A DNA stretch of 39,604 nucleotides from Holophagaceae bacterium. Lineage in GTDB: Bacteria; Acidobacteriota; Holophagae; Holophagales; Holophagaceae. This document shows positions 1 to 39,604 of the stretch, one piece after another; position 1 is the stretch's first letter, and the number at the start of each line of letters is the position of its first letter. Where the stretch lies: contig JANXQX010000012.1 in NCBI GenBank assembly GCA_025353305.1, forward strand, positions 1 to 39,604, in the 5' to 3' direction. The notes under the pieces are model-generated. The model was not told the DNA's origin, ran no database searches, and worked only from the letters and a program-made list of their open reading frames with translations. The translations under genes and the position numbers were made by a program.

Positions 1-1
1 C

Positions 2-736
2 TGCGCGCTTGTTGCCTGCATCGGCACCACCGCCACCACCGCCGTGGACCCGCTGCAACAGCTCACGGAAATCGCGCAAAAGTACCGCCTTTGGCTCCAC
101 GTGGACGCAGCCCTGGCGGGCAGCGCCATGATCCTGCCGGAGTGCCGCTGGATGTGGGAAGGCATCGAAGCCGCCGATTCCATCGTCCTGAACCCCCACA
201 AATGGCTGGGCACGGGTTTCGACCTCTCTGCATATTATGCAAAGGACCCGCAGCACCTGATCCGTGTCATGGGCACCAACCCCAGCTACCTGCGCACCGC
301 CCAGGATAACGAAGTGAAGAACTTCCGCGATTGGGGCATTCCGCTGGGCCGCCGCTTCCGCTCGCTCAAACTCTGGTTCCTGCTGCGGGATCAGGGCGTG
401 GAGGGCCTGCAATCCAGGCTTCGAAGGGACATCGCCAACGCGGGCTGGCTCAAAGACCAGGTGGACAAGGCCCCGGACTGGGAGCGCTTGGCCCCCGTTC
501 CGTTGCAGACCCTTTGCATCCGCCACGTGCCCAATGGCATGAAGGAAGAAGCTCTACTCCGCGCGCATAACCTGGCCATCGCTGATGCCATCAACCAGAG
601 TGGCCGCGCCTACCTTACGCCTTCTGTCCTCAAGGGCAAACAGATGATCCGCGTAAGCATCGGTGCCGAGGGCACCGCGCGGAAGGACGTGGAGACCCTG
701 TGGGCGCAACTACAGCACGTGGCAAGCAGGGTGTGA
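2..736 (+). CDS. PLP-dependent amino-acid decarboxylase (group II), C-terminal part
   Basis: The gene runs in from the left edge, so only its last 244 codons are present. The reading frame is open from base 2. The motif NPHKW supplies the lysine that forms the Schiff base with pyridoxal phosphate in the group II decarboxylase family (aromatic-L-amino-acid, tyrosine and glutamate decarboxylases). The upstream HVDAA segment contains the aspartate that pairs with the PLP ring nitrogen. The stretch after the lysine (KDPQHLIRVMGTNPSYL, then a DWGIPLGRRFRSLKLWF segment) is typical of aromatic amino-acid decarboxylases. The family removes the carboxyl group of an L-amino acid to give an amine in the cytoplasm. 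The exact substrate cannot be read from the sequence. The gene faces the Tricorn-like gene tail to tail. Confidence 0.93.
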   Translation, partial: CALVACIGTTATTAVDPLQQLTEIAQKYRLWLHVDAALAGSAMILPECRWMWEGIEAADSIVLNPHKWLGTGFDLSAYYAKDPQHLIRVMGTNPSYLRTAQDNEVKNFRDWGIPLGRRFRSLKLWFLLRDQGVEGLQSRLRRDIANAGWLKDQVDKAPDWERLAPVPLQTLCIRHVPNGMKEEALLRAHNLAIADAINQSGRAYLTPSVLKGKQMIRVSIGAEGTARKDVETLWAQLQHVASRV

Positions 737-765
737 TTCGGAATAGTGCGATCGGGGAAATGCAT

Positions 766-848
766 TACGCGAAGGTGAAGAAGAAAAAGAAGATCGCGAA
801 AACAATTGCTTTGCTTCAGGCCCTTCGCTCCTTCGCCACCTTCGCGTA
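766..848. repeat. Long-range inverted repeat between convergent genes
   Basis: Twelve-base arms, TACGCGAAGGTG at 766-777 and CACCTTCGCGTA at 837-848, are perfect reverse complements separated by 59 bases. The element fills much of the 157-base gap between the decarboxylase stop and the stop of the convergent protease gene. There is no U-tract typical of an intrinsic terminator right after either arm. It may act as a bidirectional transcript end, or it may be a copy of a dispersed intergenic repeat. The remainder of the gap shows nothing recognisable. Confidence 0.55.
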
Positions 849-893
849 GTTTCGTTTACTAAAATCCCCTCCAGATATGGTTCGGCCACTTCT

Positions 894-3800
894 CTACTTC
901 GTCTTCACCGGGTCCTTGGGCCGCTTGGGCAGCAGCCTGGGCTCTTCCTTGATCTTCTTCATGACCTCCTGAACGCCGCGTTCGAGCTGGGGATCGCGGC
1001 CTTGCAGGGCCAGGGCGGGTTCATCCTCCACCTCGATGTCGGGGGTCACGCCTTCGCCTTCGATGATCCATTCACCCGTGGGTGAATTGGTGCCCTGCTG
1101 GGGAACCGAAACGGAACCACCATCAACCAGCGGGCCCGTGTTCGAGATGCCCACGACGCCCCCCCAGGTGCGCTTGCCGATGAGGGGCCCGATGCCCGCG
1201 AAGCGGAAGCGGTAGGGGAAGATGTCGCCGTCCGAGGCACTGGTCTCGCTGGTGAGTGCGACCTGGTGGCCATAGAAAACTTCATTGGGATAGGTCGCGG
1301 GATTATCCGACCGGTAGCCGAAGCGCGTACCCAGCAGTTTCCGGCCCAGGCGCTCGATGATCATTTGTGAGACATTTCCGCCCCCGTTGGCGCGCACATC
1401 CACCACCAGGCCTTCTTTGCGGATCTGCGGATAGAACCACTTGATGAATTCGTAGATGCCTGGCGCGCCCATGTCGGGGATATGCAGATAACCCACCTTG
1501 CCGCCGCTGAGCCGATCCACCTTGGTCCTGGCGTCCTGCGCGAAATCCAGGTAGCGCAGGGAGGCTTCACTCTCCACGGGCTTGTAGGTGATCTTGCGCG
1601 CACCCTCGAAACCCGGTTTGCTGTTTACCGTGAGAGTCACGGAAAAAGTCTTGTTGCGGAGCAGGCGGTAGGGATCCTCGGTGGCTTTCAACTCCACGCC
1701 GTCGATGGCCAGCAGGTAGTCCCCTTCCCTGGCGTCCACGCCTACCTCCGTGAGGGGTGAGCGGTACTTGGCCTCCTCGTTCTGGCCCGCGTAGATCTTG
1801 GCGATGCGGTAGCGGCCAGTGGCTTCGTCGAATTGCAATCGCGCTCCGGGCAACCCCACTTTGGCACGCTCCGGGAGCAGGTAATCGCCGCCCTCCACGT
1901 AGGTGTGGCCGATGTTGAGCTCGGAGATCAGCTCCGTGAGCAGGTAGGTGAGATCCGAGCGGTGGGTGACGTGCTGGAGCCAGGGCCGGTACTGCTCCTT
2001 GAGCGCCTTCCAGTCGTAGCCGTGCATATTATGCACGTAGAAGAAATCGCGGTAGCGGCGCCAGACTTCATCGTAGACCTCGGCCCACTCAGCCTGTGGC
2101 ACTCGGTCCGCATAAAGCTCCTTGGTGGACACGGTCTTTCTATCCTTGGCATCGGGCTTGGCATCGGCCTTCACATCGACTTCGATGAACCCGGCCTGTT
2201 GGCGGACCAAAGCCTTCTGGCCGTCCTGGGATAGCGCGAAACCCTGGATGTCCGCCACTAGCTCGCTTTCCTTGCGCTTCTTCAGGTCGAAGATCCAGAG
2301 GCTAGGCTTGGCGTAGCTGTCCCGGCCGTAGAAGTTTGCGCCCGACTTCGTGTAGACCAGGTTTCCCTTCACTGCTTCCAGGCCGCGGAGATTGTCGGCC
2401 GGAACAGGCACGCGGGCCACCCGCTGGTCGAGGCCGTCCCAGTCGATGCGCATGGGTTCCACGGCTTTCTTGGGTTCGTCTTTTTTCTCGTCCTTCTTGT
2501 CTTCTTTTTTGTCTTCCTTCTTGTCCGCGCCCACTTCGTCGCTCTCGGTCGGGAAGGGGTCGGCCACGTCCTTCCTAAGAGCCAGGGCGAAGATCCCAGT
2601 GCGCCGGTTGCCCGCGAAATTCCATTCCAGGTCGGAGATCTGGGGCGCGAATTCCCGCTCGGACAGGTAGTACAGGTATTTGCCGTCGGGATCCCATGCG
2701 GGTTCATCGGCATTGAATAGTTCCCCGCCAACACGGTGAAGCTTCTCTTCGGCCAGGCTCCACACATGGATCGAGTTGAAGCGGTTGGCATTTTTCAACG
2801 AGAAGGCCAGGTACTGGCTGTCGGGAGACCAGGCGTAGTCCCCCACGCTGCCGTACTCGTCACCCGCCACCTGCGCGAGCTTCTTGTCGGCCACCGAAAG
2901 CACGTAGACCTTGCCGTCCTTATCCGAGAAGGCCAGGCGCTTGCCATCGGGGCTCCAGCGTGGGCCCCCGGTCAAGGCCGCCTGAAGGGAGGTGGTCAGG
3001 GCCTCAGGTTTGGAGTTGCCATCCTGGTCCATGACGTAGATCTGCTCCTCGCCGCTCATGTCGGAGATGAAGGCGATCTTTTTGCCGTCCGGCGACCAGG
3101 CCGCGGCCTTGTCGTGGGCGCCTGAAGAGTTTGTCAGGTTCCTCACGGGACCCTTCTCAATGGGGGCGGTAAGCACGTCGCCCCGCGCCACGAAGAGGGC
3201 CCGCTCACCTTTGGGCGAAAGACCGAAAGACTCGATGTTCTTCTCGACGGGAATGCGCGAAGGACGCGACGCACCGCCATCGGTGGGGACATGGATCGAG
3301 ATGGGGGTGTCGGTATGGGTGCGGAGATCCATGACGTGCAGCTCGCCGTTCAGCTCATAGACGATGCGCCCCTGATGATCCGTGGAGGGCCAGCGCACAT
3401 CCCAGGTCTTTTCGAAGGTGAGCTGGGCAACCTGGTCCGTGCCGGGATCCACGCTGAAGAGATTCAATGTCCCATCGCGGTCCGACGCGAAATAAATCTT
3501 GTCTCCGATCCACATGGGGTCGCGCTCGGTGCGCTTGGAAAAGGCAATCTTCTTCTGCTGCTTCGTGGCCAAGTCGAAAACGAAGAGGTCCTGGGCCCAG
3601 CCGCCCTGGTAGCGCTTCCAGTGGCGGAAGTCGCGGAACTGGGGTGAATAGGCCACGTGTGTGCCGTCCGGTGAGAAATCCCCCGCCCCGCTGTTGGGCA
3701 TGGGCAGTTTTTTCGACGGCCCCCCTGCCAGGTTCACGGTATAAAGCGCGCCCCGGCTGCGCACTCCGTCCGCATCCTGGGCGGAGCGGAAGACAACGGA

Positions 3801-4187
3801 CTTGCCATCGGGCGTCCAGCCCATGACTTGATGATCGTAGCCATGGCGCGGTGCCAGCGGGCCCGGTGAGGGATAGAAGGTCAGTTGGCGCGGGACGCCG
3901 CCTTCGCTGGGCATCACATAGACCTGCTCGTCGCCATCGTACTGGCCCGTGAAGGCGATCCACTTCCCATTGGGGCTGAAGTGGGCGAAAAGCTCCAGGC
4001 CCGGGTGCGCTGTGAGCCGCGTGGCGTTGCCGCCGGTGGCCGGCGCCGTCCAGAGATCACCGCCATAAGTGAAGGCCACCTTGTCGCCGTGGATGGCCGG
4101 GAAGCGCAGGAGCTTGGTTTGGGCCGCCAACGGCGTCGCAGCCAGGGAAAGCGTGAGGAAGGGGAGAAACAACAATCGGCAACTCAT
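894..4187 (-). CDS. Tricorn-type S41 peptidase, exported
   Basis: This 1097-residue protein opens with a signal peptide (about residues 1-22, ending in LAAQ). Residues of roughly 30-550 form beta-propeller (PD40/WD40-like) repeats with many WSPDGK and FSPDGT motifs. A Lys/Glu/Asp-rich insert lies near 553-573. A PDZ-like segment and an S41 protease fold follow. The SASDGD motif (Ser985 is the likely nucleophile), the upstream HNMHGYDW segment and the downstream EGEGVTPDIEV segment match the catalytic region of Tricorn protease. Archaeal Tricorn is about 1070 residues and trims peptides from the proteasome. The bacterial exported homologues are less well characterised, and a periplasmic peptidase role is inferred. 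A GGAGG sequence four bases ahead of the ATG supports the start. It is divergent from xseA. Confidence 0.95.
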   Translation of the reverse strand: MSCRLLFLPFLTLSLAATPLAAQTKLLRFPAIHGDKVAFTYGGDLWTAPATGGNATRLTAHPGLELFAHFSPNGKWIAFTGQYDGDEQVYVMPSEGGVPRQLTFYPSPGPLAPRHGYDHQVMGWTPDGKSVVFRSAQDADGVRSRGALYTVNLAGGPSKKLPMPNSGAGDFSPDGTHVAYSPQFRDFRHWKRYQGGWAQDLFVFDLATKQQKKIAFSKRTERDPMWIGDKIYFASDRDGTLNLFSVDPGTDQVAQLTFEKTWDVRWPSTDHQGRIVYELNGELHVMDLRTHTDTPISIHVPTDGGASRPSRIPVEKNIESFGLSPKGERALFVARGDVLTAPIEKGPVRNLTNSSGAHDKAAAWSPDGKKIAFISDMSGEEQIYVMDQDGNSKPEALTTSLQAALTGGPRWSPDGKRLAFSDKDGKVYVLSVADKKLAQVAGDEYGSVGDYAWSPDSQYLAFSLKNANRFNSIHVWSLAEEKLHRVGGELFNADEPAWDPDGKYLYYLSEREFAPQISDLEWNFAGNRRTGIFALALRKDVADPFPTESDEVGADKKEDKKEDKKDEKKDEPKKAVEPMRIDWDGLDQRVARVPVPADNLRGLEAVKGNLVYTKSGANFYGRDSYAKPSLWIFDLKKRKESELVADIQGFALSQDGQKALVRQQAGFIEVDVKADAKPDAKDRKTVSTKELYADRVPQAEWAEVYDEVWRRYRDFFYVHNMHGYDWKALKEQYRPWLQHVTHRSDLTYLLTELISELNIGHTYVEGGDYLLPERAKVGLPGARLQFDEATGRYRIAKIYAGQNEEAKYRSPLTEVGVDAREGDYLLAIDGVELKATEDPYRLLRNKTFSVTLTVNSKPGFEGARKITYKPVESEASLRYLDFAQDARTKVDRLSGGKVGYLHIPDMGAPGIYEFIKWFYPQIRKEGLVVDVRANGGGNVSQMIIERLGRKLLGTRFGYRSDNPATYPNEVFYGHQVALTSETSASDGDIFPYRFRFAGIGPLIGKRTWGGVVGISNTGPLVDGGSVSVPQQGTNSPTGEWIIEGEGVTPDIEVEDEPALALQGRDPQLERGVQEVMKKIKEEPRLLPKRPKDPVKTK

Positions 4188-4256
4188 GGAACCTCCAGAG
4201 GGACATGAACGATGGCCCTAGTATGACGAGGCTTCGCCCCATGGGATCATCCCGGC

Positions 4257-5636
4257 ATGGATTCACCCATTTCCGTCAAGCGTTTGCTGGAACAAATCAA
4301 GGCGCGCATCGAGGCGCCCTTTTCAGCGGTCTGCGTGGTGGGCGAGGTGTCCAACCTGAGGACCTCGGGCAAGCACTGGTACTTCACCCTGAAAGAGGAA
4401 GGCGCGGCACTGCAATGTGCGGTGTGGGCCGGTTCGCAGCGCCTGCTGGGGCACGCGCCACGAGATGGCGAACGGGTAGTGCTGATGGGTTCCCTGAACC
4501 TCTACGTGGCCGGCGGTTCGCTCACGTTGGCGGTCACCCGCTGCGAGCAGGCTGGCGTCGGGGACCTGCAGGCCAGGCTGCGGCAACTGGAAGCGGAGTT
4601 GCGGGCCGAAGGATTGTTTGATCGCCCCAAGCGCCCCCTGCCCCGCTTCCCGAAGCGCATCGGCGTGGTGTCTGCGCTGGGGGGAGCAGCCCTGCGGGAC
4701 GTGCTGGAAGTCTGCTTGAAACGAGCCCCGGGCATGGATCTGCTCATCGCGCCAGCCGCGGCCCAAGGAGATCGCTGCGTGCCGGAAAATTTGTCCGCCC
4801 TGCAGGAAATCCAGGATGAACACTGGGGCTGCGATGCCATCCTGCTGGTACGCGGCGGCGGCAGCCTGGAGGACCTCTGGGGTTTCAATGACCGGGATCT
4901 CGTGCGCGCTGTCTCGGAGTGCCGACTTCCCATCGTCACGGGTGTGGGGCACGAGATTGATACGACGCTGGTGGAACTCGCCGCGGACCTTCGCGCGGCC
5001 ACGCCAAGCCACGCAGCTCTGGAGGTGACTCCCGATATTGCCGCGCTGAGGGGTGAAGTCAACCGGCGCACAGAAACCCTGATGCATATTATGCAATGGC
5101 GGCTGAGAGGCCTGGAAAGCACCCTGAACCTGCTCAGCGACAGCCCCGGCATGCGCGCGGTGCCCGGACGGCTGGATCGTGCAGGTTTGCGGCTGGCGGT
5201 GCTTTCCCACCGTCTCCAACTTGCAGGAGGCGGCCTCGGTGCTTCAGTCCGGCTGGCGGATCTGCACCTGCGCCTGCATCTCGCCCATCCCCGGCAAAGG
5301 CTTGATCAGACCTCTCACAGACTTGGGATTCTGCGCCAACGCATGCTTCACGCCTCCAGCCAGACAACGGGTGAAATGGCGCGGCCGCGCATGCTGGAGG
5401 CCCTCAGGAGGCTGAACCCCGCAATGGAGAACTTTCTATCGCGCCATCATCAGCGCCTGGAAGTGCTGAAGGCCACTCTCACAGGCTTGGATCCAACGGG
5501 TCCATTGTCCCGAGGCTTCGTTCTGGCGCGGGATGACCAGGGCCGGCCCATCACCTCCGCGTCGGCCGCAACCCCAGGCGAGCTGGCGCGCCTGCAATGG
5601 CTCGATGGGGAACGCACCGCGCGCATCGAGAAGTGA
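4257..5636 (+). CDS. xseA: Exodeoxyribonuclease VII large subunit
   Basis: XseA is the catalytic subunit of exonuclease VII, which degrades single-stranded DNA from both ends in the cytoplasm and acts with several copies of XseB. The 459-residue length fits the family. An N-terminal OB-fold (about residues 5-105, with GEVSNLRTSGKHWYFTLK) is followed by the exonuclease domain, which carries RGGGSLEDLWGFND and TGVGHEIDTTLVELAADLRA, the signature segments of the family. A long helical region lies in the C-terminal third. No xseB gene lies in the window. Its TGA stop is followed at once by the TCA that is the stop of the convergent phosphatase gene. The ATG at 4257 has only a weak ribosome-binding site. 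Confidence 0.96.
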   Translation: MDSPISVKRLLEQIKARIEAPFSAVCVVGEVSNLRTSGKHWYFTLKEEGAALQCAVWAGSQRLLGHAPRDGERVVLMGSLNLYVAGGSLTLAVTRCEQAGVGDLQARLRQLEAELRAEGLFDRPKRPLPRFPKRIGVVSALGGAALRDVLEVCLKRAPGMDLLIAPAAAQGDRCVPENLSALQEIQDEHWGCDAILLVRGGGSLEDLWGFNDRDLVRAVSECRLPIVTGVGHEIDTTLVELAADLRAATPSHAALEVTPDIAALRGEVNRRTETLMHIMQWRLRGLESTLNLLSDSPGMRAVPGRLDRAGLRLAVLSHRLQLAGGGLGASVRLADLHLRLHLAHPRQRLDQTSHRLGILRQRMLHASSQTTGEMARPRMLEALRRLNPAMENFLSRHHQRLEVLKATLTGLDPTGPLSRGFVLARDDQGRPITSASAATPGELARLQWLDGERTARIEK

Positions 5637-7583
5637 TCAGCGCTGCAGCACCAGCAGCGTGAGATCGTCATCCAGGGCCTGCCCTTCAGTGAATTCGGAC
5701 ACGGCGGCGAGAATGCTCGTAATGGTGCAGTGCCCCGGCTCTTCCAGGAGGGCCTGGAGGCGATCTTCGCCGAACAGTTCGCGGGTGGGTGAGGCGGCTT
5801 CGCTCAGCCCATCGGTGTAGCAGATCAGGCTGTCGCCTTGCCCGATGGTCCCGGCGCAGGTGTCCAGATTCTCCTCAAAGCGCTCCAGGCTCAGGCCCAC
5901 ACCAAGGCCCCGCGGAGACAACCGCTCGACTCGGCCATCCGCGCGGCGCAAGAAGGCCGGAGGATGGCCCGCCCGCACCAGTTCAAAGGCGCCGCTCAAC
6001 GGATCGAATACTCCATAGATGAGTGTGATGAACATGCGCTTGGAATGAATGTGCTTTTCGCACCAGATCTCGTTGAGCCTGATGGCGACTTCCTTGGGAT
6101 TGCGCAGCACCTTGTCCAGCGCTGCGACGACGCCCTTGGTTTCAGCTGCATAAAATGCGGCGGAAGTGCCCTTGCCGCTCACGTCGGCGATGAGAAACGC
6201 CAGGCGGCCGTCCGAGAGCCGGAACAGATCGTAGTAATCCCCGGCCACATCCTTCGCGGGAAGGATCGTGGCATGGACCGCCGCGCCACCGGGCAGCATC
6301 GGAATATCAGGCAGCAAGTGCATCTGGACTTCCCGGGCCACCCGCAATTCCTCTTCCATGGCCAGGCGCTGTTCACGCTCTTTCCGGGATGTCAGAAGGC
6401 GCTCGGCCATGACGTTGAAAGCGGTCGCCAATTGGCCCACCTGATCCTTGGTCCGGGGCCTGATGCGCGCGCTGAAGTCGCCGGCCGAAAGCCGCCCGAC
6501 CCCGGCAAAAAGGTCATCCACACTGCGTCCCAGCTGGCGCGCCAGGTAGAGGCCCATGAACAGGGCCAAGAATTGGATGCCGGCCAAAAAGAGCAGCAGC
6601 ACAGCAAGGGCTACGAAGATTGCAAAGGTCTCTACAGATTGGTTGCCGCTTTCACCCGTGAATCCATAACCGCGGATCAATTCCCGCAGGCTGGTTTCAG
6701 GCGTCGCGGTAAGCCTGAGATCCTCGTGTCCTGTGCCCCAATCCAAGATCTTCAGACCCACCGTGGGAAGGCGAAAGGGATGGAAGGCAATCGTGCCCTT
6801 CAGTGCGTCTCCTTGGGACCAGGCGGCCAAAGGTTTAACTTTCTCATCGGGTATGAATGACTGGAAATTCTGTTCCATGGGCGAATCGTTCACATCCCGG
6901 CCCTTGAATTGAATGATGGTTGGTTTGCCCAGCGTTTCCGGAGTGCGGTCCAAACGGTAGGCCATGCGCCCGCCCCACAGTTCCTTGCTGCGATCCGCCA
7001 GACTGCCCAATGAAATATTCAGCAGCCGGAAATGGTCGCCTTCGACACTGACTGCGCGGAGAAAAATGCCCTTCCCCTTCAAGGGTGAATCGTCGTTCCA
7101 CACCAGCCCGACGAAATCCGGCTTTACGTCCTCCGGTAGTGCCTGAACCCTTGCCACCCATACGTCTCCAAGCAGCTGAAGGTTCTGCCGGGCAATCTGA
7201 TCCGAGGGTTCATAGCTGGCCGTTTTCAGGGCGGATTCAGCAGTCTTGATGTTGCCTTGCAAGGTGCGGCTGACCTGCCCGCCGATGCTCACCCAGCCCA
7301 CACTGACGAAGAGCAGCGTAAGGATCAGCGCAGGCAGCACCGAGAGCAGGATGAGGATCAGCCAGAGGCGCCGGGACACCTTGAACATCCACTTGCGCCA
7401 TAGCCAGCGCAGGCCGAAGAAACCAAGCACTGTGATAGCCAGCCAGAAGGCACAGCCCGAGGGCACCATCAAACCCAGCGGGCCATGTAGTCCGGGCACG
7501 AATGCCAACACGGCGTAAGGCAGGCCCATGGCCAGGACGATCCAGGCCCAGCGTGGGCGGAAACGGGCCAGGAAAGTCATCAC
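5637..7583 (-). CDS. Membrane sensor phosphatase, HAMP plus SpoIIE/PP2C domain
   Basis: This 648-residue protein has two or three hydrophobic segments in residues 10-100, an extracytoplasmic region of about 200 residues (100-310), a strong membrane helix near 320-345, a HAMP-like linker (about 345-400) and a C-terminal SpoIIE-type PP2C phosphatase domain. The phosphatase motifs GDYYDLF, ADVSGKG and the late DD near the C-terminus supply the metal-binding aspartates. RsbU-like proteins of this kind dephosphorylate STAS-domain anti-anti-sigma factors, so an external signal is probably relayed to a partner-switch pathway. The partner is not known; a STAS gene lies at 22820. The first codon may be GTG at 7583, overlapping the fabG stop by four bases, or the following ATG, overlapping by one. 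Either way it is translationally coupled to fabG. Confidence 0.92.
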   Translation of the reverse strand: MMTFLARFRPRWAWIVLAMGLPYAVLAFVPGLHGPLGLMVPSGCAFWLAITVLGFFGLRWLWRKWMFKVSRRLWLILILLSVLPALILTLLFVSVGWVSIGGQVSRTLQGNIKTAESALKTASYEPSDQIARQNLQLLGDVWVARVQALPEDVKPDFVGLVWNDDSPLKGKGIFLRAVSVEGDHFRLLNISLGSLADRSKELWGGRMAYRLDRTPETLGKPTIIQFKGRDVNDSPMEQNFQSFIPDEKVKPLAAWSQGDALKGTIAFHPFRLPTVGLKILDWGTGHEDLRLTATPETSLRELIRGYGFTGESGNQSVETFAIFVALAVLLLFLAGIQFLALFMGLYLARQLGRSVDDLFAGVGRLSAGDFSARIRPRTKDQVGQLATAFNVMAERLLTSRKEREQRLAMEEELRVAREVQMHLLPDIPMLPGGAAVHATILPAKDVAGDYYDLFRLSDGRLAFLIADVSGKGTSAAFYAAETKGVVAALDKVLRNPKEVAIRLNEIWCEKHIHSKRMFITLIYGVFDPLSGAFELVRAGHPPAFLRRADGRVERLSPRGLGVGLSLERFEENLDTCAGTIGQGDSLICYTDGLSEAASPTRELFGEDRLQALLEEPGHCTITSILAAVSEFTEGQALDDDLTLLVLQR

Positions 7584-8326
7584 GGCATCAGCATCCCGCC
7601 ATTGACGCCCAACACCTGACCGGTCACGTAGGCGGCTTCATCGGATGCAAGAAACCCCACGGCCACAGCTATGTCCGCGGGGGTGCCCATGCGACCCAGC
7701 GGGATGCTTTTCGTGAATTCGGCTTTCACTTCAGGCGCCAGGCCGGAGGTCATTTCGGTTTCGATGTAGCCCGGCGCCACGGCGTTGGCAGTGACATTGC
7801 GCGAAGCCAGTTCGCGGGCCACGGATTTGGTCAGGCCGATCAGTCCGGCCTTGGCGGCCACATAGTTGCTCTGACCGGCGTTGCCCATCTGGCCCACCAC
7901 GGAGGCGATGTTGATGATGCGGCCCCAGCGTTGCTTCATCATCGGTTTGGTGGCCGCCTGGATGGCCGTCCAGGCGCCCTTCAGATTGGTGTCGATGACG
8001 GCGGAAAAATCTTCTTCCTTCATCTGGATCAGCAGTTTGTCCCGGGTGATGCCCGCGTTGTTCACTAGGATGTGGATGGCGCCATGGCGCTCCACGACCG
8101 CAGCCACCGCTGCTCTCACGCTTTCGCTGCTGGCAAGGTCCATGACCACCAGATCGGCCTTGCTCCCTTCGGCCTGGATGGCCGCGACCACGCCTTGCAA
8201 TTTCGCTTCGGTGCGGGCCGCGCAGACCACCATCGCCCCCTGCTTCGCCAGCTGCCTGGCGATGGCTTCTCCAATGCCCTGGGAGGCACCGGTCACAAGT
8301 GCCACCTTGCCACTGAGATCAAACAT
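7580..8326 (-). CDS. fabG: 3-oxoacyl-ACP reductase
   Basis: FabG reduces 3-oxoacyl-ACP to 3-hydroxyacyl-ACP with NADPH in the fatty-acid elongation cycle. The 248-residue length is standard for short-chain dehydrogenases. The sequence has the cofactor-binding TGASQGIG (residues 12-19), NNAG (89-92) and the catalytic Ser142, Tyr155 and Lys159 in YVAAK. The C-terminal NGGMLMP ending is typical of FabG. An AGGAG sequence five bases before the ATG supports the start. The gene is separated from plsX-fabD (11935-13946) by unrelated genes, although these genes are often adjacent in other bacteria, and it shares a transcript with the sensor phosphatase downstream. Confidence 0.95.
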   Translation of the reverse strand: MFDLSGKVALVTGASQGIGEAIARQLAKQGAMVVCAARTEAKLQGVVAAIQAEGSKADLVVMDLASSESVRAAVAAVVERHGAIHILVNNAGITRDKLLIQMKEEDFSAVIDTNLKGAWTAIQAATKPMMKQRWGRIINIASVVGQMGNAGQSNYVAAKAGLIGLTKSVARELASRNVTANAVAPGYIETEMTSGLAPEVKAEFTKSIPLGRMGTPADIAVAVGFLASDEAAYVTGQVLGVNGGMLMP

Positions 8327-8453
8327 GGAAACTCCTGAAAACCGCTCCCGTCCAAGCCGCTTGGGAGAATTGATTATGGCATCTGAGGCCGGTTTTTACC
8401 CTTCGGGCTGGATTGGACATCACCCGCGGAGTTATGCTGCCCTGCCATCCCCC

Positions 8454-8457
8454 GGAG
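8454..8457 (+). promoter_or_regulatory. Ribosome-binding site that sets the VOC gene start
   Basis: GGAG is six bases before the GTG at 8464. The upstream in-frame ATG at 8434 has a GGAG only two bases away, and the TTG at 8413 has none, so the GTG is preferred. Confidence 0.6.
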
Positions 8458-8463
8458 CCCGCC

Positions 8464-9240
8464 GTGCGCCAACCTACCTACGCCCCCCATGGACACTTCT
8501 GCTGGCCAGAGCTGGCCACCACTGATATCGCCAGTGCGAAAGCATTCTACGGTTCCGTCTTTGGATGGGGATTCGTGGACATGCCCACGGCCATGGGGAA
8601 CTACACCATTTTCAAACTCCATGGCCTCGATGTGGCGGCGGCCTACCAGATGGGCCCGCACCAGGATGCTCCGCCCCACTGGAACGCCTACGTGGCCGTG
8701 ATGAATGCCGATGTCAGTGCGGCCAAGGCTGTGGAACTGGGCGGGCGTATCATCGCAGGTCCCTTTGATGTGGAGGGTATCGGGCGCATGGCTTTCGTGC
8801 AGGACCCTGGCGGCGCGACCTTCGCCCTGTGGCAATCCATCAAGCACTTTGGCGCAGGCATCTTCGGCGAATCCAATTCGCTTTGCTGGACCGAGCTGAT
8901 GACCCGCGATGCGGAGCAGGCCACGGCCTTCTACTCCGGGCTTCTCAAATGGGAGCCCGAGGCAAAGAAATCAGGCGGTCATGAGTACACGGAATGGTGG
9001 CTCAACGGCACGGCGGTGGGGGGCATGATGACCATGGAGGGTGCCGCTTTCGATGACATGCCGAGCCATTGGATGACCTACTTCGCCGTGGACGATTGCG
9101 ATGCGACAACCGCATCCGCCGAGGCGGCTGGAGCCAAGGTTCTCAGCGTTCCTGCAGATATTCCCGCCGTCGGACGATTCTCCGTGATCCGTGACCTTCA
9201 AGGGGCCATGTTCTGCATCATCAAGCAGTTGAAAAGCTGA
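8464..9240 (+). CDS. Two-domain VOC (glyoxalase/dioxygenase fold) protein
   Basis: The 258-residue product contains two vicinal-oxygen-chelate repeats, about residues 5-120 and 130-255. Each has the FCWxEL/LCWTEL start and the AFYGSVFGWGF/AFYSGLLKWEP pattern. Proteins of this kind include glyoxalase-like and hydroxylase-like enzymes of unknown substrate. The metal-binding residues cannot be assigned with certainty by eye. I start it at the GTG at 8464 because of the well-placed GGAG; starts at 8434 (ATG) or 8413 (TTG) would add 10 or 17 residues. It is divergent from fabG and converges on the small exported protein gene with a nine-base gap. Confidence 0.9.
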   Translation: MRQPTYAPHGHFCWPELATTDIASAKAFYGSVFGWGFVDMPTAMGNYTIFKLHGLDVAAAYQMGPHQDAPPHWNAYVAVMNADVSAAKAVELGGRIIAGPFDVEGIGRMAFVQDPGGATFALWQSIKHFGAGIFGESNSLCWTELMTRDAEQATAFYSGLLKWEPEAKKSGGHEYTEWWLNGTAVGGMMTMEGAAFDDMPSHWMTYFAVDDCDATTASAEAAGAKVLSVPADIPAVGRFSVIRDLQGAMFCIIKQLKS

Positions 9241-9249
9241 CGAGCCGGC

Positions 9250-9690
9250 TTATTCCTTCGCCCGCAGGCCCATGGTCACCATTCCTGGATCCAGTTTTTC
9301 GCCTGGCTTGGTGATGGGGATGATGAGGCTGGGGCTGAACATTTCCCCGTCAACCCTAACCCTGAGGCTGGTGGCCTCGGGAGGCAGCAGTGTGACGGTG
9401 CTGAAACTATCCATCATCTGCCGCGTTGAGGCGGTGATCGTGTGGGTTCCTGAAGGTATCTGCGGAGAAGTGGCTTCCACGGATTTGAAGCCCGCGCCCA
9501 CGGACTGGATGCGCAGCCTCACGGTCTTGGCATCCAGGCGTTCCGCCACAGCCACCAGACCCTCGCCAGTGTGGGCCGCGAGGTCTGACTTGAGTCTGCT
9601 GACGGCCTCGGTCCAGGGGTCGGATTGAACCGCGACGATGGCCGGCGGTGGCGGGGCGATGGAGAGCAGCACTGGCAGCATGGTAAGCAT
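9250..9690 (-). CDS. Small probably exported protein of unknown function
   Basis: I do not recognise this 146-residue protein. Its N-terminus (residues 1-20) is hydrophobic and short, like a signal peptide. The rest looks soluble and rich in beta strand, with a TSLRVRVDGEMFSPSLIIP segment near the C-terminus. The ATG has a GGAG five bases upstream. It follows the exported alpha/beta hydrolase gene by 56 bases on the same strand, so the two may share a transcript and act together at the cell envelope. That link is inferred from position only. Confidence 0.7.
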   Translation of the reverse strand: MLTMLPVLLSIAPPPPAIVAVQSDPWTEAVSRLKSDLAAHTGEGLVAVAERLDAKTVRLRIQSVGAGFKSVEATSPQIPSGTHTITASTRQMMDSFSTVTLLPPEATSLRVRVDGEMFSPSLIIPITKPGEKLDPGMVTMGLRAKE

Positions 9691-9746
9691 GTTTACTCCT
9701 TGGTTGATTACATGATGTCCACCATGTCCCCAAGGTTCCTGGGGCG

Positions 9747-11069
9747 TCAGTGAAGGATCTCCAGCCAGCGTGCCAGCGGCGATAAATCCGCCATGGGCGT
9801 CGAATCGTTGTAGGCGCTTATGGCATTGGCGCCGTTGATCTCGGCTCGTGGCCGCGTCTCTTTCCGCAGCAGGTGGTTGGCATCCATGAGATCGATGACC
9901 CTGGGCTTCAGCGTTTCAGGCAGCGCGCTGGGTTTCCAAGTCTGCACATCCTTGTCGCCCCACACGATGGCCATGGGCATGGCCACGCGCTCGGCCATGG
10001 CGATGGGATCCAGGTCCATGGTGGCGCGCACGAAGGCTGCGGTTTCAGGGCGCATGAACGTCTTTGCAAGGTTGGCGATGCCTGGGAAGACGCCTGTCTT
10101 CATCACGGGCTCTTCCGTTTTCCCGTTGCGGACTGCGTCGAGCATGGCGTCCACATAGTCCAGGTTCACTGCTTTGGTGTCCGGCGGGAGCTGGGCTTCG
10201 ATTTGGACATGGATGGTCTTCGCCATGCTCTGGCCTGGGAGACCGATGAGCAGCAATGCGTCCGCATCCTTGTTCGCGATGAGGGAAAGCAGCGCGCCCT
10301 CGCTGTGGCCGATGAGCAGGAGCTTCTTGCCCTTGGCTTCCGGCAAGCCCCTGGCAGCGCGGAGGGCCGCCTGGATATCGCCCACCTGGGCATCCAGCGA
10401 GATGTCGAGCCTGGGATCCTTCGAACCGATGAAGCGCTTGTCGTAGCGCAGGGAACCTATTTTCCTGGTTTGCAGCCACAGCGCGAAATCGCGGCCCGCG
10501 TGGCCGATGGGCATCACGCTGCTGACCCAGTCCCGGTCCGTGGGGCCGCTACCCGCAACCATCACCGCGAAATAGGGATGGGTTCCGCCGGCGAGCACAC
10601 TGCCCTTCAACGGGAATGCATTGAAGCCTGGAAAGCCCAAATCCCGGCCCGGGGTGGTGGTCGCTGTGGAGGCTTTGGCCGCAACCGATGCGCCCTCGCG
10701 TTGGAGGGTGAAGGGGAAGCTCTGCCCGCCCTGCGTGAAGATGCCGCCGATCGAACCATCCGCCTCCAGGCGTCCCTTGAAGCCAGGATCCCCAGGGATT
10801 CCTGGCATCCGGAAGGCCACGGCGGCACCCTCGACCTTGACCTCGGTCAGAGCGAAATCCTTCAGCCCTTGGGCGGGAATGGCGATATGCCCGCTCCACC
10901 CTTCGGCCTTTGTCAGTTCCACTTTGATCCCCAGTTCCGTGCCAGGGATGTGGATCGCACCGGACCAAGCGCCCGCCGGGGTGGCAATCAGCCTGGGGGG
11001 GACGGACTGGGGCGCAGACTGAATCAGTGCTGGAACCAGCAAAACATTGAGCATTGGAAGGACTGACAT
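9747..11069 (-). CDS. Exported alpha/beta hydrolase
   Basis: The 440-residue protein has a short hydrophobic leader (residues 1-20) and a beta-rich N-terminal region (about 25-130), followed by an alpha/beta hydrolase domain. The nucleophile elbow is GHSEG (Ser256). The acid is probably one of the aspartates in WGDKD and the base the histidine in DANHLL, both in the C-terminal 75 residues. VAGSGPTDRD (near residue 171) is the oxyanion-loop region. Members of this group are esterases or peptidases with poorly known substrates. A GGAG six bases before the ATG fixes the start. The downstream neighbour is a small exported protein. Confidence 0.9.
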   Translation of the reverse strand: MSVLPMLNVLLVPALIQSAPQSVPPRLIATPAGAWSGAIHIPGTELGIKVELTKAEGWSGHIAIPAQGLKDFALTEVKVEGAAVAFRMPGIPGDPGFKGRLEADGSIGGIFTQGGQSFPFTLQREGASVAAKASTATTTPGRDLGFPGFNAFPLKGSVLAGGTHPYFAVMVAGSGPTDRDWVSSVMPIGHAGRDFALWLQTRKIGSLRYDKRFIGSKDPRLDISLDAQVGDIQAALRAARGLPEAKGKKLLLIGHSEGALLSLIANKDADALLLIGLPGQSMAKTIHVQIEAQLPPDTKAVNLDYVDAMLDAVRNGKTEEPVMKTGVFPGIANLAKTFMRPETAAFVRATMDLDPIAMAERVAMPMAIVWGDKDVQTWKPSALPETLKPRVIDLMDANHLLRKETRPRAEINGANAISAYNDSTPMADLSPLARWLEILH

Positions 11070-11114
11070 TGGATTCTCCTTTATTTTGGATGCCGGAAAT
11101 AGCCCGCCACGGAC

Positions 11115-11549
11115 TTATCGTTTCCGGCGGAGATAGAGTGTCGAACCAAACTTGGTGGCGGCCATGATTACGAGCACGACCACTATCAAAGGATCAAAGG
11201 GCAGGCCTGCGCCGAGATCGGCCCGGTGCTGGTAAGTCTGGTATCCCATCGCCCCCACCAGCGCGAACACCGCGGCGAAAAAGCAGTTCCGCTCGATAAT
11301 GAGCTGGTGCAGCCGGTCCCTCTCATCGTGGACCTTGCCCAGCTGGGTCATGATCATGATGCAATCCAGAATGAGCACGCCACCGAGCGCCCCCATCAGG
11401 ATGATCTTCGGTATTTCTGGCAGGGGAAGGACGCCTAGGACCACGAAAAGGGCCGCAGCTCCGAGGATGTAGACCCATCCTTGCCAGGTTTTCGCTGCGA
11501 TTCCCCAGCCTCCCATCCGATAGGTGAACCATTCAGTCCTTCCGAGCAT
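11115..11549 (-). CDS. Small four-helix membrane protein partnered with an XRE regulator
   Basis: The product is about 144 residues with four predicted membrane helices (roughly residues 22-42, 47-67, 85-105 and 115-137). A cytoplasmic-looking KVHDERDRLHQLI motif lies between the second and third. Pairs of a short XRE regulator and a membrane protein with a DERD-like motif are common in bacteria and archaea; DUF2178 is one such family, but that assignment is from memory and tentative. I place the start at the ATG at 11549, which has a GGAGG six bases upstream inside the regulator gene; the reading frame extends further but without a good start. The gene overlaps the regulator by 17 bases. Confidence 0.8.
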   Translation of the reverse strand: MLGRTEWFTYRMGGWGIAAKTWQGWVYILGAAALFVVLGVLPLPEIPKIILMGALGGVLILDCIMIMTQLGKVHDERDRLHQLIIERNCFFAAVFALVGAMGYQTYQHRADLGAGLPFDPLIVVVLVIMAATKFGSTLYLRRKR

Positions 11550-11757
11550 GATGCGCCTCCGTAATTCCAAACAGGTCTTCGACCTGGCAGTTGAACGCTT
11601 GGCCAAATTTCAGGGCCAGTTCTAGGGAGGGCACATATCTTCCCCCCTCGATGGAAATGATGGTCTGTCGGGATACTCCGACCTGCTCCGCCAGTTTTTC
11701 CTGGGTCAGCCCTTGGGTATCCCGGAAAGCCTTGAGCCGGTTTTTCGTGAGCGCCAT
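11533..11757 (-). CDS. Short XRE-family HTH transcriptional regulator
   Basis: The 74-residue protein is almost entirely one Cro/C1-type helix-turn-helix domain (about residues 3-58). TQEKLAEQVGVSRQTIISIEGGRYVPSLELALKFGQAF is split here into its helices: TQEKLAEQVG is helix 2 and SRQTIISIE the recognition helix. The C-terminal QVEDLF end is typical of small regulators of the YozG kind. I start at the ATG at 11757; the TTG 27 bases earlier lies inside the -10 element of the promoter. It probably regulates itself and the overlapping membrane protein through the palindromes at 11783-11801. Confidence 0.9.
   Translation of the reverse strand: MALTKNRLKAFRDTQGLTQEKLAEQVGVSRQTIISIEGGRYVPSLELALKFGQAFNCQVEDLFGITEAHHARKD
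11556..11560 (-). promoter_or_regulatory. Ribosome-binding site of the small membrane protein
   Basis: GGAGG on the minus strand, six bases ahead of the ATG at 11549 and located inside the regulator gene. It decides the start of the partner gene. Confidence 0.7.
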
Positions 11758-11782
11758 GGTGGTGTCAACCTCGCTTGACGAC

Positions 11783-11801
11783 AAGTATACTTTACGTAAA
11801 G
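11783..11801. promoter_or_regulatory. Overlapping palindromes, probable autoregulatory operator
   Basis: Two perfect palindromes share three bases: AAGTATACTT at 11783-11792, which covers the -10 element, and CTTTACGTAAAG at 11790-11801 in the spacer. A protein bound to either would block RNA polymerase. The outer sequences GCTTGAC (11773-11779) and GTCAAGC (11809-11815) are also reverse complements. The short XRE regulator that this promoter serves is the obvious candidate ligand. Confidence 0.6.
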
Positions 11802-11813
11802 CGGGCTTGTCAA
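11784..11813 (-). promoter_or_regulatory. Sigma-70-type promoter of the XRE regulator operon
   Basis: On the minus strand TTGACA (11813-11808) and TATACT (11789-11784) are separated by 18 bases. The -35 is a perfect consensus match and the -10 matches at five of six positions. The predicted start of transcription lies about 20 bases before the ATG at 11757. Confidence 0.75.
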
Positions 11814-11934
11814 GCGACCGTCGAAACTATTTTCCAATTCAGTGCGCGGACTGCCTAAAGGTCGCCCGTGTGGGAATACCAGGTCAAAGCTCTTTCAGCC
11901 TGTGTTGTGCCGGGAAAGAGAGCCCAGATGGCCG

Positions 11935-12873
11935 CTAGGCCAGCTGCGCCAAGTCTTTCGGAACGCCTATGCTGCAAGCGTTGACCTCGATTCCAGCTTC
12001 CTTGGCCTGGCGTTTGGCGAGACCGCTAAGCACTTTTCCAGGTCCGAGTTCGATGAAGGTTGTGACGCCCTGTTCCAACAGCAGCGCCAGGGTCGCCTGC
12101 CAACGCACAGCACCGGAAATCTGGCGCACCAGGCCCTCGCGCAGAGCCCCAGGCTCACTCACCAGGGCCGCGTCAACATTGTTCACTAAGGGGCAGATGG
12201 GCTTCGCAAAGCCAAGCCCGCCAAGAATCGGCGCCATGTGTGCCTGGGCCGGCTCCATGAGCGGACTGTGGAAGGGGGCACTCACGGGGAGCTTCATCAT
12301 CTTGCGCCCGCCCCGGGCCTTGGCCGCTTCCATGGCGGCTTCCACGCCTTCCGCATGACCTGCGATCACGATCTGGCCCGGGCCATTGAAGTTGGCAGGT
12401 ACGACAATTTTTCCGCTCGTTTCGGCACCCTCCCGGCAAGCGGCTTCGACATCCTCCGAACTCATGCCGAGGATGGCGGCCATGGCTCCCACGCCCACGG
12501 GCACCGCCGTCTGCATGGCCCGTCCGCGTTCCCGCACGGTCTTCAGGGCATCCTGGAAGGTGAGGGCACCGATGGCTACCAGCGCCGAATATTCGCCCAG
12601 GGAATGACCTGCAGCGAAGTCTGGTTTGGGCAGGTGGTCGGCGTAGGCGCGCACCACCATGAGGGAATGCGTGAGGATCGCGGGTTGGGTGTGCTCGGTG
12701 AGTTTCAATGTCTCTTCGGGACCCTCGGCCATGAGCCGGGAAAGGTTGAAACCCAAGGCTGCATCCGCTTCCTGAAGCGTCTCGCGGGCCGCGGGTTCGG
12801 CCTGGGCCAAAGCCACGCCCATGCCCACAGACTGGGAGCCCTGCCCCGGAAACAGCCAAGCGACTTTGCTCAT
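11935..12873 (-). CDS. fabD: Malonyl-CoA:ACP transacylase
   Basis: FabD moves the malonyl group from CoA to acyl carrier protein to supply fatty-acid elongation. The 312-residue length is typical. FPGQGSQ at residues 8-14, the nucleophile Ser91 in GHSLGEYSAL and the APFHSPLM histidine segment near residue 200 are the family landmarks. GGAG six bases before the ATG supports the start. It is the last gene of the yceD-rpmF-plsX-fabD run, 14 bases after plsX. The fabG and acpP genes that often come next are not here: fabG is 3.6 kb away and no acpP is seen. Confidence 0.96.
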   Translation of the reverse strand: MSKVAWLFPGQGSQSVGMGVALAQAEPAARETLQEADAALGFNLSRLMAEGPEETLKLTEHTQPAILTHSLMVVRAYADHLPKPDFAAGHSLGEYSALVAIGALTFQDALKTVRERGRAMQTAVPVGVGAMAAILGMSSEDVEAACREGAETSGKIVVPANFNGPGQIVIAGHAEGVEAAMEAAKARGGRKMMKLPVSAPFHSPLMEPAQAHMAPILGGLGFAKPICPLVNNVDAALVSEPGALREGLVRQISGAVRWQATLALLLEQGVTTFIELGPGKVLSGLAKRQAKEAGIEVNACSIGVPKDLAQLA

Positions 12874-12887
12874 TGATGGCTCCGATT

Positions 12888-13946
12888 TCAGACCTTCGGC
12901 GTCAGCTTCGCCAGGTTGGCCTGGATGCGTTTGTTGATGCCGTGCTCAGTGGACCTCAACGCGGCGCCGATGGCGTTCATCACTGCGTGGGCATCGCTTG
13001 AGCCGTGGCCGATGACCGACACCCCCTTGATGCCCAGCAGCGGCAAGCCGCCGTATTCCCGGTAGTCCAGCTGCTTGAAGAATTCCTGAAGCGCGGGTTT
13101 CACCAGCATCGCTCCGGCCTTGGCCCTGAGACTCGAGGTGAGCGCGGTCCGAAGGCCATCCTTCAGGAGCTTGGCCATGCCCTCGGCGCTTTTCAGCACG
13201 ATGTTGCCCACGAAGCCATCGCACGCGATGACGTCGAAGCGGCCGTTCCAGATATCGCGGCCCTCGGCGTTGCCGATGAAATTGAGGCCCATCTCCCGCA
13301 ATAAGGCCGCCGATTCCAACGTCACATCCGTGCCCTTGCTCTCCTCTTCGCCCACGCTCAGGATGCCCACCCGTGGATTCGCGATCCCGAGGACCTTCTC
13401 GGCGTACACCGAGGCCATCAGCCCGAAGCAGGCGATATGCTCCGCACGCGAATCAATGTTGGCGCCGACTTCCATGAAGACCGTGGGACTTCCGGTCAGG
13501 TTCGGCATCAGGGCCGCGAGGCCGGGGCGCTCGACGCCTTCGAGCTTCCCGATCACCAGCGTGCTGGCCATCATGGCGGCGCCGGTATGGCCCAGGCTCA
13601 CCATGCCATCGGCCTTGCCATCGCGCACCAGTTGGGCCGCCACGCGGATGGAGCTGTCCTTTTTTTCTTTCAGGATGACCTTGGGCGCATCCTCAAAAGT
13701 GACCACCGATCCGGCGTGGACCACGGCGATCCGTTCCATCAGTTCCGGTGTCCAGCCAAAGCCCGGCCTCGACATCAAGGCCTCCAGCAGGACCTTGTCC
13801 CCCACCAGGTAAAGGAAAAGTCCCTGCCATGCCTTGAGGGCATCCCGGGCGCCATGCAACGTGGCATCGGGAGCGTGGTCGCCCCCCATCACGTCGAGCG
13901 CTATTCGATGAACCGTCCGAACCGCTTGTTCCGCATGATCCGACAA
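12888..13946 (-). CDS. plsX: Phosphate acyltransferase
   Basis: PlsX converts acyl-ACP and phosphate to acyl-phosphate, the donor used by PlsY to begin phospholipid synthesis. The sequence has the family opening RIALDVMGGDHAP and later segments such as SLGHTGAAM and LPLLGIKGVSVIGHGSS. The product of 352 residues is of normal length. The start is uncertain: the frame opens with a TTG at 13946, seven bases after the rpmF stop, and no better in-frame start is found before RIALD. It lies between rpmF and fabD as in many bacteria. Confidence 0.95.
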   Translation of the reverse strand: MSDHAEQAVRTVHRIALDVMGGDHAPDATLHGARDALKAWQGLFLYLVGDKVLLEALMSRPGFGWTPELMERIAVVHAGSVVTFEDAPKVILKEKKDSSIRVAAQLVRDGKADGMVSLGHTGAAMMASTLVIGKLEGVERPGLAALMPNLTGSPTVFMEVGANIDSRAEHIACFGLMASVYAEKVLGIANPRVGILSVGEEESKGTDVTLESAALLREMGLNFIGNAEGRDIWNGRFDVIACDGFVGNIVLKSAEGMAKLLKDGLRTALTSSLRAKAGAMLVKPALQEFFKQLDYREYGGLPLLGIKGVSVIGHGSSDAHAVMNAIGAALRSTEHGINKRIQANLAKLTPKV

Positions 13947-13953
13947 AAGCGGA

Positions 13954-14136
13954 TCAGGCTGTGGCTACGTGGACGGCCTTCTTGCCGCGATAGAAGCCGC
14001 AAGAGGGGCACACGCGGTGCGGCATCTTGGAGGTGCCGCAGTTTGAACAGCTGGCTGGGCTATGGGTCTCAAGGCTGTCGTGGGTACGGCGGCGGTCGCG
14101 GCGGGCCCGGCTGTGGCGTCGCTTTGGATTGGGCAT
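13954..14136 (-). CDS. rpmF: 50S ribosomal protein L32, zinc-binding form
   Basis: The 60-residue protein starts MPNPKRRHSRARRDRRR, which is diagnostic for bacterial L32, a small protein of the large ribosomal subunit. Cys30, Cys33, Cys43 and Cys46 form two CxxC pairs, so this is the zinc-ribbon (C+) version and not the cysteine-free form made under zinc starvation in some bacteria. It sits between yceD and plsX, the conserved order in many phyla. Confidence 0.97.
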   Translation of the reverse strand: MPNPKRRHSRARRDRRRTHDSLETHSPASCSNCGTSKMPHRVCPSCGFYRGKKAVHVATA

Positions 14137-14186
14137 GGTGAACTCCTATTCGTCCTTCGGGGTGGTGACTGCTTATCTTACTTGAT

Positions 14187-14744
14187 TCAATCGTCCAGCT
14201 TGAGGCTTGGCCGGATGTTGGCAAGGGCTTTAGCCAAAGGGCTGGGCTCTTTCTCATAGGATACCGAAGCATTCAGCGTGCCGCGGAAAAGACAGGTATC
14301 GAAATTCGCGCACTTGCCTTTGTCGGTATCAAGGCAGGTGGGCGCCATGGAACGGCCCAACATCAATTGCTGCCGCACCAGTTCCAGTTCTTCAATGTGA
14401 TCGGATTCGAGGAAGACCAGATCGAGGTCCTGGCTGCCGAGTTGATGGGAACCACCCTGCCGGAGTTCCGCTTCGCGGCTGCCAAGAAACTGCGCACGCA
14501 CGTCGAGCGGCACTTCGATTGGAGCCAGGCAGCGGGAACAGGAGGTTTCCCAGATGCCCTTGCCTGAAACATCAAGGAACACATCGTGGTTGCTGGGCTG
14601 CGCGAAGACGCTCCAGGTGACGCCCGTGAAGGCCTCGGGCTGGCCCGTGACAGCTTCCGCCTTGCCGTTGCTTTCCAGCTCCAGCCGCGCGGTCGTGCCG
14701 CGTTCGCGCAGGCCCTCGTCGGGCAACCGGGAGAGATCGATCAT
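14187..14744 (-). CDS. yceD: YceD/DUF177 family protein
   Basis: The 185-residue protein has the family hallmark ETSCSRCLAPIEVPL (near residues 66-80), an acidic middle and a C-terminal CANFDTC segment, where DUF177 members usually carry a cysteine-containing motif. The family lies next to rpmF in most bacteria and its homologues are needed for 23S rRNA accumulation in Escherichia coli and plants. The molecular role here is inferred from the family. The ATG overlaps the stop of the prepilin-like gene by four bases, so the two are translationally coupled. Confidence 0.9.
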   Translation of the reverse strand: MIDLSRLPDEGLRERGTTARLELESNGKAEAVTGQPEAFTGVTWSVFAQPSNHDVFLDVSGKGIWETSCSRCLAPIEVPLDVRAQFLGSREAELRQGGSHQLGSQDLDLVFLESDHIEELELVRQQLMLGRSMAPTCLDTDKGKCANFDTCLFRGTLNASVSYEKEPSPLAKALANIRPSLKLDD

Positions 14745-15232
14745 TTTGGGGGTTTCGCGTCGGGCGCTGCGCCGCCTTCGGGAGCGCCAGAGGCACCCTT
14801 GCCGCTGCTGGTGGAAGGTCCTCCCGAAATTTCACCGGGTTTGCGGGTGTACTTGGGACGATCTTCCTGATTGTTGGGATCCCCAAGAGTAGAAATCTCA
14901 TATCCAACCTTGCTGCACTTGCCTTCGAAGGATTGAGCGAATCCATCCATGGCTGGGACCCCAGGAGGAATCATGTTCTCTTTCACCAAGGGCGAGGCGG
15001 CATCCACCATCGCTTCGAAGCTGCCGAAATCAGGATACTTGCCATGTTTTAGATAGTACTGATCCATGCCCTCGCCCACCGTCTTCAGCGTGTCCTGGGA
15101 TTTCAGGTAGTGCGCCTTGGCGGTGAACTCCTGGAAACGTCTGAACCCAAGCGTGCTGATGACCGCGATGATCATCATCGCGACCAGAAGTTCTAACAGC
15201 GAAAAGCCTTTTTGGGTCTTGCGTCGGGTCAT
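14741..15232 (-). CDS. Type IV prepilin-like / type II pseudopilin protein
   Basis: The product is 163 residues. The N-terminus has a basic leader of eight to nine residues, then G followed by FSLLELLVAMMIIAVIS: a class III prepilin signal with the Gly before the cut, the Phe after it and Glu at position +5 of the mature protein. The helix continues to about residue 35, and then there is a GspG-like body with QYYLKHGKYPDF. The last 40 residues are a Pro/Gly/Ser/Ala-rich tail. I start at the ATG at 15232 because GAGGAG lies eight bases upstream and the signal begins there. The NtrC-type gene lies upstream and yceD downstream on the same strand. Confidence 0.88.
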   Translation of the reverse strand: MTRRKTQKGFSLLELLVAMMIIAVISTLGFRRFQEFTAKAHYLKSQDTLKTVGEGMDQYYLKHGKYPDFGSFEAMVDAASPLVKENMIPPGVPAMDGFAQSFEGKCSKVGYEISTLGDPNNQEDRPKYTRKPGEISGGPSTSSGKGASGAPEGGAAPDAKPPK

Positions 15233-15240
15233 TGAGAAAT

Positions 15241-15246
15241 CTCCTC
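15241..15246 (-). promoter_or_regulatory. Ribosome-binding site of the prepilin-like gene
   Basis: GAGGAG on the minus strand, eight bases ahead of the ATG at 15232. It rules out the longer reading frame upstream. Confidence 0.65.
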
Positions 15247-15316
15247 GGATGAAGGGCACCCAAGCATTCCAGTGTGCCATAGATGGGAGAAGTGACAAGG
15301 TTTGATGTTGGGCTGT

Positions 15317-15413
15317 GGGCTGTAGGCGGTGGGCTGTGGGCTGATGCGGCCTGTGGCCGCACTGAAAATGGCGCGCCGGAGGCGCTTCAATCATGGGCTA
15401 TCGCCTGCAGCCC
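15317..15413. repeat. Structured intergenic repeat element with nested hairpins
   Basis: The 196-base gap between the prepilin-like gene and the NtrC-type gene contains an imperfect inverted repeat: an arm at 15317-15334 (GGGCTGTAGGCGGTGGGC) pairs with an arm at 15395-15413 (GGGCTATCGCCTGCAGCCC). Inside lie two perfect hairpins, GCGGCC/GGCCGC at 15346-15360 and GCGCC/GGCGC at 15373-15385. The left flank repeats GGGCTGTG several times from 15310. The pattern resembles a dispersed intergenic repeat rather than a simple terminator. Confidence 0.65.
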
Positions 15414-15428
15414 AGAGGCCTCAGCCCA

Positions 15429-16868
15429 TCAAGCCTCTTCTTCTTCATCTTCGGCTTCTACGTTCGGGGGAAAATCCTTGGGCCAGGGGAATTTTCGTGG
15501 CAGCGCTTCGATGCCGCCCAGGTGGCCCAGCCAGTAGCGGTATGCCCTGAAGGTCATGCCGAGGTGCTTGGCTGCCCGGGTGCGGTTGCCGTTCTGTTCC
15601 ATCAAACCCTGATGGAGAAAATAGCCCTTCAAGGCAGTGAGGTAGCTTTCCAGATCAAAGCCCCCGGCGGGAATGGGAGACCGGCTGGGACCGCGCTCTA
15701 TGTCATTCAGCAGATTGTCCGGGAAAAGCTCCTTGCCGATGGCGCCCCCGGGGTTCAGGGCCACGCAGCGTTCCATCAGATTCTCCAACTCCCTCACGTT
15801 GCCAGGAAACCAGTAGCGCTCCAGGATGCGAAGCGCATCGGGCTGAAGGTGCATCGAAGGCTTGTTGAGCTTCAGGCTGGAGCGGCGCAGGAAATGCTCG
15901 ATGAGCACCGGCAGATCCTCCCGGCGATCTCTCAAGGGTGGCATCTCGATGTTCAGGATGTTCAGGCGGTAATAGAGATCCTCGCGGAACTTGTTCTCTT
16001 CGGTGCGCTCGCGCAGATTGCTGTTCGAGGCGCCGATGACCCGCACATCCACGGCCCGCTCTACCGTGGCCCCGAGCCGGCGCAGTTTGCGCTCCTGCAG
16101 CACGCGGAGCAGTTTCACTTGCAAAGGCAACGGCATCTCGCCAATTTCATCGAGGAAAAGGAAGCCGCCGTTGGCTTCTTCGAAGAGGCCGCGCTTCACG
16201 CCTGTGGCGCCTGTGAAGGCTCCTTTTTCGTAGCCGAACAATTCAGATTCCAGCAGCGCTTCCGGCAGCGCTCCGCAGTTGACGGGAATGAATGGACCTG
16301 AGCCCCGCTCGGAATAGCGATGGATGAGCCGTGCCACGATTTCTTTCCCCGTGCCACTCTCACCGGTGATGAGCACGGTGGTGTCCGCGCGGGCGATCTT
16401 GCCTACCAGCGCCTGGATCTTGCGGATGGTGTCGCCGACCCCCACCAGATCGCCGATATCAGAAATTTCATGGGTGGGCCCGGGCTCCGACTCCTGGAAT
16501 ATTCCATGCAGCACTTTCGTCAATTCGGCGATGTCGTTCTTGGTCTTGGTGAGAAAATCCACAGCCCCCAGATTCAAGGCCTGGACGGTCGTTTCAGTCG
16601 TCGCGAAGGCCGTCAGGATCACAGCGGGGACTACGATCTTTTTTTCTTTCATCCAGGTCAGCAGTTCGATGGCCGTGCCATCTCCCAGCCGCAAATCCGA
16701 AACCATGGCATCGAAGTGGTCTTCCACGAGGGCAATGCGGGCCTCGCTAAGCGAACCCACCGCCTTGGTCAGGAATCCTTGAGGCGCCAAACCCATTTCC
16801 AATACCTCGCGGAAACTGGGCTCATCCTCGACAATCAGGACTTGTTTTTTAGGTGGCCTTGCACTCAT
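15429..16868 (-). CDS. Sigma-54-dependent response regulator, NtrC/PilR type
   Basis: The 479-residue protein has three modules. Residues 8-125 are a receiver domain with the phosphoacceptor Asp58 in VSDLRLGD. Residues of about 140-380 form a sigma-54 AAA+ ATPase with Walker A GESGTGKE (169-176), the sigma-54 contact loop GAFTGA (216-221) and Walker B LFLDEIG (237-243). The C-terminal part (about 425-460) is a Fis-type HTH with AAKHLGMTFRAYRYWL. It would open sigma-54 promoters after phosphorylation. No sensor kinase is adjacent. The prepilin-like gene immediately downstream and pilB in the same window suggest pilus control, which is inference. Confidence 0.94.
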   Translation of the reverse strand: MSARPPKKQVLIVEDEPSFREVLEMGLAPQGFLTKAVGSLSEARIALVEDHFDAMVSDLRLGDGTAIELLTWMKEKKIVVPAVILTAFATTETTVQALNLGAVDFLTKTKNDIAELTKVLHGIFQESEPGPTHEISDIGDLVGVGDTIRKIQALVGKIARADTTVLITGESGTGKEIVARLIHRYSERGSGPFIPVNCGALPEALLESELFGYEKGAFTGATGVKRGLFEEANGGFLFLDEIGEMPLPLQVKLLRVLQERKLRRLGATVERAVDVRVIGASNSNLRERTEENKFREDLYYRLNILNIEMPPLRDRREDLPVLIEHFLRRSSLKLNKPSMHLQPDALRILERYWFPGNVRELENLMERCVALNPGGAIGKELFPDNLLNDIERGPSRSPIPAGGFDLESYLTALKGYFLHQGLMEQNGNRTRAAKHLGMTFRAYRYWLGHLGGIEALPRKFPWPKDFPPNVEAEDEEEEA

Positions 16869-16883
16869 GGGCTATCCATACAG

Positions 16884-16912
16884 GTGACGCAGCGGGGCAG
16901 GTAAACTATGAT
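16884..16912 (+). promoter_or_regulatory. Possible sigma-70 promoter of the glycosyltransferase operon
   Basis: GTGACG at 16884-16889 and TATGAT at 16907-16912 are separated by 17 bases. The -10 matches the consensus at five of six positions and the -35 at four. The expected transcript start is about 14 bases before the GTG start codon at 16933. Confidence 0.45.
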
Positions 16913-16932
16913 GACCGTTTTCCGGGAGTTTC

Positions 16933-18051
16933 GTGAAGCACGTCGTGTTCGCGCATCGAAAACTGTCCTTCGGGGGTGGTGAGCGGGTGATGCTTGAACG
17001 GGTTGCGGCCCTCGCCCCACTGGACGTCCGGATCACGGTGATCTTCAGGAAGGAGCCGGACAAACGCGACATCGAACCTGAATTGAGGGCCCGGAATCCG
17101 CACGTTGGGGATATTCTGCACATTCCAGGAGCCTGGGGCACTCTGCGGTGGCTTTGGAAGAACAAGCCTGACCTCCTGGCTCTATGCAATCACAAAGGCG
17201 TGCAGCGGGCCCTGCCCTGGCTGGCACGGCTCGGACTAAGAATTCCCACGGTGGTCACGCTCCATGAGCACTACGAGCGGCACTTGCGCAAGTACCGCGG
17301 CATCCGGAAATTGGTGAACCTTTGGATCATCGACTGGGAATTCGAAAAAACGGTCCAGACACAACTTGGCCCCCAGCCCTGCGCCATGATCCATCCCCTT
17401 TATCCGCACCGGAAAGCCGAACCCCCAACCGAATCCGAACGGCGCGAAGCCAAGATGAAGCTCGGTTTTCCCGAGGACGCGGTGGTCCTGGGTTATTGCG
17501 GACAGATCGACGCCCGGAAAGATCCGTTGACCACGCTGGAACTGACGCGCTGCATCGAAGAGCGCCTCGGCAGGGAGGTCCATCTCATATTCGCGGGCCG
17601 CGTGGATGAAGCCACACGCCAGCAGATGGAACAAGCCATCGATCGCATGGGAAGATGGGAGCGCACGCGGATCATGGGCCCCGTTCCCGATCTGTCCCCG
17701 GTCTTCCGCAGCCTTGATGCCTACCTGATGACCAGCCGGAACGAGGGCTTTTTCCCGATTGCCCTGATCGAGGCGCTGGAGCAGCGTGTGCCCATCGTGG
17801 CGCCCTCGGTGGGGGGCATCGGCACCGTGCTGGTCGATGGGGAGGGCGGCATCCTGATCCAGAAACCCGATGATCGGAAAAGCATTCCGAAGGCGGTCCT
17901 GGAAGCCGCCGCTGATCGCGTTGCAGCCATGCTGGCGGACCCGGAGGCACTGGAACTCCAGCGGCAGAAAGCCTTGGCCCTTGGCCGGCGGTTGACGGAA
18001 GACTACGACGCAGCGGGGAAATTCCGTGAGGCCGTGTCCGCATGGCTGTGA
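16933..18051 (+). CDS. GT4-family glycosyltransferase
   Basis: The 372-residue protein has the GT-B layout of family 4 glycosyltransferases. The N-terminal half opens with HRKLSFGGGERVMLERVAAL, the acceptor-side glycine-rich loop. The C-terminal half has GYCGQIDARKDPLTTLEL and the donor-binding segment SRNEGFFPIALIEALEQRVPIVA, with the Glu residues of the EX7E pattern. It should transfer a nucleotide-activated sugar to a growing glycan, likely lipopolysaccharide, in the cytoplasm. The start is a GTG with GGGAG just upstream. It overlaps the GT9 gene by ten bases, so the two are translated together. Confidence 0.92.
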   Translation: MKHVVFAHRKLSFGGGERVMLERVAALAPLDVRITVIFRKEPDKRDIEPELRARNPHVGDILHIPGAWGTLRWLWKNKPDLLALCNHKGVQRALPWLARLGLRIPTVVTLHEHYERHLRKYRGIRKLVNLWIIDWEFEKTVQTQLGPQPCAMIHPLYPHRKAEPPTESERREAKMKLGFPEDAVVLGYCGQIDARKDPLTTLELTRCIEERLGREVHLIFAGRVDEATRQQMEQAIDRMGRWERTRIMGPVPDLSPVFRSLDAYLMTSRNEGFFPIALIEALEQRVPIVAPSVGGIGTVLVDGEGGILIQKPDDRKSIPKAVLEAAADRVAAMLADPEALELQRQKALALGRRLTEDYDAAGKFREAVSAWL

Positions 18052-18998
18052 TCCCCCATCACGCCACCTGGGTGCGCTTCCCGCGGTTCGTGGGCGACGC
18101 GGTCATGCACTTTCCCATCCTAAGGGCCCTCCGGCGGGCGCATGTAGGGCCCCTGGTGGTCTGGGGGCCCGCGCTCACTGTGTCCCTCCTGCGGGACCAC
18201 GAACTGGCCGACGCCATCCTGCCCGACGAAGGCAAGCCCGGCCCGCGGGAGATGGCTCGGATCCTCAGGGAGCATAAGGCGATCCGATCGATCCATTTCC
18301 CCAAGTCCCTGCGTCCGGCCCTCGGGGCCTGGCTGGCGCGGGTCCCTGAACGCATCGGAGTCAGTGAAAGCCTGGCGGGACCTTTCAACACCCACACGCT
18401 TCCCTTCTGGAAGGGACAGGGGACCTGCCTGGACCGCTACATGAAGGTGCTTGCCCTGCGTTGGCCGGACATGGGTCCCGCCCCCTTTGCGGACTTCCGG
18501 ACTGACACCCAGGCGGCACTCCCGGACCGCCCCTATGTCTGCCTTCTGCCCGCCTCGACCCCCGCGCGGAGTTGGGGGACGGATTCATACGCCCGGCTGG
18601 CGGGGCTCCTGGCGGATCATGGATACCTTGCTGTAGTTCAGGGCTCCCCCAAGGAGCGGGAACTGGGCGATCTCGTGGCTGGAACACGGGGGGTCAATGC
18701 ATGCGGCGCCACGCTTCTCGAAGCCGCGGCGGGGTTCCATGGGGCGGTGGCGGTGGTCGGTAATAATTCGGGTCTGAGCCACCTTGCGGCGGCCTGCGGC
18801 ACACCGACGCTTTGTGTCTTCAGGGCGATCGACGTGGAGATGTTCAAGCCCTACGGGCCCAAGGTGGAATTGGTCTATCGTAATGAGCACCGGTGCGGCC
18901 CCTGCAGACTGGACCGCTGCCAGACCGAAGGCCATCCCTGCCTCGGCAGCGTGACCCCTGAAGAAGTCTGGGCGGCGTTGAAAGTGCTCATTCAGTAG
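18042..18998 (+). CDS. GT9-family (heptosyltransferase-like) glycosyltransferase
   Basis: The 318-residue protein fits family 9, which includes the lipopolysaccharide heptosyltransferases WaaC, WaaF and WaaQ. Family features are RFPRFVGDAVMHFPILRAL near the start, LLPASTPARSWG in the middle and GNNSGLSHLAAACGTPTL for donor binding. The C-terminal region has an unusual cluster of cysteines (HRCGPCRLDRCQTEGHPC), which also occurs in other GT9 members. The sugar is not predictable from the sequence. It is coupled to the GT4 gene and ends inside the last seven bases of the convergent DUF6165 gene. Confidence 0.9.
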   Translation: MAVIPHHATWVRFPRFVGDAVMHFPILRALRRAHVGPLVVWGPALTVSLLRDHELADAILPDEGKPGPREMARILREHKAIRSIHFPKSLRPALGAWLARVPERIGVSESLAGPFNTHTLPFWKGQGTCLDRYMKVLALRWPDMGPAPFADFRTDTQAALPDRPYVCLLPASTPARSWGTDSYARLAGLLADHGYLAVVQGSPKERELGDLVAGTRGVNACGATLLEAAAGFHGAVAVVGNNSGLSHLAAACGTPTLCVFRAIDVEMFKPYGPKVELVYRNEHRCGPCRLDRCQTEGHPCLGSVTPEEVWAALKVLIQ

Positions 18999-19378
18999 GG
19001 CTGGTAGGACTTCTCCTCCACCAGGCTGGAGCCCAGGAGCCCATTGATTTCGCGCTTCACATCCGACCGCTCATCATTGGTGAAGTAGACGCTGCGGGCC
19101 AACTCGACGAACCGGGGACCAAAATCCTTGGAGCGTTCGCAGTCCCGGATAGCGTCCTCGATGTCCCACAACTTCTCATTGATCGCCTTGAGCCGGGCTT
19201 CCGCTGCGGCGAGGCCGGAGTTCAGGCCGTGGGCGCGACCATGGGCCCCCGTCAGGGATTCCATTTCCGTCCGGATGTTCTTCAACTTGGCGGGTTCGCG
19301 GATCCGCTCGGCCTTGATGGCCAGAATGGTGTATTTGTCGATGAGTTCACCCCAGGACACTCCGGTCAGAACGGACAT
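18992..19378 (-). CDS. DUF6165 family protein
   Basis: The 128-residue protein is mostly helical and charged, with the family-like opening VSWGELIDKYTILAIKAERI followed by a likely coiled coil (residues 28-85). No catalytic motif can be pointed out. From memory, DUF6165 genes often lie beside lipopolysaccharide glycosyltransferase genes, and that is the context here. It is convergent with the GT9 gene and overlaps it by seven bases. It is divergent from the DUF1573 gene across a 180-base gap, in which I see no convincing promoter or repeat. Confidence 0.82.
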   Translation of the reverse strand: MSVLTGVSWGELIDKYTILAIKAERIREPAKLKNIRTEMESLTGAHGRAHGLNSGLAAAEARLKAINEKLWDIEDAIRDCERSKDFGPRFVELARSVYFTNDERSDVKREINGLLGSSLVEEKSYQPY

Positions 19379-19558
19379 GATGCTCCCTCTTCATCTTCAC
19401 CAGGATAGCGGCTCTGATAGGGCCAGACGACCTCGGTTTGAGGCGGAATTGCTTCGTGGAGGGGCCGTCCCTGTCGGATCGGTATCCAGGGAGAAAGTCT
19501 GCTCCAGGGCAATGAAGCTTTCTTTGAAGTAGAATCATAGATTGTTCAGAGGATTCCC

Positions 19559-20533
19559 ATGCGCCTAGCCTTGCTCCTTACCCTCCCGGCCCTTGTGCTC
19601 GCGGCCCAGGACCCGGCCCAACCCGCCATCAGCTTCGACGCCATGCATTTCGACTTCGGCAAAATCGCGCCGGACAAAAAGGTCAGCCACAAGTTCAAGG
19701 TCTTCAACAAGGGTATGGCCGTCCTCAACATCACCGGGGTGAACCCCTCCTGCGGCTGCACCTACACTGCACCGGCGAAGTGGTCCCTGACACCTGGCGA
19801 ATCCACTGAAATCGAAGCCATGTTCAACCCGACTGGTTTCCGCGGCCCTGTGCGTAAGTCCCTGGTGGTGATTTCCAATGATCCGAAAAACCCCAGCCAG
19901 ACCCTGACTTTCGAAGCGGATATCGTCCAGGAAATCAATCTGAAGAGCAATTCCATCTTCTTTCTCGACGTGCCCCGCACGAAGCCCATGAATTCAAGCG
20001 TGCGCCTGGAAAGCGGCAATGGTGAAAAAGTGGAGATCACGGAAGTCAAGGCGGCAGGCGCTCCCTACTACCGCTTTTCCTACAAGGGTGAAGGCCAGGA
20101 TGCGGTTCTGGACATCACCTTCGATGGCAAGCTGGTGCCAGCCGGTCAACAGCGGGGCGCGGACACCATTACGGTGCGCCACACCAATCCTCGAGTCCCC
20201 CCCATCGTGCTTACCTCGCAATGGGAATTGAAGCCCGCGATCACCGTGAGCCCCGACAAGGTGGTGTGGCAGGAACAGGCTGGCAAGGAGTTGCGCACAA
20301 AACTCGTGTTGAAGAGCACCACCGGAAAGCCATTCGTTTTGAAATTCGAGGGCTGCACCAATGCCAACGTTAAGGTGGAAGGCCTCAGCAGCCAGCCTGC
20401 CGAGCAGCAGGAATTCACCGTCGTCCTGGGCAAGGGCGCCAAGCCCGGCACCACCAACGACTGGTTGACTCTTTCCACGAACGATCCCGATCAACCCCAA
20501 CTGCTGGTGCGCATCGCCGCCATCCTTAGCTGA
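19559..20533 (+). CDS. Exported DUF1573-containing protein
   Basis: The 324-residue protein begins with a signal peptide (about residues 1-16, ending VLAAQD). Residues 20-125 are a DUF1573 domain with the typical FDFGKI, NPSCGCT and GESTEIEAMFNPTGFRGPVRKSL segments; the fold is an immunoglobulin-like ASH/MSP relative. The remaining two thirds look like further beta-sandwich repeats, with another PGTTNDWLTLSTNDPDQPQLLV unit at the end that echoes the NDPKNPSQTL of the first domain. The function is not known; a periplasmic role is inferred. GAGGA precedes the ATG by five to six bases. The transporter gene follows after four bases. Confidence 0.88.
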   Translation: MRLALLLTLPALVLAAQDPAQPAISFDAMHFDFGKIAPDKKVSHKFKVFNKGMAVLNITGVNPSCGCTYTAPAKWSLTPGESTEIEAMFNPTGFRGPVRKSLVVISNDPKNPSQTLTFEADIVQEINLKSNSIFFLDVPRTKPMNSSVRLESGNGEKVEITEVKAAGAPYYRFSYKGEGQDAVLDITFDGKLVPAGQQRGADTITVRHTNPRVPPIVLTSQWELKPAITVSPDKVVWQEQAGKELRTKLVLKSTTGKPFVLKFEGCTNANVKVEGLSSQPAEQQEFTVVLGKGAKPGTTNDWLTLSTNDPDQPQLLVRIAAILS

Positions 20534-20537
20534 GACG

Positions 20538-21500
20538 GTGGAAGGTACCCTCCACGAACCACGCACCAAAAAGCATCACCTGGCGGTGTTGGGACTGCTC
20601 TGCACGGCTCTGATATGGGGTGGGACTTTTGCGGCCGTGGCTTACGCCCTGCGGGCGGGGCTTTCGGTCAATGCGCTGTTGAGTCTGCGATTCTCCCTGG
20701 GAGCCTTGGCCCTGGGGGCTGTTCTCCTGGCTCTTCGCATCAGGCCCACCCGGCGGGAGCTGCTGGATGGACTGTGGCTGGGTCTGGTGCTGGCCACGCT
20801 CTTCTGGTTCCAAACCGATGGATTGCGCTTCACCACAACGGCCAAATCAGCCTTCATCACAGGACTTTACGTTATCTTCACACCAGTCATTTCCATGCTG
20901 GTGGGAGACCGTCTCCGGGCTTCGCATGGCATCGGGGCCGGACTCGCCCTCACTGGATTACTGCTGTTGGTCTATCAGCCAAGCCTTTCCTTTGGTGGCT
21001 GGAACCGCGGGGATTCCGAGACGCTTCTGAATGCGGCGCTGGTGGGTGTTCACATCGTCATGACAGGCCACTTCTCCCGCCGTGGCCGGGGCTGGGTGCT
21101 GGCCTGGGGCCAGGTGGCCGTGGTCGGGATGCTCTTTTCGATCGCCGCCGCATTCTCGCCGGCGCCCTACGGATTCCAGGGAATCACCACCACCTTCTGT
21201 GTCCCAGGCTTATGGCTTGCTTTGGCCTACCTGGCGCTGCTGGCGACAACGGTGGCCTTTTATGTTCAAAGCGCCATGCAGGCCTACGTGAGCGCCACGG
21301 AAACCGCGGTCTTGTTTTCGATCGAACCGGTCTTTGCAGCCATGGTCGCGATCAGCGGATGGATTCCAGGCATCAAGGAACACTTGAGTCCCAGGCAGTG
21401 GGCTGGAGCGGCCCTCATCGTCAGTGCGACCCTGCTCGCAGAACTCGGCCCAAGGTTCTGGAAGGGCCGGGATATGACCGAGGAAGAGGCTATTGGATAA
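20538..21500 (+). CDS. DMT-superfamily transporter (two EamA domains)
   Basis: The 320-residue protein has about ten hydrophobic segments arranged as two EamA repeats (residues 12-150 and 165-305), the layout of drug/metabolite transporters. The first repeat has LIWGGTFAAVAYALRAG and the second a VQSAMQAYVSATETAVLFSIEPVFA segment, both family-typical. Such proteins carry amino acids, nucleosides or other small metabolites across the inner membrane. The substrate cannot be told. The start is a GTG four bases after the DUF1573 stop, with no clear ribosome-binding site, so translation probably depends on the upstream gene. Confidence 0.9.
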   Translation: MEGTLHEPRTKKHHLAVLGLLCTALIWGGTFAAVAYALRAGLSVNALLSLRFSLGALALGAVLLALRIRPTRRELLDGLWLGLVLATLFWFQTDGLRFTTTAKSAFITGLYVIFTPVISMLVGDRLRASHGIGAGLALTGLLLLVYQPSLSFGGWNRGDSETLLNAALVGVHIVMTGHFSRRGRGWVLAWGQVAVVGMLFSIAAAFSPAPYGFQGITTTFCVPGLWLALAYLALLATTVAFYVQSAMQAYVSATETAVLFSIEPVFAAMVAISGWIPGIKEHLSPRQWAGAALIVSATLLAELGPRFWKGRDMTEEEAIG

Positions 21501-21521
21501 GAATTGACGATTAATGATTTT

Positions 21522-21571
21522 CGATTGCCGATTGAAAGTCGAGAGTGATGACCGCGCACAATCGCCAATCG
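21522..21571. repeat. GATTG-type inverted repeat between convergent genes
   Basis: CGATTGCCGATTG at 21522-21534 and CAATCGCCAATCG at 21559-21571 pair with a single mismatch. The flanking bases from 21502 also carry GATTA/GATTT-like units. This AT-richer block fills the 93-base gap between the transporter stop and the stop of the receiver-phosphatase gene, and looks like a copy of a dispersed repeat or a bidirectional transcript end. Confidence 0.55.
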
Positions 21572-21593
21572 AGAATAGCCGGTCGCCAACCCT

Positions 21594-22751
21594 TCAGTTC
21601 ACCCGGTCCACAACCACCAGGGTCACGTCATCGCTGAAAGCCGCCGGGCCATTGAAGGATTTGACCTGGTTGATGAGTTGCATCGCGGCCTGCTCTGCAT
21701 CGGCTGGAAGACCTGAACAAAACCCCATCAGCCCTTCTTCACCAAGGTAGGTGCGGTCCTCCCGTTCCACTTCATCCAACCCGTCGGTGAACAGCACCAG
21801 ACGGTCACCCACGTGGAAGGCGGCCCGCTGGGAAGTGAATGGAAGATCCGCATCAATGCCGAGCATGAATCCTTTTCCGGTGAGTTGTTCTGGCCTGCCA
21901 GTGCTGCCAGCCGGAATCATGAATGGCGCAGGGTGGCCCGCCACGACGTAGGCCATCTCGCCCGTGGCAGGGTCCAGATGGGCCAGGAAGGCCGTTGCGA
22001 ACTGTTCGGCCAAGGTATTCCTTGAAAGGTCCTGGTTCATGCCCACGGCCCAGGCGTGGGGATCCGGGCTTGATCGGAGATGGCTTTCGAAGGAGGTCTT
22101 GACCATGGAGGAGATCAGGGCCGCCGTGACTCCATGGCCGCTGACATCGGCGATCATGATGGCTGTGCTGCCATCGGGCATGGGCGCAATGGCATAGATA
22201 TCGCCGCCGATCCCCTCTGCGGGGAGGTATCTGTGGGTGTATTGGATGCCCGGTGCGACCCCGGGGAGTTCAGGCAGCAGGCCCATCTGGAGCCGGGCCG
22301 CCAGTTCCATCTCGTTGTTCACCCGATCCTGGAATTCCCTGAGCACCACATTCTGCCGCTTGATTTCATTCTGCATGGCGATGATGCGGAACGCGCTGTC
22401 CACCTTCGCCATCACTTCCTGGGCATGAAAGGGTTTCGAGATCATGTCGTCGGCGCCGATGTTCAGGCCGCCGATCTTGCTCATGCTGCCGTCAAGAGCC
22501 GATACCAGCATGAAATAGATGTCCTTGGTGGAGGCGTTGGCTTTCACCTGCCGGCAAAAATCATCGCCGGCCATCTCGGGCATTCGCAGATCCGAGATGA
22601 TGAGGTCCGGTTGGAGCTTCTCCATTTCCTCCAGGCCGCGGAGGCCGTTCTCCGCCACGAGCACCTGGTAATCCGCCCGTTTGAGGTAGAAGCTCAAGAT
22701 GTCCCGGATGGGAGGCTCGTCATCCACTACCAGCACCACGCCCTTGCTCAT
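21594..22751 (-). CDS. Response regulator with SpoIIE/PP2C phosphatase output (RsbU-like)
   Basis: The 385-residue protein joins a receiver domain (residues 4-122, phosphoacceptor Asp54 in ISDLRMPEM, Lys in SKPFHA) to a PP2C phosphatase of the SpoIIE type (about 150-385). A short coiled coil with REFQDRVNNEMELAARLQMGLLPE lies between them. GDIYAIAPMPDG, IADVSGHG and the final SDDVTLVVV carry the metal-binding aspartates. A kinase signal would switch the phosphatase, which would then dephosphorylate a STAS antagonist, most simply the product of the gene 68 bases upstream in the same operon. No RsbW-type anti-sigma kinase is nearby. Confidence 0.94.
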   Translation of the reverse strand: MSKGVVLVVDDEPPIRDILSFYLKRADYQVLVAENGLRGLEEMEKLQPDLIISDLRMPEMAGDDFCRQVKANASTKDIYFMLVSALDGSMSKIGGLNIGADDMISKPFHAQEVMAKVDSAFRIIAMQNEIKRQNVVLREFQDRVNNEMELAARLQMGLLPELPGVAPGIQYTHRYLPAEGIGGDIYAIAPMPDGSTAIMIADVSGHGVTAALISSMVKTSFESHLRSSPDPHAWAVGMNQDLSRNTLAEQFATAFLAHLDPATGEMAYVVAGHPAPFMIPAGSTGRPEQLTGKGFMLGIDADLPFTSQRAAFHVGDRLVLFTDGLDEVEREDRTYLGEEGLMGFCSGLPADAEQAAMQLINQVKSFNGPAAFSDDVTLVVVDRVN

Positions 22752-22819
22752 GCTTGAAATGCTCCGGGGCTAGGGGTGGAACGGTGTGGCGATGGCACTG
22801 GAATAGTCGGACAGTCCGA

Positions 22820-23158
22820 TCAAGCGCCTCTCAGCGCGTCCTGCTCAGTGGTGAAGATCGAGAAATAATTCGTGAGATTGGTCTGGTCGAAGGTCTTCTT
22901 GACCTGGGCCGGAAGGCCGCAAAGGTGGAGCTTGCCGCTGCTCTTGTCGACGCTGTTGCGCGCAGCCACCAGAAGACCAAGTCCCGAGGAATCAATGAAG
23001 CTGACGCCTTCCAGGTTGATGACCAGAAGCTTGGGCTGCTGCTGCGCCACCGTATCCCGGATCACGTCCCTCAGCTGGGCCGTCACCTCGAAATTCACCT
23101 TGCCCTGAATGGTCACGATCGCGGCGGTACCCTCTTGGCGGGCCTGGATGTTCAACAT
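22820..23158 (-). CDS. STAS-domain anti-sigma factor antagonist
   Basis: The 112-residue protein is a single STAS domain like SpoIIAA and RsbV. The conserved phosphorylation loop is FIDSSGLGLL, with Ser57 or Ser58 as the acceptor. In the partner-switch scheme the unphosphorylated form binds an anti-sigma kinase and frees a sigma factor or other target. The start has GGAGG seven bases upstream and overlaps the last seven bases of the RelA/SpoT-like gene. The phosphatase that would reactivate it is probably the next gene. The anti-sigma partner must be encoded elsewhere. Confidence 0.95.
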   Translation of the reverse strand: MLNIQARQEGTAAIVTIQGKVNFEVTAQLRDVIRDTVAQQQPKLLVINLEGVSFIDSSGLGLLVAARNSVDKSSGKLHLCGLPAQVKKTFDQTNLTNYFSIFTTEQDALRGA

Positions 23159-24315
23159 GGCGCTTCCTCCAATTTGATTCCTCTCAGTACTCGTTTTCGA
23201 ACTGCAGCGCGCTGGCGTTGCTTGTACTCGCCGTGGGAGGCGGGTCCCGATCGCGCGCTTTGAAACCCGGAGGGTTCCATGACTTGGACTTCATGTGCGA
23301 AGAAAAACGTAAACTCTTCCTGCTCTTGGATCAACTGAGGAATCTTAACGCGGGTCGCCTCGCCTGGGGCAAGGCTCTTTGAAATCTTCTCCAGGAGCGC
23401 CACAGCCGGGTTGGGCAGCCGGATCAAGGTTCGGACGGTAAATTGCACTGCCTTGTAATCCCGGCTCGTGAAAGGGTTGCCCCCGTCCGTCCGCGTTTTA
23501 GGCATCAGCCGGGCACAAATGGCTTCCCGCGCCGGGCTCCCCACGGATGGGATGACGAAGCCTTCGGGCAATTCAGCCGTCCAGGCTTGCAGCGCATCCA
23601 TGTCCACCAGCAGGTTCCTGCTCCGGGAGGGTTTGATGTGGGTGGGCATGAGTACATGGTGGTCCAACAGAAAGCGGATCACCAGCAAAACGCCGAGACG
23701 ATCCTGGGCCACCAGACGGATGCCGATCTGGTCGTAGATGGTCTCCGCCACGTTTTCAGGCTTGTGGAGCATCTTCAGAAGCATGGAGTTCCGGTCCTTG
23801 TTCTGCTTTCGCTCCGCCGCCACGAGCGGCACCTCGTAATCCCCCCGGAGCACCCAGGTTCCGTCATCCAGGGCCACCAGAAACTGATCATAGGGCTCGA
23901 AGACCTGGGCCTGGATGTCCTTGAGATTGCGGAGGTTCACATTGTGGTCGATGTGGAAGAGGGTGTGCATCACCCTCAGAACCACGCAGGCCCAATGGGA
24001 AAGCTGGTCCTGGGGACGAAAGGACGCCCAGACCAGGAGATCTTCAGGATCCCTCAGCTCCCGTATCTCCGGTGGAATAACCCTCACTTGCCCTTCAAGA
24101 ATCACCAACCCCAAGAATTCCAGGGCATTCCCGAACACTTGGACCACATGAGCCCTTTGGGCCGGAACATCCAGGTCATAGCCGTATTTCTGCGCAAAGC
24201 CTCTGGCAGAGCGGTGATCCTGGATATTCAGGCTACCCATATCGATGGATGATTCGCCCCCGAGGATGACACGGGTGGCTTCGGGGGGGAGTGGAAAGAG
24301 CGAAACACGAGCCAT
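23152..24315 (-). CDS. Divergent RelA/SpoT-like protein
   Basis: The 387-residue protein is not a textbook family member, but residues 165-345 follow the order of a (p)ppGpp synthetase domain. LLKMLHKPENVAETIYDQIGIRLV (in pieces: LLKML near 179-183 and IYDQIGIRLV at 193-202) resembles the K-M...DLxAxRVV segment, with Asp195 in the place of the metal-binding Asp. DYKAVQFTV (286-294) resembles GYQSLHTTV, with Tyr287 matching the nucleotide-stacking Tyr. HEVQVM (341-346) resembles EIQIRT, with Glu342 matching the catalytic Glu. The usual His is Gln and the Arg is Met. No HD hydrolase, TGS or ACT domain is visible. From memory it may correspond to family TIGR04552. It is first in an operon with STAS and phosphatase genes. 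Confidence 0.75.
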   Translation of the reverse strand: MARVSLFPLPPEATRVILGGESSIDMGSLNIQDHRSARGFAQKYGYDLDVPAQRAHVVQVFGNALEFLGLVILEGQVRVIPPEIRELRDPEDLLVWASFRPQDQLSHWACVVLRVMHTLFHIDHNVNLRNLKDIQAQVFEPYDQFLVALDDGTWVLRGDYEVPLVAAERKQNKDRNSMLLKMLHKPENVAETIYDQIGIRLVAQDRLGVLLVIRFLLDHHVLMPTHIKPSRSRNLLVDMDALQAWTAELPEGFVIPSVGSPAREAICARLMPKTRTDGGNPFTSRDYKAVQFTVRTLIRLPNPAVALLEKISKSLAPGEATRVKIPQLIQEQEEFTFFFAHEVQVMEPSGFQSARSGPASHGEYKQRQRAAVRKRVLRGIKLEEAPC

Positions 24316-24341
24316 GGGCGCCTTAGTGTAGTGCAGACCTT

Positions 24342-24366
24342 AAAAAACGGGGCGCAAAAGCGCCCC
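24342..24366 (-). terminator. Intrinsic terminator of the nuo-atp operon
   Basis: On the minus strand GGGGCGC, a four-base loop TTTT and GCGCCCC form a perfect seven-pair GC stem, followed by a G and six T residues. It lies 28 bases after the atpE stop and just upstream of the RelA/SpoT-like gene on the same strand. Confidence 0.92.
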
Positions 24367-24394
24367 TTGTGAATCAGATGAGTTAGCGACAGAT

Positions 24395-24694
24395 TTACTT
24401 GATGGCGAAAGCAGCCACCAAGGCGTAAATCACCAGGGCCTCAATGAGGGCCAGACCGATGATCATCGTGGTGCGGATGTCGCCGGCGGCCTGGGGATTA
24501 CGGGCAATGCCTTCACAAGCGGCGGAAACAGCCTTGCCCTGGCCCAGCCCGCAACCTGCGGCGGCAATGGCAAGGGAAAGGTGAGCCAGGAACCGCACTG
24601 GGGTCCCTCCTTCGGCAACCGCGGGGGCTGCGGCCTGGGCGAACGCCATGGTCGCGACCATGAACAGGAAGGCGGTAGTGAGGAACTTCTTCAT
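24395..24694 (-). CDS. atpE: ATP synthase Fo subunit c, with a signal-peptide-like leader
   Basis: Subunit c forms the rotor ring of Fo and carries protons across the inner membrane. The 99-residue product has two hairpin helices (about residues 34-58 and 75-98), the polar loop RNP (65-67, usually RQP) and the ion-binding Glu85. Ala and Leu follow Glu85, instead of the Ser/Thr of sodium-type rings, so proton coupling is more likely. Residues 1-19 ([19 protein letters not shown]) look like a cleavable signal peptide, longer than the usual 70-80-residue subunit. GGAG six bases before the ATG at 24694 sets the start. It ends the operon. Confidence 0.94.
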
Positions 24695-24700
24695 GTAAAT

Positions 24701-24704
24701 CTCC
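24701..24704 (-). promoter_or_regulatory. Ribosome-binding site of atpE
   Basis: GGAG on the minus strand, six bases before the ATG at 24694. It excludes the in-frame start four codons upstream. Confidence 0.7.
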
Positions 24705-24775
24705 AAGAAAGAGGGGCAGGGTTCGGAATCCTGCTTCCCAGGTGGTGAAGTGATGCAGTGCGAGGTCTCAAGGCC

Positions 24776-25501
24776 TTAATGGTCGTGGGCCACAGCGCCC
24801 GACAGGTAGATGGTCGCCAGCATTGTGAACACGAAAGCCTGGATGAAGCTGAAGAAGAGACCCATGACCATCAGCGGCACAGGCAATAAAATGGGCAGCA
24901 GGCCGAAGAAAATTCCAGCCACGAGATGCTCACCCGCAATGTTGCCGAAAAGACGCAGGGAGTGGCTGAGGTTGCGGGCCAGCAGGCCCAGGATCTCCAA
25001 CGGGAACATCAGGGGCGCCAGCCACCAGATGGGTCCAGCGAAATGGGCCCAATACTTGAAAAACCCCTTTTCCCGCATGCCGTGGAAGTTGTAGTAGGCG
25101 AATACCAGCAGCGCCAGGGCCAGGGTCACGTTCCAGTTGGCGGTCCCCTGGCTCAAGCCCGGAATGAGGCCAAAGAAATTGTTCAGGAACACGAAGAGCG
25201 CCAGGGTGCCGATGAAGGGCAAGTAGTTGTCGGGATGGTGGTGGATGTTGTCGGACACCAGACTGCGGAGCCCCGTGGTGACGAATTCCAGCACTTGCTG
25301 CATGGGGCCTGGAATGCGGTTCTTCTTCACCACGGACACGATGACCATGGTGGCGATGGCCGCCAGGATGGCGTTCAGCAGATAGTCGTAGCGCTCGATG
25401 AACGACATTGGTGCGCCGTCCATGAAGGAGCCCCAGGGATGTTGGGACAAGTTGAACCATCTGGTCAGGAGCTTGGAGAGTTCTGAAGCGTGATGTTCCA
25501 T
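24776..25501 (-). CDS. atpB: ATP synthase Fo subunit a
   Basis: Subunit a is the stator channel through which protons reach the c-ring. The 241-residue protein has five to six membrane helices. The essential arginine is Arg183 in HSLRLFGNIAGEHL, and the FLNNFFGLIPG segment (105-115) is a further family mark. The N-terminus HHASELSKLL may point outward. It lies between atpI and atpE, and subunit b and the F1 genes are not in the window. Other bacteria with a split ATP synthase locus have this arrangement. Confidence 0.96.
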   Translation of the reverse strand: MEHHASELSKLLTRWFNLSQHPWGSFMDGAPMSFIERYDYLLNAILAAIATMVIVSVVKKNRIPGPMQQVLEFVTTGLRSLVSDNIHHHPDNYLPFIGTLALFVFLNNFFGLIPGLSQGTANWNVTLALALLVFAYYNFHGMREKGFFKYWAHFAGPIWWLAPLMFPLEILGLLARNLSHSLRLFGNIAGEHLVAGIFFGLLPILLPVPLMVMGLFFSFIQAFVFTMLATIYLSGAVAHDH

Positions 25502-25525
25502 CTGGATTCCTGGGTAGAAGACCGC

Positions 25526-25948
25526 TTAGTCAGTTGGAGCATTTGGGGGCTTGGTGCGGAACGAGGCCACCGCATGCCACCCGGCCACCAAGAGAATCGC
25601 CGCGACAAAGAGCATGAGGCCCGTCGCCATGGATAGACCTTCTTGAGGCACGATCACCATCATCCCATGCAAACAGAGCATGATCAACGCCAGTTTCACA
25701 ATGGTAAGGGAGCCGTAGAACCAGCGCAGACGCACCTTGGGCGTGAGCATCTTCGCCACGATGATCCGGTGCAGGCTCCAGAAGGCCATGGATACCAGGC
25801 TGCCCACTAGGAAGGCGAAGACCGCATTCCGGCCCCGAAGTGCCCAAAGCAATGCCCCGGGAAGCACCAGAACCCACTGGATCCTGCCGACGGCCTTCAG
25901 CATTCCACTCCCTGGTTCGGGAGCCTGCTCCTGGTCATCAGGGTTCAC
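25526..25948 (-). CDS. AtpI-like ATP synthase accessory membrane protein
   Basis: The 140-residue protein has four hydrophobic helices (about residues 22-40, 45-65, 75-97 and 102-123) preceded by a Gln/Glu/Pro-rich leader. Family members (ATP synthase subunit I) lie ahead of atpB and help assemble the c-ring. The sequence is weakly conserved, so the call rests largely on size, topology and position. The GTG at 25948 has GAGG six bases upstream and overlaps the atpZ gene by 11 bases; the frame extends further upstream but without a good start. Confidence 0.78.
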   Translation of the reverse strand: MNPDDQEQAPEPGSGMLKAVGRIQWVLVLPGALLWALRGRNAVFAFLVGSLVSMAFWSLHRIIVAKMLTPKVRLRWFYGSLTIVKLALIMLCLHGMMVIVPQEGLSMATGLMLFVAAILLVAGWHAVASFRTKPPNAPTD

Positions 25949-26282
25949 GGTAGTCCTCGTCGTCCTGGGTGGGGCCTTTGGTATCAGAGGGCTCACCGGA
26001 GGGTTTTGGGTTCGACAGTCTCATGGTCACTTTGTACAGTTCGTAGAAACCTGTGGCGATGCCCCAGGCGAGGCCCCAGAGGCCTCCTCCATAGGCGTGG
26101 CCGAAGTACCCGCCGATGTAGCGGCCAATGAAATAGCCCAGGCAGATGGCGATGGGGAAGACCATGCCAAGGGAGATGAGATCCCCCCACAGGGCTCGTT
26201 CCCCGGGAGATCCGCCTTCAGGCTTGGGACTTGGCATCTGGGCTTTCCGGCCTCTTGAAAAAAAGCGCGGGAAGACTCCCAC
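25938..26282 (-). CDS. AtpZ-like Fo accessory protein
   Basis: The 114-residue protein has two membrane helices (about residues 33-54 and 62-83) in a GMVFPIAICLGYFIGRYIGGYFG context, followed by a charged, acidic C-terminus. This matches the AtpZ/AtpI family found at the head of F-type ATPase operons, where AtpZ has been linked to divalent-cation transport and c-ring assembly. The frame opens with a GTG at 26282, preceded by a poorly spaced AAGG; an internal ATG at 26237 is a possible later start. It follows the nuoN stop after 26 bases. Confidence 0.82.
   Translation of the reverse strand: MGVFPRFFSRGRKAQMPSPKPEGGSPGERALWGDLISLGMVFPIAICLGYFIGRYIGGYFGHAYGGGLWGLAWGIATGFYELYKVTMRLSNPKPSGEPSDTKGPTQDDEDYREP
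25955..25958 (-). promoter_or_regulatory. Ribosome-binding site of the atpI-like gene
   Basis: GAGG on the minus strand, six bases ahead of the GTG at 25948 and inside the atpZ-like gene. Confidence 0.6.
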
Positions 26283-26308
26283 GCCTTCAAGTGTAAATTT
26301 TACCAGGC

Positions 26309-27835
26309 CTATTTGTTCGAAAACTCCATCACGGCGGCTGCTGGCGACTCTTTTTCAAACCAGCGGATATCGTCTGTCCACTTGAGCAGTTGGGGACCGA
26401 AGACAGTCCCGATGAGCACAATGGCGCAGGTCGTGCTGATGAGGAACTTGGAGTAGGAATCCATGGGCTCCACTTCGCCTTCGGCTGGCTCCTTGAAATA
26501 CATCTGCTTGACCACTTCCAGGTAGTAAAAGGCGCTCACGGCGGACGTCAGCAACGCGATGACCACCAAGGTTGTGAAGCCCTGTTGCACCGCCAGGAGG
26601 AAGATGTAGAACTTCCCGAAAAAGCCGATGAAGGGCGGGATGCCCGCAAGGCTCAGCAGGAAGACCAGCATGGAAAAGGCCAGCACCGGATGGCGCTTGC
26701 CCAGGCCGCCGAAATCCTCGATGCGCTCGCCTTCGTTTTTGCCCTGGAGGTAGATGACCACCGCGAAGGCGCCGGTGTTCATGAAGAGATACAGCAGCAT
26801 GTAAAGCCAGACCGCCTGGGCTCCGGCCTGGGCGTCCCGGCTCAATACACCCAGCAGCATGTACCCCACGTGGGCGATGGAGGAATAGGCCAGCAGCCGC
26901 TTCAAACTTTGCTGCTTGATGGCCGCTATGTTGCCCAGGATCATGCTGGCCCCGCAGATGATCATCAGGGGGGCTTCCCACTCGTATGAAATGCTATGGA
27001 AGCCCGTGCCGAAGGCCCGCAGGAACACGGCCAGGGACGCGGCTTTGGGTGCGGTGGCCAACCAGGCGGTGATGGGTGTCGGGGCCCCATCGTAAACGTC
27101 GGGAGACCACATATGGAAAGGCACCGCCGCCACCTTGAAACAAAGGCCCACGAGCACCATCAGCACACCGGAATAGACCAGCAGGCTTTTGTCCTGGGAA
27201 ACCACCGCCAATTTCTGGTTCAGCTCCGTCAGGTTGGTCGTGATGCCTCCCGTCGCGGCGAAAAGGAGCGAGATTCCGAAAAGCAGGATGCCGCTGGAGA
27301 ATGCCCCCAGCAGGAAGTACTTCATGCCAGCCTCGATGCCGCGCTCCTGATTGCGAAGGTAGGCCACGAGAATGTAGATGCAGAGCGCCATGAGTTCGAT
27401 GGAAAAGTAGATCGTCACCAGATCCACGGCGCCGCACATGAACAGCATGCCGCTGGTGGCGAACAGGATCAGCGCGTAGTACTCCGCCGTATGCTCCACA
27501 AGGGCGCCAAGCACCTTTTGGCTGAGCATCACCGCGAAGATCGAGGCCAGGATGCAGAGCACCTGAAAGCCCTTGGCCAGGCCGTCCACCTTGTACATGG
27601 AGGAGAACCCCAGCCCATTGGGCGTGTAGACCGAAAGCAGAAGCGAAACCAGCAGGATCACCATGGTAGGCATGGCCCACTTGTGCTTTTCCGCTTTGGT
27701 CCATGGCAGCAGCCAGCTATCCAGCGGCCACAGCATCAGCAACCCCGAAAGCATCAACAGAACATGTGGCCAGATGTAGTGGATGTCATGGCTGAGGTTC
27801 TCCCATAGCCCTGGTGCGAAGGAAGGCGCCGACAT
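26309..27835 (-). CDS. nuoN: NADH-quinone oxidoreductase-type complex I subunit N
   Basis: NuoN is one of three antiporter-like proton-pumping subunits of the membrane arm. The 508-residue protein has about 14 helices and the conserved lysine-bearing segments, including VAAVPFHMWSPDVYDGAPTPITAWLATAPKAA (the core proton_antipo_M region, here split around its centre) and LLAYSSIAHVGYML. The ATG at 27835 overlaps the nuoM TGA by one base (TGATG), so translation is coupled. It is the last nuo gene, and the Fo accessory genes follow. Confidence 0.96.
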   Translation of the reverse strand: MSAPSFAPGLWENLSHDIHYIWPHVLLMLSGLLMLWPLDSWLLPWTKAEKHKWAMPTMVILLVSLLLSVYTPNGLGFSSMYKVDGLAKGFQVLCILASIFAVMLSQKVLGALVEHTAEYYALILFATSGMLFMCGAVDLVTIYFSIELMALCIYILVAYLRNQERGIEAGMKYFLLGAFSSGILLFGISLLFAATGGITTNLTELNQKLAVVSQDKSLLVYSGVLMVLVGLCFKVAAVPFHMWSPDVYDGAPTPITAWLATAPKAASLAVFLRAFGTGFHSISYEWEAPLMIICGASMILGNIAAIKQQSLKRLLAYSSIAHVGYMLLGVLSRDAQAGAQAVWLYMLLYLFMNTGAFAVVIYLQGKNEGERIEDFGGLGKRHPVLAFSMLVFLLSLAGIPPFIGFFGKFYIFLLAVQQGFTTLVVIALLTSAVSAFYYLEVVKQMYFKEPAEGEVEPMDSYSKFLISTTCAIVLIGTVFGPQLLKWTDDIRWFEKESPAAAVMEFSNK

Positions 27836-29520
27836 CAATGACCTCCGCGCGGCGTCGCATGCACCGCAGGAGTCTCTGCTTTCAGTTCTGCGGCGTGCTC
27901 TTCAGGCATCGCCCCATGTTCCCTGGCTTCAGACGCTTCCTGGGCTTCCATCCCGTGCATGCCGACCTTGGCGGCTTCGGCCTGCTTGGCGGCCAAGGTT
28001 TCGGCCTTGTAGAAGTCCGGTTGCACTTGCTGCACGAGCTTGGCAACAGGCTTGTCCATGATGTCCATGATGGGTTTGGGGTAGAGTCCGATCCACACGG
28101 CCGCAATGATCAGGGGCGTGAAGTAGGCGATCTCGCGGAAGTTCAGATCCTCCATCTTGGTGTTCACTTCGGAGATGGGTCCGAACATCACGCGCTGGAA
28201 CATCCACAGCATGTAGGCAGCGCCCAGGATGATGCCTGAAGTCGCCATAACTGCCACCCAGGGCCAGGTCTGGAAGGTGCCCATGAGGATGGTCGCCTCG
28301 CCAATGAAACCGTTCAGCAATGGCAGGCCGATGCTGCTCATGGTCATGAGCATGAAAATGGTCGCGTAGATCGGCATGGTCTTCGAAAGCCCGCCGTAGT
28401 CCGCGATCATGCGGGTGTGGCGGCGCTCGTAGACGATGCCCACCACGAGGAACAGTCCCGGTGTCGAAATGCCGTGGTTGAGCATCTGGAACATCGCGCC
28501 CTTCAAACCCCAGGGGTTCAGCGCGAAGATGCCCAGCATGCAAAGCCCGAGGTGGCTCACAGATGAATAGGCCACGAGCTTCTTCATGTCCTTCTGGATC
28601 ATGGCCACCAGCGCGCCGTAGACCACACCGATGAGCGCCAGCGCCAGGAACCAGGGCATCAGCTCCTTGGTGCCATCGGGGACGATGGGCAGCAAAAAGC
28701 GCACGAAGCCGTAGGTGCCCATCTTCAGCAGGATGCCCGCCAGGATCACGGACCCCGCCGTGGGCGCCTGCACGTGGGCGTCCGGCAGCCAGGTGTGGAA
28801 GGGGAACATCGGCACCTTGATGGCGAAGGCCAGGAAGAAGGCCAGGGTCAGCAGGATCTGGAAGGTCTTGGTCTGGCTCGCGATGAGCTGGACGGTCTGG
28901 GCGCTCTGGAACGAGGCCAGGGAGAAATCGTATTGGCCGGTCGCCTTGTGCTGCAGGAAGTAGATGGCGAAGATCGCCACGAGCATCAGCACCGAACCGG
29001 ACAGGGTGTAGAGGAAGAGCTTGATGGCGGCATACAGTTTCTGTGGACCGCCCCAGATGCCGATGAGGAAATACATGGGCACCAGCATCACTTCCCAGAA
29101 GATGTAGAACACGAACATGTCCTGGGTGATGAAGACGCCGAGCATGGAAGTCTGAAGCACCAGCAGCCAGATGTAGTATTCCTTCCAGCGCTCCTCGATG
29201 TTGCCCCACGAGCAGAGCGCGGCGATGGGGCCGGTGAAGGTGGTCAGCAGCCAGAGCAGCAAGGAAATGCCGTCCATCCCGACGCTGAATTTGACGCCGA
29301 GGCTTGGCATCCAGTCGCAGGCATAAGCGAACTGCACGGCATCGCTGCCCCGGTCGTATTGGAACCAGAGCGGCACGCTCAGCAGAAAGCTGGCGACCAT
29401 GATGGCCACCGTCGCCTTCTGGAAGATCTCCCGCTTCTCGTTGGGCACGAAGAGCAGGCCAAGCCCACCCAGCACGGGCAGGAAGGTGGCCAAAAGCATC
29501 AGTTGGGCTGTACCGCTCAT
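27835..29520 (-). CDS. nuoM: Complex I subunit M
   Basis: NuoM is an antiporter-like proton-pumping subunit. The product of 561 residues has about 14 helices and conserved marks such as FYIFWEVMLVPMYFLIGIWGG, FAIKVPMFPFHTWLPDAHVQAPT and KLVAYSSVSHLGLCMLG. Its C-terminus carries an additional 45-residue hydrophilic tail rich in Ala, Glu and His, which the usual subunit lacks. The ATG at 29520 has GGAG six bases upstream and is preferred over the TTG four codons earlier. Confidence 0.96.
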   Translation of the reverse strand: MSGTAQLMLLATFLPVLGGLGLLFVPNEKREIFQKATVAIMVASFLLSVPLWFQYDRGSDAVQFAYACDWMPSLGVKFSVGMDGISLLLWLLTTFTGPIAALCSWGNIEERWKEYYIWLLVLQTSMLGVFITQDMFVFYIFWEVMLVPMYFLIGIWGGPQKLYAAIKLFLYTLSGSVLMLVAIFAIYFLQHKATGQYDFSLASFQSAQTVQLIASQTKTFQILLTLAFFLAFAIKVPMFPFHTWLPDAHVQAPTAGSVILAGILLKMGTYGFVRFLLPIVPDGTKELMPWFLALALIGVVYGALVAMIQKDMKKLVAYSSVSHLGLCMLGIFALNPWGLKGAMFQMLNHGISTPGLFLVVGIVYERRHTRMIADYGGLSKTMPIYATIFMLMTMSSIGLPLLNGFIGEATILMGTFQTWPWVAVMATSGIILGAAYMLWMFQRVMFGPISEVNTKMEDLNFREIAYFTPLIIAAVWIGLYPKPIMDIMDKPVAKLVQQVQPDFYKAETLAAKQAEAAKVGMHGMEAQEASEAREHGAMPEEHAAELKAETPAVHATPRGGH

Positions 29521-29526
29521 GAAAAA

Positions 29527-29530
29527 CTCC
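29527..29530 (-). promoter_or_regulatory. Ribosome-binding site of nuoM
   Basis: GGAG on the minus strand, six bases ahead of the ATG at 29520. It fixes the start against the upstream TTG. Confidence 0.7.
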
Positions 29531-29549
29531 AAACGAATATCACTTCAAA

Positions 29550-31853
29550 TCAAGCAAGAAACTTCCAGAAGGCGAAAGCCAGGAAACCGAGCATCATCAC
29601 GAAGGCGTAGTTCTGGACCCTGCCGCTCTGCAAGGTCCTGAAACCCTGGGAACCCTGCTGCAGGCCCCAGGCCACGGAATTCACCAGACCGTCCACCACC
29701 TTGGCGTCGAACCAATCGCTGGCTTTGGCCATTGCCACCGTGAAACGTGCGGCGCCGTTCACCGTGCCATCAATCGCCCAATTATCGAGGCTCCACAGCT
29801 GGGCCGATAATTGCTTGGCCGGGCTGATGATCATCGCGTCGTAGAACTCGTCCACGTAGTACTTGGCGTTGACCCACTCGAATACTTGAGGGAATCGCGA
29901 CACGAATGCCTTGGCTTTGGACCAGCTTGGATCAGAGATGTACATCCACCAGGCCAGGCCCATGGCGCTGAGTGCCCAGACGATGGCGAAGCCCATGAGG
30001 CCATACTCGATGGTTTCGGCTGCGTGGTGGCCTTCGTGGATTGCGCTCACCTGATAGAGCAAAGGCTCGAGCCATTTGGTGAAATGCTCGCTGCCGCCCA
30101 GGCTCGGCGGCAGGTTCAGGAAGCCCAGCACCACTGCCAGTACCGCGAAAATGAAGACCGGCACCCACATGTTCCAGGGCACTTCTGCGGGACCATGGCC
30201 ATGCCCGGCATGGCCGTGATCAGTGAGCTCATCGGCCGCGAATGGTTCGATCCCGGGATTGGTGTGAGCATCGTCATCAGCGTCGTGGCCATGAACGCCA
30301 TGGGTGTGATCATCGCTGGCGTGATGGACCTCGCTGGGCACCGTCAGGCCGTAGGGATCACTCCCAGCACCCCGATACTCCCCGAAGAAGGTCATGGCCA
30401 TGAGCCGCACCATGTAAAAGGCCGTGCAGAAGGCCGCCAGCATGCCCATCCCCCAGCACACGAAATAGAACGAACCTAGCCCGTTCCAGCCGTGTTCGAA
30501 GACTTTCCACAGGATTTCATCCTTGGAGAAGAAACCCGAGAATGGCGGGACACCCGCAATGGCCAATGTGGCCAGGCCCATGCTGGCAAAGGTCCAGGGC
30601 ATGACCTTGCGCAACCCGCCCATGTTCCGCATGTCCTGTTCGTGGTGGCAGGCGACGATGACCGAGCCCGAACCAAGGAAAAGGCAGGCCTTGAAGGCCG
30701 CGTGGGTGAAGACGTGGAACATGCCCGCCGAGAAGGCCCCGGCCCCTAGGCCCATGAACATGAAACCGAGCTGGGACACGGTGGAATAGGCCAGCACCTT
30801 CTTTATGTCGTACTGGGCCAGGCCCATGGTGGCGGCGAACAGGGCGGTCAGGGAACCCACCAACAGCACCAGGGAAAGGGCAACGGGCGCCAACACATAA
30901 ATGAAGTTGAGCCGCGTGATCATGTAGAGGCCCGAGGTTACCATGGTGGCCGCGTGGATCAGCGCGCTCACTGGCGTCGGACCTGCCATGGCGTCCGGCA
31001 GCCAGACATAGAGCGGAATCTGCGCGGACTTGCCCACGGCGCCCACAAAAAGGCAGCAGGCGCTCAGGTTGAACCAGAAGGTCGGCGTGGCCGTGTGGCC
31101 GAAGAGCGTGATAGCGGGGGCCGCGCTAAGGTTCCGCACCATGCCCATCATCGTGTCGTAGTCCACGGTTCCGAACAGCATGATCAGCAGAAAGAAACCG
31201 ATCATGAATCCGAAATCACCCACGCGATTGAACACGAAAGCCTTCTTGCCGGCGATCGCGGCGTAGTCCCGGTCGAAGTAGAATCCGATGAGCAGGTAGG
31301 AGCAGACGCCGACGCCCTCCCAGCCCAGGAACATCATCAGGATGTTGGCGCCCAGCACCAGGTTCAGCATGGAGAACACGAACAGGTTCATGTAGGCCAT
31401 GAAGCGGTAGTAGCGGCCGTCGTTGCGCTCTTCGGCCATGTAGCCGGTGCTGAACATGTGGATCAGGAAGCCGGCTCCCGTCACCAGGATGGCCATGGCT
31501 CCGCCAAGGGCGTCGAACTTGTAAGCCCACTTGATCGTCGCGGTGCTGAGACCGCCTAAAACTCTTGCCCCGCCCAGATCGAACCAGGTCCAGAGATTCT
31601 GGTGGATGGACCGGGAACTCTCCGGCATGCCCAGCAATTGGAAGAAGAAATAGATCGTGAGCAGGAACGAGATCCCCACCGAACCCAGGGCGATGGCGTC
31701 CACCACTCTGGTGTTCTTGAGCCGCCGGCCCGTCAGTCCATTGATGAGAAAGCCGAAGAACGGCAGGAAGGGTATGAGCCAAAGGATGCCGCTGCTGGTG
31801 CTGGCGGCGCCTGCGGCTTCCACCATGTGACTCGCTGCTTGTTCGATAATCAT
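29550..31853 (-). CDS. nuoL: Complex I subunit L with a His/Asp-rich loop
   Basis: NuoL is the distal proton-pumping subunit, with the long lateral helix that runs back along the membrane arm. The 767-residue protein is well above the roughly 610 of Escherichia coli. Conserved regions include FLGWEGVGVCSYLLIGF (175-191), SAQIPLYVWLPDAMAGPTPVSALIHAATMV (starting at 276, in the family's core) and KKVLAYSTVSQLGFMF. Residues 510-555 are an inserted hydrophilic loop with about eleven histidines and many aspartates, between two membrane helices. The C-terminal 120 residues include the VNAKYYVDEFYDAMI segment common to NuoL. It lies between nuoK and nuoM. Confidence 0.96.
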   Translation of the reverse strand: MIIEQAASHMVEAAGAASTSSGILWLIPFLPFFGFLINGLTGRRLKNTRVVDAIALGSVGISFLLTIYFFFQLLGMPESSRSIHQNLWTWFDLGGARVLGGLSTATIKWAYKFDALGGAMAILVTGAGFLIHMFSTGYMAEERNDGRYYRFMAYMNLFVFSMLNLVLGANILMMFLGWEGVGVCSYLLIGFYFDRDYAAIAGKKAFVFNRVGDFGFMIGFFLLIMLFGTVDYDTMMGMVRNLSAAPAITLFGHTATPTFWFNLSACCLFVGAVGKSAQIPLYVWLPDAMAGPTPVSALIHAATMVTSGLYMITRLNFIYVLAPVALSLVLLVGSLTALFAATMGLAQYDIKKVLAYSTVSQLGFMFMGLGAGAFSAGMFHVFTHAAFKACLFLGSGSVIVACHHEQDMRNMGGLRKVMPWTFASMGLATLAIAGVPPFSGFFSKDEILWKVFEHGWNGLGSFYFVCWGMGMLAAFCTAFYMVRLMAMTFFGEYRGAGSDPYGLTVPSEVHHASDDHTHGVHGHDADDDAHTNPGIEPFAADELTDHGHAGHGHGPAEVPWNMWVPVFIFAVLAVVLGFLNLPPSLGGSEHFTKWLEPLLYQVSAIHEGHHAAETIEYGLMGFAIVWALSAMGLAWWMYISDPSWSKAKAFVSRFPQVFEWVNAKYYVDEFYDAMIISPAKQLSAQLWSLDNWAIDGTVNGAARFTVAMAKASDWFDAKVVDGLVNSVAWGLQQGSQGFRTLQSGRVQNYAFVMMLGFLAFAFWKFLA

Positions 31854-31902
31854 GCTTGCCCCAAATCTTTTCGAATCAACCGGATCATCAAGGCCATCTG
31901 TT

Positions 31903-32205
31903 TCAACCCTTCAATAGATTGATTTCATCCACCTGGACGTTGCCCTTCTTGCGATACAGGGCCACTACCAAAGCGAGTCCGACCGCCACTTCCGCCGCAG
32001 CAAAGCCCATCACCAGAAGCGCAAAGGCCTGGCCATGGACGGTGCCTGACAAGCGGGCGAAGGCGATCAGATTGAGATTGGCCGCGTTGAGCATGAGCTC
32101 CACGCACATCAGGATCACCAGCGCGTTGCGGCGGATGAGCACTCCCGCCACACCCACGGACCAGAGCAGGAAGGAAATCAGGAGTACCGCGTTCATCGAG
32201 ACCAT
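31903..32205 (-). CDS. nuoK: Complex I subunit K
   Basis: NuoK is a small membrane subunit with three helices that contains conserved glutamates of the proton path. The 100-residue length is standard. LMCVELMLNAANLNLIAF holds the first conserved Glu, and the FAAAEVAVGLALVVALYR segment holds the second. GGAG five bases before the ATG at 32205 supports the start. A second ATG three codons later is possible. Confidence 0.96.
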   Translation of the reverse strand: MVSMNAVLLISFLLWSVGVAGVLIRRNALVILMCVELMLNAANLNLIAFARLSGTVHGQAFALLVMGFAAAEVAVGLALVVALYRKKGNVQVDEINLLKG

Positions 32206-32213
32206 GTGCGCTC

Positions 32214-32762
32214 CTATACCCTTTCCGATTTCGCCAGCACGATGGCCCCGACGAGGGCCACCAGCAGGATCACCGAGAGAATTTCAAAAGGCAGGAGGAA
32301 GTTCGCGAACAGGCCGCGGCTCACGGCCTGCGCGTTGCCCAGGTTTTCCGTGGCGCCCACCAAGCCTGGCTGAAGCGTCAGTGCCTCCGGTGCGCTGGCG
32401 CCAAAGAGCGCGCCGCGAAACACACCCGCGAAGGCGAGCAGGCCCAGCCCGATGAGGGGAATCGCGAATTTCGTCTGGGTCTGAAAAATGCCCTTCTCCT
32501 GGTACTTGGTGAGCTCCACGAGCATCACGACAAAGAGGAAAAGCACCACGATGCCGCCCGCGTAGACCAGCAACTGCGCAATACCCAGGAACTCGGCCTG
32601 CAGCGACAGAAAGCAGCCCGCCACGCAGATCATCGAGAACAGGAACCCGATGACGCTGTGGACGGCGCTTCTGGAGAAGATGAGGACCCCGGCGCCACCC
32701 GCGGCCAATAAGCCGAAGATCACGAACATGTTCTGGCCTAGCTTGATGAGGAATTGTTCCAT
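32214..32762 (-). CDS. nuoJ: Complex I subunit J
   Basis: NuoJ is a five-helix membrane subunit next to the quinone site. The 182-residue product has the family segments AVHSVIGFLFSMICVAGCFLSLQAEFLGIAQLLVYAGGIVVLFLFVVMLVEL (in order, not as one motif: SVIGFLFSMI, LQAEFLGIAQLLVYAGGI and VLFLFVVML). The ATG at 32762 is preferred; the open frame continues upstream into nuoI but has no homology there and would overlap that gene by 300 bases. It follows nuoI after 38 bases. Confidence 0.95.
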   Translation of the reverse strand: MEQFLIKLGQNMFVIFGLLAAGGAGVLIFSRSAVHSVIGFLFSMICVAGCFLSLQAEFLGIAQLLVYAGGIVVLFLFVVMLVELTKYQEKGIFQTQTKFAIPLIGLGLLAFAGVFRGALFGASAPEALTLQPGLVGATENLGNAQAVSRGLFANFLLPFEILSVILLVALVGAIVLAKSERV

Positions 32763-32800
32763 GGCGGACCTTGAAAAAAATAATAAAGAAGGCAGAAGTC

Positions 32801-33310
32801 TTATTCCTCGCTGGCGACCGAGTAGTGGCTCACAGGCGTGGGGTCGAACATGTTCTGGAAGCCACCTTCCATCGCGTGGGAGAAATCCTCGCGATCGTAA
32901 GTGGCCAGCTCGAACTGGTGGTTCAGGATGATGGAGTCGAAGCCACAACTTTCCACGCAGAATTCGCAGAAGATGCAGCGTTCCATCTCGAAGTCGTAAC
33001 GGACCGGAAAGGGGGTTTTGCGGCCCTCTTTCTTGCCTTTCTCGATGGTGATGACCTGGGTGGGACAGATCTTCTCGCAAGCCATGCAGCATACGCATTT
33101 GACCTCGCCCTGCTCATCCTTGATCATCTGTAGCCGGCCGCGGAAGCGGGGCATCAGAATCGTGGGAACCTCGGGGTATTCAACCACGACATGGGTGCGC
33201 TTGAGGCCACGGTTGGCCTGACGCAGGACCTTGCCGAAATATTTCCCGGTGAGCTTCATGCCTCCGTAGATGTCGAAGGGGATCAGGGTGCGGAGCAGCG
33301 AAGATGCCAT
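32801..33310 (-). CDS. nuoI: Complex I subunit I, two [4Fe-4S] clusters
   Basis: NuoI carries clusters N6a and N6b and passes electrons to N2 in NuoB. The 169-residue protein has two CxxCxxCxxxC motifs. The first is Cys72, Cys75, Cys78 and Cys82 (followed by Pro) and the second is Cys112, Cys115, Cys118 and Cys122 (followed by Gly instead of Pro). In a complex without NuoEFG it is the first expected bound acceptor, so it is the likely docking site for an electron donor such as the ferredoxin domains of the NuoC fusion. Confidence 0.96.
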   Translation of the reverse strand: MASSLLRTLIPFDIYGGMKLTGKYFGKVLRQANRGLKRTHVVVEYPEVPTILMPRFRGRLQMIKDEQGEVKCVCCMACEKICPTQVITIEKGKKEGRKTPFPVRYDFEMERCIFCEFCVESCGFDSIILNHQFELATYDREDFSHAMEGGFQNMFDPTPVSHYSVASEE

Positions 33311-33318
33311 TGTCGACC

Positions 33319-34542
33319 TCAGGCGGCGTAGCGGAGCAAGGCCGCGATGACGAACATGACCAGGGTGTAGGGGATCAGGAATTTCCAGCCGACATTCATG
33401 AGCTGGTCATAGCGGTAGCGCGGCAACGTGGCACGCACCCACAGGAAAACGAAGAGCAGGGTGAATATTTTGAGCAGGAACCAGAGGATGCTGGGTGTGC
33501 AGCTCCAGGCCAGCAGTGCGTTAGGACTGTTCTGGAAAAAGTGGTTCCAGGTCGGCTGAAGACCGAATGGCAAGAGATAGTGCCCCCCCAGGAAGAACGC
33601 GCTGGCCAGGGCGGAAACAGTGATCATCGAGGCATATTCCGAGAGGAAGAAAAAGCTGAACTTCATGCCCGAGTATTCAGTGTGGAAGCCCGCCACCAGC
33701 TCGTTTTCGGCTTCGGCCAGATCGAAGGGCGTGCGGTTGGTTTCGGCGAACCCGCAGGTGGTGTAGACGAAAAAACCTACGAACATCAGTAACGTCCGGC
33801 CGATGCCCACCAGCCCATTGACTGGAACGTCCGTGGCCATGCGTGTGCTCATCTCGTTGAAGTTCAGGGAGCCGGTGAGTACTACCGGAACCAGAAGGCT
33901 GAGGGTCAGGGGCACTTCGTAGCTGACGATCTGGGCCGCGCTGCGCAGGCCCCCAAGCAGCGGGTATTTGGAGTTGGAGGCCCAGGCGCCCAACACGATG
34001 CCGTACACGCCCACGGAGGCCACACCCAGGATGAAGAGCAGCCCGACGTTGAGGTCCGTCAAGAACCCATTGAATGGAAGACCGCCCAGGAAAGGGAATT
34101 TCGCGGGGAAGTAGAACAACGCGCCGGGCGCGAAGCTGATGGCCGCGAACACGGTAAAAGCAGCGACCATCGCCAGCGCCGGGGACAACACGAAAACCGT
34201 CTTATCGGCGTCCACGGGGACGATGTCCTCCTTGGTGAGGAGTTTGAGGGCATCCGCTATGAACATCGGAAGACCCCGGAGGATCGAAAACACGGGCACC
34301 CTGCCCAGAAACCACATGAGGCCGTTCAAGCCACCCGTGAATGTCCGGGATTGGTGGGTCCGGCCCCGCTGCGCGCCCCATAGTCCGCCGGCCACCCGGG
34401 TGGCGCCCAGGCGCACCTGCACGTAGCCGATTACCTTGCGCTCGGCAAACGTGAGCAAGGGGACCAGCGTCATCACGAAGCCCATGACCACGACGATCTG
34501 CAACAGGGAAATGACCAGGTATTGAATTAATGTAGGCGTCAT
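33319..34542 (-). CDS. nuoH: Complex I subunit H
   Basis: NuoH is the membrane subunit that forms the quinone tunnel with NuoB and NuoD. The 407-residue protein has eight or nine helices and the family motifs AERKVIGYVQVRLGATRV, SYEVPLTLSLLVPVV and TNRTPFDLAEAENELVAGFHTEYSGMKF (the last region holds the conserved acidic residues; quoted as TNRTPFDLAEAE and ELVAGFHTEYSG). The ATG at 34542 has GAGGA seven bases upstream, overlapping the nuoD stop. It follows nuoD. Confidence 0.95.
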   Translation of the reverse strand: MTPTLIQYLVISLLQIVVVMGFVMTLVPLLTFAERKVIGYVQVRLGATRVAGGLWGAQRGRTHQSRTFTGGLNGLMWFLGRVPVFSILRGLPMFIADALKLLTKEDIVPVDADKTVFVLSPALAMVAAFTVFAAISFAPGALFYFPAKFPFLGGLPFNGFLTDLNVGLLFILGVASVGVYGIVLGAWASNSKYPLLGGLRSAAQIVSYEVPLTLSLLVPVVLTGSLNFNEMSTRMATDVPVNGLVGIGRTLLMFVGFFVYTTCGFAETNRTPFDLAEAENELVAGFHTEYSGMKFSFFFLSEYASMITVSALASAFFLGGHYLLPFGLQPTWNHFFQNSPNALLAWSCTPSILWFLLKIFTLLFVFLWVRATLPRYRYDQLMNVGWKFLIPYTLVMFVIAALLRYAA

Positions 34543-34552
34543 TGTCGGGTCC

Positions 34553-35653
34553 TCATCGATCCACCTCTCCGAGCACAACGTCCAGCGTTCCGATGGCGGC
34601 GATCACGTCCGCCAGCAGGCGGCCTACGACCATCTTGGACAGGGCCTGCAGATTGATGAACGAGGGTGCCCTGATGTGCATGCGGTAAGGATTCTGCCCC
34701 CCCTTTTCACCGACGAAGTAATAACCCAACTCGCCCTTGGGGGCCTCGATGGCATGGTAGACCTCGTTCACTTCAGACTTCAACACCTTGGGAAGCTTGG
34801 CCATCATCGGGCCTTCGGGCAGCCCGTCCAGGCACTGATTGATGATCCGATGGGCCTGGCGCATTTCTTCCAGGCGCACCAGGTAACGGGCGTAGGTGTC
34901 GCCGGCGGTCTGGGTAGGCACCTCGAAGTCCATCTCAGAGTAGGCCGCGTAGGGGAAGACCTTGCGGATGTCATAGGTCGAGCCCGCGGCCCGGAGCACG
35001 GGGCCGGTGACGCCCAGTGCGATGGCATCTTCCGCATTGAGCAGGGCCACGCCGATGGTGCGTTTTTTCCAGATGCGGTTTTCCGTGAGCAACGTCTCGT
35101 ATTCATCGATGCAATCCAAGAAGCGGGCCTGGAAAGCCCGGACCTGCTTCTCGAGCCCTGGCGGGATATCCTCCCGCAGGCCACCGATGCGAAAGGCCGT
35201 AGTGGTGAGCCGTGCACCACAGAAGGCCTCGAATATCGAAAGGATTTCCTCCCGTTCCCGAAAGGCGTACAGGAAGACCGTCATGGCCCCGATGTCGAGC
35301 GCGTGGGTGCCCAGCCACAGCAGGTGCGAGGTGATGCGGTTGAGTTCCGTAAGCATGGTGCGGATGTAGTGGGCGCGCCTAGGGACCGTGATGCCGAAAA
35401 GTTTTTCGACACCCTCGGCCCAGCCAAGGTTGTTGCTGACGGATGCCACGTAGTCCGTGCGGTCCGTCCAAACCTGCCCCTGAAAGAAAGTCTTGTTTTC
35501 GCAGATCTTTTCCACACCCCGGTGCAGGTAACCGATCATCGGCGTGCACCGGGTGATGGTCTCGCCATCCAGATGCAGCTTCACCCTGAGCACACCATGG
35601 GTAGATGGATGCTGCGGGCCCAAGTTGATTTCCATTTCCTCGGTTTTAAACAC
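34553..35653 (-). CDS. nuoD: Complex I subunit D (49 kDa)
   Basis: NuoD descends from the large subunit of NiFe hydrogenases and forms the quinone-binding cavity. The 366-residue protein begins with [23 protein letters not shown], the quinone-loop region, and has [32 protein letters not shown] and a C-terminal [20 protein letters not shown] end. A GTG at 35653 with AGGAG six bases upstream is preferred over the ATG at 35635. NuoC is a separate upstream gene here, so this is not the NuoCD fusion of enterobacteria. Confidence 0.96.
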
Positions 35654-35678
35654 CAGGAACTCCTAATACGCGTTTGCT

Positions 35679-37364
35679 TCAGTCTGCCTTCGGGATTTTG
35701 AGGTTGATGCCCATGTTTCCTGCCTTTTCCAGGGCCATCCGCATGAGGACCCCGGAACGGTCTTCACGGAAATCAATGTCCCGCTGGCCCCAGCCGAGGG
35801 TGGGATATTCCTTGCGCAGGGGGTAGCCTTCCCAGTCCTCCGGGCAGAGAATGCGCGTCATGTCCGGATGGCCGCTGAACCGGATGCCGAACATGTCGTA
35901 GATCTCCCGTTCCATCCAATTGGCTGAGGGATAGATCTCGACGGCGCTCTCCAGCTCCTGCCCTTCCTTGACCAGCACCCGGATGCGAAGGCGCTTGCGG
36001 CGGCTGATGGATGTGAGTTGGTAGACGACCGAAAACGCGAACCCTTCAGCCGCTGGATAGTGGGTTGCGGTCTGATCCGCGAGCATTTCATACCGCAGCG
36101 AGGCGTCGCCTTTGCAGAACATGAGGGTCTCGATCAGGCCATCCGGGTGCACCTGCAAGGTCAGCTCACCGCTCTGCTCGAAGGCCTGGGATACTTTCCC
36201 ATCCAGCAGATCCATGAGGTGGAGCAGATCCGGGTCCATGGCCTCGGTAGGCACAGGGATTTCCAGGTCATTTTCATTCTTTTTCGGAAGCGCTTTCACG
36301 GGTGGTTTAGGGGCATCCTTCCCCTCCGCCAGGGCTTTGGCTTTGGTGGTTTCAAAATCCGCCTGTTGCTTGGCCCATTTGGCCTCGTCGGCGGCTGCGG
36401 CGGCCTTCTGCTCTTCCTGGTAGGTGTGCAGGCTGGGCAGGGGAACCGTCTTCGGCATCACCACCTGGCGATTCGGAGCGGCCTTGTAGTCGAAGACATA
36501 GGGGCCGGCGGCCATTTCAGCGTCCGGCGCACCGTGGGGTTCGGCTTCCACCGCCGGAGCATGGCCGAGCACCTCGTACTTGATGACATCCACGGGGCAG
36601 TTCTGGGCGGCCGTGATGATGCTGGCGATGAGGCGCTCGCCATCGGAAGGATAAAGGCCATTTTTCTCGATTCGGTTCTCAGATTCCTTGCCATCCACCC
36701 GGACGGCGGCTTTGATCGTGCAGGTGGTCTCGGTGACATGGAACACTTCGGGACTGTCGGCCTCACAAGCGTTGCAGACGATGCAGCCTTCCTCGATCCA
36801 GACCCTGGTGACGCGGGGCTTGGCCGTGTCAGTGGCGGGTGGCGCGACCGGAGGCAATGAAACAGCGCCAGCGACTGACGGTACAACGGGACTCACAGGC
36901 GCAGCTGTAGCCAGAGCCACCGCCTCCACCGCGACGGCGCTGAGGTTTGCCGTCGTCCCAAGGGCCGCATCAACTGCATCTTCGATATCGGAATCAACAA
37001 CAGGAGACGCATCAGGCACTGCTTCAGGCACAGCAGCGACATGAGTTGGTACCGACGCAGCGACTGGGGCGGCTGGAACGATAAGGGCGGGTGCCGGTGC
37101 TGCCACGCTGGCCACCTGATCGAACTTGATCACTTCCACGGGACAGCTGGCTGCGGCCGCAACGATGGCATCTTCAAGGCTCGTCTGCAGATCCGTCTTC
37201 AGTTCAGCCCTCTCGTCGCGGTTCTCGTTTTCCTTGCCGTCCTGGCGGGCGTCGCCCTTGATGTGGCAGCTGTCCTCGGTGACGTGGAAGACGTCCGGGC
37301 ACTCTGCCTCGCACGCATTGCAAACGATGCAGCCCTCTTCGATCCAGACCTTCGTGATAGCCAT
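35679..37364 (-). CDS. nuoC: NuoC with two N-terminal ferredoxin domains
   Basis: The 561-residue protein has three units. Fd1 (residues 1-84) has Cys12, Cys15, Cys18 and the distal Cys74 in SCPVEVIKF, the four ligands of a single [4Fe-4S] cluster; Cys22 is an extra. A 100-residue Ala/Pro/Val-rich linker follows. Fd2 (184-264) is a near-duplicate, with Cys194, Cys197, Cys200 and Cys256; Ser204 replaces the extra Cys. A second linker (265-370) has a Lys/Ala/Glu-rich helix. Residues 375-561 are NuoC, with MEREIYDMFGIRFSGHPDM. Typical NuoC is about 160-220 residues. The fusion lies between nuoB and nuoD, as NuoC should. A GGAGGGG nine bases upstream supports the ATG. Electron-entry use is inferred. 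Confidence 0.96.
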   Translation of the reverse strand: MAITKVWIEEGCIVCNACEAECPDVFHVTEDSCHIKGDARQDGKENENRDERAELKTDLQTSLEDAIVAAAASCPVEVIKFDQVASVAAPAPALIVPAAPVAASVPTHVAAVPEAVPDASPVVDSDIEDAVDAALGTTANLSAVAVEAVALATAAPVSPVVPSVAGAVSLPPVAPPATDTAKPRVTRVWIEEGCIVCNACEADSPEVFHVTETTCTIKAAVRVDGKESENRIEKNGLYPSDGERLIASIITAAQNCPVDVIKYEVLGHAPAVEAEPHGAPDAEMAAGPYVFDYKAAPNRQVVMPKTVPLPSLHTYQEEQKAAAAADEAKWAKQQADFETTKAKALAEGKDAPKPPVKALPKKNENDLEIPVPTEAMDPDLLHLMDLLDGKVSQAFEQSGELTLQVHPDGLIETLMFCKGDASLRYEMLADQTATHYPAAEGFAFSVVYQLTSISRRKRLRIRVLVKEGQELESAVEIYPSANWMEREIYDMFGIRFSGHPDMTRILCPEDWEGYPLRKEYPTLGWGQRDIDFREDRSGVLMRMALEKAGNMGINLKIPKAD

Positions 37365-37393
37365 GTCTCTTTTCCCCTCCGGAGGCCTGCGGC

Positions 37394-37912
37394 CTAACTC
37401 ACCGATTCAAAGATCTCGGCGTATTTATCGGCCATGGAGCTTGTCATGATCTTGTCCTGGAGCTTCAGGAACCCGTAGATCAGGCCCTCGGGCCGGGGCG
37501 GGCAGCCGGGTATGAAGACATCCACGGGCACAATCTTGTCCACGCCCTGGATCGTGTGATAGCTGTCGAACGGGCCGCCCGCCGTGGCGCACGAGCCCAT
37601 GGCGATGACCCACTTGGGCTCGGGCATCTGGTCGTAGAGCTTCTTGATCACCGGCGCCATTTTGTAGGTCACGGTGCCCGCCACGATCATCAGGTCACTC
37701 TGGCGGGGCGTGGCCCGGAAGATGCCGGCGCCGAAGCGGTCGAAGTCGAACTTGGAAGCACCGGCGGCCATCATCTCGATGGCGCAGCAGGCCAAGCCGA
37801 AGGACATGGGCCAAACGCTGGTGGCGCGTGCCCAATTGATCACTCTTTCGACTTTGGTGGTGATGAGGATGTGCTCGAGGACATCTGGCCCGTTCATCCC
37901 ATTCATTCCCAT
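37394..37912 (-). CDS. nuoB: Complex I subunit B, cluster N2
   Basis: NuoB holds N2, the last Fe-S cluster, which reduces quinone. The 172-residue protein has the ligands Cys42 and Cys43 (ACCAIEM), Cys108 (GSCA) and Cys137 (GCPPRPE), all intact. [20 protein letters not shown] is the family hallmark region. GGAG lies seven bases before the ATG, and the gene overlaps nuoA by ten bases. Confidence 0.97.
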
Positions 37913-38256
37913 GTGAGAGCTCCTTTGGCCCAGATGTACCCATAACCGAATAACAGCAGGAACAGGAAGAACAGCATCTCGACAAGTCCGAACAGAGCCA
38001 GTTCTTTGATCTGGATGGCCCAGGGCATCAGGAAAACTGTTTCCACGTCAAAAATCAGGAACATCACTGCAACCATGTAATAACGCACCGAAAATTTTTC
38101 CCGGGCCCCGGTGATGGGTGTGATGCCGCATTCATAGACCATGTACTTGTTCGCATTGGGTGCCTTGGGCCGGAGCATGCGGGCTAGACCCCAGACTATG
38201 GGCGGTGTCGCCATAGAAATGAGCAGAAGTAACAGAATCGGGGCATAGCCTCGCAT
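37903..38256 (-). CDS. nuoA: Complex I subunit A
   Basis: NuoA is a three-helix membrane subunit near the quinone site. The 117-residue protein has the family segments [40 protein letters not shown] (marked by YECGI and [12 protein letters not shown]). GGAG five bases before the ATG supports the start. It is the first gene of the nuo-atp operon. I could not find a convincing -35/-10 pair in the 75 bases upstream. Confidence 0.96.
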
Positions 38257-38328
38257 GTGGACTCCGTGGCCAAATTAGCCGTTGCAACAATCCAATCTTG
38301 TATTTTTCATGATGCACCGGCATAGAGG

Positions 38329-38383
38329 CTCCAGCTTTGCGAGCGTAGTGAGCAAGAGAGCGCACTGCGCTTGATAGCTGGAG
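38329..38383. repeat. Large two-step inverted repeat
   Basis: CTCCAGCT at 38329-38336 pairs with AGCTGGAG at 38376-38383, and inside it AGCGTAGTG at 38342-38350 pairs with CACTGCGCT at 38363-38371 with one T-G wobble on the plus-strand transcript. The loop is 12 bases. The structure would form a stem of eight plus nine pairs. Confidence 0.7.
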
Positions 38384-38433
38384 GGGCCCTAACGAACTAA
38401 CCAGAAAAGCACTGGTCAGTTCGCAATGGCCCC
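38383..38433. repeat. Second large inverted repeat, three paired blocks
   Basis: GGGGCC (38383-38388), CGAACT (38393-38398) and CCAG (38401-38404) pair in order with GGCCCC (38428-38433), AGTTCG (38418-38423) and CTGG (38412-38415). The internal loops are of matching size (four and two bases) and the central loop is seven bases. It shares a base with the preceding inverted repeat. Confidence 0.75.
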
Positions 38434-38560
38434 TAATTCTGCGGCTTAAGCCCGGCGCGGGTCAACGACAGAATCCGACCCCCTGGCTCCATTGTGATCT
38501 TCGGCATGAAAAAACAGTGTGCGGTGAAGCCTTCTCACCGAAGACGGCATACCATATCTC

Positions 38561-39604
38561 ATGGCCGCAACCGATCCTACCCTCCCCCACGAAGAAAAGA
38601 CGCTGGTCCTGGAGATGCCCGATAAGGGCGACAAAACCCTGGCTGGCGATCTGACCCAAACGGATATGAGGCCTGAGCGCCTCCTTTATCCATCCTTGGA
38701 TCTCACCAAGGAGCCAGTGGATTTCGCGCTCTTCCAGGCGATTTCCCTGGACACCATGATCAAGCACCACTTCGTACCGGTGCAGGAGCGGGATGGCGTC
38801 CTTTGGCTGGCCATGGCGGATCCATTGGACGTGGTTACCCAGGACGTGCTGCGCATGCAACTCAAGCGCCCCTTGAAATTCGCAGGTGCCCCCCAGTCCC
38901 AGATCCAGGAAGTGCTCAAGAAATCGGAAAGCGGGCAGAAGGCCCTGGATGAGGTGGGCGAGGCACTGAAGGTCCAGGTGCTCAGCGCTGAAGATGTGGA
39001 CGACGAAGCTCTTGATCTGGAGCGGTTGACCGACAAGGACGAGGCTCCCATCGTCAAGCTGGTGGATACCACCATCTTCAATGCCTTGCAGCGGCGCACT
39101 TCGGACATCCACCTGGAGACCACCGCTGCTGGTTTTCTCATCAAATATCGCATTGACGGCAGCCTCTATCCTGCGGCTGATCCCATCGATAAGCGGTTTG
39201 CTTCCGCCATCATCAGCCGCGTCAAGGTCATGAGCGAACTGGACATCGCCGAAAAGCGCAAGCCCCAGGACGGCCGCTTCAAGCTGAAGGTGCGCGGACG
39301 CGCCATCGACTTCCGCGTGAGCATCATGCCCACGATCCACGGCGAGGACGCGGTCATCCGAATTCTCGACAAGGAAAACCTGAGCGAGGAATTCAAGACG
39401 CTAAATCTGGACATCCTGGGCTTTTCCCAGCATGAGCTGGTGAAGCTGCGGCGCTTCTCGCGCGAACCCTACGGCATGTTCCTGGTGACCGGCCCGACCG
39501 GGTCAGGAAAAACCACAACGCTGTACGCCATCCTGAGTGAAATCCGCTCTCCTGAAGACAAGTTGGTGACCATCGAGGACCCGGTCGAATACCAGCTCGA
39601 AGGC
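38561..39604 (+). CDS. pilB: Type IV pilus assembly ATPase PilB, N-terminal part
   Basis: The gene runs off the right edge; 348 codons are present. PilB/GspE ATPases power pilus extension or type II secretion from the cytoplasmic face. The N-terminal MshEN-type domain (about residues 45-130) is followed by the core with RRTSDIHLE, YRIDGSLYP, ISRVKVMSELDIAEKRKPQDGRF, then Walker A GPTGSGKTTTLY and the acidic-box segment TIEDPVEYQLEG at the edge. An in-frame stop at 38525 limits the start to the ATG at 38561, although no strong ribosome-binding site is seen. An NtrC-type regulator and a prepilin-like gene lie 22 kb away. Confidence 0.95.
   Translation, partial: MAATDPTLPHEEKTLVLEMPDKGDKTLAGDLTQTDMRPERLLYPSLDLTKEPVDFALFQAISLDTMIKHHFVPVQERDGVLWLAMADPLDVVTQDVLRMQLKRPLKFAGAPQSQIQEVLKKSESGQKALDEVGEALKVQVLSAEDVDDEALDLERLTDKDEAPIVKLVDTTIFNALQRRTSDIHLETTAAGFLIKYRIDGSLYPAADPIDKRFASAIISRVKVMSELDIAEKRKPQDGRFKLKVRGRAIDFRVSIMPTIHGEDAVIRILDKENLSEEFKTLNLDILGFSQHELVKLRRFSREPYGMFLVTGPTGSGKTTTLYAILSEIRSPEDKLVTIEDPVEYQLEG

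Follow-up and report, generated by a model that had tools for sequence, protein, structure and literature searches.

Two ferredoxin domains fused to NuoC in a nuoEFG-less complex I operon of Holophagaceae

The contig analyzed here, from a Holophagaceae bacterium (GCA_025353305.1, JANXQX010000012.1; "the window", 39,604 nucleotides in full), encodes a complex I subunit NuoC that is preceded, within the same polypeptide, by two monocluster ferredoxin domains. This fusion is real and conserved, and at the level of gene content it is a pointer to ferredoxin as an electron donor. We consider that the complex is probably an 11-subunit-type ferredoxin:menaquinone oxidoreductase whose donor is covalently tethered. 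According to the passages of PMC11238625 that bear on this question, it is still open what donates electrons directly to the 11-subunit complex I: no common donor protein emerged when one was sought, and ferredoxin is listed among the donor candidates in D. hafniense. A donor attached to a core subunit would be genetic support for ferredoxin within a single lineage and would supply a substrate, already in place, with which to test this directly, and the natural two-, one-, and no-ferredoxin versions found within a single family offer a ready comparison set. A search of open-licence PMC articles (without bioRxiv and with few subscription papers, and thus no proof of absence) showed no paper on a ferredoxin–NuoC fusion among the titles and abstract openings listed. 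The passages on the topic in PMC12361115 mention a NuoCD fusion and a complete complex I in most Acidobacteriota species, and do not include a ferredoxin–NuoC fusion.

Architecture of the fused gene and its operon

The fused gene (35679..37364, minus strand) is a single open frame of 561 residues, with a GGAGG-type ribosome site immediately 5' of the ATG of the first ferredoxin. From N- to C-terminus, the protein consists of a ferredoxin, an Ala/Val/Pro linker predicted to be disordered, a second ferredoxin, a conserved and putatively helical segment, and NuoC:

37113..37364, minus strand: ferredoxin domain 1, residues 1-84 (Fer4_13 and Fer4_15; pLDDT block means 77-91)
36816..37106, minus strand: linker 1, residues 87-183, Ala/Val/Pro-rich and predicted disordered (composition; pLDDT mostly <50; nonsynonymous rate higher than in the domains)
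36558..36815, minus strand: ferredoxin domain 2, residues 184-269 (Fer4_13/Fer4_15, two stretches; pLDDT block means 76-93)
36240..36500, minus strand: conserved segment ahead of the NuoC core, residues 289-375 (family alignment; predicted helix 312-347)
35679..36239, minus strand: NuoC core, residues 376-561, plus stop codon (Complex1_30kDa; TIGR01961; Foldseek to complex I 30-kDa subunits)

Over the whole protein, the Pfam models Fer4_13 (31.5 bits, curated cut-off 24.5) and Fer4_15 (30.6 bits, curated cut-off 22.4) each matched in two stretches, and Complex1_30kDa matched residues 404-522 with an E-value of 1e-40, while the NCBIfam model TIGR01961 named the C-terminal part NuoC (134.9 bits, cut-off 122.45). 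The presumed ligands are Cys 12, 15, 18, and 74 in domain 1, which has further cysteines at 22 and 33, and Cys 194, 197, 200, and 256 in domain 2, which has a further Cys 215 and a serine where domain 1 has Cys 22. Both domains thus combine a CxxCxxC motif with a distal CP cysteine, i.e., the four ligand cysteines of a monocluster ferredoxin, and we infer that each holds a [4Fe-4S] cluster. The initial annotation had described a NuoC with two ferredoxin domains ahead of it, sharing a VWIEEGCIVCNACEA core and a distal CPV cysteine and separated by an Ala/Pro/Val linker of about 100 residues. All of this was borne out: the core is identical in both domains, the distal CP cysteine is present in each, and linker 1 measures 97 residues (A 29%, V 20%, P 16%). 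A second linker of about 105 residues had also been proposed, and its length was right, but it is not a plain tether, as residues 289-375 are conserved, include the predicted helix, and bear signs of purifying selection.

In an AlphaFold model built from a 31-row alignment, pLDDT fell below 50 at residues 87-124 and 136-179 of linker 1, the two ferredoxin domains were confident, a helix formed at 312-347 ahead of the NuoC fold, and the last 50 residues had low confidence; this single-chain model reached a pTM of 0.40, and the relative placement of its domains carries no meaning. The 50 Foldseek matches listed for the whole model were all complex I subunits, and are therefore uninformative on the ferredoxin part. 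Segment 289-375 is kept across the family alignment, including in relatives without ferredoxin, and looks to be under purifying selection; it is mostly gone from the most divergent member (P0103). Ahead of Met 284, a candidate inner NuoC start that is missing in some aligned relatives (P0004, P0005), no ribosome site was seen in the DNA. A purine stretch precedes Met 303, from which an unfused NuoC may be translated separately.

The fused gene stands in an operon of 11 genes, nuoABCDHIJKLMN, from which nuoEFG are absent:

37903..38256, minus strand: nuoA (PF00507)
37394..37912, minus strand: nuoB, CC, C, C cysteine pattern present (PF01058, TIGR01957)
34553..35653, minus strand: nuoD, 366 aa, a short form without about 27 positions of PF00346 (Pfam/NCBIfam matches)
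33319..34578, minus strand: nuoH (PF00146)
32801..33310, minus strand: nuoI, two CxxCxxCxxxC motifs (TIGR01971 98 bits, below the cut-off of 113.05)
32214..32762, minus strand: nuoJ, start picked by eye at MEQFLIKLG (PF00499, 118.9 bits)
31903..32205, minus strand: nuoK (PF00420, 100.1 bits)
29550..31853, minus strand: nuoL (PF00361, 260 bits; PF00662, 47.3 bits)
27835..29532, minus strand: nuoM, M/N by gene order (PF00361)
26309..27838, minus strand: nuoN, M/N by gene order (PF00361)

A canonical 14-subunit complex has NuoE, F, and G encoded with it, and none of the three was found in the window operon. The cysteine patterns of NuoB (CC/C/C) and NuoI (two CxxCxxCxxxC), which we take to be the cluster ligands, are intact. 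Related loci, the nearest of which are titled Holophagaceae (Acidobacteriota), retain the same nuo gene order as far as their contigs extend, and in L002, one of the nearest, NuoA and NuoB are 97% and 100% identical to those of the window. In the window NuoH and in the relatives G001-G003, the Pfam match is interrupted at about position 40 of the profile, which hints at an insertion within this subclade. Downstream of nuoN by about 0.8 kb, on the same strand, lies an ATP synthase a-subunit gene (PF00119, 24776-25501, minus); a single 156-aa frame that matches no Pfam model separates the two.

Several known systems resemble this operon in part. NF008974, presumably a Bacillus-type model, and FpoD each give a single unbroken match along the whole length of the window NuoD, the FpoD model covering residues 1-366 at 372.7 of 600 bits, below its cut-off. 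Fpo, the F420H2 dehydrogenase of methanogens, is a core without NuoEFG that uses FpoF/F420 or free ferredoxin, and no FpoC with a fused ferredoxin is known to us. The 11-subunit complex I described in PMC11238625 has the same 11-gene, nuoEFG-less operon; unlike it, NuoC bears one or two covalent ferredoxins here, and three relatives also hold genes of the 14-subunit set. NuoEFG are likewise missing from the photosynthetic NDH-1 of cyanobacteria and chloroplasts, which, according to the same passages, receives electrons from ferredoxin and docks it through extra subunits (PMC11238625); that ferredoxin is free, whereas here it is part of NuoC. The window domains have CxxCxxC and the distal CP in common with Fer4_13/Fer4_15 monocluster ferredoxins of known structure (PDB 1iqz, 1rof/1vjw, 2z8q), which a profile of 14 free paralogues matched weakly (E 0.001, 0.002, and 0.009, respectively). 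They differ from these proteins by an extra cysteine near position 33 and by the fusion to NuoC, and domain 1 exceeds the Fer4_13 profile in length, with 72 residues aligned to 56 positions of the profile.

Origin, distribution, and constraint of the ferredoxin domains

The two domains had initially been considered near-identical and the product of a recent duplication. Neither description was borne out: identity between the domains is 57% in protein (46 of 81 residues) and 65% in DNA, and the free ferredoxins of 14 loci (69-78% identity) resemble domain 1 more than domain 2 does. On a domain tree of 81 columns, in which deeper forks are poorly supported, 13 of the 14 free ferredoxins formed a clade (SH-aLRT 99), the one from L075 (titled Planctomycetota) standing apart, and second domains mostly clustered together. 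This identity level and tree speak against a recent duplication of near-identical domains; the pattern instead points to one older duplication of the ferredoxin domain, as far as so weak a tree can be read.

Ferredoxin domains were collected for these comparisons only when they ended in a [CSAT]P pattern and also displayed CxxCxxC, a filter that missed two outgroup domains and no fused one; the "single" label in this set covers possibly incomplete proteins as well as L004, where the contig end truncates the first of what are actually two domains. Every one of the 143 fused domains selected through CxxCxxC, near-copies counted, retained the fourth ligand cysteine, while Cys 22 was lost in 17 of 35 second domains. 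The extra cysteine near position 33 occurred in 143/143 fused and 14/14 free domains, even where Cys 22 is gone. Across five pairs, the nonsynonymous to synonymous ratio was 0.03-0.12 for domain 1, 0.04-0.14 for domain 2, and 0.14-0.32 for linker 1; saturated dS values were dropped and many remaining ones are high, and only the contrast between domains and linker is meaningful. Both ferredoxin domains hence look to be under purifying selection and linker 1 less so, with a small contrast between the window and L002 (0.12 and 0.13 for domains 1 and 2, 0.29 for linker 1).

A search for NuoC homologues with N-terminal ferredoxins, as the initial annotation had advised, recovered relatives with two, one, or none. 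We scanned 50 NuoC frames from loci among the best 80 of 552, a sample rather than a census, and the N-terminus could be read in 45. Two ferredoxins were found in eight of these (including L004), one in a single locus, and none in 36, among them Geothrix fermentans. The five remaining frames were either cut (L007, L022, L050, L051) or masked (L044) at the N-terminus. L048, from the same bin as L007 according to the titles, has two domains and is cut at the opposite end, and L026 and L051 share another bin. Among the protein database matches listed (120 of 208 and 120 of 690), at least 27 sequences have two domains and at least 71 have one CxxCxxC, some of them incomplete, and these partly duplicate the loci (e.g., the cores of L001 and P0006 are identical). 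The first of these searches is limited to proteins from 308 aa upward (0.55-1.75 times the length of the query), and forms without ferredoxin are hardly reachable by it; a further 44 listed proteins comprised five short and divergent one-domain forms and 39 without ferredoxin. The one-ferredoxin form is also present in a named strain, Geothrix sp. 21YS21S-2 (P0051).

On a tree of the NuoC core, the two-domain forms adjoin the root, and the distribution requires nine changes when scored as three states or four when scored as presence/absence. This is a quick tree with weak deep support, without L044, L050, L051, and proteins lacking a clean C-terminus or CxxCxxC, and with five rows given no state. 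Its simplest reading, subject to the weak root support and a long outgroup branch, would be an early fusion followed by repeated loss, which implies that the arm is not essential in this family. The Nuo genes of L012 (titled Bacillota) and L013 (titled Deltaproteobacteria) fall among Holophagaceae rows of the tree, and these may be mislabelled or mixed bins. In L003/G003 (C83:22578-22934), a TAG lies inside the open frame given for the fused NuoC core.

A second complex I gene set and ferredoxin-related genes in related genomes

To place the operon in a genomic context, we used 20 genomes reached via the related loci, eight with the fusion (G001-G008) and 12 without (G009-G020). Most are metagenome-assembled genomes of unstated completeness, and absences in them are soft. 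NuoF was over cut-off in 17 genomes and NuoE in 13, each with a weaker match in 19 of 20, some of these being other enzymes. A NuoG-like frame (E <1e-96) was present in all 20, mostly short (482-514 aa in 17 genomes), and none exceeded the NuoG cut-off, compared to 4 of 14 controls. Two NuoC-type domains above 115 bits were found in 18 genomes and one in G002 and G019. Of the 18 second copies, 13 have a nuoE match on their own contig at a distance of no more than 5 kb, and the remaining five are on other contigs or lack such a match. Similarly, the gapped, short NuoD of the 11-gene operon occurs in 20/20 genomes and a second, full-length NuoD in 17, G007 having one in two pieces on two contigs. 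In G005, G006, and G016 (G. fermentans), a complete split set (ABCDEF, G, and HIJKLMN, in three places) accompanies the 11-gene operon, and in the nuoABCDEF cluster of L100 nuoE and nuoF sit with the other NuoABCD. The NADH module of G005, G006, and G016 consequently has another complex to serve. In the three relatives read in detail, the lack of nuoEFG therefore appears to be a property of this operon and not of the genomes, and the host of the window would resemble its relatives in having a second complex I set. The initial annotation had spoken of a complex I lacking NuoEFG: this stands for the operon, while the reading that the organism lacks NuoEFG is ruled out, for the relatives, by the NuoE/F/G-type genes found there. 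The small genomes G004, G005, and G008 (0.9-1.2 Mb as listed) retain the two-ferredoxin NuoC together with both sets of complex I genes.

One free ferredoxin of 84 residues that belongs to this family (E ≤1e-5) was detected in each of 19 genomes, including 8/8 with the fusion and 11/12 without. At this threshold it was not found in G019, which nonetheless keeps the complex, and this family can thus not be the sole donor everywhere. No evident partner enzyme was seen among the gene neighbours of the free ferredoxin, the recognised ones, named by eye, being housekeeping genes. POR_N, which we take to be a domain of 2-oxoacid:ferredoxin oxidoreductases, was found in 19 of 20 genomes; the exception is G005, which carries the two-ferredoxin fusion. 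Frames of about 1200 residues, presumably the size of a single-chain PFOR, were found in 16 genomes, i.e., 12/12 without the fusion and 4/8 with it (missing from G004, G005, G007, and G008). The fusion hence does not seem to go with PFOR, but rather the reverse if anything, and, with G005 also devoid of POR_N, pyruvate oxidation is not favoured as the donor. RnfC was over cut-off in one genome, without the fusion, versus 4 of 14 controls. By these gene counts, most of the cells probably produce ferredoxin, and the usual Rnf outlet for it is mostly missing.

Possible roles of the tethered ferredoxins

In the reading we consider probable, namely a ferredoxin:menaquinone oxidoreductase with a tethered donor, a small monocluster ferredoxin related to the free one would have become joined to the N-terminus of NuoC and then duplicated, the two domains acting as covalently tethered electron carriers. 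These could be reduced by 2-oxoacid:ferredoxin oxidoreductases or by the free ferredoxin paralogue, and would swing on the disordered linker, the tether holding the carrier near the NuoI clusters for docking. Electrons would then pass from NuoI to NuoB and on to menaquinone, driving proton pumping, and under a high proton-motive force the same route might be reversed, with reduction of ferredoxin. In armless species, free ferredoxin or another carrier may feed the same core complex. The initial annotation had proposed a mobile electron-entry arm, which is supported at the gene level by the NuoEFG-less operon, the conserved ligands, and the recurrence in separate genomes; what we infer beyond this is where the arm docks, that electrons pass from it to NuoI, the direction of flow, the donor, and the quinone. 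More tentatively, and with somewhat greater doubt than confidence, we propose that the two domains on their long disordered tether form a swinging arm by which a proton-pumping complex I exchanges electrons with soluble 2-oxoacid oxidoreductases, replacing the NADH module through covalent capture of the donor. Such an arm would be an iron–sulfur counterpart of lipoyl or biotinyl arms and, if it exists, would show what an 11-subunit complex I can use.

Other roles would draw on the same parts. The complex could run in reverse as an electron exit, menaquinol reducing ferredoxin at the expense of proton-motive force to supply biosynthetic reductant. With RnfC in only one of 20 genomes, another source of reduced ferredoxin may indeed be needed, and ferredoxin may be scarce in the four fused genomes without a long PFOR-type frame; the lack of POR_N in G005 likewise slightly strengthens this reading and slightly weakens that of ferredoxin as donor. 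Sequence sets no direction, however, and a separate NADH-type gene set fits both, and we regard an electron exit as unlikely. It is also quite unlikely, in our view, that the main current flows elsewhere and that the domains serve as docking bait, redox sensor, or assembly aid gathering free ferredoxin or a partner enzyme: their repeated loss and the disappearance of Cys 22 from about half of the second domains would suit such a role, but the invariant fourth ligand cysteine in the fused domains picked by CxxCxxC and the low nonsynonymous change in both domains argue against it.

Alternatively, the complex could borrow NuoEF(G) as a module from the second complex I, the tethered ferredoxins bridging the two in a manner comparable to HoxEFU and cyanobacterial NDH-1, a link that is the subject of PMC9414918. 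NuoE-, NuoF-, and NuoG-type genes do exist elsewhere in the related genomes; yet in three of these the second set comes with A-D and H-N genes of its own, so that NuoEFG own a full complex there, which makes borrowing improbable. Finally, the initial annotation had named an assembly or sequencing error joining separate genes as a point to check. Nothing in the window suggests one, the in-frame TAG of the relative L003/G003 being the only sign of this kind. Conversely, a two-ferredoxin NuoC was found at eight genome loci and in L048, from several sampling projects according to their titles, as well as in the two-domain database proteins, some of which are the same loci, and its frame is retained with low nonsynonymous change. 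Recurrence of the same fusion in separate assemblies makes misassembly very unlikely as the source, and we give an artefact next to no weight. The ferredoxin:menaquinone oxidoreductase with a tethered donor is thus the reading we retain.

Related fusions were observed outside this operon. P0110 combines NuoC with PF04060, likewise an Fe-S-type addition, though with a different domain that lies, by reading of the sequence, at the C-terminal end. Seven proteins of 464-667 aa (P0104, P0105, P0111, P0116, P0117, P0119, and P0120) join the same ferredoxin family to Fer2_3, four of them also with a flavodoxin domain, and P0104 and P0105 have two CxxCxxC motifs; tethering of this ferredoxin family is possibly a broader habit. 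In P0122-P0125 (348-374 aa), a related Fer4_13 ferredoxin is found together with a Rieske domain (PF00355).
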